A stretch of DNA of 64,000 nt from Leptolyngbya subtilissima AS-A7 (GTDB lineage: Bacteria; Cyanobacteriota; Cyanobacteriia; Phormidesmidales; Phormidesmidaceae), in contig NZ_JAMPKY010000005.1 in the NCBI RefSeq assembly GCF_039962255.1, forward strand, positions 248,001 to 312,000. The letters run 5' to 3'. Each line of letters starts with the position of its first letter. Positions within the stretch are counted from its first letter, which is position 1. A program made the position numbers and the translations under genes. The notes under the pieces are model-generated. The model searched no databases. It was not told where the DNA came from and saw only the letters and a program-made list of their open reading frames with translations. Positions 1 to 64,000 of the stretch are shown piece after piece.

Positions 1-658
1 TGCGCCAGTAGGCTAACTCTAGGCCCGACATCCAAGCGGCGAGGGCGGTGGCGCGGGGGGAGAAAATCAGCAGCCCGGGGATCGGGGTATTGGGGGCTAG
101 ATTCGCCATGTCTAGGGGAAAGGATTCCCCAAAGCCAATCTCCCAATCGGGTAGATCGGCAAAGGCGGCGGCTTCAAGGGTGACAAAGGTCCACTGCTGC
201 CCCAGCAGGGCATCGGGCAGCGCCTGGGGGCTAGGAGGTGGCGCTGCTACGGAGGGGGAAGGAGCGCTGGTGTAGCCGTCCATCTGGGGGTACACGGTTT
301 GGTTGCGATCGCTCAACCACCGCTGCAAGGCCACGGTACGACGGCTGGGCCGAGCCGGAATGCCTGCGTCTTCACAAGCTCGCAGAATCATGTTCTGCAT
401 TTGGTAGCGAAAGTACCGAATGCGGCTAGGGGGAACGATGCCCTGACTGGTGGCCTCAGCGATCGCCTCCTCAATCGCTCCCTTCAGCACAATAGAGTTG
501 ACGTCACTGCTGGGCAGAAACTTGCTGTAGCGAAACAGCTGAGCGGCCTTCGCTCCGGTGCCAACTAACCCTTCGCAGAGCAGCACTTCCCAGAGTTTTT
601 TGCCATTTTCATCCAGCACGGGCCGGGAGTAAAAGTCGAGTTCCCACACGGTGCCCAT
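1..658 (-). CDS. Tab2/Atab2-family RNA-binding protein (3' end beyond window)
   Basis: The reading frame is open from an ATG at 658 to the left window edge, so the C-terminus is missing; 219 residues are visible. The translation starts MGTVWELDFYSRPVLD and continues with RYFRYQMQNMILRACEDAGI, both typical of the Tab2/Atab2 (DUF1092) family. In algae and plants these proteins bind mRNA and are needed for translation of photosystem I (psaB) or of both photosystems; the cyanobacterial role is less clear. A Pro/Ala-rich linker lies near residues 135-150. The start is 5 nt downstream of the stop of the S1 gene, so the two are very probably co-transcribed, pairing two RNA-binding proteins. The family call is from memory of the motif, without a search. 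Confidence 0.85.
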   Translation of the reverse strand, partial: MGTVWELDFYSRPVLDENGKKLWEVLLCEGLVGTGAKAAQLFRYSKFLPSSDVNSIVLKGAIEEAIAEATSQGIVPPSRIRYFRYQMQNMILRACEDAGIPARPSRRTVALQRWLSDRNQTVYPQMDGYTSAPSPSVAAPPPSPQALPDALLGQQWTFVTLEAAAFADLPDWEIGFGESFPLDMANLAPNTPIPGLLIFSPRATALAAWMSGLELAYWR

Positions 659-663
659 AGCGC

Positions 664-1542
664 CTAGGCCTCGCTGTCGTTCAGCATACGGCTGACGTCG
701 GCCAAACGGTTCTCAGCGTCTTCAAACACGGCTTCAGCTTCTTTAATGATCTCGCCAGGATATTTTTCTAACACCTTGGTCGAGAGGGAAATGCGGTTGC
801 GCTCGGGGTCGAGGCCCACCACTACCGCTTTGATTGACTGGCCCACCTGTAGCACCGAGGGCAGCGACTCGACATAGTTTTTGCTGATCTGCTTGATGTG
901 CAGCAAGCCGCTAATGCCGTCAAACTCCACAAAAGCGCCAAAGGGCTTGAGGCTGGCGACGGTGCCCTCGACGAGCTGACCCAGCGCTAGGGTGCTCATC
1001 ACCTGGCTGCGGGCGGCGGTGCGGGCCGACATTACTAGCTTGTTGGCGGCGGGGTTGACCTCTAAGAAGCCCACTGTGAGGCGCTGGCCCACTGCATCTT
1101 CTAGATTTTCGTAGGTGCGGCCTATGTGCGATCGCGGCACAAATCCTCGCAGGCCTTCAACATCGACGGTCACACCGCCCTTGTTGAAGCCGGTGACTTT
1201 GACATCCATGACGGCGCCCTCTTCGGCCTGCTGGGCTAGCTTATTCCACAGCTGCTTGAGCTGGAGCTTGCGGATGGATAGCAGCACCTGACCGTCGGCA
1301 TCCTGGTCGCGAATCACTTGAAATGAGTATTCGCCCCCCGGTTCGAGCACGCCCTCAAAGGAGGTGATGGCGCGCACCGCTGCTTCACGAATGGGCAAAA
1401 AGGCCGCTGACTTGCCGCCAATATCCACTGTGGCCCCATCGGGAGCAAAGGAGATGACGGTGCCCCGCACGGTGCTGCCCACCTGAAAGTCGTAGTCGTG
1501 GGCCTCAAGGGCTTTGGCAAAATCTTCGGCGGAGAAAGTCAA
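664..1542 (-). CDS. S1 RNA-binding domain protein (short cyanobacterial ribosomal protein S1 homologue)
   Basis: The 292-residue protein has three S1/OB-fold repeats at about residues 18-90, 105-170 and 185-258; the third has the classic GAFVEFDGISGLLHIKQIS core. Bacterial S1 usually has four to six repeats; cyanobacteria and plastids use three-repeat forms of about 300-330 residues, and this fits the shorter paralogue. It probably binds single-stranded mRNA on the 30S subunit or acts as a free RNA-binding factor. The C-terminal tail is acidic and helical. It lies immediately upstream of the Tab2 homologue. Whether it is the main S1 or a secondary paralogue cannot be decided from the sequence alone. 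Confidence 0.88.
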   Translation of the reverse strand: MTFSAEDFAKALEAHDYDFQVGSTVRGTVISFAPDGATVDIGGKSAAFLPIREAAVRAITSFEGVLEPGGEYSFQVIRDQDADGQVLLSIRKLQLKQLWNKLAQQAEEGAVMDVKVTGFNKGGVTVDVEGLRGFVPRSHIGRTYENLEDAVGQRLTVGFLEVNPAANKLVMSARTAARSQVMSTLALGQLVEGTVASLKPFGAFVEFDGISGLLHIKQISKNYVESLPSVLQVGQSIKAVVVGLDPERNRISLSTKVLEKYPGEIIKEAEAVFEDAENRLADVSRMLNDSEA

Positions 1543-1691
1543 GGGTGAGGCTCCTGGACAACAAACATAATTTAACTAGCTTTCTACTATACAACGCCTT
1601 GCCTGGGGCACTGCTGAGCAATGGCCCCGGCAAGGCAGGCCGAGACCCTTTACAATAAATGCCAAGCGGATGATGTTGCCCCCAAGAATCG

Positions 1692-2399
1692 ATGGCCGAC
1701 GAGCAATTTAGCTTATTTAACGCTGGCATTGGCGCTACCGAAGGCGCGATCGCAGACCCCAGCACCGTAGATTTTGATGCCATTCCCACTGATGGCACGG
1801 TGCCCATTCCCACAGGCATCTACCCCGACCTGGAGACTCTAGGCACCCACTGTCGGGGCTGTGTACGCTGCGACCTGTCAGAAACGCGCACTAATGTGGT
1901 GGTCAGTCGGGGTAGCCCCACCGCCCCGGTGCTGATTATTGGTGAAGGCCCGGGTCAGCAGGAGGACGAGCAGGGGATACCTTTTGTGGGTAAGTCGGGC
2001 CAGCTGCTGGAGAAGATTCTCGAATCAGTGCGCTTTAACACTGAGACCGATGTATACATTTGCAACATCGTGAAGTGTCGCCCGCCTGAGAACCGAGTGC
2101 CCACCACGGCGGAGGTAGCCGCCTGCAAGGGCTATCTGCTAGAGCAAATTCGTATGGTGGATCCTAAAATTATTCTTCTCACCGGGGCAACCGCTCTAAA
2201 GGCGCTTTTGGGGGTGAAGTCGGGCATTAGCAAAGTGCGCGGCCAATGGATGGAGTGGGAAGGTCGCCTGTGTATGCCCATTTTCCACCCGGCCTACCTA
2301 CTGCGCAACCCGTCGCGCGATAAGGGCAGTCCCAAGTGGTTGATGTGGCAAGACATTCAGGCGGTGCGGGCCAAAGTCAATGAACTGTCAGGCAGCTGA
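1692..2399 (+). CDS. Uracil-DNA glycosylase, family 4 (Fe-S type)
   Basis: 235 residues. It would remove uracil from DNA as the first step of base excision repair. Cys57, Cys60, Cys129 and Cys145 fit the 4Fe-4S ligands of family 4 UDGs (C-x2-C followed by C-x15-C). Motif GEGPGQQEDEQG at about 84-95 is the uracil-binding/catalytic loop, and HPAYLLRNP at 199-207 is the second conserved motif. The first 50 residues are a low-complexity extension rich in Pro, Thr and Asp that is not part of the fold. It is divergent from the S1 gene with about 150 bp between starts. Assignment to family 4 rather than family 5 rests on the GEGPG motif and Cys spacing. Confidence 0.9.
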   Translation: MADEQFSLFNAGIGATEGAIADPSTVDFDAIPTDGTVPIPTGIYPDLETLGTHCRGCVRCDLSETRTNVVVSRGSPTAPVLIIGEGPGQQEDEQGIPFVGKSGQLLEKILESVRFNTETDVYICNIVKCRPPENRVPTTAEVAACKGYLLEQIRMVDPKIILLTGATALKALLGVKSGISKVRGQWMEWEGRLCMPIFHPAYLLRNPSRDKGSPKWLMWQDIQAVRAKVNELSGS

Positions 2400-2602
2400 G
2401 GGCATCCGTCAGGTTGAGTTCGGCTTTCAATACCCAGGGGCCAACAAGATCTCTGACAGAATGAATGGGTGGCTAATTGGATGCAAGGTCAAAGGTTAAG
2501 GTTCAAGGCATGGCTCTGAATGCCCTCAGCCTTGGTCATACCCCTGGATCGATCGCCTGATGCCGCCATCGATCGCGCCCCGCAAATAGCAAGGAGATTT
2601 TA

Positions 2603-2926
2603 ATGGATACCAACAACCTTTTACGCCAGTTGCTGATGATTGGCGTGGGCACCACCTCCCTGGTCGCTGAGCGGGTCAAGCAGGTCAGCGAGGAGTGGGT
2701 GCGCGAGGGCAAGTTTAACCCCGAGCAGGCCCGTACTCTGATGGATGAGGTGATGGCTCAGCTTAACGAGGGCAACGGTGCGCTCGAAGAGCAGTTTCAG
2801 CGGCTGTTTCGCAATACGCTGCAAGACCTGGGCGTACCCCGTCAGGCCGAAATGGACGAGCTGCGCGGACGGCTCGATCGCCTAGAGCGCCAGGTCAGAG
2901 ATCTAGAAAATCGCGCCTGGAAATAG
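2603..2926 (+). CDS. Phasin-like helical protein
   Basis: A 107-residue, almost entirely alpha-helical protein with a strong Shine-Dalgarno (AAGGAG) just before its ATG. The N-terminus (LLRQLLMIGVGTTSLVAERV) resembles phasin-family and polyhydroxyalkanoate granule-associated proteins widespread in cyanobacteria. The C-terminal 30 residues (LRGRLDRLERQVRDLENR) form an evident heptad coiled coil. No catalytic motif is present. Phasins coat PHA granules, but no PHA synthesis gene lies in this window, so a general scaffold or regulatory role is equally possible. Confidence 0.7.
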   Translation: MDTNNLLRQLLMIGVGTTSLVAERVKQVSEEWVREGKFNPEQARTLMDEVMAQLNEGNGALEEQFQRLFRNTLQDLGVPRQAEMDELRGRLDRLERQVRDLENRAWK

Positions 2927-3008
2927 TCTGGTTATCTGTAGCCCAGCCACCGCTACGAGAAGAAAAATAGCCGTAGAGTAAAACCAGGTTTTCTCAGGCT
3001 AACCAGCG

Positions 3009-3680
3009 GTGCGAAGCTTTCTTGACTTTACGGTGGGCGGCATTGCGGCTCTGTTTCCGGTGGTTGATCCGATTGGGTCGGTGCCGATCTTCTTAGTGCT
3101 GACTACTGGGGTGCCCGCCGCGCTGCGCAACCAGTACGCCCTGAATATTGCCCGCAATGTCGTGCTGCTGCTGATCAGTACCCTCCTGGTTGGGGGCAGC
3201 GTGCTGCGGTTTTTTGGCGTGTCCCTAGCAGTGGTGCGCATCGCCGGAGGCATTGTGGTGTTCCACGCTGCATGGAAGGCGATGAACTCTGACCCCAAAC
3301 TCAACGAGGTGGACAATCAAGATGCTGCCTACCGCATTGGCGAGCACAAAGATATTTCGTTCATGCCGATGACCATTCCGCTGCTGGGGGGGCCGGGGGC
3401 GATCGCTGTCACCCTTGGCCTAGCTGCTCAGGCGGGCAGCGATCTATCCGTGCCCACCGTGATGAATATGCTGGCGATCGCCGTCGCGATTGGGCTGATC
3501 GGTGTTGTAATTTTTCTGTCGCTGCGATCGTCTACGCTGCTGCTAAAAGCCTTGGGGGCGAGCGGCATTCAGGCGATGAGCCGCCTGCTGGGCCTATTTG
3601 TCATGGCCATTGGGGTACAGCTGATTTTGAACGGGTTAGCCGACTGGTTGACCTCATTAAACTTGCTTGCTGCTCCTTAG
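3009..3680 (+). CDS. MarC family integral membrane protein
   Basis: 223 residues with about six hydrophobic segments. The motifs PVVDPIGSVPIF near the N-terminus and PLLGGPGAIAVTL at about residue 121 are the duplicated signature of the MarC/UPF0056 family. The frame opens with GTG at 3009, which places the first membrane helix right at the N-terminus, as is usual for the family. Despite the name, MarC is not a proven antibiotic-resistance protein and its transport substrate is unknown. The gene stands alone, about 80 bp after the phasin-like gene on the same strand. Confidence 0.85.
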   Translation: MRSFLDFTVGGIAALFPVVDPIGSVPIFLVLTTGVPAALRNQYALNIARNVVLLLISTLLVGGSVLRFFGVSLAVVRIAGGIVVFHAAWKAMNSDPKLNEVDNQDAAYRIGEHKDISFMPMTIPLLGGPGAIAVTLGLAAQAGSDLSVPTVMNMLAIAVAIGLIGVVIFLSLRSSTLLLKALGASGIQAMSRLLGLFVMAIGVQLILNGLADWLTSLNLLAAP

Positions 3681-3958
3681 GCCTGAGGGGCAGCTCGCTA
3701 TTGTTTGAAGACCTGGTCAAGGGTGTCTTGGCCTCATAGTTTTGACTTAGACTTGGGGTGTTCCCTGAAAATACCGCCCTGGCTCTGCTGATTCGGCCAT
3801 AGAGATTGGGTGCAGCCAGATGTAGCAAGATCGGTCAGTTTGGCGATGCTTAACATCTAACCGGTTGATAGTCTACGGTTGGTCTGCGTAGTCCACAACA
3901 CTTCATCTAGTGGTGAACTTTCTGTTTGCCGCCAGCTGTTTCAGGGAACCATTTACCC

Positions 3959-4621
3959 ATGAGCTACCCAAGCTTCCACAGCTTTATTAAACTGCTGCGC
4001 AGTCTGCTCAAGCGCAGGCAGCCTCTGCTGTTTGAAGAATCCATTTTTTTGGCTGATCTGTGCCTCGCCTATGGCACCATCGCCGGCCTGGGCGATCGCG
4101 ACAAAAAAACCCTCTTTCTGGCTGCCCACTTCAAAAACCTGGGGGCCATCTACCTCGAAGACCATCACCTCAGACAAGAGTACCGAGACCATCGTGAGGC
4201 CATCGTCCAGATGGAGGTGCTGTTTAACGCCAGCGCCCAGCTGGCCAAAGATGCTGGCCTCCAGGAGGTCGCCGACGTTCTCGATGAGTACCACCTGCGA
4301 GCCATTCCTCACAATCATCTAGCCCGAATTTTTCAGGTGCTCAACGCCTGGGTGTCGTGCCGTCAGCGCAAGGGCTGGCGCAGCTCGATGAGTGACAAAG
4401 AGGCGCTAATAATTCTCAAGCAGCGGGCCGAGATGAAGTGGTCTGACCCCAAAGTGGTGTTCCACTTTATCGAACACCTCTGCCGCTATTCGTCGCGGCC
4501 TGAGCGCCGCCAGGCCTGCACCGTTACGGGGTTTGAGGTGCCGGTCGAGATGCCCAAGGTGCGCGACTACAGCTTCGACACTCTAGAGGACCAGTTTCAG
4601 GAAGTCGAAACGACGGGGTGA
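3959..4621 (+). CDS. Cyanobacterial helical protein with HD-domain-like fold, function unknown
   Basis: From the ATG at 3959 the protein has 220 residues; an upstream TTG at 3926 would add 11 unlikely residues. The helical pattern and the stretch from about residue 29 (SIFLADLCLAYG) through AAHFKNLGAIYLED and YHLRAIPHNHLARIFQVLNAW resemble the HD/HD-GYP metal-dependent phosphohydrolase fold, in which hydrolases have an HD dyad. The usual HDIGK-type catalytic motif is replaced (HFKNLG), so it is probably a catalytically dead or sensory derivative. It is isolated from other genes, with about 280 bp upstream and 480 bp downstream. The fold assignment is an inference. Confidence 0.6.
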   Translation: MSYPSFHSFIKLLRSLLKRRQPLLFEESIFLADLCLAYGTIAGLGDRDKKTLFLAAHFKNLGAIYLEDHHLRQEYRDHREAIVQMEVLFNASAQLAKDAGLQEVADVLDEYHLRAIPHNHLARIFQVLNAWVSCRQRKGWRSSMSDKEALIILKQRAEMKWSDPKVVFHFIEHLCRYSSRPERRQACTVTGFEVPVEMPKVRDYSFDTLEDQFQEVETTG

Positions 4622-5104
4622 ATCGGGTATAGCGTTGGCCACTGCGCTTAGAACACGAGTCACCACCACGCGCAAAAACTGGGGCAGTGCACTGCTTATC
4701 GTCATCGCTCTAAGGAGTTATGTAAAACGTCCTAACCATCTGGCGGTGGCTACAAATCTCTTGCCTCGGGACGACGTGTTGAGCAACCACAATTATTTAA
4801 TATCTACTCCAGCGGTGAGGTGGTGGATCTGATCGGGCTGACGAGGGCGATTTGCTCAAATAATTTGCACTTGGTCTACAGCTGCCGTTAAGCCGCGAGA
4901 AAGTCGATTGGGGGATAGTCAGCGATAGCGCAAGGGGCTACAGTTGGGGAGGCGCAGCGATGGCTTAGGGCTGGTCTCTGACCATCGCCGCAACGTTTTG
5001 ACGGTTGTTGAACGCCGATCGCTTTAACAGTTGAGGAACTACGCCCCTCACCGCAGATCGGCCGCACAATTGAATTGTTGATCAATAGCTACTAAGGGTC
5101 TGTT
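4622..5104. other. Intergenic region without recognised gene
   Basis: 483 bp between the HD-like gene and the YbjN gene. Short open frames occur on both strands but have no family resemblance or convincing ribosome binding site. No terminator-like hairpin with a T-tract and no tRNA signature was seen. It presumably carries the promoter of the YbjN gene. Confidence 0.5.
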
Positions 5105-5581
5105 ATGGCTGACGACGCAATAGATATGGATCTATCCTGTTCCCCCCCACCCGCTGAGGATGGGTTGGATATTGTGTCCTACGTGGACACCATTGAGGCA
5201 GTTATTGCCTCTTTGGATCAAGGGGATGGGGCTATGGTTAGCCAAACCGATGAGGGCCATCTGTGGCGATTTAAGTACGGCAGTGTCGATGTGTATGCGC
5301 AGCTAACTGGCGAAACTGAGACCGATACGCTAACCGTATGGTCCCCCGTACTCGTGCTGCCTGCCAAAGACGAGCCTCGTATGATGAAGCTGCTGCTTGA
5401 GAAGAACTGCAACGAAACCCTCGAAGCTCGCTTTGGCATCTCGGGTAATCAGGTGTTGGTGATCTCAAGCCGTATTTTGAAGGACATTTCCCCCGCCGAA
5501 ATCTCTCGCCTGATGACCATTGTGGCCACCATCGCCGACGATTCCGATGAGGCGCTAGTTTCCGAATTTGGCATGAGCTAG
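5105..5581 (+). CDS. YbjN domain-containing protein
   Basis: 158 residues. After an acidic N-terminus of about 20 residues the protein follows the YbjN / type III secretion chaperone-like pattern, with a central beta sheet (LWRFKYGSVDVYAQL, LTVWSPVLVLP) and helix MMKLLLEKNCNETLEARFGI. YbjN-type proteins are small cytosolic proteins linked to motility and stress regulation in enterobacteria and are common in cyanobacteria with no defined biochemical role. The protein is strongly acidic. It is convergent with the downstream metalloprotease gene, separated by a 16-bp-stem hairpin. Confidence 0.75.
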   Translation: MADDAIDMDLSCSPPPAEDGLDIVSYVDTIEAVIASLDQGDGAMVSQTDEGHLWRFKYGSVDVYAQLTGETETDTLTVWSPVLVLPAKDEPRMMKLLLEKNCNETLEARFGISGNQVLVISSRILKDISPAEISRLMTIVATIADDSDEALVSEFGMS

Positions 5582-5597
5582 AGGGGTATAAGGTATG

Positions 5598-5642
5598 AGG
5601 TGTAGGGTGTAAGAGCAGTCCTAAGCCTTACACCCTACACCT
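5598..5642. terminator. Perfect 16-bp inverted repeat between convergent genes
   Basis: The arm AGGTGTAGGGTGTAAG (5598-5613) is exactly complementary to 5627-5642, with a 13-nt loop. It sits between the convergent YbjN and metalloprotease stop codons. There is no strong T-run, so it may be a bidirectional transcription barrier or a dispersed repeat; the GTGTAGGG core recurs imperfectly near 32346. Confidence 0.6.
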
Positions 5643-5649
5643 TGCAGCC

Positions 5650-6861
5650 CTAGGCCCGCGCCTCTTCAATAACTGATTTTGCGATCGAGGACAGCTGTAA
5701 CCCTGGGGGGTACTGGCCTTCTTCTTTGATGCGCTGAATCATGGCGGGAGAGACTCGCAGTCCAAGGCGATCGGCGATCGCGCGTACCACGTCACCGCGA
5801 TCGATCGTGCCGGCCACGGCATCAGCGGGAGTGAGCACCGTCAGCCGAGGCAGCTGCAAGTCTTCGAGCTGGTCGATGGCCTCGGTCAGCGGTGTGCCCT
5901 CGCGCACCGAAGGAATACTCAGCAGCGGCTTGGCAATGTGGCTCAGGGGCAAAGTTTCCCACTGGCTGCGCTCGATCGCTCGCATATCTTCAACCGTGAC
6001 CAAACCCCGATAGCGCCCTTCAGAGGCCGCGAAGTAGGCCGGAGGGCGGTTCTCTTCGAGTAAATAGGTGTCGGCAAACTGTCGCAGCGACATGCCAGCA
6101 TCAACGACCTTAAAGTCGCGGGCCATAGCGTCGGCAGCGGTGAGGGCCAGCATGGCCTCTTGCAGATTAGTCACCTGGTTGTAGGCAGCGGCGTTGCGCA
6201 GGGCAAACCAACCGATCGCGGCAATCCAAAAGCCAGAAAATGCCTGATAGAACAGGGCCATCACCAGGCCAAAGGTAATTGCCAACCAGCCTAAGAGCTG
6301 CCCGGAGCGCGCCGCCCAGCGAATGCCCTTGATGCGGCTGTCGGTCACCTTCCACACCACGGCTTTGAGCACCTGACCTCCGTCGAGTGGCAGGCCGGGA
6401 ATCATATTGAACAGCGTCAGCACCAGGTTGATCTGAGCCACGCTGCCGGTGATCACGCCCACCGGGGTCGGTAGCGATGGAATTTGGGAGATGCCGGTGA
6501 GCAGCAAGAACAGCCCAAAGCTGACCAACGGGCCGGCGATCGCCACCTTGAGCGCGTCTTCCGGCGTTTTCGATTCTTTGTCGATGGAGGCAATGCCGCC
6601 AAACAAAAACAGCGTAATGGAGTTGACCGCAATGCCCTGCCCCTTAGCGGCAAGGCTGTGGCCCAGCTCGTGCAGCAGCACCGAAGCAAACAGCAGCAGC
6701 GCCAGGCCAAAGCCCATCACCCAAGCTAGGTTGCCCCAGGCCGAGTGCCAGCTGGGTTCCAACCCATAGGACACAGTCACCAGCAGCAAAATGATGAACC
6801 AGGAGCTATCGACAAATAGGGGAATTCCTAAAATGGCCCCAACGCGCCAGTTGGATTGCAT
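5650..6861 (-). CDS. Site-2-protease-type M50 metallopeptidase with C-terminal CBS domains
   Basis: 403 residues. Several membrane helices occupy residues 1-225. The zinc site HELGH is at 64-68 and the third ligand motif (NMIPGLPLDGG, Asp160) is present, so the intramembrane protease should be active. Residues about 235-360 form a pair of CBS modules, which commonly bind adenine nucleotides. This layout matches the SpoIVFB-like S2P group with CBS domains, which releases membrane-tethered regulators by intramembrane cleavage. No substrate is evident among the neighbours. It lies downstream of psaK on the same strand, separated by a hairpin. Confidence 0.9.
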   Translation of the reverse strand: MQSNWRVGAILGIPLFVDSSWFIILLLVTVSYGLEPSWHSAWGNLAWVMGFGLALLLFASVLLHELGHSLAAKGQGIAVNSITLFLFGGIASIDKESKTPEDALKVAIAGPLVSFGLFLLLTGISQIPSLPTPVGVITGSVAQINLVLTLFNMIPGLPLDGGQVLKAVVWKVTDSRIKGIRWAARSGQLLGWLAITFGLVMALFYQAFSGFWIAAIGWFALRNAAAYNQVTNLQEAMLALTAADAMARDFKVVDAGMSLRQFADTYLLEENRPPAYFAASEGRYRGLVTVEDMRAIERSQWETLPLSHIAKPLLSIPSVREGTPLTEAIDQLEDLQLPRLTVLTPADAVAGTIDRGDVVRAIADRLGLRVSPAMIQRIKEEGQYPPGLQLSSIAKSVIEEARA

Positions 6862-6894
6862 TGCCTAGCTCCTATGAATGCTGTCAAATACCAA

Positions 6895-6940
6895 CCCAGA
6901 CCCAAGAGTGACTAGCAAAGCTAGGGCACCTGGGTCTGGG
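6895..6940 (-). terminator. Stem-loop downstream of psaK
   Basis: The arm CCCAGACCCA (6895-6904) pairs perfectly with 6931-6940; a nested CTAGC/GCTAG stem (6912-6916 with 6920-6924) fills the loop. It lies between the psaK stop and the start of the downstream protease gene. On the psaK strand it is followed by TTGGTATTT, which suggests a factor-independent terminator of moderate strength. Confidence 0.55.
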
Positions 6941-6998
6941 GTCTGGTTCTATTCTATCAATCACCCTACAAAGTCGTTGGTCTAGGCGTGGGTGGCAG

Positions 6999-7271
6999 CT
7001 AGAGCAGCCCGGCGTTGCCCAGCCCCAAAATCATGCCAGCGCCGAGAATGTGGCCAAAGCTAGCGATCGCCAACAGCTCAGGCAGGCCAAAGCCTTCAAA
7101 CAACATTGGCAAGCCCACAGGCAGCGCTGGTCCGGCCCCAGGCCGACGGATGGCGTACTTGCCAATGGCCAGCACGAATAGGTTGCAGGTAATCATAATC
7201 AGCGCCACTTTATACGACCACTCCGGGGTGGTGGGCACGGTGTAGGCAGCAAGCAGGGTAGAAAACAGCAA
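6999..7271 (-). CDS. psaK: Photosystem I reaction centre subunit PsaK
   Basis: 90 residues with two transmembrane helices, one at about 18-38 (VALIMITCNLFVLAIGKYAI) and one at about 65-88, the latter containing LLAIASFGHILGAGMILGL, the PsaK signature. PsaK is a peripheral PSI subunit involved in antenna binding and state-transition energy transfer. The frame opens with TTG at 7271; GGAG lies 8 nt upstream, and no in-frame ATG gives a better N-terminus, so the rare TTG start is probably real. Three evenly spaced TCTTGA/TCTTAA elements lie upstream. PsaK has PsaK1 and PsaK2 forms; which one this is cannot be told here. Confidence 0.93.
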   Translation of the reverse strand: MLFSTLLAAYTVPTTPEWSYKVALIMITCNLFVLAIGKYAIRRPGAGPALPVGLPMLFEGFGLPELLAIASFGHILGAGMILGLGNAGLL

Positions 7272-7303
7272 TGTTATTTCTCCGCTAGAGGTCTAAAATT
7301 AGG

Positions 7304-7348
7304 TCTTGAGAATCGAAATTGAGTCTTGAAAATTAAATCGAGTCTTAA
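7304..7348. promoter_or_regulatory. Three about 20-bp-spaced direct repeats upstream of psaK
   Basis: TCTTGA at 7304, TCTTGA at 7324 and TCTTAA at 7343, each in an AT-rich context (GAGTCTTGAAAATT, GAGTCTTAAAG), recur at 20- and 19-nt intervals, about two helical turns. They lie 33-77 bp upstream of the psaK start and 92-136 bp before trpF. The spacing suggests a regulator binding to one DNA face. No known cyanobacterial operator (HLR1, NtcA box) was matched with confidence. Confidence 0.4.
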
Positions 7349-7439
7349 AGAAACAGAATCTCAGGCGATCGCTAAGCGCTTAATTTAGGCATTCAACCAT
7401 TGTTGGATTATAAAAATCTGGCGACGCCCCTCCAACGGA

Positions 7440-8117
7440 ATGTTCAACAGAGTTAACATGCGGGTCAAGATTTGTGGCATTACCCAGACTGAGCAGGCGA
7501 TCGCGATCGCCCGCCACGGTGCCACCCACCTGGGCTTTATCTGCGTGCCCCAGTCGCCCCGCTACCTCACTCCTGCCGCCCTCGCCGAGATTACCCAGGC
7601 CCTAGATGCTGCTGGGGTGGTAACTAAAACCGTGGGAGTCTTTGCCGATGCCTCTCTGGCGGAGATGGCAGCCATCGTTCGCCGGGCTAACCTCAGCCAC
7701 ATTCAGCTGCACGGCCAGGAAACCCCTGAGCATTGCCAGCAGCTATTGGCTGAGCTACCCGGTATCTTCCTGATCAAAGCTATTCGAGTGCGTACCGCCG
7801 CCGACCTGCTGCGGGCCGAAACCTACGCGCCCTACGTTGATGCGCTGCTGCTCGATGCCTACCACCCCCAGCAGCTCGGCGGCACCGGCCTGACGCTCGA
7901 TTGGGATGCTCTGGTGTCGTTTAAGCCCGCATGTCCCTGGATGCTGGCCGGCGGGTTAACTCCTGAGAATATCCCAACGGCTCTTGCAACCCTCAACCCT
8001 GACGGAATAGACCTCTCCAGTGGAGTAGAACAGCATCCTGGCGTTAAGGATCTGGCTTTGGTTCAACACCTGTTTGAGCAGCTACAGCCCTGGCTACCGA
8101 TCAGTGCTGAGGTGTAG
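7440..8117 (+). CDS. trpF: Phosphoribosylanthranilate isomerase
   Basis: 225 residues from ATG 7440; a second ATG at 7458 gives the canonical N-terminus MRVKICGIT and is equally plausible. It catalyses the Amadori rearrangement of N-(5-phosphoribosyl)anthranilate in tryptophan synthesis. The general-base Cys lies in KICGIT and the general-acid Asp in DALLLDAY; the phosphate-binding motifs AGGLTPENI and IDLSSGVE are at the C-terminal end of the TIM barrel. The stop codon is only 7 nt from the nblS stop on the other strand, inside a palindrome. No other trp gene is nearby, as is usual in cyanobacteria. Confidence 0.95.
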   Translation: MFNRVNMRVKICGITQTEQAIAIARHGATHLGFICVPQSPRYLTPAALAEITQALDAAGVVTKTVGVFADASLAEMAAIVRRANLSHIQLHGQETPEHCQQLLAELPGIFLIKAIRVRTAADLLRAETYAPYVDALLLDAYHPQQLGGTGLTLDWDALVSFKPACPWMLAGGLTPENIPTALATLNPDGIDLSSGVEQHPGVKDLALVQHLFEQLQPWLPISAEV

Positions 8118-8136
8118 ACCAAGGCTAGCTTTGGTC
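8117..8136. terminator. Palindrome at the trpF/nblS convergent stop codons
   Basis: GACCAAGGCT (8117-8126) pairs with AGCTTTGGTC (8127-8136), with a single G-U wobble. It begins at the last base of the trpF stop codon and overlaps the nblS stop codon. It is short with no T-tract, so its terminator function is uncertain. Confidence 0.4.
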
Positions 8137-10143
8137 AGCTTGGGGAGCAATCAGTGACGCACTGGGAGTTGCAGGGCTGACGGCGGCGATTGCCAGATCC
8201 TTGCTGTCCGCTGCGTGATGGGTGCTGTCTTTGGCTGACACCGTGATCGCCTCAGGTTGGTAGGCGGCCACATCAAACCAGAAGGTGGTGCCGATGCCCA
8301 CTTCGCTGACCAGGTGTACCTGGCTGCTGTGCTTTTCAATAATGTTTTTGACAATGGAGAGGCCCAGGCCGGTGCCCTCCAGGGTGTGGACACGGTTCTC
8401 AACGCGGAAGAAGCGATCGAAGATGGCCTGCTGGTCTTCGGGGGCAATGCCAATGCCGGTGTCAGAGATCTCAATGCGAATGTAGCCGCCCTCGTTGGGG
8501 TCGTCGCTAGGGGGCACAATCTGGTGGGCCCGCAGCATCACCTGGCCACCTGACTCGGTAAATTTGAGCGCATTGCCCACCAAGTTGCTAAACACCTGGA
8601 GCAGCAGGTCGTAGTTACCAATCACCGGCGGAAGGTTGGGCTCCACATCCTGTAGCAGCTCGATCTTCTTATCACGAGCGTTGAGACGGTGAGTGCGCAG
8701 GGTCTGCTCAATTGGTTGAATGATATCCACCGCGTCGAGCTGGTACTGGCGGCTCGACTCGAGGCGCGACAGGTCGAGCACATCGTTGACCAAACGGGTG
8801 AGGCGATCGGTTTCGTGGTTGGCGGTTTCGAGAAATTCCTTGCGCTCGCCGTCGCTGAGGTCTTCGCCGTACTCGTGCAGGGTTTCAATGAACGACTTGA
8901 TGTTAAACAGCGGTGTGCGCAGCTCGTGGGAGACATTGCTGATGAACTGGGCCTTGGCTTCGTTGAGGGCCACCTCACGGGTAATATCCTGCACGGTGAT
9001 GGCCAGACCTTTGACGTTCTCTTTGGCCTGGTCGAGCACGGTGTTGAGCAAGATCCGCAGGGTGCGATGGCTGGGCTCGGTGATCGGCACCCGAAATTCC
9101 ATCGCCTCTGAGTCGCCTTTGACAGCCTGAAACAGCGGCCGGGTGAGCTGCACCCGCACGGCGTTGGGGAAGTGCTCCAGGATGTTTTTCCCGTCCAAAA
9201 TCTGATCATCCCAGCCAAAGATGCGGCGGGCGGTGGGGTTGACCAGCACGGCATGCATATCGCTGTCGAGCAAAATGGCCCCGTCAGCGATAGTAGAAAC
9301 TAGGGTTTCGAGCTTGGCTTTTTCGGCGGTAAGCTCTTCGATGTTTTGCTCTTCGTAGCTTTCTAGGCGCTCAGCCATGTCGTTAAAGCTGTAGATCAGC
9401 TCACCGAGTTCGCCCCCCAAAGGCAGGTCGATACGCTGCCTAAAGTTGCCATCGGCGATGTTTTTCACCCCCAGCGAGAGCTCTTTGATCGGCTGAGTGA
9501 TGGTGAGGGCGTTGAACACAGCCCCTAAAATCACCATCACCCAGATGGAGACGAACACCGCAATGGTGACATCGCGGGTCAGGTGTGAGGAGGCAACCAC
9601 CGTGGGGTTGGGGTTGATGCCCATGGCCAAGACGCCTAGGTGAATGCCGTTGTAGTTGAGGGGCACAAAGACGTCGGTAACTTCACCCGCTGGGGTCAGG
9701 TGCTGGCGCACCAGGGGGCGATCGGTGTTTTGGGCATAGCCCTCGGGCAGCTGCATGCGCCGCCGCAGCGTGAGAGAGTTTTGGACCGCTGCTTCGGAAA
9801 AGGGGATACCGAAGAAAATGTCGCCATTCTCGTCAGCGTACAGCATGTAGCGCACGCTGGAGGTGCTCTGGTAAAAGCTGTAAGAGAAGCGGGCTAGCTC
9901 AGTCCGGTCGGCTTCTTTGACCAGAGGGGCGACGTTGGCGGCTAACAGCAGGCCCAGATCTCGGGCAAAACGGGTGTCGTTGAGTCGGGCATCCATCTGG
10001 ATGGTGTTGACGGCCCAGAAGGTAAGGGCACTCGTAATCATGGACACCACCAGCGTTGCCCCAGCCATCAGCCGGGTTTGGAGGGTGAAGTCGCCCCACC
10101 AGTGCAGGAAGATATCGCGAATTTTAGCCAGAAGCCTGATCAA
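8125..10143 (-). CDS. nblS: Sensor histidine kinase NblS/Hik33 (DspA) type
   Basis: 672 residues. Order: transmembrane helix at about 25-46, periplasmic sensor region to about 190, second helix at 193-215, HAMP at about 216-268, PAS at about 280-395, HisKA with phospho-acceptor His406 in SNVSHELRTPLFNIKSF, and HATPase with N-box NLVGNALKFT, G1 DTGIGI and G2 GTGLGLSI. The length, domain order and HELRTPLFNIKSFIETL sequence match NblS/Hik33, the widely conserved cyanobacterial kinase that controls phycobilisome degradation and responses to high light, cold, osmotic and nutrient stress, acting mainly on RpaB/NblR-type regulators. The C-terminal 40 residues are a variable Ala/Ser-rich tail. It is convergent with trpF. 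Confidence 0.93.
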   Translation of the reverse strand: MIRLLAKIRDIFLHWWGDFTLQTRLMAGATLVVSMITSALTFWAVNTIQMDARLNDTRFARDLGLLLAANVAPLVKEADRTELARFSYSFYQSTSSVRYMLYADENGDIFFGIPFSEAAVQNSLTLRRRMQLPEGYAQNTDRPLVRQHLTPAGEVTDVFVPLNYNGIHLGVLAMGINPNPTVVASSHLTRDVTIAVFVSIWVMVILGAVFNALTITQPIKELSLGVKNIADGNFRQRIDLPLGGELGELIYSFNDMAERLESYEEQNIEELTAEKAKLETLVSTIADGAILLDSDMHAVLVNPTARRIFGWDDQILDGKNILEHFPNAVRVQLTRPLFQAVKGDSEAMEFRVPITEPSHRTLRILLNTVLDQAKENVKGLAITVQDITREVALNEAKAQFISNVSHELRTPLFNIKSFIETLHEYGEDLSDGERKEFLETANHETDRLTRLVNDVLDLSRLESSRQYQLDAVDIIQPIEQTLRTHRLNARDKKIELLQDVEPNLPPVIGNYDLLLQVFSNLVGNALKFTESGGQVMLRAHQIVPPSDDPNEGGYIRIEISDTGIGIAPEDQQAIFDRFFRVENRVHTLEGTGLGLSIVKNIIEKHSSQVHLVSEVGIGTTFWFDVAAYQPEAITVSAKDSTHHAADSKDLAIAAVSPATPSASLIAPQADQS

Positions 10144-10215
10144 CGGAACCTATGGAATACTGAATGTTGAATTCAGCCTTTATTCTGGCATGTTCTTCGC
10201 ATCTTAGCCCTAGCG

Positions 10216-10560
10216 CTAGTCTTCGAAGAGGGTTTCAAACTCGTGGCGCAGACTATCGTAGTTGACCACACGGGCCACAATTAGATTTTGGTTACCCTGG
10301 GCGGCGGCGAACTGCTGTTTCCAGTGACGCACGTCGTGCTCTTGGCTCAGCCAGAAGGCGACAATGGTGCTGACGATCGCATCCCAATCCCAATCGGGCT
10401 TGCGGTGCACGGCCTCGGTGGCGTCGATAAAGGCATCGAGGGTGCAGCAATAGCTGCCGAGGAAGGCTTGGCTGCGATCGCGCCGCGCCTCCACCTGCTG
10501 CTGGTGGTTGAAGAATTGCAGTACTGGGGCAATGCCAATGATGTCAAAGCTATAGCTCAT
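10216..10560 (-). CDS. Conserved cyanobacterial hypothetical protein
   Basis: 114 residues, no recognised domain. It is helical and rich in aromatic and His residues (FNHQQQVEARRDRSQAFLG, DWDWDAIVSTIVAFWLSQEHDVRHW), with no signal peptide or membrane segment, and probably cytosolic. It lies 72 nt upstream of nblS on the same strand, so co-transcription and a link to stress signalling are possible but unproven. Even codon use and good start context make it a real gene rather than a chance frame. Confidence 0.65.
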   Translation of the reverse strand: MSYSFDIIGIAPVLQFFNHQQQVEARRDRSQAFLGSYCCTLDAFIDATEAVHRKPDWDWDAIVSTIVAFWLSQEHDVRHWKQQFAAAQGNQNLIVARVVNYDSLRHEFETLFED

Positions 10561-10782
10561 GGTTTAACCGGAGGATAAAGCTAAGCAGATTAAGCTGAAA
10601 TCGGCAATGAATCGCGTGCAGAGTCAATACCGATGACGCAAGTTAGTGAACAGTTTAGACAGTTCACTCAGTGAAGTTGTTCGCCTGCAACGGTTTTTGA
10701 CGATTTCTACAAAATAGACGAGCGCTACTATTAAGAGACACCGCCGTCAGTTAGAGATTGCCCAGTCCCTTCGGAGCATCCT

Positions 10783-11367
10783 ATGACCACCCTGGATTTG
10801 CCCCTTGAACTCAACCTTGAGGCTGTTCATTTTACCGATGAGCAGTTTTATCAACTCTGCATTCACAACCCGGAGATGGCGATCGAGCAAAATGCCCAAG
10901 GAGTGTTGATCGTTATGCCCCCTGTTGGCGGTGAGAACGGCAATCAAGAAATGGAGTTGGGGACTGACCTAGCGTTGTGGAATCGACAAAGCAAACTTGG
11001 CAAAGTCTTTAGCTCGTCCACTGTTTTTCAGCTGCCGGTCGGCAGCAAGCGATCGCCCGATGCTGCCTGGGTCGAACTATCCCGTTGGGAGGCGCTGACC
11101 CCAGAGCAGCGGCGTAGATTCCCTCCCATTGCGCCTGATTTTGTGATGGAGGTGCGATCGAGCACCGATAACCTAACAACTCTGCGCGAGAAGATGCAGG
11201 AATACATGGCTAGCGGTGTTCGTCTAGGCTGGCTAATTAACCCAAAGGATCAGCAGGTGGAAATCTATCGGCCTGGGCAGGAAGCGGAGATGCGATCGCT
11301 GCCTACTCAGCTCTTTGGAGAGTCCGTGCTGCCGGGCTTCATCCTAGATGTTTCCCCATTTGCTTAG
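10783..11367 (+). CDS. Uma2 family (DUF820) PD-(D/E)XK-like nuclease
   Basis: 194 residues. The motifs GENGNQEMELGTDLALWNRQ, SPDAAWVELSRW and PDFVMEVRSSTD, followed by KMQEYMASGVRLGWLINP, are diagnostic of the Uma2/DUF820 family, which has a restriction-endonuclease-like fold and is expanded to dozens of copies in many cyanobacteria. The acidic residues in SPDA and MEVRS are in place for metal binding; the usual catalytic Gln/Lys position is occupied by Arg in EVR, as in many members. Cellular role unknown; often considered linked to mobile elements. It is isolated, with its own promoter region upstream. Confidence 0.9.
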   Translation: MTTLDLPLELNLEAVHFTDEQFYQLCIHNPEMAIEQNAQGVLIVMPPVGGENGNQEMELGTDLALWNRQSKLGKVFSSSTVFQLPVGSKRSPDAAWVELSRWEALTPEQRRRFPPIAPDFVMEVRSSTDNLTTLREKMQEYMASGVRLGWLINPKDQQVEIYRPGQEAEMRSLPTQLFGESVLPGFILDVSPFA

Positions 11368-11399
11368 CTGCTGGAATATTCCCATAGCCAGCCGACCTT

Positions 11400-11405
11400 T
11401 ATAAC
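11400..11405 (+). promoter_or_regulatory. Candidate -10 box of the structured RNA
   Basis: TATAAC at 11400-11405 is a good -10 hexamer and would place transcription start at about 11412, exactly at the 5' side of the long-range stem of the RNA described next. No clear -35 box is visible. Confidence 0.4.
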
Positions 11406-11411
11406 ACTTGC

Positions 11412-11618
11412 TTGCGGAGCTTTGTAAGTGACAGGCGTCACAGTTCGCAAAACTCTTGAGAGCATCTTCCCCTCAAACAACCTGCCATGAAGATGCGGGT
11501 GTAAGGGATGACTCAGCCGTGCCCTTGAGGCATTCTAAGTACAGATAAGACGAGCTTCGCAAATATAACTAACTCCCTATTCTAAGCAGCCCCTGGTGCC
11601 TCGGCATCGGGGGTTATT
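11412..11618 (+). ncRNA. Candidate structured non-coding RNA (6S-like shape, identity unknown)
   Basis: This interval lies between the Uma2 gene and ahcY and has no plausible protein. Its ends pair: TTGCGGAGCT (11412-11421) with AGCTTCGCAA (11553-11562), ten pairs including one G-U. Inside are the stems GTGAC/GTCAC (11428-11432 with 11437-11441) and GCATCTTC/GAAGATGC (11462-11469 with 11489-11496). A -10 box lies 6 nt before the first arm and a strong terminator at 11590-11619 follows. A promoter, a closed long-range stem and a terminator give a transcript of about 207 nt. The general shape is like 6S RNA, but no conserved 6S sequence was recognised and the identity remains open. Confidence 0.45.
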
Positions 11619-11619
11619 T
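11590..11619 (+). terminator. Rho-independent terminator of the candidate RNA
   Basis: CCCCTGGTGCC (11590-11600) pairs with GGCATCGGGGG (11603-11613) with two G-U pairs, followed by TTATTT. It reads in the + direction and lies about 220 nt after the Uma2 stop, so it more probably ends a separate transcript that starts near 11412. Confidence 0.65.
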
Positions 11620-11625
11620 AATGGA

Positions 11626-11660
11626 AAAGCCCCGGGATGCTGCGAGCGTCCTGGGGCTTT
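11626..11660 (-). terminator. ahcY terminator
   Basis: AAAGCCCCGGGATGCT (11626-11641) pairs with 11645-11660 with a 3-nt loop and two G-U wobbles. On the ahcY strand the stem ends in a run of T (CTTTTCC). It stands back-to-back with the + strand terminator at 11590-11619. Confidence 0.75.
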
Positions 11661-11679
11661 AGTTGAGGGAGACGATGGC

Positions 11680-13005
<1,326 letters not shown>

Positions 13006-13099
13006 CTAGCTTAACGGAATTTCACGCAGGGGACTGCCCCGATATTGTATAGGGGCTACCGTCGTAATGCTTTGGCAGGAATTTGTACGGCCCCGAATT

Positions 13100-13888
13100 T
13101 CATGCCGGGTACTGGCCCGATCGCACCTCGGTACAAAACTGTTGGGCAGCTTCAACGGCCTGCTGCCTGAGGTTGGCGTAGACCTTGGCAAAGGGTGGCT
13201 GCCAAGCCGAAAGTCCAAGAACGTCGGCGGTGACCAGCACCTGGCCATCGCAGTGCACCCCCGCGCCAATGCCAATGGTGGGAATGCGCAGCGCCTTAGT
13301 AATATCGCGAGCTAGCTCTACAGGAATGTGCTCTAAAACGATGGAAAACGCTCCGGCCTGCTCTAGGGCTTTGGCCTCTGCCAGGATGCGATCGGCCTCG
13401 GCCTCGGTTTTGCCCTGCTTGCGAAAACCACCAAACTGGTTGATCGATTGGGGTGTCAGCCCCACGTGCCCCATCACCGGAATGCCCCACTGCACCAGTC
13501 GGCGCACGGTTTCAACCATACCTTCGTGGCCGCCCTCCAGCTTTACTGCCTGGGCTCCGGCTTCCTTGAGCATTTGCCCTGCGGCGCGAATGGCATCTTC
13601 AACGCTAGTCTGGTAGCTCAGAAAGGGTAGATCGACCACTAGGAGAGCATTTTTGACCCCCCGCCGCACCGCCTTGGCGCAGATCAGCATGTCCTCTGTG
13701 GTTAGCGGCAAGGTGGTGTCGTAGCCCAATGCGACCATCGCCAACGAATCGCCCACCAGTACAATGTCGGCCCCGGCCTGGTCAACAATTTGCCCCGACA
13801 TCACATCCCAGGCGGTCAGTACGGTAATGGGTTGGGCGGGTGTGCCCGTTTGCTTCCACCGCAAAATTCGATCAACGCTAACGGCCAT
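13100..13888 (-). CDS. panB: 3-methyl-2-oxobutanoate hydroxymethyltransferase
   Basis: 262 residues. First committed step of pantothenate and CoA synthesis: it adds a hydroxymethyl group from methylene-tetrahydrofolate to 2-oxoisovalerate to give ketopantoate. [19 protein letters not shown] carries a Mg ligand, VKLEGGHEG and [18 protein letters not shown] are the other conserved blocks, and [14 protein letters not shown] closes the barrel. It is divergent from clpP with 130 bp between starts. ahcY follows on the same strand, and both enzymes touch one-carbon metabolism, but the 145-bp gap argues for separate expression. Confidence 0.97.
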
Positions 13889-14018
13889 GGCTGCGCCTGG
13901 AAAGGGATATGGTTGTCAGGATAACAAACCCTGATTCGGCTATCCCTCCAATCTGCCGCCCCTCTGAGGAACACAACTCGCTAGAATCAGGTAAACCCGT
14001 ACGAAGTGGCTTATCACG

Positions 14019-14624
14019 ATGATCCCAACCGTTATTGAGCAATCCGGGCGTGGCGAGCGCGCGTTTGACATTTATTCCCGACTTTTGCGGGAGCGTATTA
14101 TCTTCCTCGGCCAAGAGGTCACGGCTGACTCGGCCAACTTGATTGTGGCCCAGATGCTGTTTCTTGAAGCAGAAGACCCCGACAAAGATATCTATCTCTA
14201 CATCAACTCTCCCGGTGGGTCGGTATCGGCGGGCCTGGGCATCTACGACACCATGAACCACATTCGGCCCCAGATCTGCACTATTTGCGTGGGGCTGGCG
14301 GCTAGCATGGGGGCGTTTTTGCTCACCGCAGGCGAAAAGGGCAAGCGTATGAGCCTGCCTAACTCTCGCATTATGATTCACCAGCCCTTAGGCGGTGCCC
14401 AGGGCCAGGCTACTGATATTGAGATTCAGGCGAAGGAAATTCTTTACCTGAAGAAGCAGCTGAACGATGCGATCGCCAAAAATACCGGCCAGCCTATCGA
14501 CAAAATCGCCCAAGACACCGAGCGCGACTTCTTTATGAGCCCTCAAGAAGCGGTGGAGTACGGTCTCATCGACCAAGTGATCGATCGCACCTCTGTTGGT
14601 TCTCGCCCCCTTACAGCAATGTAA
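14019..14624 (+). CDS. clpP: ATP-dependent Clp protease proteolytic subunit ClpP
   Basis: 201 residues. The catalytic triad is complete: Ser96 in [11 protein letters not shown], His121 in [11 protein letters not shown] and Asp170 in TERDFFM, the same spacing as mature E. coli ClpP. It forms the tetradecameric chamber fed by ClpC/ClpX ATPases. Cyanobacteria have several clpP paralogues plus inactive clpR; this copy is catalytically intact. No clpX or clpR is adjacent, so it is a stand-alone paralogue. A perfect hairpin follows the stop. Confidence 0.95.
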
Positions 14625-14630
14625 ATCTCT

Positions 14631-14663
14631 CTAACTTCCAAGGCTTGATGCCTTGGAAGTTAG
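14631..14663. terminator. Perfect 14-bp hairpin between convergent clpP and unknown gene
   Basis: CTAACTTCCAAGGC (14631-14644) pairs exactly with 14650-14663, loop TTGAT. It overlaps the stop codon of the gene on the minus strand at 14660. It is a bidirectional terminator candidate without an extended T-run. Confidence 0.6.
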
Positions 14664-15415
14664 GCTCTGCCCTGCGGAGATTGGGTTTCTAAGAACAGCA
14701 AGAACTCCAACAGTTCGTCGTCGGTGAGGTCGTGGCGCGATAGCTTGCCGTAGGTCTTCTTCAAAAACTCACGCCCCTGGGCAACGCTCCAGCCTAACCG
14801 CTGGAGTTCTACGTCGGTTTGGGCAATGATGTCCGATAAATCGACCGCTGCTGGTTCTGCGCCTAGATCCACCAACTCGTCGGCTGAGGCCTCGATGGTA
14901 GCGGGCAGATCGGCTTGAAATGGGGCGACTGGTGGGGGCAGGGTGGGAGCTGCCACGGCCGCCAGGGGTAGCTCAGCAGCCGGTTGCTCTAGGATATTTC
15001 CCTGGTCTAAAACGGGGGGAACTAGGCTGAGCGGCGGTGGGGCAAGCTCCGGATGAGTCGTTGGCAAGGGCTCGCTGTTGGACCCGTTTGGAGGGGCGAT
15101 CGTCTCTAGGTTAGCTAAGCCCGGGCTGGGCTTGGCGATCGCTGGTTCAGGCGCCTCAACCCTATCGACCTCCACAGGAAGGGGTAGGTTGGGCAGTTCA
15201 GCTGTCAAGCTCAGGCGCTCTAGGGCGCGGGTAGTGGCTATATCTTCAGCCATCTCTAGGGCAGTGTTTGCCCCCAGCCCGCTGGCCAGAATTATGTTGT
15301 CTACTCCCGCGTAGACCCGCACAACGTAGATTCCGTCGTGGATGGTGAGCAAATCTGACGTCAGGCTGCCCTGGGGATACTGGTGGCGAAATTGCGTCAG
15401 CAGTGAACTTAGCAC
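14660..15415 (-). CDS. Cyanobacterial hypothetical protein with Pro-rich linker
   Basis: 251 residues. The N-terminal module (about 1-75) is a small alpha/beta unit (DLLTIHDGIYVVRVYAGVDN). A long Pro/Ala/Leu-rich disordered linker covers about 76-185. The C-terminal module (about 195-245: LGWSVAQGREFLKKTYGK, RHDLTDDELLEFLLFLE) recurs at the C-terminus of other cyanobacterial proteins and resembles a small helical DNA- or protein-binding domain. No catalytic motif is visible. Function unknown; the modular N- and C-domains joined by a linker suggest an adaptor. Confidence 0.65.
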   Translation of the reverse strand: MLSSLLTQFRHQYPQGSLTSDLLTIHDGIYVVRVYAGVDNIILASGLGANTALEMAEDIATTRALERLSLTAELPNLPLPVEVDRVEAPEPAIAKPSPGLANLETIAPPNGSNSEPLPTTHPELAPPPLSLVPPVLDQGNILEQPAAELPLAAVAAPTLPPPVAPFQADLPATIEASADELVDLGAEPAAVDLSDIIAQTDVELQRLGWSVAQGREFLKKTYGKLSRHDLTDDELLEFLLFLETQSPQGRA

Positions 15416-15622
15416 TCAGGCGGTCTCCCCTGCGGGTGGATGGTAACCGTACTATTCTAAGGAAGTAGGGCACGTTAGACTAAAGCCATTGTGACGCTGG
15501 CCTGCTTGAGGGCGGCGAGGGAATTCCCTCAATGGCGTGCGACCGTGGGTCAGGCTGGCTGACAAGCCGGTGCTTTTACCCTGAATATTTTAATTGCTAC
15601 TCTAGGCGGCTGAACTGAGCTA

Positions 15623-16438
15623 ATGCTAGACCGATTACTCGATATCTCTAATAACTTTGGGGTCGATACCCTACTACTGCTGCCGGTGCTGATTGCCCTG
15701 GAGGCGGTGCTGTCGGCCGACAACGCGATCGCCCTGGCGGCGATCGCCCAAGGCTTAGAGAGCGAAACCATGCAGCGCCGGGCGCTCAACTTTGGGTTGC
15801 TGATCGCTTTCGTTTTGCGGGTTGGGCTAATTTTGACGGCAGGCTGGGTGCTTCAGTTCTGGCAGTTTGAAGTGATGGGAGCGGCCTATCTGCTGTGGCT
15901 AGTGTATAAGCACTTCACCGCTGCAACCGACGACGCAGACCAGCACCACGCCCCGAGATTTGCCACTGTTTTGCAGGCAATTCCGGTGATTGCCTTCACC
16001 GATCTAGCCTTTTCACTCGATAGCGTCACCACCGCCCTGGCTTTATCCAAGGATGTGGTGGTAATTTTGCTAGGCGGCACCATCGGTATTATCACTCTGC
16101 GGTTTATGGCAGGGCTGTTCATTCGCTGGCTCGAGGAGTTTGAGCATTTAGAAGACGCGGGCTTTATCACCGTGGCCTTTGTGGGCGTTCGTCTGCTGGT
16201 GCGGGTGATTGACTCCAATTTAGTGCCCCCAGAGTGGACGATGGTGCTGGTGATTGCCCTGGTGTTTGCTTGGGGCTTCTCAAAGCGCGTGGAGGAAAGT
16301 GCCAGTGTTGAATCAGCTCATTTAGGCAATGGCAAAATGCCCACTGTTGCTGAGTTAGAGGCCCAGGGCAGTATTTCTTCGGAAGCTGCCTCCAATCAGG
16401 AAAAGGCCACCCCGGCATTACCCCTTCAGCAAGACTAA
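15623..16438 (+). CDS. TerC family integral membrane protein
   Basis: 271 residues with seven or so hydrophobic segments. The TerC signatures EAVLSADNAIALAAIA in the first helices and FTDLAFSLDSVTTALALS in the middle contain the acidic residues thought to bind metal ions. Bacterial TerC/Alx proteins act in tellurite resistance and Mn2+ export; plant homologues assist thylakoid membrane protein insertion, so a thylakoid role is possible here. The C-terminal 45 residues are hydrophilic and variable. It is convergent with the sulfurtransferase gene, 29 bp apart. Confidence 0.9.
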   Translation: MLDRLLDISNNFGVDTLLLLPVLIALEAVLSADNAIALAAIAQGLESETMQRRALNFGLLIAFVLRVGLILTAGWVLQFWQFEVMGAAYLLWLVYKHFTAATDDADQHHAPRFATVLQAIPVIAFTDLAFSLDSVTTALALSKDVVVILLGGTIGIITLRFMAGLFIRWLEEFEHLEDAGFITVAFVGVRLLVRVIDSNLVPPEWTMVLVIALVFAWGFSKRVEESASVESAHLGNGKMPTVAELEAQGSISSEAASNQEKATPALPLQQD

Positions 16439-16467
16439 AAAGCCCTGTCGTCAGCCGCACCAAGCCG

Positions 16468-17292
16468 TTAAAGATAGGAGCACCAGTCGCTCCAGCCACC
16501 GGGGTAGAGCTTAGCCATGGGCCGACCCGCCACGGTTTGAGCCAGCAGGTTGACGCAGGCCGTCACCCCTGAGCCGCAGTAGACGATCACCTCCTCGGCA
16601 TCGTTCAAACCGGCCCAGTGTTGGCTCAGCTCATCAGCGGGTTTCATGTGCCCGTTCTCGGCAGAAACATCTTGCCAAAAGTAGTTCACCGCGCCGGGAA
16701 TGCTGCCTGCTACTGGGTCGATGGGTTCGACCTCACCCCGATAGCGATCGGGCGATCGCGCATCGATCAGTAGCGTGCCTTCCCGGCAGTGGCGCACCGT
16801 CTCAATATCAACAATCCAATCTTGGCGCGGCGCAGGCACAAAGTGGCCCGAGCGAGGTGCAGGGATCTCAGTACTGGTAGGATAGCCACCCTCTACCCAG
16901 CCTGACCAGCCGCCATCGAGCACGGCTACATTGTCGTGGCTCAGGTAGCGCAGCAGCCACCAGAGGCGCGAGGCAAAGGCAAAGCGGCTATCGTCATAGG
17001 CGACGACAAGGGTAGGCTCTGGACCGTTAGACTCTACCCCCATCGCTGTGAGCCGCTGGCTGAAAGTGTCCCAATCGGGCAGCGGGTGGCGACCCCCGTG
17101 GCGCTGCACCGGGCTCGATAGATCTCGGGTGAGGTCGAGGTACCAAGCTCCAGGAATGTGGCCAGCGGCATACTGCTGCTGACCCTGCTCGGCATCGGCT
17201 AGGGCAAAGCGACAGTCGGCGACCACAACTTTGGGGTCATCCAGGTGCTGGGCTAGCCAATCGGCGGTTACTAGATCGCGAGGATAGTTCAT
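16468..17292 (-). CDS. Sulfurtransferase with two rhodanese domains (thiosulfate/3-mercaptopyruvate type)
   Basis: 274 residues. The N-terminal rhodanese domain (about 8-130) is inactive; the C-terminal domain (about 155-274) carries the active-site loop YCGSGVTACVNLL with Cys at about residue 240. The CGSGVT loop is characteristic of 3-mercaptopyruvate sulfurtransferases, which transfer sulfur to thiols or cyanide. The protein ends with GGWSDW, as in the family. Preference between thiosulfate and mercaptopyruvate cannot be fixed from the loop alone. No partner gene is evident. Confidence 0.9.
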   Translation of the reverse strand: MNYPRDLVTADWLAQHLDDPKVVVADCRFALADAEQGQQQYAAGHIPGAWYLDLTRDLSSPVQRHGGRHPLPDWDTFSQRLTAMGVESNGPEPTLVVAYDDSRFAFASRLWWLLRYLSHDNVAVLDGGWSGWVEGGYPTSTEIPAPRSGHFVPAPRQDWIVDIETVRHCREGTLLIDARSPDRYRGEVEPIDPVAGSIPGAVNYFWQDVSAENGHMKPADELSQHWAGLNDAEEVIVYCGSGVTACVNLLAQTVAGRPMAKLYPGGWSDWCSYL

Positions 17293-17505
17293 AGATTAGA
17301 TGAACGGGATGGCTTGAGGGGTTAAAGTCTGGCCTAGCGAGAGATAGCGGTGCATCGTAGAAGTAGGGTATAAGGTTGCTGAACTGGCAACACTAGTCGT
17401 CGTAGGACCGATTGGTGCGGAATGCGGGCGGTACGAAATGTGGGTGTTCAAATAGAGTACAGTCAACCTTTTTAACCAGCAGATCCTATTTAACGAGGCG
17501 CTGTT

Positions 17506-18060
17506 ATGACTATGGACACTCAACCGAGTACTGAGACTAAAACAGCAACGGGCTGGGTCATGGCCCTCAGTATAGGCTTGATTATTTTAGGTATTTCGGC
17601 TGTTTTAATGCCGGCGATCGCTGCTGCTGTTTTCACCTCCGCCCTGGGGTGGATAGCCGTAGTCAGCGGAATTTTGCAGGTTTTACAGGCGTTTCAGGCA
17701 CAAGCGATTAGAGCGCTGTGGTTGAGCTTAGGGGTGGGCGTGTTTTACCTCGTGGCGGGGCTCTATATTTTGTTTAACCTGGCCAAAGCGACGGCGGCAC
17801 TGACGTTGGCTTTTGGTCTACTGTTTATTGCTGAGGGCATTTTTACCATCGTCATGGCGTTTACCTACCGGGCTGGGCGCACTATGTCGTGGTTTGTGGC
17901 TATCAATGGTATTGTCACGCTGATTCTAGGGATCTTGGTCATTAATCGCTGGCCGTTTGGCTCGCTTTGGCTAATTGGCTTTTATGTTGGCGTTAGCCTA
18001 TTGTTTAGCGGGGCTTCGCTGCTCGGGGCAGCGGCGGCCGCCCGCAGGGAAGTTGCCTAG
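17506..18060 (+). CDS. HdeD family (DUF308) membrane protein
   Basis: 184 residues with about six transmembrane helices in three repeats of the DUF308 hairpin, as in E. coli HdeD, which contributes to acid resistance at high cell density. Two in-frame ATG codons (17506 and 17512) are possible starts; GAGG lies 8-9 nt before the first. The stop is 8 nt before the start of the alpha/beta hydrolase gene, so the two probably form an operon. The biochemical role in cyanobacteria is unknown. Confidence 0.85.
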   Translation: MTMDTQPSTETKTATGWVMALSIGLIILGISAVLMPAIAAAVFTSALGWIAVVSGILQVLQAFQAQAIRALWLSLGVGVFYLVAGLYILFNLAKATAALTLAFGLLFIAEGIFTIVMAFTYRAGRTMSWFVAINGIVTLILGILVINRWPFGSLWLIGFYVGVSLLFSGASLLGAAAAARREVA

Positions 18061-18068
18061 GACCGTCC

Positions 18069-18962
18069 ATGCCCGGAGACTACATTCTCTTTGCTCAGCA
18101 CGGCTGGGCCGACACCAACCAGTCGATGATGACCCTAGCGGAGCAACTGGCGGGCGATCGCGCGCAAATTGTGGCTCCCTGCCTCAACTACGCCATGACC
18201 TGGCTGCGGATTTCCCCCCTGGTAGATGAGGTCGATGCTCTGGCTTCGGCGACCCTGGCCCGACAGCCCGACCTACCGGTCCGGATTGTGGGCCACTCGA
18301 TGGGTGGCTTGATCTGGCTAGAGGTGCTAAATCGCCATCCAGACTGGTGGCCAAGGGTAGAATTTTTGACGTTGGTGGGCTCCCCTGTGGGTGGGGCCGA
18401 TTTGGGTCGCCTTCTTGATCCGCTAAAGCTGGGAGTTGGCATTGCCGCTGACTTGGGGCGCGATCGCCGCCCCCTAGCCGCCCGCATCGCTGCTGCCATC
18501 ACCACCCTATCGATTGCAGGCGATGTGGATAGGGGTAGCGATGGCACCATCACCATTGAGAGTACGCGGGTGCCCAACGGGCAATTTGTCTGTCTGGGGG
18601 GCATCAGCCACGCGGCCCTGCGCTGTCACCCACGTGTGGTGGAGCAGATTCAACAATTTTGGAAGGGCGACAGCTTGAGTGCGCTGCTATCGCCCCATCC
18701 CCTGGTGGAGCAGCTGCGTCAAATCCCTGGTATGACCGACGCCCACCAGCGCGATTTTGCCCGCGCCACCCCCTGGCACACCTTTGCCGACGGCACCAAT
18801 ATTCGTCTATGGCTCAGCCCCTTTGGCATTCATCACGTATTTTTGGCCTCTGCCGAGGATGACTGCCTGTACTCGGGCTATGTGGGTTGGCTGCACAGCG
18901 GGGAGCTTTGGCACAGCCTGGGGGCGCTGCGGGCAGATGCCAAACTATCCCGAGATTGGTGA
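18069..18962 (+). CDS. Alpha/beta-hydrolase, lipase-like
   Basis: 297 residues. The nucleophile elbow GHSMGG at about residue 76 (Ser78) identifies an alpha/beta-hydrolase, and ILFAQHGWADTNQSM near the N-terminus supplies the oxyanion-hole HGW motif. Candidate His residues are in GGISHAALRCHP. There is no signal peptide, so it is probably cytosolic. The C-terminal 90 residues (WHTFADGTNIRLWLSPFGIHHVFLA onward in two segments) do not match the core fold and may form a lid or extra domain. Substrate unknown. It follows the HdeD-like gene by 8 nt and its 3' end overlaps the convergent gene by 18 bp. Confidence 0.8.
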   Translation: MPGDYILFAQHGWADTNQSMMTLAEQLAGDRAQIVAPCLNYAMTWLRISPLVDEVDALASATLARQPDLPVRIVGHSMGGLIWLEVLNRHPDWWPRVEFLTLVGSPVGGADLGRLLDPLKLGVGIAADLGRDRRPLAARIAAAITTLSIAGDVDRGSDGTITIESTRVPNGQFVCLGGISHAALRCHPRVVEQIQQFWKGDSLSALLSPHPLVEQLRQIPGMTDAHQRDFARATPWHTFADGTNIRLWLSPFGIHHVFLASAEDDCLYSGYVGWLHSGELWHSLGALRADAKLSRDW

Positions 18963-19925
18963 GTCGGTGGGCGGCCGCTCGCCCAGTTGACGGGTGGAGG
19001 TCAGTGGACTGGAGATGAAGAGGCCATCCTCACTAACCAGGCCAGTGGTGACATCAACGCTGTCCTCGCGTTTGCGGTATCGGTACTGCTCGACGGCGGT
19101 GTTGACCTGGTCGGCGATCGCCCAGGCGGCCTTTGAAGGGGGCGGCGACTGCTGCAAAATATTCAGCTGAAAATAAACCTGCTCAATCAGCAGTTTTTCA
19201 TCGATGACGCTGAGTTGGGTGTCAATGTTGAAATCGACCTGATTTTTCAGCACCGCGCTCAGAGCCGCAGCAATCAGGTCAGCTCCGATATTGATCAGGG
19301 TTGGGGCTTGACTTTTGACGTAAACGGTCACGGTTTCGCCTACCGCCTCGGCCATGGGCCGCTGGGCTAGGGCAGTGGCTAGGGTTTCGGCGATCGCGAA
19401 GTAGGCAGGGTCGATGGTGGCAGCGATCGCTCTACTGGCATTAAAGAATTGCACTAGCTGACTGATTAGACCCAAGGTTTCTGAACGGGTCAGGGGCCGA
19501 TGGTCGGCAATTGCCTTGCCTAGCAGCGGCATGACAGCGGTGACTATTGTCCTTAGAGCGTCTGGAGCGAGATCGGGCCTATAGCGCTGCACGTAGGCTG
19601 TGAGAATATTCTGCGCCTCTTGCTCCAGACGCTGCTGCCAGCGGTGGGTTTCTTTAGCTAGAGCACTGGTAGCGCGATCGACAATGGCATTTTTGAGATC
19701 ATCAGCGGTGAGACCATCGAGCACCTGTTGAGCTACGACGTCGATTAGGGCGGCGGGCTCTTCGGGCAGATATAGCCGTAACAGGGTGCCGAGCAGGCCC
19801 TGCACCTGCTCGGGAGAATTGGGTAACCCATACAGTCGTCCGTAGGCGCTGAGACCGCTAATCAGCGTTGCGTTCACCTCGGAGTTACGGGAAGCAGAGG
19901 TCAGATCCTCAGGCGGCATTGTCAA
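18945..19925 (-). CDS. Cyanobacterial hypothetical protein
   Basis: 326 residues, largely alpha-helical, acidic and Ala/Leu-rich, with no membrane segment or catalytic motif recognised. The N-terminus (SGLSAYGRLYGLP) and a Leu-rich middle region suggest a helical-repeat scaffold. The C-terminal 50 residues (about 276-326) are hydrophilic and probably disordered. Its stop lies inside the coding end of the hydrolase on the other strand (18-bp overlap). It resembles long uncharacterised proteins seen only in cyanobacteria; function unknown. Confidence 0.65.
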   Translation of the reverse strand: MTMPPEDLTSASRNSEVNATLISGLSAYGRLYGLPNSPEQVQGLLGTLLRLYLPEEPAALIDVVAQQVLDGLTADDLKNAIVDRATSALAKETHRWQQRLEQEAQNILTAYVQRYRPDLAPDALRTIVTAVMPLLGKAIADHRPLTRSETLGLISQLVQFFNASRAIAATIDPAYFAIAETLATALAQRPMAEAVGETVTVYVKSQAPTLINIGADLIAAALSAVLKNQVDFNIDTQLSVIDEKLLIEQVYFQLNILQQSPPPSKAAWAIADQVNTAVEQYRYRKREDSVDVTTGLVSEDGLFISSPLTSTRQLGERPPTDSPISG

Positions 19926-20007
19926 CCTCCTCGGGGGGAGTGAAGGGACTATCGACTATTGCCTAGGCATCTTTCCCAATCCTAATTGCAGATTGGCCCG
20001 GGTCGCC

Positions 20008-21879
20008 TCACCTCTGCGGGTAATCTACAGGTGTGCTAAATGGTCTGCTCTGATTGCCGTTGTAGCCACGGGGGGTAATCAGCCAGGGGCCGTGGCGCTG
20101 GGTGCTCTGGTTGCCGATCAGCACCACCGTCAGCATATCGATGGGGGCCTCTAGCAGGTTGGCCAGCGTGGTGCGGTGAATCATCTCGTCAGGACGATAG
20201 ACCGACTTCACCACTGCCACCGGTGTATCGGGCGATCGGTGGGCCATAAAGATGCTGTGGGCGGCCGCGATCTGCTCGGTACGGGTTTTTGATTTGGGGT
20301 TGTAGAGCGCCACCACAAAGTCGGCCTGGGCCGCTGCCTCTAGCCGCTTCACAATTACCGGCCAGGGGGTGAGCAGGTCGCTGAGGCTAATGGCGCAGAA
20401 GTCGTGCATCAGCGGTGCTCCTACCCGAGCAGCGGCAGACTGCAGGGCTGAAATGCCGGGGAACACTTCTACCGAGGGCGTTTCGCCATCCCAGCCGGTG
20501 CCCTGGAGCTGCTCTAACACCAGCCCGGCCATGCCGTAGATGCCGCAGTCACCGGAGGACACCACCGCTACGCTCAAGCCCCAGCGAGCCAGGTCAATGG
20601 CGCGATCGGCCCGCTGGCGCTCTTGGGTAATGGGCCAGGGTTCAACAATTTGACCAGGGCGGCAGAGAGAACGAATTTGGTCAATGTAGAGCCCATAGCC
20701 AATGACGACGTCGGCGCGGGCGATCGCCCCCTTAGCCGCCGGCGTAATCTGATTCAAATCGCCGGGGCCGGTGCCCACCAGCGCTAGGTGCCCGGCGTGG
20801 GGAATATATTCGCGCTCGGATTGAGCGATCGCCACTGTCACCGCCCCCGACTGCCCTTCAACCCGTACCACCTGCTTGGCCACCCGCAGATCGCCCCCCG
20901 CCGCCAACATCGCTGCTGCCTCTGCCACGCTGGGGGTCTGCACCGCCTGTTCCACCACTGTGGAAGGGTTGGGCACAGGGATGGTTTTCAATTCTTCAGC
21001 GGTAAAGCAGCGCAGGGGCCACTGACGTTCTTTGCAGAGGGCAACTAACCCAACTTCGTCAGATTTGAGGTCAAGGCTGGCGATACCGGCGATTGCCCCT
21101 TCGGCAAAGTGCCCGGCCCGGCAGATCCGCGCGATCGCCGCCTCAATCACCGCCTGGGGCGTACCGCGCTCGCAGCCGATGCCCACCCACAGCACTCTTG
21201 GGTGCCACTGAGCTTTAGGAAAATCGCTGTCGGGGGCAAACTGCCGCTGAATCGGGCTGATCCACAGCCGGGCCGCAGGATTGCGGACCGACTCAAAAAC
21301 AAAGGGATGGGTGGCAGGCAGGTGGTCTTGCCAGAGGGTGGTGCCGCAGTCCTGAAGCACCTCAATGGGTTTGCTGTGGGCCAGGGCGGCACTCACTCCC
21401 GTCCAATCGCCGCTACCCTTGCTCCAGGCGAAGGGCACCCCCAGCACATCCATCCCTGGCAGTCCGTGAGTTGAAGCGGATCCAGTAATTACTGGCTCTG
21501 CCCCCAGCAGTTGGGCGATCCGATGAGCCAGCGCATCTGCACCACCCTGGTGACCACCGCAGAGACTGATCACCTGGTTACCTGTTTCAGCCACCACCAC
21601 CACTGCGGGATCGGTTGCTTTATCGGCCAATAGCGGCGCAATTAGCCGCACCACCGCCCCGCTAGCCAGGGCGAAGATGAGCCCATCCTGAGTAGGCCAG
21701 AGTTCGGCAATGGTCTCGGGCAAGGAACCTTCGTAAACCCGAGCTTGGATCGCTAAAGACTCTGCTTCGGCGGCTAGGCTGCGAGGTAGCCATAGGTCAG
21801 CGGGGAGACCTGTAACCAGGGGCAGCAGGGATTTGAGCCCGGCGGGGGTGACAGCGATCGCAGCAAAGGACGGCAACAA
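20008..21879 (-). CDS. Bifunctional cobalt-precorrin-5A hydrolase / precorrin-3B C17-methyltransferase (CbiG-CobJ fusion)
   Basis: 623 residues. Residues 1 to about 340 form CbiG (VVVAETGNQVISLCGGHQGGAD carries its signature; VLWVGIGCERGTP starts the C-terminal CbiG part). Residues about 365-605 form CobJ/CbiH, a SAM-dependent tetrapyrrole methylase with LVGTGPGDLNQITPAA at its start and SSGDCGIYGMAGLVLE and NPKSKTR motifs. The two enzymes act at neighbouring steps of corrin ring contraction, so the fusion is metabolically sensible and is the common arrangement in cyanobacteria. No other cob gene is in the window and no cobalamin riboswitch was recognised in the 208 bp between flv3 and this gene. 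Confidence 0.92.
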   Translation of the reverse strand: MLPSFAAIAVTPAGLKSLLPLVTGLPADLWLPRSLAAEAESLAIQARVYEGSLPETIAELWPTQDGLIFALASGAVVRLIAPLLADKATDPAVVVVAETGNQVISLCGGHQGGADALAHRIAQLLGAEPVITGSASTHGLPGMDVLGVPFAWSKGSGDWTGVSAALAHSKPIEVLQDCGTTLWQDHLPATHPFVFESVRNPAARLWISPIQRQFAPDSDFPKAQWHPRVLWVGIGCERGTPQAVIEAAIARICRAGHFAEGAIAGIASLDLKSDEVGLVALCKERQWPLRCFTAEELKTIPVPNPSTVVEQAVQTPSVAEAAAMLAAGGDLRVAKQVVRVEGQSGAVTVAIAQSEREYIPHAGHLALVGTGPGDLNQITPAAKGAIARADVVIGYGLYIDQIRSLCRPGQIVEPWPITQERQRADRAIDLARWGLSVAVVSSGDCGIYGMAGLVLEQLQGTGWDGETPSVEVFPGISALQSAAARVGAPLMHDFCAISLSDLLTPWPVIVKRLEAAAQADFVVALYNPKSKTRTEQIAAAHSIFMAHRSPDTPVAVVKSVYRPDEMIHRTTLANLLEAPIDMLTVVLIGNQSTQRHGPWLITPRGYNGNQSRPFSTPVDYPQR

Positions 21880-21983
21880 TAGACCTCAAAGAACCTGGAG
21901 TACTTCATCTTAGAAGACATCATTGCCCCAGGGCAGTGCAAGGTCGAGTTGTCTGTAGCTTTGCTCTGCACATAACGGTAGAC

Positions 21984-22073
21984 AGCTAGGGGTAGGACAG
22001 CCTAGACGGCTATCCCACAAAACTTTGAATATCTTCTAGCTCTTGTGGGATAGGCATCCCGCCTGTCCTAGCT
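21984..22073. repeat. Inverted pair of dispersed-repeat units
   Basis: CTATCCCACAA (22010-22020) pairs exactly with TTGTGGGATAG (22043-22053), and the flanking AGGACAG (21994-22000) with CTGTCCT (22063-22069), leaving two unpaired 9-nt bulges between. The GGACAG...CTATCCCACAA unit resembles short intergenic repeats familiar from many filamentous cyanobacteria. It sits between flv3 (3' end) and the cbiG-cobJ start, on the minus strand, and could fold as a terminator for flv3. Confidence 0.6.
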
Positions 22074-22088
22074 CATACCGATCTCGGC

Positions 22089-23813
22089 TTAGTAGTAGTT
22101 GCCAACCTTGCGGTGGTGGATAGCGGTCTGGCCATCAGGGTCGGACACCTTGCCGTCCTGCACCGTGCAGTAGACGATCCAGTGGTCGCTCACCTCCATG
22201 CGGCTGGTGACTTCGCACTCTATGTAAGCCAAGGCATCGGCCAGCAGCGGCGAGCCGTTGTTGGCGGGGCGAGTGCGCACTCCGGCAAAGCGATCGGCAC
22301 CGGGGGCAAACCGCTTGAGAAAGTGCTTCATCAGGCCCAGGTGGTTGCCCTCTTCGAGAATGTTGAGCACAAAGGTGTCGCCCACCTGCATCAGCGACTC
22401 AATGGCGCGGTCTTTCGCCACCGCCACCGAAAAGCCCAGGGGCTGAAAGCTAACCTGGGCCACCCAAGAGGCTAGCATCGCGCTGGAGACCTGACCCTTT
22501 TTAGCGGTGATGATGTACAGCCCGCTGCTGATACGGCCTAGCGCTTTCTCTAGGTCGACATCGAGGGATTTCAGCTTTTTCAGCTTGCCCGCCTGGGCGA
22601 GGCCTTGGCCCAGGTCAGTGCCGGCCTCTTCGCAGGACTGATAGGTGCCCTCGGTGGGGTTGTCTTTAATGCGAATGGGCGCAAAAGACTGAATTAGCTC
22701 CAGATCTTGAAACTTGTTGGCGAGGGGATCGATCGGCTCATCGTCACCACCATAGGACTCGTAGAGCCCAATGGTTTGCTTACCGTGCACCGCTGCCAGA
22801 ATGGTGCCCAGGGTGGTCTGGGTTTCTCTGGCCCCGACCCCAGAGGCGGGGGGCATGCCGACGACTAAGCCCTTGGCCCGGGCCACCAGCTCCGTCACCT
22901 CTTGAGGGTCGGCAGAGCGCATGTCCATCATTTCAACGGCGACGCCAGTTTTGGTGATGCCGCGCGCAATGGATTGGGAGAGGCGATCGCTATACCCGTA
23001 ATCCGATACGTAGAACACCGCCACCAGGTCTTCGGCCTTAGTCTTCTCCTGGCTCCAGCGCTGGTAGCGGCCAGTCAGCTCCGCCACGTTGTAGCGCAAC
23101 AGAGGGCCGTGCCCCGTGGCCACCATTCTCACTGGAGGTAGGGCTTCCATGCGCTTCATCGCCCCGAGCACCGACCTGGCGTTGGGGGCCATCAGGCACT
23201 CGTAGTAAAAGCGAAAATCGGGGGAAACCAGCTCTAGATTTTCGTCGTAGGGGGCATCGCTGCAAAAGTGCATGCCGAAGGCGTCGCAGGTGAACAGCAC
23301 GCCAGTTTTGTGGTCGTAGGTAAAGATGGTATCGGGCCAGTGCAGGTTGGGGGCGCTGATAAACTCCAGGGTGTGGCCATTGCCTAGCTCCAGAGTGTCG
23401 CCGTTTTTGACGATCAGGCGCTCAAAGGGGCGGTGCACCAGATCTTCGAGGAAGGCGATCGCCACCTTAGCGCCCACCACCACCGCCTGGGGAGCCAGCT
23501 CTAGCACGTCGCGCACCAGGCCGCTGTGGTCGGGCTCGGTGTGGCTGATGATCAGGTAATCGATGGTTTTAGGGTCGATTTCGCCGGTCAGAGTCTTGAG
23601 ATATAGCTCCCGAAACTTAGCGTGGGAAGTATCGACCAGGGCGACTTTCTCGCCGCGAACAATGAAAGAGTTGTAGGTGGTGCCATTTTGCAGGCCAAAC
23701 TCGATGTCGAAGCGATCGCGATCCCAGTCTAGCGAGCGAATGGTGGTGGTGTCGTCAGCTACCCCTTCGACTTGAACCGTGAGGCGCTTTTGCGCTGGTG
23801 CCGCTACAACCAT
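22089..23813 (-). CDS. flv3: Flavodiiron protein Flv3 type
   Basis: 574 residues from ATG 23813, chosen because AGGAGG lies 6 nt upstream; the frame extends 45 nt further but without such support. Domains: beta-lactamase-like diiron domain (about 20-260), flavodoxin-like domain (about 265-410) and C-terminal flavin-reductase-like domain (about 430-574) found in photosynthetic FDPs. All diiron ligands are canonical: HTEPDH, NLHWPDT, TCDAFGMHF and TGHGP, which separates Flv3/Flv4 from Flv1/Flv2; the sequence (RSLDWDRDRFDIEFGLQNG, AVHH-type C-terminus) matches Flv3. Flv1/Flv3 reduce O2 to water using PSI electrons and protect PSI under fluctuating light. No flv1 is adjacent. Confidence 0.9.
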   Translation of the reverse strand: MVVAAPAQKRLTVQVEGVADDTTTIRSLDWDRDRFDIEFGLQNGTTYNSFIVRGEKVALVDTSHAKFRELYLKTLTGEIDPKTIDYLIISHTEPDHSGLVRDVLELAPQAVVVGAKVAIAFLEDLVHRPFERLIVKNGDTLELGNGHTLEFISAPNLHWPDTIFTYDHKTGVLFTCDAFGMHFCSDAPYDENLELVSPDFRFYYECLMAPNARSVLGAMKRMEALPPVRMVATGHGPLLRYNVAELTGRYQRWSQEKTKAEDLVAVFYVSDYGYSDRLSQSIARGITKTGVAVEMMDMRSADPQEVTELVARAKGLVVGMPPASGVGARETQTTLGTILAAVHGKQTIGLYESYGGDDEPIDPLANKFQDLELIQSFAPIRIKDNPTEGTYQSCEEAGTDLGQGLAQAGKLKKLKSLDVDLEKALGRISSGLYIITAKKGQVSSAMLASWVAQVSFQPLGFSVAVAKDRAIESLMQVGDTFVLNILEEGNHLGLMKHFLKRFAPGADRFAGVRTRPANNGSPLLADALAYIECEVTSRMEVSDHWIVYCTVQDGKVSDPDGQTAIHHRKVGNYY

Positions 23814-24173
23814 GGAGAACCTCCTGCAAAATCTAGGTGCTGCCAACCCGGAGTGCAAGCCAGGGGTTTAGCAACAAAAACGTTTCTTAACTATAGGTAT
23901 TCTCGCTTAAAACCGCGAGGCTTGGGGTCAAAATCCCTTATCGCTTTGATTGCGATCGGTAACCATTGACAATAGAGAAAAGGCAAATTTTGAATACCTT
24001 AGAATTAAGCCTATAGGACATCTACCCTCGTCGCCCTGGCGCCCAGACTGGCTGCCAACCTGGAGCGCTTCCAGAGCAAAATAGCTTTTGCAGAATAGTC
24101 CTCAATTTGCTCCAGAGTCCGGCTGAGAGCTTGCCAACTCGGTTGTTTTCTCTATTCCCCTACTTAGCAGCCC
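23814..24173. other. Divergent intergenic region between flv3 and mnmD
   Basis: 360 bp that must contain both promoters. It holds an AT-rich core (about 23880-24000) with a TTGACA at 23967, but no correctly spaced -10 box, operator palindrome or RNA motif was identified with confidence. Confidence 0.4.
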
Positions 24174-25070
24174 ATGTCACTTCCCACTGGAGCTCTAGTT
24201 CTTGAACCCACCGCCGATGGGTCGATGACGCTGTTTTCAGAAGATTTTGGCGAGTGGTTCCACAGCCGCGACGGGGCCTACGCCGAGGCTAAAACCACCT
24301 ATGTAGACGCCACCAACTTAGCCAGTCTGGCCTTAAACCCAACCCTGACCGTGCTCGATGTCTGCTACGGGCTCGGCTATAACACCGCCGCCGCTCTATC
24401 CACCGTTGCTCAGGTCAACCCTGCCTGCCAAGTGCGGTTGGTGGCTCTAGAGCTCGATGCTCGCGTGCCACGTCAGGCTATAGAGGCCGGTTTAATTAAC
24501 GGGTGGCCTACAACCGTGCAAACCTGCCTGCGGGAGCTGGCCGCTACTGGCAAAGCGACTCGCCCTGGGCTCGATGCCACCCTATTGTGGGGCGATGCCC
24601 GCCAGCGCATTCAAGCGATCGCCTCGTCGGGGTTTAAAGCCGACGCGATTTTCTTTGACCCGTTTTCGCCGCCCCGCTGTCCCGAATTGTGGACGGTAGA
24701 GTTTATTGAGCAGGTAGCGACCTGTTTGCATCCTCAGGGTCGCCTGGTCACCTATTCCAGCGCTGCTGCGGTGCGGGTGGCTTTTCAGCTAGCCGGGCTC
24801 TCCATTGGGCCGGTGAATGCTCTTGGCCGCCGCTGGCCGGGTACTCTGGTTCAGGTAAACCCCGAGGGCTTAATGCCGCTGTCGCTGCAAGAGCAGGAGC
24901 ATTTGCTGACTCGTGCCGCAGTCCCCTATCGCGACCCTACCCTGGGCGCCAGCGCCGATGCGATTCGGCAGCGCCGCCAGCGGGAGCAGGCTGCGTCAAA
25001 CCTAGTACCAACGTCGCGCTGGCGCAAGCGGTGGCTGCCCCCATATGAAAAAAAGCTGTCCCCTCGATAG
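24174..25070 (+). CDS. mnmD: MnmD-type tRNA methyltransferase (stand-alone methylase domain)
   Basis: 298 residues. Class I SAM-dependent fold with motif I VLDVCYGLGYNTAAAL (about 62-77). The conserved EDFGEWFHSRDGAYAEA segment and FFDPFSPPRCPELW match the C-terminal methyltransferase half of E. coli MnmC. It would methylate the 5-aminomethyl group of wobble uridine 34 to give mnm5(s2)U. The FAD-dependent oxidase half is missing, as in plants and cyanobacteria, where the methylase exists alone. The Arg/Lys-rich C-terminus is consistent with tRNA binding. A response-regulator gene follows 51 nt downstream. Confidence 0.85.
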   Translation: MSLPTGALVLEPTADGSMTLFSEDFGEWFHSRDGAYAEAKTTYVDATNLASLALNPTLTVLDVCYGLGYNTAAALSTVAQVNPACQVRLVALELDARVPRQAIEAGLINGWPTTVQTCLRELAATGKATRPGLDATLLWGDARQRIQAIASSGFKADAIFFDPFSPPRCPELWTVEFIEQVATCLHPQGRLVTYSSAAAVRVAFQLAGLSIGPVNALGRRWPGTLVQVNPEGLMPLSLQEQEHLLTRAAVPYRDPTLGASADAIRQRRQREQAASNLVPTSRWRKRWLPPYEKKLSPR

Positions 25071-25121
25071 GCTGTAGGTTCGCTCTGTTGATCGGTTGTC
25101 GCCATTTTTAAGGTTCTTGCT

Positions 25122-26165
25122 GTGCCCTACCGAAACCCTCTGCCACCCCGCGTGCTTGTGGTCGACGACCACGCCCCTAGCCGCATGACTGCTGTAGCGC
25201 TGCTGACCATCGATGGCTACCAAGTAGAGCAGGCTAGCTGCGGGCAGAGTGCCCTAAACCGAGTCTTACAGCACCAGCCTGACTTGATCTTGCTGGATGT
25301 GATGATGCCCGGCCTCGACGGGTTTGAGGTGTGTCGTCAGCTCAAAGAGAACGAAAACACGCGGCTGATTCCGGTGGTGTTTGTCACGGCCTTGGGCGAT
25401 CGCGAAGCCCGATTGCAAGGCATTGAATCGGGAGGCGACGACTTTTTAACAAAACCCTTTGATCAGCTCGAACTCTCGGCCCGAGTCAAGTCGCTGATTC
25501 ACCAAAAGCGCCTCAACGAAGATCTCGACCATGCCGAAAAGGTGTTGTTTTCCATTGCTCGCACCATTGAGAGCCGCGACCCAAATACGGGGGATCACTG
25601 CGATCGCCTGGTTAGCCTCGGGCGCGCCTTTGGCGAATATCTGGGGCTTTGCCCAAGCCACATTCGCGATCTCGCCTGGGCAGGCTACCTACACGACATT
25701 GGCAAGGTGGGCATTCCCGATGCCGTGCTGCTCAAAACCGGCCCCCTCACCGTGGCCGAGCGCACCATTATGGAGCAGCATGTCGCCATTGGCGAGACCA
25801 TCTGCTGTCCCTTACGCACCATGCAGGGAGTACTGCCGATCATTCGTCACCACCACGAGCGCTGGAATGGCAGCGGCTATCCCGATGGCCTGGTCGGGGC
25901 GGCTATTCCGCGACTGGCTCAGATTTTTCAGCTGATCGACATTTTTGATGCGCTCACCCACGATCGCCCCTACAAACCCGCCTTCTCCATGGAAGAATCG
26001 CTCCAGATCATACGCCAGGAAGTAGAGCGAGGCTGGCGCGACCCAGTACTAGTTGACCAGTTTGAAACCTTTATTTGCGCCTATCGATCTGATGCAGTTT
26101 TGGGCGTAAACACTACCGCTCGACAGGGTGAGCAGCTCCAGCCCGCCAAGCAGAGTCACGCTTAA
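25122..26165 (+). CDS. Response regulator with HD-GYP cyclic-di-GMP phosphodiesterase domain
   Basis: 347 residues starting at GTG 25122. Receiver domain at about 10-128 with acidic pair DD15-16 and phospho-acceptor Asp59 in LILLDVMMPGLDG. HD-GYP domain at about 140-330 with YLHDIGKVGIPD and HHERWNGSGYPDG, the latter carrying GYP. The combination (RpfG-like) predicts phosphorylation-controlled hydrolysis of c-di-GMP. A cognate kinase is not adjacent. The 1183-residue diguanylate cyclase at 55.8-59.3 kb shows the organism also makes c-di-GMP. Confidence 0.93.
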   Translation: MPYRNPLPPRVLVVDDHAPSRMTAVALLTIDGYQVEQASCGQSALNRVLQHQPDLILLDVMMPGLDGFEVCRQLKENENTRLIPVVFVTALGDREARLQGIESGGDDFLTKPFDQLELSARVKSLIHQKRLNEDLDHAEKVLFSIARTIESRDPNTGDHCDRLVSLGRAFGEYLGLCPSHIRDLAWAGYLHDIGKVGIPDAVLLKTGPLTVAERTIMEQHVAIGETICCPLRTMQGVLPIIRHHHERWNGSGYPDGLVGAAIPRLAQIFQLIDIFDALTHDRPYKPAFSMEESLQIIRQEVERGWRDPVLVDQFETFICAYRSDAVLGVNTTARQGEQLQPAKQSHA

Positions 26166-26556
26166 TTTGCGCTAGGTGAGGGCTGTTTCCTAAAAACTAT
26201 GCCTGTCGAGCCTTGTTTTCCACAAATCTTTTGATTATGTAGCGCGGTTGTCTTTTTTGAAGGACAAGCCGCCCGTACATTTATTTAATATTCCTGATTA
26301 CGCCACCTAAACTTTGCTTGGGGCTGTAATTCCCACTGGAGTCGCTTCGCGAATCGCCAAGGTGTTGACTTTAAAGCCCCGACAAACCGATTTTGAAATC
26401 GAGCTTTAGCTAGCTTGCCCCCAGCTAGATGCTGCCTGAGGTGGCAAAAATTAGGGCTTTTTAAGCCTCATACTTGGCGTCTGGCCCGAACCGAGATAAA
26501 CATAATCAAGCCTTTACAAATTAATTTGGACGCACATTTAGGGGATTTTACACACC
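26166..26556. other. Intergenic region without recognised gene
   Basis: 391 bp between the HD-GYP regulator and the receiver-like gene. It contains AT-rich stretches (about 26260-26300 and 26500-26545) and a weak GGGCTTTTTAAGCC palindrome near 26453. Nothing coding was recognised; it presumably holds the promoter of the next gene. Confidence 0.4.
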
Positions 26557-27375
26557 GTGGACGCACCGCAGAAGCTGGCCTTTATTGTTCAATCCAACCG
26601 CTTGCAGGGGCTCATGTGGCAGGCGCTGCTGAAGTCCCAAAAGCTGGCCGTTATTCTAGAGCCTGCCAAGGGTGACCTAGCCGACTGCATTAGCCAAATC
26701 GCTAGCGCTGGGCTGACCTTGCCCGATGTTATTGTGCTAGACGCCGAAGCAGCGGAGCTCAACCCCTACGAGTTTTGTCGCTGGTGCCGCGCCACCTTCC
26801 CCACCATGCACATTTTTTTGACCCGGTGCCGTCAGCTTCACATCTCGGATACTGAGCGGCGCTGGGCTAAGCAGCAGGGAGCCACAGACTTTCTCTGTGG
26901 GTTTGATCGCGACACCCTGATGAGCGGTGCCACCGACAATGTCAAACGCATTTTGACCAGCCTTGACTACCCCTTTCTCAACGAGAAGGCGCTACTCACG
27001 GTGCTGCTCAATATTCGTCGTCAGTTGGGTACTACCCAAGCCACTGGAGCTCTTGCCAATCGTTCAGAGCGCGCTCAGGTCAAGGGTGCTGGGCTTACCC
27101 TGGCCGGTGCTAAGCCGTCTCCAAATGTGCCTAGCAGTCCAGCAACTCCGTCTACGGCCCCCGATCCTCTAAACGATGTTGACTGGGTCGCTTCTGGTCT
27201 CCGTGCCCTGAGCGATGGGTTAACTCGCAAGGCTGCCAAAGAGTCGTTCGCACCCCCACCAGCGGTCAAGTCGAGCGCGCTACCCAAGCCGAGCGCATTA
27301 CCCAAGTCCTTATCTACCGACGAGAAACTAGCCGATGGTAGTACCGTGCGCCGCTACCGGGGAGTGGTTTACTAA
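26557..27375 (+). CDS. Degenerate receiver-domain protein, cyanobacterial
   Basis: 272 residues from GTG 26557. Residues about 5-130 follow the CheY-like order; the position of the phospho-acceptor is kept (PDVIVLDAEAAELNPYEF), but the acidic pair that binds Mg is absent from the first strand (LAFIVQSNRL), so phosphorylation is doubtful. A Pro/Ser-rich linker covers about 185-250, and the protein ends in RYRGVVY, a short YRG-type tail found on several cyanobacterial proteins. It may be a phosphorylation-independent signalling partner. Neighbouring the HD-GYP regulator is suggestive, but the 391-bp gap argues against one operon. Confidence 0.65.
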   Translation: MDAPQKLAFIVQSNRLQGLMWQALLKSQKLAVILEPAKGDLADCISQIASAGLTLPDVIVLDAEAAELNPYEFCRWCRATFPTMHIFLTRCRQLHISDTERRWAKQQGATDFLCGFDRDTLMSGATDNVKRILTSLDYPFLNEKALLTVLLNIRRQLGTTQATGALANRSERAQVKGAGLTLAGAKPSPNVPSSPATPSTAPDPLNDVDWVASGLRALSDGLTRKAAKESFAPPPAVKSSALPKPSALPKSLSTDEKLADGSTVRRYRGVVY

Positions 27376-27433
27376 CGCTCGCCAGCGTAGCCTGAAGCGT
27401 TGAGTTCGTCCTTAAATCTGGATGTCGCCATCA

Positions 27434-27480
27434 CCAACAAAATCGGCAGAGATTTATCGAATCTCTGCCGATTTTGTTGG
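27434..27480. terminator. Perfect 21-bp bidirectional hairpin before topA 3' end
   Basis: The arms 27434-27454 and 27460-27480 are exact complements with loop TATCG; both outer ends read ATTTTGTTGG in their own direction, so each strand has a U-rich 3' flank. It sits between the convergent receiver-like gene and topA and probably terminates both. Confidence 0.75.
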
Positions 27481-27493
27481 TTGGTTGCCGCAG

Positions 27494-30289
27494 TTAAGCG
27501 TCGGCTTCAGAGGCTGAGTCGGCTTTTTTAGACGCAGACTTGGAGGGCGATCGCTTGGTTGTGGTCTTAGTTGTGGTCTTAGTGGTCTTTGAGGCCGCAG
27601 ACTTTTTCGTGCCAGTAGACTTGGTGTCCGTAGACGACTTGGCGGTAGTCGTTCTAGTGGTCTTCTTGGCCCCGCTGGCTTTGCTGGCTGCTGCCGTCTT
27701 GGTAGTGCGTGAGGTAGTCGCCTTGCCCTTGCCACCCTTGCCTTTTTTGGTCGATGCCTTGGCGTTGATCCAGCCGATCGCCTCCTCTAGGGTGACCGCT
27801 TCGACCTCGACCCCTTCGGGCACCGAGGCATTAACCTTACCGTGCTTCACGTAGAGGCCGTAGGGGCCATTAAACACCGCCACCTGCTCATTGTCGTCGG
27901 GGTGGGCGCCCAGCTCCTTGAGCGGATCGACCTTCTTGCGCCCGCGCCCGGCCTTGGGCTGGGCCAGCAGTTCTAGAGCGCGCTCAAGGGTGACGGTGAG
28001 CACGTCGTCGTCGCCCTTGAGGGAGCGATAGTCGCGGCCCTCTTTGCCCTGGTCGTGGACGATGTAGGGGCCAAAGCGGCCCTGGCCGGCCTTGATGGAC
28101 TTGCCCGTTTCTGGATGGGCACCCAGGTTGCGGGGAAGCTGCAGCAGTCCCACCGCCATTTCCAGGGTGACGGCCTCCATCTGGGTGCCCTTGGGCAGGG
28201 AAGCCCGCTTGGGGTTGGGGTTGTCGTCCGTGGGCTCGCCCAGCTGCACGTAGGGGCCGTAGGGGCCAATGCGCAGAAAGATCGGTTCCCCAGTATCAGG
28301 GTGCAGGCCCACTTTGTCAGGGCCTTCGACCTTCTGCTTGATGATGCGCTCGATCTGCTCGCTATCGAGGTCAGCGGGGGGCACATCGGCAGGAATGGAG
28401 GCCTTCACCGACTCTTCGCCAGTACCAATCTCGACGTAGGGGCCATAGCGACCAATGCGGATTTTGGCATCTAGATCTTCGAGCAGCACCGTGCGGGCGG
28501 CGGTGGGGTCAATCTGGGTTTCGCGCTCCTGCACCAGGGTCTCTAGGCCCTGGTCACCGGAGTAAAACGCCTTCAGGTATGGCAGCCATTCGACTTCGCC
28601 GGTGGAAATGTCGTCGAGGGTCTGCTCCATGCGGGCAGTGAAGTGCACATCCACCAGGTCGGGGAAGTTTTGCTCTAGCAGCTCGGTCACTGCAAAAGCT
28701 GTGAAGGTGGGGATCAGGCTGTTGTTGACCAGGTTGACGTAGCCGCGATCGATGATCGTGCTGATCACCGTAGCGTAGGTGCTAGGCCGGCCAATGCCTT
28801 CGCTCTCAAGCACTTTGACCAGGGTGGCCTCAGTGTATCGGGCGGGGGGCTGGGTTTCATGACCGATCGCCTCCAAATCCGTACAGCTGAGGGCATCGCC
28901 CGTGGCTAGGGCAGGCAGCAGCACCTCTTGGTCTTCGATCGCCGCATTGGGGTCGTCAGAGCCCTCCACATAGGCTCGAAAGAAGCCGGGGAAGTCGATG
29001 CGCTTGCCCGTGGCGCGAAAGAGGGCGTTTTCCACCTCAATGGAGGCGGTGATGTTGGTTTGGCGAGCCTCGGCCATCTGGCTGGCGACGGTGCGCTTCC
29101 AGATCAGGTCATAGAGGGAGGCCTCGCGGCCAGTTAGCCCCGTTTCTTTGGGGGTTCTAAAGGTGCTGCCAGCGGGGCGAATGGCCTCGTGGGCCTCCTG
29201 GGCACCCTTCGATTTGGTGGCGTACTGGCGGGGTTTGGGGCTGAGGTAGTCGGTGCCGTACTTGGTAGTGACACAGGCGCGGGCAGCGGCGATCGCCTGC
29301 TCTGACAGGTGCACCGAGTCGGTACGCATGTAGGTGATGTAGCCCTGCTCGTAGAGGTTTTGGGCCACCCGCATGGTGTCGCGGGCCGAGAGCCTGAGCT
29401 TGCGGTTGGCCTCCTGCTGGAGGGTAGAGGTGGTAAACGGCGGGGCGGGCTTGCGGTTGTTGGGTCGCTCTTCCAGATTGCTGACCGTCCACAGGCCGGC
29501 TTGCAGACGGGTTTGCAGCTCGCGGGCTTGAGTTTCGTCGAGTAGTACCACGTCGCGGCCCTCGGCTACGCGGCCGGTGGCTTCGTCAAAGTCGCTGCCG
29601 TTGGCCAGGCGGGTGCCGCCCAGAGAGTAAAGCTTGGCTTCAAAAGCGTTTTTATCCTTGAGCAGGCTAGCCTTGAGATCCCAGTAGGAGCCCCGGCGGA
29701 AGGCGCGGCGTTCTTGCTCCCGCTTGACCACCACCTTGACTGCTACCGACTGCACCCGACCGGCGGACAGGCCACCAGCAATCTTCTTCCACAGTAGGGG
29801 CGAGAGGGTATAGCCCACCAAGCGGTCAAGGATGCGCCGGGTCTCCTGGGCATGGACTAGCTGGCTGTCGATGTCGCGGCAGTTGTTGAGGGAGTCCTGA
29901 ATCGCCTCTTGGGTAATTTCGTGGAACACCATGCGCCGGGTCGGCACCTTGGGGTTGAGCACCTGGAGCAGGTGCCAGCTGATGCTTTCGCCCTCGCGGT
30001 CTTCGTCAGTGGCTAGCAGCAGTTCGTCGGCCTGCTTGAGGGCGTCTTTGAGGGTTTTGACCACCTTTTTCTTGTCGCTGGGCACGATGTACAGCGGCGC
30101 AAAATCATCCTCAGGATTCACCCCGAGCTGCGCCCACTTCTCGCCCTTGACGTTAGCGGGAATCTCGCTGGCCGATCGCGGCAGGTCGCGCACGTGCCCC
30201 ATAGATGCCTCAACCCGATACCCCGACGGCAGGTAGTTGCGAATCGTTTTAGCCTTAGTGGGTGACTCGACAATGACAAGGGTTGACAT
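27494..30289 (-). CDS. topA: DNA topoisomerase I
   Basis: 931 residues. Type IA enzyme that relaxes negative supercoils. TOPRIM domain at the N-terminus with Glu9 ([10 protein letters not shown]) and Asp95/Asp97 (TDEDREGE); the active-site Tyr320 is in [10 protein letters not shown]. After about residue 590 come at least four repeats of the form GxHPxTGxxI/GPYGPYVxxG, the non-zinc C-terminal modules typical of cyanobacteria, replacing the Cys4 zinc fingers of E. coli TopA. The last about 90 residues are Lys/Thr/Ser/Ala-rich and basic, a histone-like tail likely to bind DNA. Usual family length is about 850-900. Confidence 0.97.
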
Positions 30290-30783
30290 AGGTCTGCTGG
30301 CGCTTCGGTGATAATCGTTAGCAATCGCGGGCGGGCTCGGTAACCTACAGCTTTATAGCGGCTTTTGGCAAACCTATCTATATAGTTTGCGGCGCAGGTG
30401 TGGTGGCCAGATGATCAACACTGTACTGCACACCTACCGAACTGCTGGTGTGTTTAGCCATGAAAACTTAATCATTGGCAGCCTTCAGCAGTGCTTAAGG
30501 TTGAGCGAATCAACCATAAGCTACATAAATAGATCATTCTGTTAGCTATCGTCCAGCCCTACTCAATTTGCGGCTTAGGGCAGCGCAAAGGAAAAGTTCT
30601 CTGGTCGGAGGGCTGCGATCGCGTTACCATCGGCCCAGGGCACGCCATCAATTCCCTCGCATGTTGAGTGGAATTGGGACGATGGGCGATCGTCAACCTG
30701 AGGATGATCATTGAGTCTTAGCCCCTGGTCACCGTACGGTTGACCTGGTACGGTAAAAAATAATCTTGCGGGAAAAAGAACCC
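30290..30783. other. Divergent intergenic region between topA and ndhB
   Basis: 494 bp without a convincing gene. A 44-codon frame at 30411-30545 has no family signature. Near ndhB there is an ACCGTACGGT palindrome (30737-30746) followed by TTGACC and an A-rich stretch, a possible regulatory site for ndhB, but the promoter cannot be placed firmly. Confidence 0.4.
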
Positions 30784-32337
30784 ATGGATCTCGTCAACCT
30801 CGGGGCACAGCTCAACGCTGGCACTATCTGGCCAGAGGCCGTTCTGGTAGTCACGATCTTGGTGATTCTAGTCGGCGATCTGATCCAGGGTCGCTCCTCT
30901 TCCTCATGGACCCCCTATGCGGCGATGGCCGGAGGGCTGGGGGCCACCGCTGCCCTCGTGCTGCAGTGGTCAATGGTCAACCCCGTTGGCTTCTTAGGGG
31001 CCTTTAACGCTGACGATTTGAGCATCGTATTTCGCGGCATTATCGCCCTCTCAGCGGTGGTGACGGTGCCAATGGCGATTCGCTACGTCGAGCAGTCGGG
31101 CACCTCCCTCGCTGAATTTCTGGTAATTTTGCTCACCGCTACTCTGGGAGGCATGTTTCTCTCGGGGGCCAGCGAGCTGGTGATGATTTTTGTCGCCCTA
31201 GAGACCCTCAGTATTTCGTCATACCTGCTGACCGGCTACATGAAGCGCGACCCCCGTTCCAACGAGGCGGCGCTCAAGTACCTGCTGATTGGGGCGGCGA
31301 GTTCGGCAATTTTTCTCTATGGCTCATCCCTGCTGTACGGCCTGTCGGGGGGTGAAACGCGGTTAGAGGCGATCGCCACCAGCATCGTTGGCGATGGCAC
31401 CCAAGCCCCCATTGGCCTAGTGGTTGCCCTGGTGTTTGTGATTGCCGGTATTGCCTTCAAAATTGCCGCCGTTCCCTTCCACCAGTGGACTCCCGACGTT
31501 TACGAAGGCTCCCCGACCCCAGTAGTAGCGTTTCTGTCGGTAGGTTCCAAGACCGCTGGCTTTGCCCTCGCCATTCGTCTGCTGGTTACTGCCTTCCCGC
31601 TGGTGTCGGAGCAGTGGCACTTTGTCTTCACCGCCCTGGCTATTCTCAGTATGGTGCTGGGTAATGTGGTGGCCCTGGCGCAAACCAGCATGAAGCGTCT
31701 GCTGGCCTACTCATCCATTGGCCAGGCTGGGTTTTTGATGATTGGTCTGGTGGTAGACACCGACGCGGGCTACGCCAGCATGCTCTACTACCTTTTGGTC
31801 TACCTGTTTATGAACCTGGGTGGTTTCACCTGCGTGATCTTGTTCTCGTTGCGCACGGGCACTGACCAAATCAGTGAGTACGGTGGCCTCTACCAAAAAG
31901 ATCCCTTGCTCACCCTAGGTCTCAGCGTTTGCCTCCTCTCTCTTGGGGGCATCCCGCCCATGGCCGGGTTCTTTGGCAAAATCTACATATTTTGGGCGGG
32001 TTGGCAAGCTGGAGCCTACGGTCTGGTGCTGGTAGGCCTAGTGACCAGCGTGATCTCCATCTACTACTACATCCGCGTTATCAAGATGATGGTGGTCAAA
32101 GAACCCCAGGAAATGTCTGATGCGGTGAAGAACTATCCCGCCATTCGCTGGGATCTGCCGGGTCTGCGCCCCATGCAGGTGAGTCTGATTTTGGCGGTAG
32201 TGGCAACGTCTCTGGCGGGTATCTTGTCGAACCCCTTGTTTACCATTGCTAATAACGCGGTTATTCAGACACCCATGCTGCAAAACCATGGTGCGCAGGT
32301 AGCTGTGAGCCCGATCGCCGATACTGCGCAAAACTAA
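30784..32337 (+). CDS. ndhB: NAD(P)H-quinone oxidoreductase subunit 2 (NDH-1)
   Basis: 517 residues from ATG 30784; an upstream in-frame TTG (30766) would add six charged residues not usual for NdhB. About fourteen transmembrane helices; the proton-translocating antiporter-like core shows [41 protein letters not shown] and [15 protein letters not shown] membrane-arm subunit of the thylakoid NDH-1 complex in respiration, cyclic electron flow and CO2 uptake; NdhB is shared by all NDH-1 variants. The gene is solitary, as usual in cyanobacteria. Confidence 0.97.
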
Positions 32338-32393
32338 GGGTTGAAGTGTAGGGTTAAGGGTACAAGGTGTAGAGCACATCCTTGAACCCTTAG
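32334..32393. repeat. Imperfect inverted repeat after ndhB
   Basis: CTAAGGGTTGAAG (32334-32346) and CTTGAACCCTTAG (32381-32393) pair at 12 of 13 positions and begin in the ndhB stop codon. The loop carries GTGTAGGG and AAGGTGTAG, echoes of the repeat at 5598-5642. It could act as a terminator or RNA 3' end stabiliser. Confidence 0.45.
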
Positions 32394-32426
32394 CCGATGG
32401 AAAAAGGTTGACTAAGTATCTGGTTG

Positions 32427-32457
32427 ATTGCCGCCCTGCTCAAGGCAGGGCGGCAAT
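32427..32457. terminator. Perfect 13-bp GC-rich hairpin between ndhB and the GAF sensor gene
   Basis: ATTGCCGCCCTGC (32427-32439) pairs exactly with 32445-32457, loop TCAAG. It lies in the 266-bp convergent spacer and is the strongest terminator candidate there, although the flanks are only mildly T-rich. Confidence 0.6.
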
Positions 32458-32603
32458 TGCTTAGGGTAAGCCAGGTAAAGTCTGGGTTAGGACAGCCCCG
32501 AAAGATTCGAATTCAAGCTTCTTGGGCATTTCTTCGCTCTTCTATTCCCATTCTTTTGCTTTTGTTGTTCTCTCCACTACGCAGCCCAATCTGGTCAAAT
32601 GGA

Positions 32604-35462
32604 TCAGGTTAGACTCGTGGAGCTAGCTTCTGTAGGCATCACCGAATTGAGCTGAGGCTTTGGTTTGTGCGCCTCAGGATAGGCGGCGAGGGGCAGCAGC
32701 AGCCGGCTGTGGGTACGACCATCGTCAAGAATCGAAAAGCTAATTTCACCCCCCAGCTGAGCGATCAGCAGTTTGCAGATTGCCAGATGCAGCCCTGGGG
32801 GGCCGTCTAGAGCCGAGGGGGCCAGCACATCGGCGGGATTGCTCTGGCTGAGTTCTGCGAGCAGGCGCGGTGAGCACTGGCCGTCATCGGTGACCGACAG
32901 CTCGAGCCAGTCGAGGTTGAGCACCCGGCACCAGAGATCAATGCGTCCTCCCACCGGGGAGCGGTTGCAGGCGGCCACCATCACCTCATAGAGAATCAGC
33001 TCTAGCTTGAGCATGTCGCCGCCCAGCACGACGTTGCTCTCGTTGTGCACCTTAGACCAGAGCTGACGGGTCTCTAGAATCGGGTTGACTCGATCGATCA
33101 GGCGGTTAAGCAAGCTAATTAATGGCATGGTCTGGTGCTGTTGGTGCAGCTGCCAGCGCTCGCCTACTAGAATGGTTTCGGCATTTTCCATCACGGCGGT
33201 AAGCTGATCGTGGAGCAGCTGAAGCTCACCCGCGATCGCTGTGTCTTTGGCCTGAAGATGGGCTAAATTTTGGGCCGTCTGCCCCAACACTCGGTAGAGA
33301 TCCTCCAAGCGGTGGTGTTTGTACCAATTGAGATTTTCGAGATCCTGGCGCTGCTGAGTCAGCATTGCTGTCATGGCTAAGTGTCGACGTGACCAGGCCA
33401 GCTGACTGGTAAGCAGCTTGAAGATGGTGAGGTGGTGGTTGGCCCACTGCCGGTGAGCGGGTGATACGGCGACTACTACGCCCGTAACCACATGGGACGG
33501 AGCCGTTCTCAAGGCGGTAATGAGCAGGCGGCTGCCCAGAGGCGCAATAAACCAGTCGGTCGTTTCGGTGGGCAGCTCGTTGACCGTCAGGGGCAGCATG
33601 CCATCGGTCTGAAGCGCCCAATTGATCACAGCGTCAGAGCCCACCGGAATTGGATGGTTGCTCTTAACGCTGACGCTGGTGTCTTGGCTGACAAATTGAG
33701 TAACGGCAGCGGTAGGGCTACCGGGCGGCCAGCTGAGCAGCAGCACTGCCGATCCGTGCAGCAGCTGCATGACGTGCTGGAGAGTAGTTTGCTCAAGCTG
33801 GTCCGGGTGCAGGCCTTTGTGCAGCGCCTGTAGGCCCCACTGAATCGATTCGTAAATGTGCTGTTGCTGGTCGAGCTGGCGCTGGAGCTGCCACTGGTGC
33901 AAAATCACGCCGATCTGACGGGCTACGGCCTCAAACAAGGACTGCTCAGTCGTGGTCCACTGGCGGCTAATGGTGTCGCAGATTAGCACCATGCCCTCGG
34001 GGGCGTTGCCCGGGGCCACGTTGCCCGCCAGCACCGCCTGGGCACCCAGCTCCAGCAGGGAGGGTCGCCAGGCCATGAGCTTGAGATCGTGGGAGAGGTT
34101 ATCAATGCTGATGGCCGAGGAGCTGCGCTCGAGCATTTCCCAGTCGATATCGTCGAGACACGGCCACAGCATCGGCACCCCCCGAGGACGGTTGGCCTGG
34201 CTCTGAAAGCAAAGATCGTAGCCGTTGCGATCGGGGTTAAACAGCAGCACAAAAAACTGCTGAATGCTCAACCGGTCTTGCAGCACCTCAAAGCAGGTCT
34301 GTAGGGTGTGGTGCCAATCGACATCGCCATGGATGCCCTGGATAACGCCGGTGGTGAGGTGCTGATCGAGCTCGGTTTGGCGCACGGTTTCTCTGGCGGT
34401 GGCGGCGGGTAGCGCCACGGTAAGCAATTGCGCCGCGCCAATTAAAAACTGCTTTTCGGGCTCCTTCCAAATGCGGGGGGTGGTGCCCTCTACCGAGACA
34501 AAGCCCATCAGGTCGCCCTGGCGGCTAATGGGGGCAATCATTAGAGATTCGGCCTTGAGCTGCTGCATCAGGCGATCGGAGATGATGGTTTTAAGGGCGC
34601 CCCGGCTCTCGCCCACCACCACGAGCTGCTGGTTACAGAGGGCCTGGTAGAGACCGCGCACCTCATCGACGGCAATGTGCAGCGATCGCTCGTCTTCGAG
34701 TGATGTAGGGCGGGGCGCTAACCCCGGCGTGCGCTGCCAAAAGTAGTTGCCCTTGGGCTCAAACCAAAAGACGCGGGTGCGCTGGGGCGCAACAAACCGC
34801 TGGGTTTCGCGCACCACCTCCTTGAGCTGGCTATCAATATCGGGCAAACTGCCCAAACGGCCAATTAGAGCCAGTAGAGGTTGCTCAAGGCGCTTGGTCT
34901 GCTGCCGCTGCTGCTCAGACTCGAACTGGTGCAGCGCCTCAGCCAGTTCCCCCATCACGATGGCTAGGTAGGAGCGTTCCCCTAGGGAGGCACTCTTGCC
35001 CCAGTCGGGAGACGCCAGCACCAGTAGGCCAAAGCAAACATCCTGACGCTTGATGGGGAAGATGATGGCGCTTTGCAGGGCCAGCTGCTTGGCGATCGTG
35101 CCCCACTCCCCGGCGCGAATTTCGTTTTGCAGGTCGGCCACAATTAGGGGGCGCTGCTGCACCACCACCTGCTCCATCACATCCCCAGGGGTGAGGTTGA
35201 TCATGGTGCGAATCGCTCGCATCGGTCGAGGGCTGTGGCATCCCTTGGTGACCAGGCGGTGGTTGATGCGATCGTACAAACCCACCCAGGCCACTTCAAA
35301 ATCCATCTCCTGGCGCACATGGTCGAGGGCCAGGGTCACCGCTTCCTCGGCGGTGGTGCTGCCCCGCAGCGATTTGAGAATGCGCGACAGGGCCATAATT
35401 TGATGGTCGTGCCGGTCAGAGGAAGAATCGTGGGGTTGGGATTGCGCCATGGGCGTCAACAA
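32604..35462 (-). CDS. Multi-GAF sensor protein with degenerate histidine-kinase C-terminus
   Basis: 952 residues from TTG 35462; an ATG at 35450 (MAQSQPHD) is the likelier start and gives 948. Three or four GAF-like modules (about 25-185, 200-360, 375-535, 550-680), the first with VAWVGLYDRINHRLVTKG. Residues about 705-775 take the place of HisKA but read NWYKHHRLEDLYRVL, with no HELRTPL box. The C-terminal ATPase-like region keeps an N-box-like EVMVAACNRS and a G2-like GPPGLHLAICKLL, while G1 is altered (VTDDGQCSP). It may bind ATP poorly or act as a scaffold sensor. No transmembrane segment, so cytosolic. No partner regulator is adjacent. Confidence 0.75.
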   Translation of the reverse strand: MLTPMAQSQPHDSSSDRHDHQIMALSRILKSLRGSTTAEEAVTLALDHVRQEMDFEVAWVGLYDRINHRLVTKGCHSPRPMRAIRTMINLTPGDVMEQVVVQQRPLIVADLQNEIRAGEWGTIAKQLALQSAIIFPIKRQDVCFGLLVLASPDWGKSASLGERSYLAIVMGELAEALHQFESEQQRQQTKRLEQPLLALIGRLGSLPDIDSQLKEVVRETQRFVAPQRTRVFWFEPKGNYFWQRTPGLAPRPTSLEDERSLHIAVDEVRGLYQALCNQQLVVVGESRGALKTIISDRLMQQLKAESLMIAPISRQGDLMGFVSVEGTTPRIWKEPEKQFLIGAAQLLTVALPAATARETVRQTELDQHLTTGVIQGIHGDVDWHHTLQTCFEVLQDRLSIQQFFVLLFNPDRNGYDLCFQSQANRPRGVPMLWPCLDDIDWEMLERSSSAISIDNLSHDLKLMAWRPSLLELGAQAVLAGNVAPGNAPEGMVLICDTISRQWTTTEQSLFEAVARQIGVILHQWQLQRQLDQQQHIYESIQWGLQALHKGLHPDQLEQTTLQHVMQLLHGSAVLLLSWPPGSPTAAVTQFVSQDTSVSVKSNHPIPVGSDAVINWALQTDGMLPLTVNELPTETTDWFIAPLGSRLLITALRTAPSHVVTGVVVAVSPAHRQWANHHLTIFKLLTSQLAWSRRHLAMTAMLTQQRQDLENLNWYKHHRLEDLYRVLGQTAQNLAHLQAKDTAIAGELQLLHDQLTAVMENAETILVGERWQLHQQHQTMPLISLLNRLIDRVNPILETRQLWSKVHNESNVVLGGDMLKLELILYEVMVAACNRSPVGGRIDLWCRVLNLDWLELSVTDDGQCSPRLLAELSQSNPADVLAPSALDGPPGLHLAICKLLIAQLGGEISFSILDDGRTHSRLLLPLAAYPEAHKPKPQLNSVMPTEASSTSLT

Positions 35463-35748
35463 TCTCCTCGGTTGCAGGAAAGGGGGTTAGAAACAGATAT
35501 CTGGCCCACCAGGCCGATCCCTAGGTGCCCAGGGAGCTAACCGAGTCGCCGGGCTACCCCTCGGCCAGGATACTGGCTAGAGCCATAACCTGCCGAGTGC
35601 AGTGACTTAATCTCTGTAGACTCCACCCAGATCTGCCAATTAGTCCTAGCAGCCGTCCAGGGCTGCTTTAATGGGGAAAGCCAACCACAGACGACGCGGT
35701 GCTGCTAACCCAAAGACCGTTGACCATGTGCTCCTGGCGTGCTCTGTA

Positions 35749-36975
35749 ATGCGCAGGTTGTGGGCATCACCAGATCTCACCCCTAGCCAGAATATTAGTC
35801 TACCCGCCCTCTATTTGCATACACCACTGTCGTTTGTGAAAGATCCCTACCGTCAGCTTGTGCGTCCCCTGTTGTTTCACGGGGTGACGCTCGACCCAGA
35901 GTTTTTGCATCACCGCACCATGGATTTGCTCAGCCGGTTAGGGCGGCCGAGGGAGAGAGCAGTAGTCGCCCAACTCCATCCTTGGCTACGGCAGCAATTT
36001 TGCCTCACTGACGCGCGCCTGACCCAGACTTGCTGGGGGTTAGACTTTACCAATCCCTTGGGTCTAGCGGCGGGTTTTGATAAAGATGGTTTAGCGGCAC
36101 GGGCCTGGGCTCAGCTCGGCTTTGGCTTGGCCGAATTGGGCACCGTCACCTGCCACCCTCAGTCGGGCAACCCCCAGCCCCGTCTGTTTCGCCTGGTGAA
36201 GGATGAGGCCGTGCTCAACCGCATGGGCTTCAACAACCAAGGGGCAGCGGCTCTAGCCAATCGCCTAGGATCCTACTGGAGCACCCAGCGGCCTACAATT
36301 CCGATCGGTATCAACCTGGGTAAGTCGAAGGTAACTGAGCTGGCCGATGCCGCTGAAGACTATCGGTTTAGCTTCCAACAGCTCTACCCCTACGGCGACT
36401 ATTTTGTGGTGAATGTGTCGTCACCCAATACACCGGGGCTCAGGTCGCTACAGGCGGCCGACCAGCTCGGCCCCATTTTGGCGGCGCTACAGGAGGAGAA
36501 CAGCGATCGCAAACCTCTGCTCGTTAAAATTGCCCCCGACCTCGCCTGGCCCGACATTGACGCCGTTGTCGAGCTAGCCCAATCCTACGGATTGGCGGGC
36601 ATTATCGCCACCAACACCACGATCGCCAAGGAGAGCCTCAAAACCAAGACCCTGCTACAGACCGGTAACGCCGTTGTAGACGAGGCGGGGGGCATTAGCG
36701 GCGCTCCACTGCGATCGCGCTCGACCGAGGTGATTCGCTATATCTACCAGTGCACTGGGGGCACCCTACCGATTGTGGGGGTGGGGGGAATTTTTACCGC
36801 CGCTGATGCCTGGGAGAAAATCACCGCCGGGGCTACGCTGCTCCAGGTTTATACCGGCTGGATCTATGAAGGCCCCTGGATGGTGAGGCGGGTCTTAGCA
36901 GGACTGTTGGCCAAACTAGAGGAGCATCAGCTGTCTAGCATCGCCGACGCTGTAGGGTTGAGCCACAGGTCATAG
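35749..36975 (+). CDS. pyrD: Dihydroorotate dehydrogenase (quinone), class 2
   Basis: 408 residues from ATG 35749; the frame extends 26 codons upstream but that part is polar and unlike the family. It oxidises dihydroorotate to orotate in pyrimidine synthesis and passes electrons via FMN to quinone. The N-terminal amphipathic segment ([12 protein letters not shown]) is the membrane/quinone-binding part of class 2. [39 protein letters not shown] and [11 protein letters not shown] are hallmark motifs; the catalytic Ser is in NVSSPNTPG. The C-terminus has [15 protein letters not shown]. It faces the DUF58 gene, with 56 bp between stops. Confidence 0.96.
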
Positions 36976-37031
36976 AGCATTGAGCTGGATGTCGGTGCGC
37001 CCTACATGAATTTTTGAGGTTTAGATGTGTC

Positions 37032-38354
37032 TTATAGCTTGCCCTGGCTTTTGATGCGTAGGTAGCTTTCGACCAGCGGGTCTGAAATTTGGTGGGCTGG
37101 GGCGTCGAGCACTAGCACCCCGCGCCGTTTTAGGCGAGCGAAGGCGGCCTCGCGCTGGTTGAGCAAATCTAACGCAACGGCCCGCTGGTAGGCAGCATCG
37201 ACTTCGGTAGTGGATTGGTGGGCTTGGCGATCGATCGCCGGATCCCGCAGCGTAATACAGAAGGGCAGGTGACGTGGGCGCAGCCGGGCCAGGGCCGAGA
37301 GCAGTTCGGCGCTGGCGGTTTCATCCACAATGTCGGTGATCAGCACAATCAGGGAGCGGCGGTGCTGCTGCTGGGCGGCTTGGGTGGCGGCGGCCAGATA
37401 GTCCGATTCTTCGAGCACGGGCTGAATGGGGGTGAGGCGATCGATCATCTGCTGAAAGTTGGCTCGCCCGCCCTTGGGAGGAAGCCATGTGTGCAGGGTG
37501 CGATCGAATATGCCCAGACCAACGCGATCGCCCCGGCTCGCTCCCGCCAGCGCCAGCGATAGCGCCGCATTCATGCCCCAGTCGAAGCGATTGAGCCCTT
37601 GTACCTGGGCGGTCATCAATCGACCGCGATCTAAAAGGATTAATAACGTTTGCTCGCGCTCTGGCTCTAGTACCCGCACTAGGGGCTGACTGAGGCGGGC
37701 GGTAGCCTTCCAGTCGATGAAGCGGGGGTCGTCGCCAGTGCCGTACTCGCGCAGCTCGGCAAACTCGGTGCCCACACCCATGCGCCGCTTTTGTTTGAGG
37801 GTGCCGGTGGCTTGGAGGGCGAGTTTGACGGAAAGTTGATTGAGGCCAATCAGATCGGGGTATACGGCGACAGTTTCGGCAGCTGGTATCGTCCAGTCTG
37901 TCCAGGCCAGGCCTAAGGGACTGCGCTGCTGGATTTGCAGGTCGCCCCAAGGATATTCGCCCCGCTGCTTGGGGTTGACGGTAAAGGTGAGGGTTTCGGG
38001 TTCCCGGCCGCTGAGGAAAATCTCAAGAGGCATGGTGGTGCCGTCGAAGGCGGTGGGGTAGTTGTCGAACAGACGCAGGCGCACAGGAGTAGAAGATTCC
38101 CCATGTAAAGAAATAGGGTTATCGCGTCCGATCGATAGGCGGTGGAGCGGATCCCGCTTGATTGTGGCGCGCCGAGATTTGACTCGGAACCCATCCCAAA
38201 ACATCACCGCTAGGACTGCGACATCGAACAGCAGCAGGGCGAGCAGGGCTGCTGCAAGCCGGTTGGGACTGTCAAAAAAATTGGTGAGCAGGGTGACGAC
38301 GAGCCCACCCCCCAGCAGTAATCCGTAGGTGCGCCCGGTGGGGATGATTGCCAT
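37032..38354 (-). CDS. DUF58 domain-containing protein (MoxR-associated)
   Basis: 440 residues. Two membrane segments near the N-terminus (about 10-55), then a beta-rich region, and the DUF58 core at about 195-300 with GTEFAELREYGTGDDPRFIDWKATARL in two parts, continuing into a von Willebrand A-like fold (LLILLDRGRLMTA, SLIVLITDIVDE). DUF58 proteins are regular partners of MoxR AAA ATPases, thought to act together as chaperones for metal insertion or membrane complex assembly. Start and MoxR stop overlap by 1 nt (TAATG), so translation is coupled. Confidence 0.88.
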   Translation of the reverse strand: MAIIPTGRTYGLLLGGGLVVTLLTNFFDSPNRLAAALLALLLFDVAVLAVMFWDGFRVKSRRATIKRDPLHRLSIGRDNPISLHGESSTPVRLRLFDNYPTAFDGTTMPLEIFLSGREPETLTFTVNPKQRGEYPWGDLQIQQRSPLGLAWTDWTIPAAETVAVYPDLIGLNQLSVKLALQATGTLKQKRRMGVGTEFAELREYGTGDDPRFIDWKATARLSQPLVRVLEPEREQTLLILLDRGRLMTAQVQGLNRFDWGMNAALSLALAGASRGDRVGLGIFDRTLHTWLPPKGGRANFQQMIDRLTPIQPVLEESDYLAAATQAAQQQHRRSLIVLITDIVDETASAELLSALARLRPRHLPFCITLRDPAIDRQAHQSTTEVDAAYQRAVALDLLNQREAAFARLKRRGVLVLDAPAHQISDPLVESYLRIKSQGKL

Positions 38355-39328
38355 TAGCGAGGCACCGCTACGCTGTCGAGTACGCCCTGAATGACGCGAT
38401 CGCAGGTCAATCCATCCAGTTGCGCCTCGGCCCCTAACATTAATCGGTGGCGCAGCAAGGGCATGGCCACGGCCTTGACGTTGTCGGGGGTGACAAATTC
38501 TTGCCCGTTGATCCAGGCGTGAGCTTTGCTAGCGGCCAGCCACTGCACAGTGGATCGGGGGGAGGTGCCCAGCTCCAGATCCGCGTGCTGGCGGGTTTTG
38601 TGAGCCAGAGCCAGCAGGTAGTCGAGGATATTTTCCTGAACGGTCATGGCTTTGACGGCCTGACGAGCGGCGAGAATGTGGTTGGCGGCGGCGATCGGTT
38701 TGAGTTGGCCAATATCCAGCCGTTTGGCCTCAAACCCGGACTGGGCGTTGAGCAGCATTTGCTTTTCTGCCGCTGGGGCCGGGTAGCCGACCACGAGCTT
38801 GAAGAGAAAGCGATCGAGCTGGGCCTCGGGTAGGGGATAGGTGCCTTCAAACTCCAGCGGATTCTGGGTAGCCACTACCCAAAACAGGTCGGGTAAAGGA
38901 TGGCTAGTGCCATCCAGCGTCACCTGCTGTTCTTCCATGGCTTCGAGCAGGGCCGACTGAGTTTTGGGCGGGGTGCGGTTGATTTCATCCGCTAAAAGGA
39001 CTTGGGTGAACACCGGGCCTTTTTTAAGGGTAAAGGTGCGGCTGGTAAGATCAAAGACATTGGTGCCCGAAATATCCGACGGCAGAATGTCGGGGGTGAG
39101 CTGAATGCGGCCAAAGTCGGCTTGGATCAGCCGCGACAGGGCTCGCACCATCAAGGTTTTGCCGGTGCCGGGCACCCCTTCGAGAATGACATGCCCCCCC
39201 GCCAGCAGGGCCACTAACAGCTCCTGCACCAGGGGTTCTTGCCCTACCACCACGCCGCTGAGGGTTTTGCCAATGCGTGCGATCGCCCCCTGGAGCTCAC
39301 TCTGTCGATCAGTTTGGCGCTCGGTCAT
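38354..39328 (-). CDS. MoxR family AAA+ ATPase
   Basis: 324 residues. Walker A GVPGTGKT at 51-58, Walker B LLADEINRTP with Asp114/Glu115, and the MoxR-typical PLPEAQLDRFLFKL. It is the motor component of a MoxR/DUF58-type system that remodels or assembles protein complexes; substrates in cyanobacteria are unknown. It overlaps the upstream DUF4350 gene by 4 nt and the downstream DUF58 gene by 1 nt, so all four genes 37032-41102 form one translationally coupled operon. Confidence 0.93.
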   Translation of the reverse strand: MTERQTDRQSELQGAIARIGKTLSGVVVGQEPLVQELLVALLAGGHVILEGVPGTGKTLMVRALSRLIQADFGRIQLTPDILPSDISGTNVFDLTSRTFTLKKGPVFTQVLLADEINRTPPKTQSALLEAMEEQQVTLDGTSHPLPDLFWVVATQNPLEFEGTYPLPEAQLDRFLFKLVVGYPAPAAEKQMLLNAQSGFEAKRLDIGQLKPIAAANHILAARQAVKAMTVQENILDYLLALAHKTRQHADLELGTSPRSTVQWLAASKAHAWINGQEFVTPDNVKAVAMPLLRHRLMLGAEAQLDGLTCDRVIQGVLDSVAVPR

Positions 39329-40512
39329 GGCCCGCTGGTGTCTCCTGTGGTGTTGCCGGGGTAATGAAGGGATTGTACCCGCTTGAGCCAGTCACGCAGC
39401 TGACTTTCGCCCTTAAGGGTAGGGGGATTCAGAATTGCCGCCAAGTCAGTGGCGGGTAGGTTCGTCTGGGCATCCCAGGCAGCTTGCAGTTGCTCTACCG
39501 GCAGCAGCGTATTGCCCAGCCCCAGCGATTTTTGCAGGCGAATGCGCTCAGCCAGGCTCAGGGTCTGCACCACAAAGTCGCGGCTGCCTGCCTTGTGCAG
39601 CACCCCAGCCAAAGCGTAAATGTAGGCTCGGCTGTTGTCTACTTGTAGCGCTGGCAGGGTTTGCCGCTGACCCAGCCTGCGGTTGAGGGCCAGCAGCGCC
39701 AGCAGCGTTACCGCCAGGGCTTGAAGCACCACAATGGCCAGAGGTGTGCGAGCCAGGTAGTTGAGCCAGCTGGCGTCGTCGCTACCGACCTCGGTGGCGA
39801 TCGCCTCCTCATCCCGGTAACCATGCAGGTACTCATCGACCCACACCCGCCCGCCCGCGCTGGTCACCAGCTCTGTCAACAGGGCAAAATTTCCCGGCTG
39901 GTTGGTGTAGGTGTTAGCGGCTAGGTGGGGCGTGGCCACCATCGTCACCTGCCCCGAGGCTAAGGCCTGCTGCCAGACCACCGCCCCAAACTCGTCTTCA
40001 AGGCCAACGCCCAGCTTTGGCCCTTGGCTGTAGCGGCGTCGAGTATCAACCTTTACCGGTCCGGCTTCGCTGGTCAGAGTTTGGGAGAAGGGGGCTGCCG
40101 TCGCTGGCACCTTAATGCCCAGTACTACCAGCCGATGTCCGGCTTCTATCCAGTCGGGCATCCAGGGCAGCAGGGCCGATAGACCCGGCTCGTCGATAAA
40201 CCCCGGCAGCACTGCCACCAGGGTTTCGAGGATGGCCGCCCGATTTTGAATTAGGGTGACTGAGGACTCCTCGGCCTCCCCGAGCTGTTCGATCAAATTC
40301 TCCACCGGGCGCTGCCAGCGCTGCACGGTGATGCCCTGCTGCTCTAGGGAGCTGTACCAGCTACTGTAGCCTGCCGGGCCTTGGTGCCAGGTCGAGCCAC
40401 TATCTGAATAGCTGGTGGCGGGAGCGCTAACTAGTATTAGCCCCAGCAGCAGCGCCAGGCTCAACGATGCCAAAATCCACCTGCGGCGGTTGAGGGGAAG
40501 CGATCGCGTCAC
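39325..40512 (-). CDS. DUF4350 domain-containing membrane protein
   Basis: 395 residues. An N-terminal transmembrane segment at about 11-30 is followed by a DUF4350-type GATase-like region of about 60-250 (STWHQGPAGYSSWYSSLEQQGI, WIEAGHRLVVLGIK), a second transmembrane helix at about 262-285 (TPLAIVVLQALAVTLLALLAL) and a cytoplasmic tail. DUF4350 is almost always encoded with MoxR and DUF58. The extracytoplasmic domain may present a substrate to the MoxR machine. It overlaps both neighbours by 4 nt. Confidence 0.82.
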   Translation of the reverse strand: MTRSLPLNRRRWILASLSLALLLGLILVSAPATSYSDSGSTWHQGPAGYSSWYSSLEQQGITVQRWQRPVENLIEQLGEAEESSVTLIQNRAAILETLVAVLPGFIDEPGLSALLPWMPDWIEAGHRLVVLGIKVPATAAPFSQTLTSEAGPVKVDTRRRYSQGPKLGVGLEDEFGAVVWQQALASGQVTMVATPHLAANTYTNQPGNFALLTELVTSAGGRVWVDEYLHGYRDEEAIATEVGSDDASWLNYLARTPLAIVVLQALAVTLLALLALNRRLGQRQTLPALQVDNSRAYIYALAGVLHKAGSRDFVVQTLSLAERIRLQKSLGLGNTLLPVEQLQAAWDAQTNLPATDLAAILNPPTLKGESQLRDWLKRVQSLHYPGNTTGDTSGP

Positions 40513-41102
40513 GACTGGGCGATCTCCTGGTAGGCGCGGCGGCAGCGCTGGTAGGTTTCCTCCGTTGCCAGGGCCTCGCCGTAGGTGATGCGCTCGTGGG
40601 TGCGAATCAACAGTTCGTAGGGGCGGCTGGGGTCAGCAGCGATGCAGTCGAGGTATTCGCCATCGGTGCGGCTAGCGCGGTAGAGCACCCGCTCAGTGTC
40701 GTTGAGCCGCGCTAAACCCGCCATGTAAAGGGCCTGGCAGGCCCCAGCGTAGTTGCCCTGCTGGGCCAGCCGCTGCGCCTCACGCCACCAGTGAGCGGCC
40801 TGTTTGAGAGCGGCTTCGGTGGGGGTAGAGAACTGGATCGCGCTTGATTTAACCCGCCGCTGTCGATAGTCGAGATAGGCCAAAATGGCACGGTAGAGCA
40901 GCCAGCCTGTCCAGAGTGCCAGGGCTGCGATCGCCAACCAAAACAGCCCCTCGGCGAGTGGGCCGAGCCAGCCCCAATTAGGTACATCGGGTTGGTCAAT
41001 ATCGACCTGAGAAAACTGGTACTCAAACCATTCCCCCACGTTTTGCCCTCCCTGGCGAATTTGCCAGGCAAGAGAATCGGTGCGGTGGGTCAGGTCGGCC
41101 AT
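40509..41102 (-). CDS. DUF4129 domain-containing membrane protein
   Basis: 197 residues. One strong transmembrane segment at about 46-73 (LAEGLFWLAIAALALWTGWL) and a C-terminal helical DUF4129 region (AAHWWREAQRLAQQGNYAGA, TDGEYLD, YGEALATEETYQRCRRAYQ). DUF4129 often accompanies MoxR/DUF58 operons and, in other contexts, transglutaminase-like proteins. It is the first gene of the four-gene operon, and the stop overlaps the next start by 4 nt. Confidence 0.82.
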   Translation of the reverse strand: MADLTHRTDSLAWQIRQGGQNVGEWFEYQFSQVDIDQPDVPNWGWLGPLAEGLFWLAIAALALWTGWLLYRAILAYLDYRQRRVKSSAIQFSTPTEAALKQAAHWWREAQRLAQQGNYAGACQALYMAGLARLNDTERVLYRASRTDGEYLDCIAADPSRPYELLIRTHERITYGEALATEETYQRCRRAYQEIAQS

Positions 41103-41176
41103 TGCAGGGGAGAAGTCAAAGCTGGCCTCATTATGGCTCAGGAGCCCCAGTGAATCACCGGCTGGTTCTTCAATAT

Positions 41177-41815
41177 TTAGAGCGCAGCTACCCCGCTAGT
41201 GCAAAACACGCTGTCGGGTGAATCGGCCTGACTTGCCACTGTGCTGACGGCGGTGAACTCTGCTGTTGTCAGTAGGGCTTCGACCTGGGCGACCTCATAG
41301 GCGGTAAATCCGTGTTGGGTTAACCCCTGGTCTTCTAAGTAGTTCTTTGACGCATAGCCAATCACTAAGCGTCCGGCGGGATTGAGCACGCGCCGACACT
41401 CGGCCAGTACCTGGGGCGCGTTGGCCCAAAAATATAGGGTGTTGACAGTGCAAACCTGGCTGAACTGCTGATCGGCAAAGGGTAATGCCTCGGCACTGGC
41501 CTGGTGAAGTTCGACCGTGCCTTGGTTAATTAGACTTTGAAAGTGCCGCTCACAGAGCCGCATAGCGTCGGGCGATCGCTCTACCCCCACCACCTGAGAC
41601 GGTTTGCCTGTCGCCACCAGTTTGTGCATCAGGTCACCACCGCCGAATCCGATTTCGAGAATGCGATCGCCCGGCTGAAGCTGTAAAGTCTCTAGAACTA
41701 AATCGTTGAGAGCAGCATTGCGACGGTTGAGAAACTTCAGCAAGAGCCGTCCAAACCACCCCGAAGGATCGCCCAATTGCCGGGCCAAGAACGGCTTGAA
41801 GGAATTAATCCCCAT
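41177..41815 (-). CDS. Class I SAM-dependent methyltransferase (UbiE-like small-molecule type)
   Basis: 212 residues. Motif I ILEIGFGGGDLMHKL at about 53-67, acidic motif II VVGVERSPDAM, motif IV-like QVCTVNTLYFW, and VLNPAGRLVIGY, typical of methyltransferases acting on small molecules. The N-terminal helix (WFGRLLLKFLNRRN) is a common feature of this subgroup. It lies 58 nt after the P450 gene on the same strand and is the likely last gene of a five-gene cluster under the TetR regulator. Substrate unknown. Confidence 0.85.
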   Translation of the reverse strand: MGINSFKPFLARQLGDPSGWFGRLLLKFLNRRNAALNDLVLETLQLQPGDRILEIGFGGGDLMHKLVATGKPSQVVGVERSPDAMRLCERHFQSLINQGTVELHQASAEALPFADQQFSQVCTVNTLYFWANAPQVLAECRRVLNPAGRLVIGYASKNYLEDQGLTQHGFTAYEVAQVEALLTTAEFTAVSTVASQADSPDSVFCTSGVAAL

Positions 41816-41872
41816 AGTTTTGCTCCAGATAGAGGCGTGAAACGGTTTTGTCGCCAGTCGTTAGATTTTTGA

Positions 41873-42985
41873 TTAAAACAACACCGGCAAAGATTTAACG
41901 CCATGGACTTCGACAGAGGGAATAAACTCCAGTTCTCTGCTAGGCACAATGCGAAGATTGGGCAGCCGTTCTAGCACGGCGCTTAAAACAATTTTGGCCT
42001 CCAACCTAGCCAGCGGCGCACCCAAACAAAAATGAATGCCATTGCCAAAAGCCAGGTGAGGATTAGGATCGCGATCGATTACAAACGCGTCGGCGTGCTC
42101 AAACTGAGCCTCGTCGCGATTGGCCGCACCCATCCAAACGGTGACCATTTCTCCGGCTGGAATAGTCTGCCCTTGGAGCTGAGTTTCGACTTGAGTAAAC
42201 CGTGCCATAGCCTGTACTGGCGATCGATAGCGCAAGACTTCTTCAATTGCCAGCGGTAGCAGTTGAGGATCTTGTTTGAGCTGTGTGAAAGCCTCTGGAT
42301 AGTCGTTAAAGCAGAGCATGGCGTTTCCCAAGAGATTGGTGGTGGTCTCGTTGCCGCCCACAAGCAGCACGATGCAAAAATCTACGAGTTCTTGGGCTGA
42401 GAGGGTCTCGCCTGCTTCGTGGGCCGCAATTAAATCGCTAATCAGGTCTTGACTGGGATTCTTGCGGCGCTCGGCTAGCAGGTGCCGAAAGTAGTCAGCC
42501 ATGGCCGTTAATGCGGCCCTGTCGTAGACCACAATGCCGTCTGACCAGCGTTTGAAATCGCCGCGATCGCTCACTGGTACACCCAAAATTTCAGCAATCA
42601 CAATCACCGGCAGCGGAATCGCTAAATCGTGCATAAAATCCATCTCACCTTGATGCTGAACCCCGTCAAGTAACTCATGAGTAATTTGCTTGATCCGAGG
42701 AGCTAGGGACTCTACCCGTCGGGCGGTGAAAACCTGAGCTACGAGCGATCGCAGCGTTCTATGCTTCGGTGGGTCGGTGAAATTTAGGCTTTCAGTCAAA
42801 TCGGTTTGCTCGGGTAGCTGGGGAATTTTAGATGAGAACGTTTTCCAGTCAGAAAAGACTCGCTTGACATCGTCGTAGCGAAACACCATCCAGCTTTGGT
42901 GCGCTGGGTCGTAAAAGACCGGCCTGTCGTGGCGCATTTCGGCATACCACGCAAACGGATTGTGAAAAAGTTCAGAATTTTGCAC
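41873..42985 (-). CDS. Cytochrome P450
   Basis: 370 residues from GTG 42985, which is preceded by AGGAG at 7 nt; the frame continues upstream to TTG 43021 but without a ribosome binding site. Heme loop FGNGIHFCLGAPLAR with the Cys ligand, I-helix LLVGGNETTTNLL with the oxygen-activating Thr, and ExxR in EEVLRY are all intact. It resembles soluble bacterial CYP107-like enzymes that hydroxylate small molecules. No ferredoxin gene is adjacent. The region seems somewhat AT-richer than the neighbours. Co-directional with the methyltransferase and small membrane proteins. Confidence 0.92.
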   Translation of the reverse strand: MQNSELFHNPFAWYAEMRHDRPVFYDPAHQSWMVFRYDDVKRVFSDWKTFSSKIPQLPEQTDLTESLNFTDPPKHRTLRSLVAQVFTARRVESLAPRIKQITHELLDGVQHQGEMDFMHDLAIPLPVIVIAEILGVPVSDRGDFKRWSDGIVVYDRAALTAMADYFRHLLAERRKNPSQDLISDLIAAHEAGETLSAQELVDFCIVLLVGGNETTTNLLGNAMLCFNDYPEAFTQLKQDPQLLPLAIEEVLRYRSPVQAMARFTQVETQLQGQTIPAGEMVTVWMGAANRDEAQFEHADAFVIDRDPNPHLAFGNGIHFCLGAPLARLEAKIVLSAVLERLPNLRIVPSRELEFIPSVEVHGVKSLPVLF

Positions 42986-43091
42986 AATACATCTCCTAAT
43001 ATCTAAAAATTTGCAAGGCAAACCGGGCCAGCTAAAGGTGGCTAAAGCGCTTAGCGCTTTTGAGGTAACTTGTCGGGTTGATGCTTAAAAA

Positions 43092-43547
43092 CTAAGAGGC
43101 AGAAAACCAGCTGATGCCGGTAGTTATGGCAACGGCTGTTGCAGCGCCATACAGCGTGATGCCAATGAGTGAAAAGACTAAAAGTTGCCGGGGTGAGATG
43201 CCTGTAAGCGGACCAACAATGGCTACTGTCCAACTTCCTAAAAGCGGAGTCATGGGAATGAGAAACCAGACACCGTAGCGCTTAAAAGCCTGTCTAACGC
43301 GCTGCCCACCGCGTTTCTCAAGGCGCAGTAGCCAAGCGCGCGGTTGAGGAATCTGCATGAGGCGATCGTAGCCCCACAGCATCAGTGGAATAGGCAAAAA
43401 ATTGCCTAGCACTCCCCAAAATACTGCTGAAACCGCGTCTAACCCCAGAGCCATGCCCGCCGCAACGGCCGCATAAACCTCGGCGTAGGGAAAGAACCCC
43501 ACTGACCAGGTCGTCAGCGCTTTAGTGATGTACTCTGCTATTGACAT
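43092..43547 (-). CDS. Small multidrug export-like membrane protein
   Basis: 151 residues from ATG 43547; a longer frame to 43673 adds 42 unusual, basic residues and is less likely. About four hydrophobic segments with FFPYAEVYAAVAAGMALGLD near the N-terminus and GVWFLIPMTPLLGSWTVAIVGPLTGI in the second half, cut here into shorter blocks in the protein; this pattern fits the Sm_multidrug_ex family of small putative exporters. It lies 70-110 nt upstream of the P450 gene on the same strand. An export role for a product or substrate of the P450/methyltransferase pair is an inference. Confidence 0.7.
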   Translation of the reverse strand: MSIAEYITKALTTWSVGFFPYAEVYAAVAAGMALGLDAVSAVFWGVLGNFLPIPLMLWGYDRLMQIPQPRAWLLRLEKRGGQRVRQAFKRYGVWFLIPMTPLLGSWTVAIVGPLTGISPRQLLVFSLIGITLYGAATAVAITTGISWFSAS

Positions 43548-43702
43548 GGTGGTGATTCGAGTTGGGATGGTAAGGGGTCGGATCGCTAGGACTGACAAAA
43601 ACGGCAGGTTTGCTCCTCGGCAGGTTGCGGTAGGCATGGTAGAGCCCTGTCTTGACCGAAGGTTGAATGGCAAACCGCACCTTGCCGAGACGAGCAGTTA
43701 GT

Positions 43703-44116
43703 TTAGTGCAGCCGTTCAGAGGTAAGCAATCGTACCTCCCTAACTGCCTTGAACCAGGCAAAGCCCAGCAAGATCGAGTACCCAGAAAATAGGAATGCCG
43801 CGTAGCGTCCAGCAGTTTCGGGCTGCATGTTGCTCATCAGATCGGCAAAGCCAGCCAAGATGGGAATTTCCCCTAGCATGCCGGGCAGCACGAGGCAGAT
43901 TGCGCCCTGTAACCAGTCTTTGGTTTCAATGCGCCGCCATCGCATCAGCCCGACAAAGACCAGCGTATACAGTGCGCCAGTGCTAGCAACGTTAAGCCAA
44001 TATTCCATCACCGATCGCTCAAAGAAAATCGAGCCCACCTGCCGATAGGCCATGGTGGCCGCTGCCCAAATGCCAAATCCAACCAACACGAGGCTCAAAC
44101 GATCTCTTGTGTTCAT
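43703..44116 (-). CDS. DUF5367-like small integral membrane protein
   Basis: 137 residues with four transmembrane segments. The opening (LVLVGFGIWAAATMAYRQVG) fits the DUF5367 family of small four-helix membrane proteins, whose role is unknown. It is the first minus-strand gene downstream of the TetR operators, with the start 23 nt from the first palindrome, so it is very likely under direct TetR control. The family name is given from memory and needs a profile search. Confidence 0.65.
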   Translation of the reverse strand: MNTRDRLSLVLVGFGIWAAATMAYRQVGSIFFERSVMEYWLNVASTGALYTLVFVGLMRWRRIETKDWLQGAICLVLPGMLGEIPILAGFADLMSNMQPETAGRYAAFLFSGYSILLGFAWFKAVREVRLLTSERLH

Positions 44117-44138
44117 TGTGGTTACCTATGAAACGATG

Positions 44139-44162
44139 TTAACGTAATAGTCATTACGTTAA
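44139..44162. promoter_or_regulatory. TetR operator 1
   Basis: TTAACGTAAT (44139-44148) and ATTACGTTAA (44153-44162) are perfect inverted repeats around AGTC. It lies in the divergent spacer, 23 bp before the DUF5367 gene start and 35 bp before the tetR start, a classic position for a self-regulating TetR-family repressor. Confidence 0.75.
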
Positions 44163-44170
44163 TGATAAAT

Positions 44171-44184
44171 GTAATAGCTATTAC
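44171..44184. promoter_or_regulatory. TetR operator 2
   Basis: GTAATAGCTATTAC is a perfect 14-bp palindrome sharing the GTAAT...ATTAC core with operator 1. It lies 13 bp upstream of the tetR start codon. Two similar sites 27 bp apart centre to centre suggest cooperative or dual-promoter control. Confidence 0.7.
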
Positions 44185-44197
44185 GCTAACTGTCAAC

Positions 44198-44791
44198 ATG
44201 AGTCGACCGACTGAACCTCAAAAGAAAGCTGAGTTGCTCGAAAAGTGCCTGGAGGTGGCCATTGAGACGGGTGCGCTAGACGCTAGCATTAACGCGATCG
44301 CCAAACGCATCGGCACCAGCGGGCGCATGCTGGTCTACCACTTTGGCTCGAAGCAAGAGCTAGAGCGCCAGGTAATCGCCCGGCTAGAGGTGCGTCTGCG
44401 CGCCCAGCTACAGTCGCTGCAAAGCACAGCTGTCGCAGATGCCGATACCGTTGCCGAGTCTCTGCTGGCGATGTGGCAGCAATTTACCACCCCAGAGATG
44501 CAGGGCTGGCTGAAGCTGACGATGGATCTCAACCTGCGGGCCATGCAGGGAGATGCCGAAACTCAACAGTTTCTAGAGCGCGAAACCCAGCAGTGGATTG
44601 AGTCACTGACGGCGCTGACGGGGGATGAAGCGGTGGCGCGATCGCTATTTCACCTATTTCAAGGGGCCACCCTCGACTTTTTGACTACCGGCAACGCCCA
44701 GCGCGGCGAGCAGAGCATAAAGGCATTTTTGGAAGGCATGCGATTCTCCTTTGAAGAGGCTGCGCCAACGCCCTCCAAGGCCGGTCTTTGA
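44198..44791 (+). CDS. TetR family transcriptional regulator
   Basis: 197 residues from ATG 44198 (MSRPTEPQKK); an ATG at 44162 in the same frame lies within operator 1 and is not a credible start. N-terminal helix-turn-helix at about 10-55 with ALDASINAIAKRIGTSGRMLVYHFGSK, the TetR signature (here GTSGRMLVYHFGSK). The ligand-binding C-terminal domain is divergent, as usual. It is divergent from the DUF5367 gene across two operators, so it probably represses itself and the membrane-protein/P450/methyltransferase genes until a small-molecule inducer binds. Confidence 0.9.
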   Translation: MSRPTEPQKKAELLEKCLEVAIETGALDASINAIAKRIGTSGRMLVYHFGSKQELERQVIARLEVRLRAQLQSLQSTAVADADTVAESLLAMWQQFTTPEMQGWLKLTMDLNLRAMQGDAETQQFLERETQQWIESLTALTGDEAVARSLFHLFQGATLDFLTTGNAQRGEQSIKAFLEGMRFSFEEAAPTPSKAGL

Positions 44792-44808
44792 CCTTCGCCA
44801 GACAAGGC

Positions 44809-45435
44809 CTAACCCTGCTCCTGGTCTAAGTCGATTTTGAGGGTGAGCCGTAGGGGCAAAAACAGCTGCCAACGAATGGCGATCGCACGGATGCCAAAAA
44901 TTACCCCCATCGCGATCAATCGACAGAAAGGAGAGGGCATCAGGTGCAGCAGCGCCACATAAAGCATACCGCCCAGCACAATCGGCGTCGCATACAGCTC
45001 CCGCGACAGCAGCAGCGTCGGCCGATGGGTCACCACATCGCGAATAATGCCCCCGGCAATGCTGGTAATCAGGCCCATCACCACCGCCACCGCCGCCGAA
45101 TGCCCAAAAGCTAGGGTTTTGTCGATCGCCTGCACCGCAAACAAAGCCACGCCCATGGCATCTAAATACGACAGCAGGCGCAGCGGTAGTTTAAGAATGA
45201 AGCGAATGCCTAGAAATGTGGCAAACGACGCGCCCATAGCCACCCAAAAAGCCGTCAAATCCTCTAGCCAAAACACCGGCACATCGAGAATCACGTCCCG
45301 CAGGGTGCCGCCGCCGATCGCTGTCAGCAGCCCCACCACCACAATGCTGAAGATATCGAGACGCTGCCGGGCCGCCGACAGCACCCCAGAGATGGCAAAC
45401 ACCGCCACCCCCGCCTGGGCTAGAACATATTCCAT
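44809..45435 (-). CDS. Trimeric intracellular cation channel (TRIC/UPF0126) family membrane protein
   Basis: 208 residues from ATG 45435, preceded by GGAG at 6 nt; a TTG 12 nt upstream is less likely. Seven hydrophobic segments in two inverted repeats; motifs GVLSAARQRLDIFSIVVVG and GGGTLRDVILD, and in the second half SIAGGIIRDVVTHRP, are the UPF0126/YicG hallmarks. Prokaryotic TRIC homologues form K+-permeable trimers. It is convergent with tetR (17 bp between stops). Confidence 0.9.
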   Translation of the reverse strand: MEYVLAQAGVAVFAISGVLSAARQRLDIFSIVVVGLLTAIGGGTLRDVILDVPVFWLEDLTAFWVAMGASFATFLGIRFILKLPLRLLSYLDAMGVALFAVQAIDKTLAFGHSAAVAVVMGLITSIAGGIIRDVVTHRPTLLLSRELYATPIVLGGMLYVALLHLMPSPFCRLIAMGVIFGIRAIAIRWQLFLPLRLTLKIDLDQEQG

Positions 45436-45483
45436 GGGGTTCTCCAACGCGGGAGCTTCTCTCCAAGCAAGAAGCTCTGCTGA

Positions 45484-45705
45484 TTATCCCCTACTGCCCC
45501 GGTCGGGCTCGGCCCCAAGAGAATGGTGAATGAAAAGCCGCCCGGCGGCGATCGCCTCCTCGCTGCTAGGGTAAGTTTCGCCGTCATTGAGCACGGCCAT
45601 CTCTGGGTTAATCACCCAGCAGCGGTAGCCCAAGCCTTGGTGATAAGTCACCCCAGCTACCCAGTCAGGGAATACCGAAACATGAATTAAACGACTGTTA
45701 TCCAT
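45484..45705 (-). CDS. Small hypothetical protein
   Basis: 73 residues with no recognised domain. The sequence is not low-complexity: VFPDWVAGVTYHQGLGYRCW and a helix SSEEAIAAGRLFIHHSL near the C-terminus give the pattern of a small alpha/beta protein. An acceptable GGGG lies about 11 nt before the ATG. It precedes the TRIC gene on the same strand by 48 nt. It may be a real cyanobacterial orphan; confidence is moderate because such frames also arise by chance. Confidence 0.45.
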   Translation of the reverse strand: MDNSRLIHVSVFPDWVAGVTYHQGLGYRCWVINPEMAVLNDGETYPSSEEAIAAGRLFIHHSLGAEPDRGSRG

Positions 45706-46017
45706 CGGTATTGGCCCCTTCAGCCTGTCATTCGACGCCTGTGAAACCCCGGCCTGTGCGCTCCGCTAAGCGAAACCCACGCGTCAGCTCAACCACTGAC
45801 TTATCTATTAGGGGCGGCTCAATTTGGTTCAAGTGTACTATACTAATTAGACGAAGACAATGGACTTACAGCCAAGTCATAACCCCACTTCACTACAGCG
45901 TTTTTCCCCCAAGGGCGACTACCCTTCTAGGCTGAAGTGGGGTTTACTAAGGTCATCTTCCCGGCTCTCGCCCCAAGCCCACTCCATTCCGTTCACCCGA
46001 TTCACCCCCAGGCAGCT
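45706..46017. other. Upstream region of recA
   Basis: 312 bp containing the divergent promoters of recA and the small unknown gene. No exact cyanobacterial LexA box was found; the nearest approach is the GTGTACTATAC stretch at 45833-45843. The proximal part is occupied by the 64-bp inverted-repeat element at 45881-45944. Confidence 0.5.
45881..45944. repeat. 64-bp inverted-repeat element upstream of recA
   Basis: AACCCCACTTCA (45881-45892) is exactly complementary to TGAAGTGGGGTT (45933-45944). Inside, AAGGG (45911-45915) pairs with CCCTT (45922-45926). The whole could fold as a stem with an inner hairpin in the recA leader RNA, or represent the ends of a miniature mobile element or a remnant of one. 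It begins 137 bp and ends 73 bp upstream of the recA ATG. Confidence 0.55.
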
Positions 46018-47103
46018 ATGGCATCTAAAAACAACGCAGGCTCCGAAAAGCAAAAGGCCCTGACCATGGTGCTCAGCCAGATTGAGCGCAACTTTGGCAA
46101 AGGGGCAATCATGCGCCTGGGAGAAGCCAGCCGCATGACGGTCGAAACCATCCCGACGGGAGCGCTAACGCTGGATTTGGCTCTGGGGGGCGGCCTGCCC
46201 AAGGGCCGAGTGATTGAAATCTATGGCCCAGAAAGCTCCGGTAAAACCACCGTCGCTCTCCATGCTCTGGCAGAGGTGCAAAAAAACGGCGGCGTAGCGG
46301 CCTTTGTAGACGCTGAGCATGCCCTCGACCCCGTCTATGCCAGAGCTCTAGGGGTCAACATCGACGAGCTCTTGATCTCTCAGCCCGACACGGGCGAAAT
46401 GGGTTTGGAGATAGTCGATCAGCTGGTGCGCTCTGCCGCCGTCGATGTGGTGGTGGTTGACTCGGTAGCCGCCCTGGTGCCCCGCGCCGAAATTGAAGGT
46501 GAAATGGGCGATGCCCACGTGGGCTTGCAGGCCCGCCTGATGAGCCAGGCGCTGCGCAAAATTACCGGCAGCATTGGCAAGTCGCAGTGCACTGTGATCT
46601 TCTTGAACCAGCTGCGGCAAAAAATCGGCATCTCCTACGGCAACCCAGAGGTTACTACGGGCGGTAACGCGCTCAAATTTTATGCCTCAGTGCGCCTCGA
46701 CATTCGCCGCATTCAGACCCTCAAAAAGGGCACCGAAGAGTACGGCATTCGTGCCAAGGTCAAGGTGGCTAAGAATAAGGTGGCACCACCCTTCCGCATT
46801 GCCGAGTTTGACATTCTCTTTGGCCAGGGGATTTCGACCATGGGCTGCCTGGTTGATTTGGCTGAGCAAACCGGCGTGATTGTCCGTAAGGGGGCCTGGT
46901 ATAGCTACGGTGGCGACAACGTTGGCCAGGGCCGCGACAACACAGTGCAGCGCCTGATCGAAGACGCCGACTTTGCCGCCAAGGTGGAGGCCGAGGTGCG
47001 CGAAAAGCTGGCCATTAACGGTGCCCCTGTCACGGTCGAAGAGCCCGAGGACGATGCCGAAGCCCCTGATGACGCTGCTGAAGCCCTACTTGAGGATGAA
47101 TAA
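46018..47103 (+). CDS. recA: Recombinase RecA
   Basis: 361 residues from ATG 46018 ([12 protein letters not shown]); the frame is open 81 nt further upstream but without family similarity. Walker A GPESSGKT at 70-77 and the Walker B-type [17 protein letters not shown] are present, plus the conserved NQLRQKIG and KGAWYSYGG segments. It carries out strand exchange and induces SOS by stimulating LexA cleavage. The C-terminal 20 residues are strongly acidic, as in other RecA proteins. Confidence 0.98.
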
Positions 47104-47207
47104 AGCTGTGGCCAGCGGTGGTTGTTCAACCGCTGGCTCTCACCGGGGGTAGTGACGCTTGAGCACCGCTCGGGGGAGGATGGGGCTACGATTACTACGT
47201 TTTCCCT

Positions 47208-48023
47208 ATGGATGCTCCCTCCAATCGCGCTAACTCGGGCACGGGCCTGGCTATTGCCACTGCGATCGCGATCGCAGCTGCGGTGGTGTTTAACACCCTC
47301 TTCAACCGCTTCCCGCCTGGGGGGCAAAACGTGGGTCAAATCGCCAACACGGTTTTGGAGGGGGTGCTAATTACTCCCGCCAACTACGCTTTTGCCATCT
47401 GGGGAATTATTTACCTGGGCCTGTTTGCCTACGCGATCTATCAGTTTCACCCTGAGCGGCGGCGGGAGCCTCAGCTCCAGCAGGTCAATAAGCTGCTAAT
47501 TGTGGCCTGCGTGGTTCAGACGATCTGGATTGTGCTGTTTTCTCTCCAGCAGTTTGGCTGGTCCATTCTGGCCATGCTGGGCATTTTGATTCCCCTGATT
47601 GGCATTTATCTGACGTTGAATATTGGTCTAGATGGTCAACGACCAGCGTTGGGCCATCGTGTTTCTCGCCGCCGCCGCTGGATGGCGCACATTCCCTTTA
47701 GTCTCTACCTAGGTTGGATTGCGGTGGCCACCATCGTCAACGTGGCCTCGGCCCTCTACGCTTCAAGCTGGAGCGGTTGGGGCATTTCGTCGGTGACCTG
47801 GACGGTGGCCATGATTGTGCTGGCCGCCATTGTGGCTGAAGTGGTGATCTATCAGCGCGGCGACATTGCCTTTACTCTAGTGTTTGTCTGGGCGTTGGTA
47901 GCGATCGCCGTGCGCCAGAGCGATATTCCCGCCATTCGCTGGATGGCGCTGATCGCGGCGGGGGTACTGGTGCTTTGGCTGACTTCAGTAAAACAGGGCT
48001 GGCCGAAGCGATCGCAGGAGTAG
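47208..48023 (+). CDS. Tryptophan-rich sensory protein (TspO/MBR-like)
   Basis: 271 residues with seven or more hydrophobic segments, longer than classic TspO (about 160). The segments ITPANYAFAIWGIIYLGL, a W-rich second half (MAHIPFSLYLGWIAVATIVN) and VTWTVAMIVL resemble the extended TspO-like proteins annotated in cyanobacteria. Classic TspO binds porphyrins and affects tetrapyrrole handling under stress. The first 13 residues are polar. It follows recA by about 100 bp on the same strand. Confidence 0.75.
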   Translation: MDAPSNRANSGTGLAIATAIAIAAAVVFNTLFNRFPPGGQNVGQIANTVLEGVLITPANYAFAIWGIIYLGLFAYAIYQFHPERRREPQLQQVNKLLIVACVVQTIWIVLFSLQQFGWSILAMLGILIPLIGIYLTLNIGLDGQRPALGHRVSRRRRWMAHIPFSLYLGWIAVATIVNVASALYASSWSGWGISSVTWTVAMIVLAAIVAEVVIYQRGDIAFTLVFVWALVAIAVRQSDIPAIRWMALIAAGVLVLWLTSVKQGWPKRSQE

Positions 48024-48136
48024 TTGCCGCCATCGCTAATGGAACCGCCTATTCCCCTAGGCCCAACCCGAAGTCAAACCCAGTGGAATAATGGGAGGGT
48101 AGCGTTTTTCGCTACAGACCTTTTAACCGCCTTCCC

Positions 48137-49693
48137 ATGACCCCTGAATCCGACTCAATGCAGCCCTGGCTTTCGCTCAAGCGGCTTTTTCTGATAATTG
48201 TGACGGCCCTGGTGGGGCTGGTAGTGGTGCAATCGCTGCTGAGTAGCTGGAATGAACCCCAGGTGGCGAGCCAGCTCCAGCTGTATCAAACCGACCTGCT
48301 GCTAGAGGGTAGCGCCTGGAAGGGAGAGGGGTTGCCCGAAGATCAGTGGCCGGTGATCCGCGAGGGCCTGCTGGGCAAAGACCCCGTGGACAACGCTAAA
48401 AAGCAGTATGAAGAGGTGCGGGAGGGGGCCGTTGAGGGCATGGATCGCTGGCAATCGCAGACAGCCCCCGCCGATTCCCTAGCCAATGGCCCTAACGCGG
48501 GTAAGCCCCTGGCCCGACGGCTGCAAAGCGCCCTAACCCAACAGCAGGCGCTCATCCATCGCCTCGACCTGCGGCTGGGCTTGATGGATGCTTACCAGGG
48601 CCAGCCTGAGGCCGCCCTGGAGCGCTGGCAACAGGTGCGCAACAGCGACACCGCCCCTGCCCCAGTGGTGCGCACCGCTGATACCCTGATTCGCCTCTGG
48701 CAAGACGGTGACGTGCTCCCCGAGGATGAAGCCTGGCTGGAGCAGGCGCTCAACGGCTGGTTTGAGTACCGTGCCCTCGACCGGCTCTACGGGGCGGAAG
48801 GTCGAGAGGGCGATCGCACTCAGCTCCAAACCCAGGAGCAAGAGACCGCTCAGGCCAAATTGGTCAAACTGGCTTTAGTAGGCGCATTGCCGACCTTTGG
48901 GGCGATCGTGGGCATCGGGCTGATTATTTGGCTGGTGGCCCAGCGAGTGCTGCGGGGCAGCCAGTCAGTGCTGCGCCAAAATGCCGACCGTGGCTGGGAG
49001 ATTCCCTGGACGGGTGAAATCGTTTGGCAGGTGCTGATCGTCGGTTTTTTCTTTGTGGGGCAAATCTTTTTGCCCCTGGTGCTGGGCGGGCTAGGCTTCA
49101 GCAGCGGTAGCCTCAGCAGCCGAGGGCGGGCAATCTTTTCGCTGGTCTACTACCTGCTGATGGCGGCGGGGTCCTTGGCGGTGCTGTGGTGGTCAATTCG
49201 CCCCTACCGGCCGGTGCCGAAGGAAATGTTTAGCCTGAAGCCGTCGCGCTCTGGGCTGCTGTGGGGTCTTGGGGGCTACTTTGTGGCCGTGCCGCTAATG
49301 TTTGGCGTGGCCCTGCTCAACCAGCAGATCTGGCAGGGGCAGGGGGGCAGCAATCCGCTGCTGCAAACGGTGCTCGAAGAGCAGGATGGCGTGGCGCTGC
49401 TGGTGTTCTTTTTGACGGCGGCGACCGCCGCGCCCCTCTTTGAAGAATTTCTGTTTCGCGGCTTTTTGCTGCCCTCCCTGACCCGCTATATGTCGGTGGG
49501 CTGGGCGATCGCCCTCAGCGCCCTGATCTTTGCCGCCGCTCACCTCAGCCTGTCGGAGGTACTGCCCCTGACTCTGCTGGGGGCGATTTTAGGGTTTGTG
49601 TATACGCGATCGCGCACCCTGATCTCACCCATGGTGCTCCACAGCGCTTGGAACAGCGCCACCATGTTGGGTTTGTTTATTCTCGGCGGGTAG
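48137..49693 (+). CDS. CPBP family intramembrane glutamic endopeptidase with long N-terminal region
   Basis: 518 residues. An N-terminal signal anchor at about 13-35 is followed by a large soluble region (about 40-245) with helical, partly coiled-coil character, then eight or so membrane helices. The CPBP core has EEFLFRGFL (Glu pair and Arg), FAAAHLS and SPMVLHSAWN, the catalytic motifs of CAAX-processing/abortive-infection-type membrane proteases. Many family members are 200-300 residues; the extra N-terminal part is notable and could recognise substrates. Plant homologues act in plastid membranes. A 21-bp hairpin follows the gene. Confidence 0.88.
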   Translation: MTPESDSMQPWLSLKRLFLIIVTALVGLVVVQSLLSSWNEPQVASQLQLYQTDLLLEGSAWKGEGLPEDQWPVIREGLLGKDPVDNAKKQYEEVREGAVEGMDRWQSQTAPADSLANGPNAGKPLARRLQSALTQQQALIHRLDLRLGLMDAYQGQPEAALERWQQVRNSDTAPAPVVRTADTLIRLWQDGDVLPEDEAWLEQALNGWFEYRALDRLYGAEGREGDRTQLQTQEQETAQAKLVKLALVGALPTFGAIVGIGLIIWLVAQRVLRGSQSVLRQNADRGWEIPWTGEIVWQVLIVGFFFVGQIFLPLVLGGLGFSSGSLSSRGRAIFSLVYYLLMAAGSLAVLWWSIRPYRPVPKEMFSLKPSRSGLLWGLGGYFVAVPLMFGVALLNQQIWQGQGGSNPLLQTVLEEQDGVALLVFFLTAATAAPLFEEFLFRGFLLPSLTRYMSVGWAIALSALIFAAAHLSLSEVLPLTLLGAILGFVYTRSRTLISPMVLHSAWNSATMLGLFILGG

Positions 49694-49716
49694 CGGCAGG
49701 ATTTTAGCAGTTAGGC

Positions 49717-49761
49717 AACCCTTGTAGGTGCATCCTCTGAGAGGGTGCACCTACAAGGGTT
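49717..49761. terminator. 21-bp stem-loop after the CPBP gene
   Basis: AACCCTTGTAGGTGCA (49717-49732) pairs exactly with 49746-49761; the inner TCCTC/GAGGG extends the stem to 21 pairs with one wobble and loop TGA. There is no T-run behind it, so it may be a repeat or mRNA-stabilising element as well as a terminator. It also precedes the toxin-antitoxin genes. Confidence 0.6.
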
Positions 49762-49818
49762 CGGTCTTCAGAGCATAATAAGTAATATGTTTTCTCACAC
49801 TTAACCTGTGCATAGACC

Positions 49819-50073
49819 ATGGGTACCTCATCAAACAAGCGTCGAGTTTCAGTCACCATTGATGCCGGCTTGTTGGAAGCGATCGATCAAGTTTCTAACA
49901 ATCGCTCAGCGGTGATCGAAGAAGCCTTGCGATTCTGGCATGTTCAAAAAATCAACGAGAAATTGAAGCAGTATTATCAAACCCAAAGCCAATCTGACCT
50001 AGACCACGAAGGGCAGTGGGCCGATTTTGCTTACCACCAGCTTGATGAAACTCTAGATCATGAAGGGCTTTAG
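49819..50073 (+). CDS. Ribbon-helix-helix antitoxin (MazE-like partner)
   Basis: 84 residues. The N-terminal ribbon (KRRVSVTIDAGLLEAIDQV) and helices (SAVIEEALRFWHVQ) are a standard CopG/MetJ-type RHH DNA-binding domain. The C-terminal half is acidic and Gln/His-rich and would wrap the toxin. It precedes the MazF-like gene by 3 nt, the normal antitoxin-first order, and probably represses its own promoter as a dimer. The two genes are a typical type II toxin-antitoxin pair. Confidence 0.85.
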   Translation: MGTSSNKRRVSVTIDAGLLEAIDQVSNNRSAVIEEALRFWHVQKINEKLKQYYQTQSQSDLDHEGQWADFAYHQLDETLDHEGL

Positions 50074-50076
50074 GCG

Positions 50077-50451
50077 ATGGCTGAGCCCTACCCCTTGCAA
50101 GGTCAAATTTATCTGATTAAAGCAATCCGTAGCCTAGGCGATACAAAAAAGCGGCCAGCGGTGGTGGTCTCAATCAATGTGCGCAACGAGCTGAGTCAAG
50201 CCGTGTTGGTAGTACCCTTCACTAGCGATACTCGCAGCGGCGAAACACCCACCCGCATCTTGCTCACAGCCGGTGAAGGAGGGTTAGAAACAGACTCTCT
50301 GGCCACCTGCGACCATGTGCTTGCCGTCCGCAAAGCCTATTTAGAGCAAGGCCCCTACGGCAGCATCAACCCCCTGGCGCTGCGGCGTATTCAGCAGGGA
50401 ATTCAAATTGCCATTGGCATCTATCCTGTCGGCGCTATCATGGCCCCATGA
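50077..50451 (+). CDS. MazF/PemK family endoribonuclease toxin
   Basis: 124 residues with the SH3-like MazF barrel. LQGQIYLIKA opens the fold, DTKKRPAVVVS carries the Arg/Pro motif, VLVVPFTSDTRSGETPTRI contains the Thr/Ser active-site strand, and DHVLAVRKAYLEQGPYGSI is typical of MazF/PemK toxins. It cleaves mRNA at short motifs when not bound by antitoxin. The stop TGA overlaps the start of the SbcD-like gene (ATGA), so that gene is translated from the end of the toxin message. Confidence 0.87.
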   Translation: MAEPYPLQGQIYLIKAIRSLGDTKKRPAVVVSINVRNELSQAVLVVPFTSDTRSGETPTRILLTAGEGGLETDSLATCDHVLAVRKAYLEQGPYGSINPLALRRIQQGIQIAIGIYPVGAIMAP

Positions 50452-51758
50452 TCACCCTTCTCCACCTCTCCGACATCCACATGGGTAGCGGGTTTGCCCA
50501 CGGTCGCCTTAACCCCGAAACCGGCCTCAACACCCGCTTAGAAGATTTCATTGCCGCCCTCACTCGCTGCATCGATCGCGCTTTAGCCGAGCCGGTCGAT
50601 TTGGTGCTGTTTGGCGGCGATGCCTTCCCCGATGCCACGCCGCCGCCGCTAGTGCAGCAGGCCCTGGCCCGCCAGTTTTGTCGGCTGTCGGCAGCGGGCA
50701 TTCCCACCGTGCTGCTGGTGGGCAACCACGACCAGCATGCCCAGGGCCTGGGCGGAGCCAGTCTATCGATCTACAGAACCCTAGGCGTGCCGGATGTGGT
50801 GGTGGGCGATCGCCTCGAAACCCACCGCATCGACACCCGCAACGGCCCGGTGCAGGTGGTCACCCTGCCCTGGCTGACCAAATCGACCCTGCTGACCCGC
50901 CCCGAAACCGAGGGCTTCTCTATGGCCCAGGTCAACGAGCTGCTGCTCGATCGCCTGCGGGTAGCCCTAGAGGGCGAAATTCGCCGCCTCGACCCCGCTA
51001 TTCCCGCTGTTTTGCTGGCCCACGCCATGGTCGATACCGCCACCTACGGGGCCGAGCGATTTTTGGCCACCGGGCGGGGCTTCAATATTCCCATGGCAAT
51101 GCTGGCCCGCCCCTGCTTTGACTACGTTGCCCTGGGCCATGTGCACCGCTACCAGGTGCTTTGCGAACAGCCGCTAATGATTTACCCCGGCAGCATTGAG
51201 CGGGTTGACTTCAGCGAAGAAGCCGAAGAAAAAGGCTATCTATTGGTTCAGGTGAGTAAGGAAAACACCCAGGCCGAGTTTTGCCCCCTACCCGTGCGCC
51301 CCTTCAAAACCATTCAGGTCAACCTCACCGAGGCCGAGCATCCCCAGGCTCGGCTGGAGCGGGCGATCGCCAAAGCCGATATCACCGATGCCGTGGTGCG
51401 CTGCCTCTACACCCTGCGCACCGACCAGGTTGACCAAGTCGACCAGTCTGCCCTAGAGACTATTCTGGCCGACGCCCACACCTACACCCTGCAACCCGAG
51501 CTGAAGGCTCAAACCAACCGCAGCCGCCTGCCCGAACTAGGCACAGACAGCACCCTTGACCCGTTGTCAGCCTTGGGTACCTACCTGGCCAACCGCGACG
51601 ACCTCAGCGACCTAGCCGAGGCCATGATGACTGCTGCCGCTGCCCTGATAGCCGACGAAACCGAGGTTGACCTGCCCCCTGAGCCCGCCGACATAGACCT
51701 AGATGACTTGGATAACCTGGTGCTTGAAGAAACCGCCCAGCAGCTGCGACTGCTCTAG
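50448..51758 (+). CDS. SbcD-like metallophosphoesterase / DNA exonuclease subunit
   Basis: 436 residues. All metal-binding phosphoesterase motifs are intact: LHLSDIHMGSG, FGGDAFPD, VGNHDQH, LLAHAMVD and ALGHVHRYQ. The layout matches SbcD/Mre11, the nuclease that with the ATPase SbcC processes hairpins and DNA ends. The C-terminal 40 residues are very acidic (about residues 400-436). No sbcC is present in the window, so SbcC is encoded elsewhere or the protein acts alone. The 4-nt overlap with mazF implies translational coupling. Confidence 0.88.
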   Translation: MITLLHLSDIHMGSGFAHGRLNPETGLNTRLEDFIAALTRCIDRALAEPVDLVLFGGDAFPDATPPPLVQQALARQFCRLSAAGIPTVLLVGNHDQHAQGLGGASLSIYRTLGVPDVVVGDRLETHRIDTRNGPVQVVTLPWLTKSTLLTRPETEGFSMAQVNELLLDRLRVALEGEIRRLDPAIPAVLLAHAMVDTATYGAERFLATGRGFNIPMAMLARPCFDYVALGHVHRYQVLCEQPLMIYPGSIERVDFSEEAEEKGYLLVQVSKENTQAEFCPLPVRPFKTIQVNLTEAEHPQARLERAIAKADITDAVVRCLYTLRTDQVDQVDQSALETILADAHTYTLQPELKAQTNRSRLPELGTDSTLDPLSALGTYLANRDDLSDLAEAMMTAAAALIADETEVDLPPEPADIDLDDLDNLVLEETAQQLRLL

Positions 51759-51840
51759 CCATCGTCTTAACCGACTGTAGAACCGCCCCTTGCAGTACCA
51801 TTGAGCCCAGACCTTGAGCCCAGTGGAATTCTGTCTGCCC

Positions 51841-52806
51841 ATGAACGAGGGCGAGTACCAACGCCGCATTAGCTACCGCTTGTTGCTGACGACCCTGTGG
51901 GCAACCCTGCTGCTGCTAGCGGTGCAAGCCATTGGTGGGTGGGCCAGCCAGTCGTTGACCCTGCTGGCCGAATCGCTGCACACCCTAGTAGACGGGTTTA
52001 GCACGGTACTCAGCCTGGTGGCGGTGACTTCGCCCCAGCGGCAGATGGGCCGTGAGGTGTGGGGCCATGGGCGCGCTGAGGTGGCAGGTACCCTAATCTT
52101 GTGCGTTTTTTTGGGGTTTACCGGGGTCAGTTTGCTGCTGATTGCCCTACGTCAGTTGCTTAGTGGCCTCACTGGAGGGGCAACCCCATTTCCTGTAGCG
52201 ATCGACTCAGCCGTGCTGCGATTTACGGCGGCGATGGTGATTCTCAATGTGGCCCTGGGTATCTACGCCAGCTACCAGTCTCGCAGCCTCAGCAGCCAGG
52301 CCCTCAAGCTCAACACGCGCCACTTTTTAGCTGATGCCTGGTTGAGCATTGTCATGGTCGGGGTGCTGCTGGCGATCTGGCAGGGGCAGCGCTGGCTCGA
52401 CCCGGTCTTTGCCCTGGTGCTGCTGCCCCTAGTGGGCCGCAGCCTGTGGCGAGTACTCAACGAACAGCTGCCGATGCTGCTGCGCCCGACGGCGATCGCC
52501 CCCGAAGCCATCTCCCACATTGCCACCCAGGTAGAGGGTGTCACCCGCTGTACCCGCATTCGCTCCCGGGGTATGGTGGGTCGCCAGGTATGGATTGAGA
52601 TTCATCTGGTGCTGCACCCCGAGTTTGTGGAATCGGCAGAAATTATCGGCGAGCAGATCGATGCCCAGCTTCGCCACCGCTATGGCCCCCTCCGTACCCA
52701 AGTCTGGGTTGAATCTGCTCGCCCCTACCAGGACGCGTTTATGGAGCCAGGCATGCCGAATTACTTGCCGCCCTCGTCGAACGGTGGCGGTAGTGACTGG
52801 GGATAG
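51841..52806 (+). CDS. Cation diffusion facilitator (CDF) family transporter
   Basis: 321 residues from ATG 51841; an upstream TTG at 51814 gives nine additional residues and is less likely. Six transmembrane helices; the metal site is made of helix 2 (LLAESLHTLVDGFSTV, His and Asp) and helix 5 (HFLADAWLSIVMV, His and Asp), the Zn/Cd-type CDF arrangement. The cytoplasmic C-terminal domain with VTRCTRIRSRGMVGRQVWI binds regulatory metal. It exports divalent cations such as Zn2+, Co2+, Fe2+ or Mn2+; the His/Asp set suggests Zn or Cd rather than Mn. It has a short His-poor loop. Confidence 0.9.
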   Translation: MNEGEYQRRISYRLLLTTLWATLLLLAVQAIGGWASQSLTLLAESLHTLVDGFSTVLSLVAVTSPQRQMGREVWGHGRAEVAGTLILCVFLGFTGVSLLLIALRQLLSGLTGGATPFPVAIDSAVLRFTAAMVILNVALGIYASYQSRSLSSQALKLNTRHFLADAWLSIVMVGVLLAIWQGQRWLDPVFALVLLPLVGRSLWRVLNEQLPMLLRPTAIAPEAISHIATQVEGVTRCTRIRSRGMVGRQVWIEIHLVLHPEFVESAEIIGEQIDAQLRHRYGPLRTQVWVESARPYQDAFMEPGMPNYLPPSSNGGGSDWG

Positions 52807-52918
52807 AAGGTTTTAGATTGGCGATTTTAGTTTTTGGTCAGAGCGGTCCGACTTAATTAATGAACTAACCGGCTAACCCATCGCAAATTGATTATCTAAA
52901 GCCAAAATTCTCTTGCGC

Positions 52919-53545
52919 CTACAGGCCTGGATTTGGCCCACTCTGCATCGGCCCTAGGTAACGGGTCAAGTAGGGCGAAAACACCTCATAAATCAGCGTC
53001 AATGGCTTGCCCCGATGCCAAAACAGGTAGTGGCGGCCCCAAAACGGCCCGGCCTGGCCAAAGGCTTCTTCTAGGGCTGGCGAATCGCCGTAGTAGATGC
53101 CCTGAATGTCGCGGTAAAGCTCAGTGCGCAGGCGGGCCAGGCTAGCCCAGATAGGCAATGACTTGTTTTGCAGGTACTCATCGACATGGCTGGCCTCCCA
53201 CCAGGAAGCGGCGTAGGCCAGCCGCTGACCCGAGGCGGTGCGCAGCCACACCTGGCGGCGCAGGCGGGGACCAGGCACCACGCGAATGATGTCGGGGGCA
53301 CCGTCGAGATCCATGCCCACCGGGGTCATGTCGATGACATCGACCTCGGTGCGATCGCGTGTCAACAGCTGCAAATGACGAGTGGGCGAACCATCTCCCA
53401 GCAGTAAAATTTGCCAGGCGGGAGCAAGCTGGTCGTGGGGCAGACCTTTTTGTACGGTGGGCTGCCCGGCCTGCCAGCGGGGGGCAAGGGCGTGCCAGTC
53501 GCTGGGCACCGCCGGGTCAATGATGGGCTGTAGGGCAGAGGCCAA
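52919..53545 (-). CDS. Chorismate lyase-like protein (4-hydroxybenzoate synthesis for plastoquinone)
   Basis: 208 residues of the cyanobacterial chorismate pyruvate-lyase family (DUF98-type, UbiC-like). Segments PVGMDLDGAPDIIRVVPGP, RRQVWLRTASGQRLAYAAS and SLARLRTELYRDI match. The enzyme converts chorismate to 4-hydroxybenzoate, precursor of the plastoquinone head group. It is convergent with the CDF gene. An alternative assignment to a general UbiC-fold protein is possible. Confidence 0.75.
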   Translation of the reverse strand: MASALQPIIDPAVPSDWHALAPRWQAGQPTVQKGLPHDQLAPAWQILLLGDGSPTRHLQLLTRDRTEVDVIDMTPVGMDLDGAPDIIRVVPGPRLRRQVWLRTASGQRLAYAASWWEASHVDEYLQNKSLPIWASLARLRTELYRDIQGIYYGDSPALEEAFGQAGPFWGRHYLFWHRGKPLTLIYEVFSPYLTRYLGPMQSGPNPGL

Positions 53546-53680
53546 GGGTGTTACAAAAATTCATGTGTTAATTCTATGCTATCGCGACAGCCCAACCCTT
53601 TCCATCCGAATCTGAAGAATCGGCGCAAGCTACAGTGGGTCAGTTCAACACAATGTTCACTACTGGGGGAGTGCGCCACC

Positions 53681-54100
53681 ATGGCGGAGGGAATCAAACT
53701 AGCGGTCAACGGTACTTTAATGCGGGGTTTGGCGCTGAACCCCAACCTGCTCAACGCCGGGGCCAAGTTTCTCTACGAAGCGGCCACTACTCCCCACTAC
53801 CGCCTGTGGTCCATCGACGATGTTCACCCGGCTATGGTGCGGGTTAGTCAGGGGGGCATCGCCGTAGCGCTAGAGGTGTGGCAGGTGCCTACCGATGGGT
53901 TGGTGCAGGTGCTGTTGCAAGAGCCGCCGGGGCTGAGTATTGGCAAAGTGCCTTTATCTACCGGTGAAACGGTGCTAGGCGTGCTGGGTGAACCCGTGCT
54001 ATGTGAAGGCCAGCGAGAGATTTCGGCCTACGGCGGCTGGCGATCGTACTGTGCCGCGCTAGAGCAAGAGGCAGTGCCCCATTCAAAGCTGTCTCAGTAG
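53681..54100 (+). CDS. Allophanate hydrolase C-terminal domain-like protein
   Basis: 139 residues from ATG 53681; the open frame extends 105 nt upstream but reads as unrelated sequence. KLAVNGTLMRGLALNPNLLNAG and YRLWSIDDVHPAMVRV resemble the C-terminal domain of allophanate hydrolase (AtzF/DUR1,2), which in full-length enzymes assists the second step of urea amidolysis and has a gamma-glutamylcyclotransferase-like fold. Here it stands alone. No amidase, urea carboxylase or urease gene is nearby, so its role is open. Confidence 0.6.
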   Translation: MAEGIKLAVNGTLMRGLALNPNLLNAGAKFLYEAATTPHYRLWSIDDVHPAMVRVSQGGIAVALEVWQVPTDGLVQVLLQEPPGLSIGKVPLSTGETVLGVLGEPVLCEGQREISAYGGWRSYCAALEQEAVPHSKLSQ

Positions 54101-54170
54101 GGTGAACGGCTTTATTCTGGATGCACGCCAAGCCAGGGAAAAATTTGCTGCTCTAAGCGCGCAAATGCAG

Positions 54171-54218
54171 GTTAATAGGCTGGCAGGATTCAACGTTGAA
54201 TCCTGCCAGCCTATTAAC
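54171..54218. terminator. 48-bp perfect palindrome between convergent genes
   Basis: The 24-bp half 54171-54194 (GTTAATAGGCTGGCAGG...) is followed without spacer by its exact complement 54195-54218. It lies 70 bp after the AtzF-C-like gene and 47 bp from the protease 3' end. It would make a long hairpin in RNA from either strand and is likely a bidirectional terminator; a 48-bp perfect palindrome is unusually long. Confidence 0.7.
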
Positions 54219-54265
54219 TCAATGCTCACATTCTTAGTCCCCGGGCTTGGGATTCGATTTGAACC

Positions 54266-55699
<1,434 letters not shown>

Positions 55700-55788
55700 A
55701 TAGTCCCTAAATATCCTGTAAAAACGCACTACCGAGTCGGCATGAGGTAGTACCTGATACCTACTATTTACCTAGCCTTCCCCTACTT

Positions 55789-58700
55789 TCAGGATATATC
55801 TCTGGGTAGAGGCGCACCTGTCTCCTCAGCCACTTTCGCGGCAGGCACCGTCGCTCCCACTACCTGGTTGCGTCCTTGGGACTTGGCTTGATAGAGGGCG
55901 TCGTCAGCAGCCTTCAAGACATCCACAGCTTGCCAGCCGTGGCCAGGAAAGCTGGCTACCCCCAGCGAAGCTGACAGCGGATTGAGGATCAGGCCGCTGT
56001 AGCTGATCTGGATCAGGCCTAGAGCCTGGCGAATTTCTTCAGCCCTTGCCATCGTGGCCTCGGGGGGTGACTCTGGCAGGATTAGAAGCATCTCTTCGCC
56101 CCCGTAGCGGCAGGCCACATCAGAACCGCGCACGCTATCGCGGAGGAGTTGCCCGACGGTTTCTAGGACGCGATCGCCCGCATCATGGCCGTAGGTATCG
56201 TTAAACTGCTTGAAATGGTCAATATCGAGCATAATTACGCCAATTGTGTGGCACTGACGCTGGGCTCGCTGTACTTCTCGGGTCAGGGTTTCTTCTAGGT
56301 AGCGGCGATTAAACAGCCCGGTTAGTGGGTCACGAATGCTCTGCTGCTGAAGAGTTTCGCGCAGGTGCAGGTTGGCCAGCGCCAGAGCGATCTGCTCAGC
56401 CACAGTGCGAGCCAACTGCTGCACTGGCTGAGATAGCTCGGAGGCACTGAGGTAAAACAGCCCTAGGGTTTGGCTCTGGGCTAGCAGCGGAATGCAGAGG
56501 GTAGTCAAGGCATGGGTGCCTTCGGCTTGGCCGCACCCCAGACTCAGGCAGTCGTGGTCAATCTGGTGCAGATGCTCCCCGCCCAAGATACAGCAGTCTG
56601 GAGGAATAAACTCGGTAGCTGATGCCCGCTGTGCCCCCCAGGTGGCAACCTGCTCAACGCAATAGTCGACGGCATTGGTCACCATGAAAATGCTGCCACT
56701 GCTGCCGGGAAACAGGGGTGCTACTAGGACACCTAAGGACTGGTAAGCGTCTTTGGCTGTCAGACAGGCCTGCAGAAAGTCGCTCATTTCACTCAACAGC
56801 CGCATTTGCTGGGTGTGCTGGTTGAGTTCGTCAACGCGGGTAGCCAGCTGCTGATTTACCTGCTGTAGGTCATGCTCTGACCGCTTGAGAGGAGTAATGT
56901 CGCTAAAGGTTACGGCAAAGCCATCGCCCAGCTGGACGGCCATGTTCTCAAACCAGCTGTGGATGCCATCATGGTTGTAGTGAAACTGACGCCGCACCGG
57001 GTCACCCGACTCGGTAACTTGTACGTAGAGGTCAAACAACCCATCGGTTTTGTTGCCAGGCAGTTCATCTAGCAGGCGCTTACCAATTAGGTATGCGGCG
57101 TTGCGTTTCGCCATTTTGCAGGCGGCAGGGTTGCTCAGTAACCACTCAAAATCCACAATGATGCCCGATTCATCGCGCACCGCTTTAAAGGCCATGATGC
57201 CGTCGAGAGAGCTATTAAGCACGCTAGATAGCTGCATTTTTGAGGTTTGCAGAGCGGCCTGAATAGTCACCATGGCAGTAACATCTAGATGACTGCCTAC
57301 CACACGAATCACCTGCCCGGCAGTATTCTTTTGGCGAATGGCGCGGGAGAGAATGTGGACTGTAGAGCCATCTTTGTGATGAAACCGCTGGGTAATGGAG
57401 AACTGATCGCTGCGGCCACTGGTGTAGTCATCTACGAGCTGACGGACTGCCGCTCGGTCTTCAGCAAAAATTACTGATTCCCAGGCGGCAAAGCTGTTGG
57501 CTAGCTCGTGATCGGCGTAGCCCAACATCGCCTTCCACTGGGGCGAAAAGTAAATCTCTCCAGTGACCAGATTCCAATCCCAATAGCCTTCGGCAGAGGC
57601 TTGGAGCACTAGATCGAGCTGGTCTTTGGTGTTTTGCAGCTCTGTCTCAGCCTGTATGCGATCGCTGATGTCTCGGGCTGCACCATAAACAAGATGGCCT
57701 ACAGGCACCGATCGCCACTCGATCCAGCGGTAAGAACCATTGCGGCAGCGATAGCGGTTGACAAAGTTAAGAATCTCCTGCTGCTGGGTCAGCGACGAGA
57801 GCGCTGCCAGGGTGGCGTCTATATCCTCGGGGTGCACATAGTCGATGTATCGGGTGCCCTGCATTTCCTGGGCTGAGTAGCCTAGGGTCCTTTCCCACTG
57901 GCCACTAAGGCGGTGGAAGTAACCGCTGGTATCGCCAATACAGAGCAGGTCAAGGGAAACTGAGAAGAAGCGATCGAGCTCTTCGACGGTGGTCTGGAGC
58001 TGAAGCTCGATCTGCTTGCGATCGCTAACATCGCGCACAATCACTAGGCACTGGTCTGTACCGCAGGGAGCTAAGCGCACTTCTTCGTGGCGAAGCTGGC
58101 CATGCTTTTCAAACTGGTGTTCCCAAGTTTGAAGCTCACCGGTGCTCAGCGCGCGCTCGACCCGCTGGAGCTGATGATGGAATAACTTGGGGGGCAAGAC
58201 CTCTGACAGATTGTTTTGCACTGGTAAAAAAGTACCCGCCGCCGCATCGGCAGGGGGCAAAAAGCTAAAGCAGGTGCCATCGTGCCCCACGCGCAACAGC
58301 AGGTCGGGAATCGCTTCAATGATGGCCCGGTTGGTAGCCTCACTCTCGCGCAGAATGATCGTTAGCTGCTGCTGGTGAATTTCGGCCTGCTTGCGCTCGG
58401 CCTCACCGCGTTTACGCTCGCTGATGTCTTTGTGCGTTCCGATCACTCGCAGGGGCTTGCCGTCAGCATCCCACTCAATGACCTTGCCGCGATCGAGTAT
58501 CCACCTATAGCTGCCGTCTTTGCAGCGCATGCGGTGCTCGTTTTGGTAGATCGGGGTTTCACCGCTAAAGTGCCGCTCTAGGTCGGCATAGCACTGGGCT
58601 TTGTCATCAGGGTGCAAGCGGCTATTCCGTTCGTCCAGGCTGCTGCCAATTTCATCGTCGGCATAACCCAGCATCACCTTCCACTGGTGGGAGAAAAATA

Positions 58701-59340
58701 CTTCATTGGTCTGAGTGTTCCAGTCCCACAGCCCATCGCCAGAGCCTTCGATAGCAAACTGCCAGCGGGCTTCGCTATCTCGTAGGGCCGCTTCGGTCTG
58801 TTTTAGCTCAGTAATATTGATGCCAATGCCCCCTACCAAAGCGCTTTTAGCCCCGACTGCCTGCATGGGAAACTTACGCACCAGGTAAGTGTGAGCGGTG
58901 CCGTCGGGCAAGAGGGCCTGTTCTATCGTTTCTAGAACCACCTGGTGATCTAGCACCCACTGGTTGTTTTGGCGGTAGTTTTGGGCCAAAGCGGCAGAAA
59001 AGATGGCCTCGACAGACTGGCCCATGGCTTCCTGCTCGGTCAGATCTACCATCGCTAGCCAGGCCGGGTTGCCGTAAATCATCGTGCCTTGTTCATCGGT
59101 AATCCAGGCTAGAATCGGTGCGTGGGTCACAAAATCTTGAAACGGAGGCTGAAATGGTTCAGTTCCCTGGGGCTGCAAACAATTGAAGCTAGGCTGTGGT
59201 TCGCCACTGTCGCTATCCTGTAGCAGAACTTGGTGTTGGTTGTGATCTGCCTGCTGCAGAGTTGCCACCTGCCGTTTCAGGTCAGCGTTCTCCGCCTGTA
59301 GCTGCTGCACTAAGCGCCTTAGATCGTCCACCTCAGCCAT
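55789..59340 (-). CDS. PAS/GAF-rich diguanylate cyclase
   Basis: 1183 residues from ATG 59340; the frame begins at GTG 59361. An N-terminal coiled coil (about 1-45) is followed by about six PAS modules to about residue 825, a GAF module (about 860-1010) and a GGDEF domain (about 1020-1180). PAS modules are recognised by SLDERNSRLHPDDKAQCYAD- and HPEDIDATLAAL-type PAC blocks. The cyclase signature is RYGGEEMLLI rather than GGEEF, and the inhibitory I-site RGSD sits exactly five residues before it, so product inhibition is expected. No membrane segments, so cytosolic. The M instead of F in the loop is a noteworthy deviation. Confidence 0.85.
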   Translation of the reverse strand: MAEVDDLRRLVQQLQAENADLKRQVATLQQADHNQHQVLLQDSDSGEPQPSFNCLQPQGTEPFQPPFQDFVTHAPILAWITDEQGTMIYGNPAWLAMVDLTEQEAMGQSVEAIFSAALAQNYRQNNQWVLDHQVVLETIEQALLPDGTAHTYLVRKFPMQAVGAKSALVGGIGINITELKQTEAALRDSEARWQFAIEGSGDGLWDWNTQTNEVFFSHQWKVMLGYADDEIGSSLDERNSRLHPDDKAQCYADLERHFSGETPIYQNEHRMRCKDGSYRWILDRGKVIEWDADGKPLRVIGTHKDISERKRGEAERKQAEIHQQQLTIILRESEATNRAIIEAIPDLLLRVGHDGTCFSFLPPADAAAGTFLPVQNNLSEVLPPKLFHHQLQRVERALSTGELQTWEHQFEKHGQLRHEEVRLAPCGTDQCLVIVRDVSDRKQIELQLQTTVEELDRFFSVSLDLLCIGDTSGYFHRLSGQWERTLGYSAQEMQGTRYIDYVHPEDIDATLAALSSLTQQQEILNFVNRYRCRNGSYRWIEWRSVPVGHLVYGAARDISDRIQAETELQNTKDQLDLVLQASAEGYWDWNLVTGEIYFSPQWKAMLGYADHELANSFAAWESVIFAEDRAAVRQLVDDYTSGRSDQFSITQRFHHKDGSTVHILSRAIRQKNTAGQVIRVVGSHLDVTAMVTIQAALQTSKMQLSSVLNSSLDGIMAFKAVRDESGIIVDFEWLLSNPAACKMAKRNAAYLIGKRLLDELPGNKTDGLFDLYVQVTESGDPVRRQFHYNHDGIHSWFENMAVQLGDGFAVTFSDITPLKRSEHDLQQVNQQLATRVDELNQHTQQMRLLSEMSDFLQACLTAKDAYQSLGVLVAPLFPGSSGSIFMVTNAVDYCVEQVATWGAQRASATEFIPPDCCILGGEHLHQIDHDCLSLGCGQAEGTHALTTLCIPLLAQSQTLGLFYLSASELSQPVQQLARTVAEQIALALANLHLRETLQQQSIRDPLTGLFNRRYLEETLTREVQRAQRQCHTIGVIMLDIDHFKQFNDTYGHDAGDRVLETVGQLLRDSVRGSDVACRYGGEEMLLILPESPPEATMARAEEIRQALGLIQISYSGLILNPLSASLGVASFPGHGWQAVDVLKAADDALYQAKSQGRNQVVGATVPAAKVAEETGAPLPRDIS

Positions 59341-59697
59341 GGCGCATCCAGATCTCCACACCCTATTGCCTATAGGTTTGTATTCCCTACTTTGAGAGCC
59401 AAGGTCGCCTTGACCAGGAAATTTAAAAAAATCTTTGGCGACAGTAACTTTCTCAACTTAGTAGCTAAGCTTCTTAATCGCGTAGTCTTTATCAATACTG
59501 CATTCTGTCTGCCTCTGATTGGGCAGGGCAACTCTTGTTTGTAACTAAGACACTACATTCGTTGCATCAGAGATACTGAAATCAACTTTGTATAAGTCTC
59601 GCTCTGCTCTGCACGGCCATCTAGGGAGAGGGTTTGAGCCTAGAATGCCTGAGGTTTTGTGTGGTAGGTTTGCGAGCAAATATTTGGTGAGGTTTTG
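59341..59697. other. Intergenic region between the diguanylate cyclase and the small secreted protein gene
   Basis: 357 bp divergent spacer. The central part (about 59400-59500) is AT-rich. No RNA gene, operator or terminator could be assigned. Confidence 0.4.
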
Positions 59698-60039
59698 ATG
59701 GTTATGAATAAGCTAATAGCTAGCTTTTTGAGCGCAGCGCGCCAATCGTTGGGCAAACGTTTAGGCATCAGTATCTGTCTAGGCATCGCCCTAATAACTG
59801 CTGTAACCGTTTTGGGCTCAAGTCGGTTGGCTCCAGTACTCGCCACCGTGGCCGAAGCGCCCCGCCTGGTGCCTGCGATCTTAAACGGCAGCCCTGTGAG
59901 TGTGCTGTATGTGACTCGCAGCAGCGACACGGTGCTAACGCGTTGCTATCCAGAGTTTGAGCCATCCCTGACCCTGCGGGCTATGGGTAGTAATGCTGAG
60001 CAGATGGAAGGGGTGTTGACCTGCGTCAGCCGTCAGTAG
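59698..60039 (+). CDS. Small secreted or membrane-anchored protein of unknown function
   Basis: 113 residues. A hydrophobic N-terminal segment at about 22-45 (RLGISICLGIALITAVTVLG) serves as signal anchor or uncleaved signal peptide; the rest is a small hydrophilic domain with two Cys (TRCYPEFEPSL, LTCVSRQ) that may form a disulfide. ATG 59698 has GAGG at 5 nt; ATG 59704 is another possible start. No domain is recognised. It is convergent with ndhD and is closed by a strong terminator. Confidence 0.5.
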   Translation: MVMNKLIASFLSAARQSLGKRLGISICLGIALITAVTVLGSSRLAPVLATVAEAPRLVPAILNGSPVSVLYVTRSSDTVLTRCYPEFEPSLTLRAMGSNAEQMEGVLTCVSRQ

Positions 60040-60078
60040 AGTCTAGTAGAAGAACGGAGCGTAAAAAAACAGCCTTAA

Positions 60079-60113
60079 AAGCACCCCCAGAGGCTAGGCC
60101 TCTGGGGGTGCTT
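60079..60113. terminator. Bidirectional terminator between small secreted protein gene and ndhD1
   Basis: AAGCACCCCCAGAGGC (60079-60094) pairs exactly with 60098-60113, loop TAG. The minus-strand reading is followed by a T-rich stretch (TTAAGGCTGTTTTTTTAC), an excellent factor-independent terminator for ndhD; the + reading has TTATGTTA. Confidence 0.85.
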
Positions 60114-60143
60114 ATGTTAGATGGGTTAAGTAGAAAGGTAGTC

Positions 60144-61733
60144 TTACTGACTTAAAGAAGGAGCCTTAAGCACCGGCAGGGCAGCGACGGGGGCTAGCCC
60201 TTCACTACTGGCTTCGGTAGCCACAAACACTTGACTTAGTCGAGCTGTGAGCTTTTGGGTGGTGGCGTCGTAGATTTGGGTCAGCATCTTGGGGTAAAAC
60301 CCAAAGCCAATGATCGGCACTAGCAGGCAGGCAATGATAAACACCTCGCGGGGCTCGGCATCGGCTAGCACCTCGTGCTCGATCAACTCCTTATTCTCAG
60401 GGCCGTAGAAAATCTCCCTCAGCATCGATAGCAGGTAGATGGGGGTGAGAATAACCCCAATCGCCATGAAGATGACCGTAATCAGCCTAAAGGTAAAGCT
60501 GTAGGCATCGCTGGTGGCAAAGCCCACAAACACCATCAGCTCAGCCACAAAACCGCTCATCCCTGGCAGGGCCAGCGAGGCCAGCGAGCAGGTAGTGAAC
60601 ATGGCGAAGATCTTGGGCATCTTTTTGCCCACGCCGCCCATCTCATCCAGGATGAGGGTGTGGGTGCGATCGTAGGTAGCCCCCACTAAGAAGAACAGGC
60701 TAGCCCCAATCAAGCCATGGGAGATCATCTGTAACACCGCGCCGCTCAACCCCAGGTTGGTAAACGAAGCTATGCCAATTAGCACAAAGCCCATATGCGA
60801 GATCGACGAATAGGCGATCTTGCGCTTGAGGTTGCGCTGGGCGAAGGAGGTTAGCGCCGCGTAGACGATGTTGATACAGCCCAAAATCACCAGAACTGGC
60901 GCGAAATAGGTGTGGGCATCAGGCAGCATACCCAGATTCATGCGAATCAGCGCGTATCCGCCCATTTTCAACAGAATGCCCGCCAGTAGCATGTGTACTG
61001 GTGCCGTGGCCTCGCCATGGGCATCGGGCAGCCAGGTGTGCAACGGAATGATTGGCAGCTTGACCGCGTAGGCGATCAGAAACGCCCCGTAGAGCAAGAG
61101 CTGCATACGTAAGGGATAGACCTTCTCGGCTAGGGCGGTCATATCGAAGGTGATGGTATCACCGTAGAAGGCCATGGCCAGCGCCGCCACCAAGATGAAC
61201 AGCGACCCGCCAGCGGTGTAGAGAATAAACTTGGTCGCGGCGTAGAGCCGCTTCTTGCCGCCCCAAATCGACAGCAGCAGGTATACCGGAATCAGCTCTA
61301 GCTCCCAAAACAGGAAGAACAGCAGCATATCCTGCACGGCAAACACGCCGATCTGTCCGCTGTACATAGCCAGCAGCAGAAAGTAAAAGAACTTGGGCTT
61401 GAGTGTCACCGGCCAGGCCGCCAGAGCCGCCAGGGTGGTGATGAACCCGGTCAGCAGCACCAGAGGCATTGACAGACCGTCTACCCCTAAGGACCACTTC
61501 AGATCGAGCTGAGGTACCCAGGTGTAGCTCTCCACCAGTTGTAGACCGGGCTGACTAAAGTCGTAGTTGAGGTAGAAGGCTGCCACAATCAACACAAAGT
61601 CGATCAGGCCCACCGACAGGGCATACCAGCGCACCGTCTTACCGTTGTCGTCGGGCAAAAACGGTATCGCTATACAAGCCACCAGCGGCAGCAGCGTAAC
61701 GGTGGTCAACCAGGGAAAAGTCGCGAGGTCCAT
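60144..61733 (-). CDS. ndhD1: NAD(P)H-quinone oxidoreductase subunit 4 (NDH-1)
   Basis: 529 residues with about fourteen transmembrane helices. Antiporter-like core with [22 protein letters not shown]-type sequence ([18 protein letters not shown]), [19 protein letters not shown] and [14 protein letters not shown]. The neighbouring ndhF and the family resemblance point to the NdhD1 type of the respiratory/cyclic NDH-1L complex rather than the CO2-uptake NdhD3/D4 types; the number is inferred from context. It follows ndhF after 168 bp. Confidence 0.93.
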
Positions 61734-61763
61734 ATCGTCGTTCTCGTCGCGTTCTGCTTAGGA

Positions 61764-61875
61764 GTGGATGAGTGGATGAGAAGGGGGGTGGATAGGAAAG
61801 GGCATTGGGGCAGGGAGTAGATAGGTAGAGCAGTTTAGAGAGTGTCGCGGCATCAAAACTCATCTACTCATCCAC
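61764..61875. repeat. Short direct and inverted repeats in the ndhF-ndhD spacer
   Basis: GTGGATGAGTGGATGAG (61764-61780) contains a tandem GTGGATGA unit, and the segment 61859-61875 is its inverted copy with one mismatch (16 of 17). CCCATCCACCCTC follows at 61883. These resemble short tandemly repeated sequences found in cyanobacterial intergenic DNA. They may fold into a hairpin in the ndhF-ndhD transcript and change the relative amount of ndhD. Confidence 0.5.
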
Positions 61876-61901
61876 GCTCACACCCATCCACCCTCATGCC
61901 C

Positions 61902-63983
61902 TTACGTCACGCCCGACAGCAGCACCAGCCCCAGCACCGCGCCAAATACGATTAGTGCGTAGAACTGAGCCCGTCCATTCTCCAGGTACTTCAACCCTTC
62001 GCCCGTTACCAGGGTAACGAGGCCAGCTAGGTTGACGAGGCCGTCCACAATGCGGATATCGACTTCGAGCACCTGCTTGGCCAGCTTGCGGCTGCCCTGG
62101 ACAAAGACAACCTCATAGATGTCGTCGATGTACCACTTGTTGAGGGAGAGGTTGTAGAGGAAGGGGATTTTGGCAGCGATCGCCCTCGGATCAATCGCCT
62201 TCGTGCGATACATCAGCACAGAGATGATGATGCCGACCGTGGCGATCGCCACGGAACTCCCCGCCATCAGCGCAAACTCGTTCCAGTCAAAGGCCTCTGC
62301 CGTCTCTACAGCTTCGATCACTTCCCCGGGGGGATGAATGAATGCCTCAAAGTAGTTGGCAAAGGGAGTACCAACCAGACCCACCAATACTGAGGGCACG
62401 GCTAGCGCCACCAGCGGAAAGACCATCGACAGCGGCGACTCGTGGGGTTCGTGGGCGTGGTGCCCATGGTCGTCGTGGTCGTCATGAGCGGTATCCAGAG
62501 TCAGCTCCTGGGGGTTCATCGCCCCTGGCCCGAGGGACATGCCCATCTTCTGGAACTGTGCCCGCTTTAGGTCGCGGCGAATGCCTTCGTCGTTGCCCCG
62601 AAAGCCGCCCTCAAAGGTAGAGAAGTACATGCGGAACATGTAGAAGGCGGTGATACCCGCCGTCAGCCAACCTACCGCCCAGAGGGCAGGGTTGACCGCG
62701 AAGGTGGCACCGAGGATTTCATCCTTTGACCAGAAGCCGGCGAAGGGGGGAATGCCAGAGATGGCCAGCGTGCCAATGAGGAAGGTAATGGCCGTGACGG
62801 GCATGTACTTGCGCAGGCCGCCCATCAGGCGCATATCCTGAGCCAGCACCGGGTCGTGGCCCACCACTGCTTCCATACCGTGGATGACGGAGCCGGATCC
62901 CAAAAACAGCATCGCCTTGAAGTAGGCGTGGGTCATCAGGTGAAATAGACCGGCGCTGTAGGCGCCAACGCCCATGGCCATGACCATGTAGCCCAACTGC
63001 GACATGGTCGAAAAGGCCAGCCCTTTCTTAATGTCGTTTTGGGTAATGGCGATCGTGGCTCCCATAAAGGCGGTAAACGCCCCGGTGTAGGCAATCACCG
63101 TCATCACCGTGGGGATGTGCTCGAACACGGGGTACATGCGGGCCACCAGGAATACCCCAGCCGCCACCATAGTCGCTGCGTGAATCAGCGCTGAGATCGG
63201 GGTGGGGCCTTCCATGGCGTCAGGCAGCCACACGTGGAGGGGGAACTGGGCCGACTTGGCCACCGGACCCAGAAATACCAGAATGGCAAAGATGGCAGCG
63301 ACGCTTGCGGGCAGACTGCCCACATTCACCATGTCGGTGAGTCGTTCGCCCATAATTTCAAAGTCGAAGCTGCCGGTGGCCCAAAACAGGCCCAAGATGC
63401 CCAGCAGCAGGCCAAAGTCGCCGACGCGGTTGGTAACGAAGGCCTTTTGACAGGCATCGGCAGCGGGCTTGCGATCGTACCAAAAGCCAATCAGCAGGTA
63501 CGAGCACATACCCACCAGCTCCCAGAACACGTATACCTGGAGCAGGTTTGGGCTAATTACCAGACCCAGCATAGAGGAGCTAAACAGGCTCAGGTAGGCG
63601 TAGAACCTCACGTAGCCTGGGTCGTGGGCCATGTAGCCATCGGTGTAGATCATCACCAGGAAGGCGACGGTGGTGACCACCACCAGCATCAGCGCCACCA
63701 GGTGATCGATGGTGTAGCCCATCTCGATGCGGAAATCGCCCGCCGAGGCCCACTCAAACATGGCCTGGTAGGGAGCGTGGCCCTGCCACTGGCTCCAAAA
63801 AATTGCAAAGGAAAGCACCATCGCCGCCCCAATTAGGGAGACGATGAAGATTGCCACCGGCTGCCGCAGCTTGCTAGTGGCCTCGCCGTAGGAGATTAGC
63901 CCGGTGCCAACTATGGCAGCCCCGATGAGCGGCAGCACCGGGATCAGCCAGGCGTATTGATAAAGTGTGTCTACAGAATCCAT
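61902..63983 (-). CDS. ndhF1: NAD(P)H-quinone oxidoreductase subunit 5 (NDH-1)
   Basis: 693 residues with about sixteen membrane helices. The core contains AKSAQFPLHVWLPDAMEGPTPISALIH (key segments AKSAQFPLHVWLPD and GPTPISALIH), KKGLAFSTMSQLGYM and SGIPPFAGFWSKDEIL, typical of NdhF. It has the long lateral helix with NKWYIDDIYEVVFV near the C-terminus, as in the proton-pumping NdhF1. A His/Asp-rich loop at about 495-515 (AHDDHDDHGHHAHEPHES) lies in a cytoplasmic or lumenal loop and may bind metal. It is the upstream gene of ndhD1 on the same strand. Confidence 0.94.
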   Translation of the reverse strand: MDSVDTLYQYAWLIPVLPLIGAAIVGTGLISYGEATSKLRQPVAIFIVSLIGAAMVLSFAIFWSQWQGHAPYQAMFEWASAGDFRIEMGYTIDHLVALMLVVVTTVAFLVMIYTDGYMAHDPGYVRFYAYLSLFSSSMLGLVISPNLLQVYVFWELVGMCSYLLIGFWYDRKPAADACQKAFVTNRVGDFGLLLGILGLFWATGSFDFEIMGERLTDMVNVGSLPASVAAIFAILVFLGPVAKSAQFPLHVWLPDAMEGPTPISALIHAATMVAAGVFLVARMYPVFEHIPTVMTVIAYTGAFTAFMGATIAITQNDIKKGLAFSTMSQLGYMVMAMGVGAYSAGLFHLMTHAYFKAMLFLGSGSVIHGMEAVVGHDPVLAQDMRLMGGLRKYMPVTAITFLIGTLAISGIPPFAGFWSKDEILGATFAVNPALWAVGWLTAGITAFYMFRMYFSTFEGGFRGNDEGIRRDLKRAQFQKMGMSLGPGAMNPQELTLDTAHDDHDDHGHHAHEPHESPLSMVFPLVALAVPSVLVGLVGTPFANYFEAFIHPPGEVIEAVETAEAFDWNEFALMAGSSVAIATVGIIISVLMYRTKAIDPRAIAAKIPFLYNLSLNKWYIDDIYEVVFVQGSRKLAKQVLEVDIRIVDGLVNLAGLVTLVTGEGLKYLENGRAQFYALIVFGAVLGLVLLSGVT

Positions 63984-64000
63984 CTTGACTGCCTACTCCA

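Follow-up and report, generated by a model that had tools for sequence, protein, structure and literature searches.

In enterobacteria, the genes for the sRNAs CyaR and Spot 42 are under cAMP-CRP control. RNAs of the CsrB/RsmY type carry repeated short unpaired motifs (ANGGA) in a terminator-ended RNA that titrates a protein. The heterocystous cyanobacterium Nostoc has NsiR1, a short (∼60 nt) multicopy sRNA whose copies, some of them diverged, have individual promoters bearing a regulator-linked motif (PMC9045159). Conserved unpaired motifs are also a feature of the small cyanobacterial sRNAs Yfr1, Yfr10 and Yfr2, the last of which is multicopy and non-syntenic (PMC6778093, PMC2662882). According to PMC2662882, RsmA/RsmE homologs could not be identified in cyanobacteria. 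Titles and abstract openings of the open-access papers searched described neither the RNA family reported below nor a case of cAMP/CRP control of an sRNA in cyanobacteria, and the mentions of SyCRP1 in passages of two of these papers concerned only the protein gene slr1667 and references.

The window is a stretch of 64,000 nt from Leptolyngbya subtilissima AS-A7. Interval 11400–11619 of this window is flanked by a convergent gene pair, a Uma2 gene (10783–11367, + strand; PF05685 match, 3.1e-44) and ahcY (11680–12954, − strand; PF05221 and PF00670 domains). This placement, proposed earlier in a sequence-only reading, was borne out by the domain matches and the convergent open reading frames (ORFs), and no protein gene was evident within the 220 bp, again as proposed. 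Conservation gives good support to another call of the same reading, namely that a non-coding RNA gene not described before, ending in a strong terminator, lies between the two genes. Judging from sequence comparison, we consider it likely that the interval is a free-standing multicopy sRNA gene with its own CRP-type promoter. The dispersed RNA genes to which it would belong are best read as a multicopy sRNA family that is lineage-restricted and so far undescribed, with a CRP-type promoter in one of its branches. The features of the window copy are collected in Table 1.

Table 1. Features of the window copy (positions in the window; distances are relative to the predicted transcription start).
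Feature	Position	Strand	Basis
CRP-type operator AGTGACAGGCGTCACA (AGTGA-N6-TCACA), centre 11434.5, about −108.5	11427–11442		Palindrome and fixed place
Conserved block AACCTGCCATGAAGATG, about −64 to −48	11479–11495		Conserved positions in 15 copies
Putative −35 ATGACT, 17 bp upstream of the −10	11508–11513	+	TGAC kept in 13/15
Conserved −10 region GGCATTCTA (hexamer CATTCT, 11531–11536)	11529–11537	+	Conservation
Predicted sRNA, ∼77 nt; putative start 7 nt past the −10, end past the terminator	11543–11619	+	R2 match, segment fold
Unpaired tract with two UAUANNNAA-like units, TATAACTAA (11564–11572) and TATTCTAAG (11578–11586), starts 14 nt apart	11564–11586	+	
Intrinsic terminator hairpin, then UUAUUUAAUGG	11588–11615	+	12 pairs, conservation

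In a DNA search of 96 genomes, 13 other loci of the same genus were matched over a long stretch, and many further hits covered just the 3′ 60 bases. Part of the conserved 3′ end was matched exactly in 12 named stretches, including Nodosilinea sp. FACHB-131, P-1105 and LEGE 07298, Phormidium tenue FACHB-1052 and Leptolyngbya sp. FACHB-60. With a covariance model of the 3′ module (R1), the window's genome gave three copies, all at E ≤ 5.2e-5 (three further matches, E 0.25 to 1.0, were left out). Of the 63 genomes searched in the taxonomic family, 43 had matches to R1 at E ≤ 0.01, with up to nine matches per genome. Across the class, R1 matched 40 of 388 genomes at E ≤ 0.001, 38 of them in the same family and two outside it. 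A second model (R2) was built from 26 paralogs and contained no ahcY-linked copy. This paralog-only model recognized the window copy (E 1.5e-7, 48.2 bits), recovered 17 of the 18 ahcY-linked copies and matched 40 of the 388 genomes of the class, 39 of them in the same family. Both class searches used stricter filters, by which weak matches were lost. The genome of the 18th ahcY-linked copy (G024) was strong in the R1 family search and absent from both class tables, and was probably not drawn.

The R1 family search gave 119 matches, of which 108 were collected (10 weak ones and G047:C52 were left out). With two more from the class search, 110 copies from 41 genomes were obtained, with 109 distinct 3′ modules among them. 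When neighbours were counted on mechanically called ORFs (70 aa or longer), a convergent ahcY was the first (12 copies) or second (6 copies) downstream ORF in 18 of the 110, and Uma2 was among the next two upstream ORFs in 11 of these 18 and absent there in seven. Among the 106 copies that are followed by an ORF, the nearest one was convergent in 67 and codirectional within 100 nt in 8. These neighbourhoods speak for a gene independent of those around it, and a leader or riboswitch of a downstream gene was rejected on the count of 8.

Bases ∼11425–11540 look like promoter DNA when the copies are compared. In the ortholog alignment (A2; the window copy and 14 more of the 18 ahcY-linked ones), variation within the −10 region was restricted to positions 5–7. 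Many copies have the motif GGCANTNTA ahead of the RNA, with the full motif score in 54 of 106. The putative −35 was not conserved beyond the ortholog group. The conserved block between operator and −35 was found by eye at a similar distance in many paralogs and is possibly a second protein-binding site. A consensus sigma-70 scan of the interval listed no promoter, neither at the conserved −10 region nor at TATAAC at 11400. The latter, previously taken for the −10 box, was kept in 5 of the 15 copies (TATAGC in two more), and that assignment was not confirmed.

The CRP-type operator was sought as the pattern [AT]GTGA-N6-TCAC[ACG] within 170 bp of the predicted start in the 90 of 106 copies with a −10 score of at least 8.5. 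It was present in 39 of the 90, and in 37 of these it lay at an index distance of 108 or 109 from the start, a site that is shifted by one base in our by-eye upstream comparison. The background over all collected loci was 92 occurrences in 1,621,880 positions, or 0.0096 per 170 bp, the family copies included. All 18 ahcY-linked copies, which are part of the 37, had the operator at the fixed distance. By eye, the 37 copies make up roughly nine locus groups with differing intervening sequence, and selection on protein–DNA geometry is almost the only ready explanation for a distance that stays fixed across groups with such different spacers.

The pattern was absent in 51 of the 90 copies. The automatic −10 finder was misplaced in some copies (e.g., the tandem copies of L080, L086, L087 and L088), and several of these remain among the 90 and among the 51 without operator. 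Two operators were off the standard distance, L122 at 98, probably owing to a misplaced −10 call, and L155 at 64. Some of the operator-less copies had a variant block at the same place (e.g., AAAGTAAAG...ATCACAATT) and others had nothing recognizable. In one paralog branch (L075, L076, L078, L113, L114, L117 and L119), AAAGTAAAG...ATCACA(A/G)TT was observed at the operator place, with one half-site kept and the other replaced. Another genus (L080, L086, L087 and L088) had two or three tandem copies ∼240–370 bp apart. Upstream of these, TTTACGG-like repeats with 11-bp spacing (by eye) resembled OmpR/PhoB-type regulator sites, and the CRP-type operator was not seen.

E. coli activators usually bind at about −41.5, −61.5, −71.5 or −92.5, and the window operator, near −108, lies far from such positions. 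The cyanobacterial CRP consensus is TGTGA-N6-TCACA, and a putative CRP site, AGTGAAAAAACTCACT, has been placed upstream of sll1371 (PMC2633013). The window operator is a palindrome of this type, one base off the consensus (first base A, not T). In most promoters known to be activated by CRP in cyanobacteria, the site is followed ∼22 bp downstream by a TAN3T box (PMC2633013). No TAN3T box was present downstream of the window operator, and bases 11443–11475 are without any TA, so CRP would act here from an unusual place. The far position and the absence of the box suggest that the site may need a second factor, may repress, or may bind another CRP/FNR protein. The window's genome gave nine HTH_Crp_2 matches, seven of them over the cut-off. 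The candidate CRP (234 aa, with cNMP-binding and Crp domains and an ARETVTR recognition helix) had Crp 4ev0 as its closest PDB entry (2.8e-26) and also matched E. coli CAP (2e-16). Of 60 family genomes, 55 had a match to it at E ≤ 1e-40, too many for its presence to be correlated with that of the operator.

The terminator is a 12-bp GC-rich hairpin, paired in 96.7% of cells over the 15 orthologous copies, and its covariation score was matched by none of 500 shuffles, which upholds the strong terminator noted before. A simple terminator scan by itself gave two sites vs. 1.2 expected; the case for the terminator rests on conservation. The whole sRNA segment folded with a mean z of −2.10 over the 15 copies, 8 of which were below −2. 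Just past the sRNA terminator, a second near-perfect inverted repeat was observed at 11626–11660 (AAAGCCCCGGGATGC...GCGTCCTGGGGCTTT). It probably serves as the ahcY terminator and may be active in both directions.

Ahead of the terminator, the 15 orthologous copies showed strong conservation of the C/U-rich unpaired tract. Paralogs differ from one another in the linker and in the bases within the units, and UAUA, AA and the 14-nt spacing are mostly kept. Units were counted in 106 of the 110 copies, the other four being without a recognizable last unit. A TAT lay exactly 14 nt before the last TAT in 74 of the 106 copies by this stricter pattern, and a looser spacing pattern gave mixed distances, with 14 nt in 39 of 109. 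Unit base 8 was A in the last unit of all 106 copies and in the first unit of 95. The window copy has two units 14 nt apart (TAT at 11564 and 11578), and its second unit reads TATT, not TATA, so the strict double motif misses it. Three copies (L131, L133 and L154) had three or four units by eye; the automatic count of at least three units was inflated by overlapping and upstream matches.

The exact double motif was matched 33 times in 26 genomes of the genus vs. 15 times for the reversed control. Twenty-six of the 33 matches were known copies, and the seven outside them looked like chance. An unusual expansion of the tract was observed in L085 (about 4385–4445), where three repeats of CTAAYACGACCGA precede the two units. 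Two of the seven matches outside known copies, in L177 and L198, lie in orthologous regions of two genomes; there, beside a gene, a double TATANNNAA motif is found at position about 1501, possibly a target or a chance match, and a weak lead.

Many paralogs have a further hairpin at the 5′ side. Alignment A3 comprised 26 paralogs selected for a GCAG/CTGC-type 5′ hairpin, and the covariation seen in it applies to these selected copies alone. In A3, the 5′ hairpin (GGCAG-ACAUA-CUGCC type) and the terminator were paired in 97.1% of cells, with 16 double-change cells vs. 6.8 ± 2.3 (0 of 500 shuffles as high). The pairs with a double change (matched by 27 of 500 shuffles) and the pair types (190 of 500) were less telling. 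This hairpin was weak or absent in the ahcY-linked group. In the window copy, the segment ahead of the first unit folded at 0.0 kcal/mol, without the 5′ hairpin of the paralogs, and the predicted window RNA is thus unpaired in its 5′ part, after which come the two units and the terminator.

The RNA matched no Rfam family. The Rfam 15 covariance search gave no match at gathering score in the window, in line with the earlier statement that no known cyanobacterial RNA signature was recognized. At E ≤ 10, five matches were obtained in 11200–11750, all outside 11400–11619 and all far under gathering: four (F6 twice, mir-3199, sR035) fell on the inverted repeat near 11623–11663, and SPRY4-IT1_1 lay inside Uma2. 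When 20 loci with family copies were searched against Rfam, only two tRNAs were found. For 6S RNA (RF00013), there was no match in the window at gathering or in 11200–11750 at E ≤ 10, and the sole match in the genome was G000:C3:386855-387038 (87.2 bits); 6S RNA was rejected. Yfr1 (RF01116) was rejected as well, its only match in the genome (G000:C3:36974-37039, 47.7 bits) being at another locus.

The interval had been described as a 220-nt 6S-like RNA closed by a stem at its start site, and we weighed the reading of a ∼200-nt structured RNA of 6S-like shape that shares the terminator, has its start near 11412 and is held together by a long-range closing stem. On the + strand, 11400–11619 folded at −73.2 kcal/mol (z −2.96 vs. 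dinucleotide shuffles), with the closing stem as part of the minimum free energy (MFE) structure; the terminator supplies much of this signal (11400–11580, without it: z −1.95, 10 of 200 shuffles equally good). Over the 15 orthologous copies, the stem was paired in 70.4% of cells (2 of 500 shuffles as high), with 11 double-change cells vs. 6.8 ± 2.2 in shuffles (20 of 500 as high) and a covariation score matched by 8 of 500. Its arms paired better with their own partners than with permuted ones (−13.1 vs. −11.9 kcal/mol; p 0.015, and p 0.034 in the diverged subset, n = 10, both values ignoring relatedness); copy by copy, p was ≤ 0.05 in 6 of 15 and > 0.2 in another 6. All this favours the longer RNA. 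However, the stem was missing from the RNAalifold consensus of the 15 copies, and when its partner was slid by +1, 13 double-change cells were counted, more than in register. The region equivalent to 11412–11585 had a mean z of −0.69 over the 15 copies; z was below −2 in two of them, the window copy and one other. The operator and the −10 at fixed distance fall within the supposed RNA, TATAAC is kept in only a third of the orthologs, and the genome's 6S gene is elsewhere. The internal stems of the earlier description showed little covariation (score matched by 154 and double-change cells by 31 of 500 shuffles), and the 'stem' predicted at 11428–11441 is made of the same bases as the operator palindrome. 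With the upstream z near chance, the stem lacking in the consensus and TATAAC poorly kept, what was seen as a long structured RNA probably arises by accident when promoter DNA is folded, with a weak arm signal left unexplained. That signal makes a longer RNA possible, although we judge the ∼200-nt reading improbable. The closing stem hence survives as part of the MFE with a weak excess of arm pairing, the check for conserved paired arms largely, not wholly, fails, and the 220-nt outline is not supported, its upstream ∼120 bp being promoter-like. The 6S shape (long stem, open central bubble) was rejected on the missing stem and the upstream mean z, with the weak arm-pairing excess staying. An antisense-strand RNA was rejected separately on the z of the − strand over 11400–11619 (−0.08, chance vs. 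dinucleotide shuffles).

Two other explanations were weighed. The operator and sRNA might serve the neighbours, the RNA being a Uma2 3′ UTR or a transcription barrier for ahcY. The 18 copies with a downstream convergent ahcY and the inverted repeat at 11626–11660 would suit such a role, but the seven of these 18 copies without Uma2 in the next two upstream ORFs and the 92 of 110 copies that lie elsewhere make it distinctly improbable. Alternatively, a short mobile or repeat element, MITE-like, might have spread through the genomes, as the several copies per genome at varied places (up to nine matches in one genome) would allow. We regard this as the most improbable of the explanations, since nearly every copy has a distinct 3′ module, many copies keep promoter parts at fixed spacing, the hairpins carry compensatory changes and 18 copies remain beside ahcY. 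A free-standing sRNA gene can itself be read in two ways. The same ∼77-nt sRNA may be a base-pairing regulator in which the CUAACUCCCUAU stretch covers the ribosome-binding sites (AGGGAG) of target mRNAs. The strong conservation of the C/U-rich unpaired tract among orthologs is consistent with this, as is the pairing of the multicopy sRNA NsiR1 with more than one mRNA (PMC9045159), but unit-internal bases and linker vary between paralogs and it is UAUA, AA and the 14-nt spacing that mostly stay. Base pairing has, in our estimate, a real chance that falls somewhat short of even. Protein binding, itself a little under even, is slightly favoured because the spacing and UAUA/AA are mostly kept and three inner bases vary; the three copies with three or four units also fit it slightly better than a single antisense seed.

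From these comparisons, the following mechanism can be proposed for the window copy, as a free-standing sRNA gene. Transcription would start near 11543 and end near 11619, yielding the ∼77-nt sRNA. CRP with cAMP, bound at about −108, would adjust its transcription together with whatever binds the conserved block. Less certainly, the RNA would work in trans through its paired units, which may bind and titrate an RNA-binding protein rather than form one contiguous antisense seed. More tentatively still, and with odds clearly against it, the family members could be sponge RNAs in which two or more UAUANNNAA units in 14-nt register dock a dimeric RNA-binding protein that has so far escaped recognition as a global regulator, with cAMP-CRP setting the dose in one branch. 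If so, a second-messenger level would be converted into release or sequestration of an RNA-binding protein.

These data suggest that (i) a plausible misreading, in which promoter DNA is folded as RNA, can be corrected at this locus; (ii) an sRNA family without an Rfam match is present, its 3′ module being found in 43 of the 63 genomes searched in one cyanobacterial family; (iii) cAMP signalling would be linked to sRNA regulation in cyanobacteria if the CRP control is real; and (iv) the rigid paired motif offers a tangible starting point in the search for an RNA-binding regulator.

When compared with the described systems, the family resembles 6S RNA in being a non-coding RNA gene of similar assumed size, and differs in that the genome has its 6S match elsewhere and no Rfam 6S match occurs here. 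It shares small size and conserved unpaired motifs with the Yfr RNAs, and multicopy, non-syntenic occurrence with Yfr2. Set apart by description, Yfr2 has a 12-nt loop on a long bulged stem that is not seen here, and the genome's own Yfr1 is at another locus. NsiR1 is likewise a short multicopy sRNA with individual promoters and partly diverged copies. In contrast to the 12 tandem NsiR1 copies by hetF, with their DIF1 motif, the members of this family are mostly dispersed, have no Rfam match, and carry a double UAUANNNAA tract and, in one branch, a CRP-type operator. CyaR and Spot 42, compared by description, are alike in CRP control of an sRNA gene, which is only putative here, and the window sRNA stands apart from them by its operator at about −108. 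The CsrB/RsmY-type RNAs likewise combine repeated short unpaired motifs with a terminator; the motif in this family is UAUANNNAA, not ANGGA, and it is usually present in only two units.
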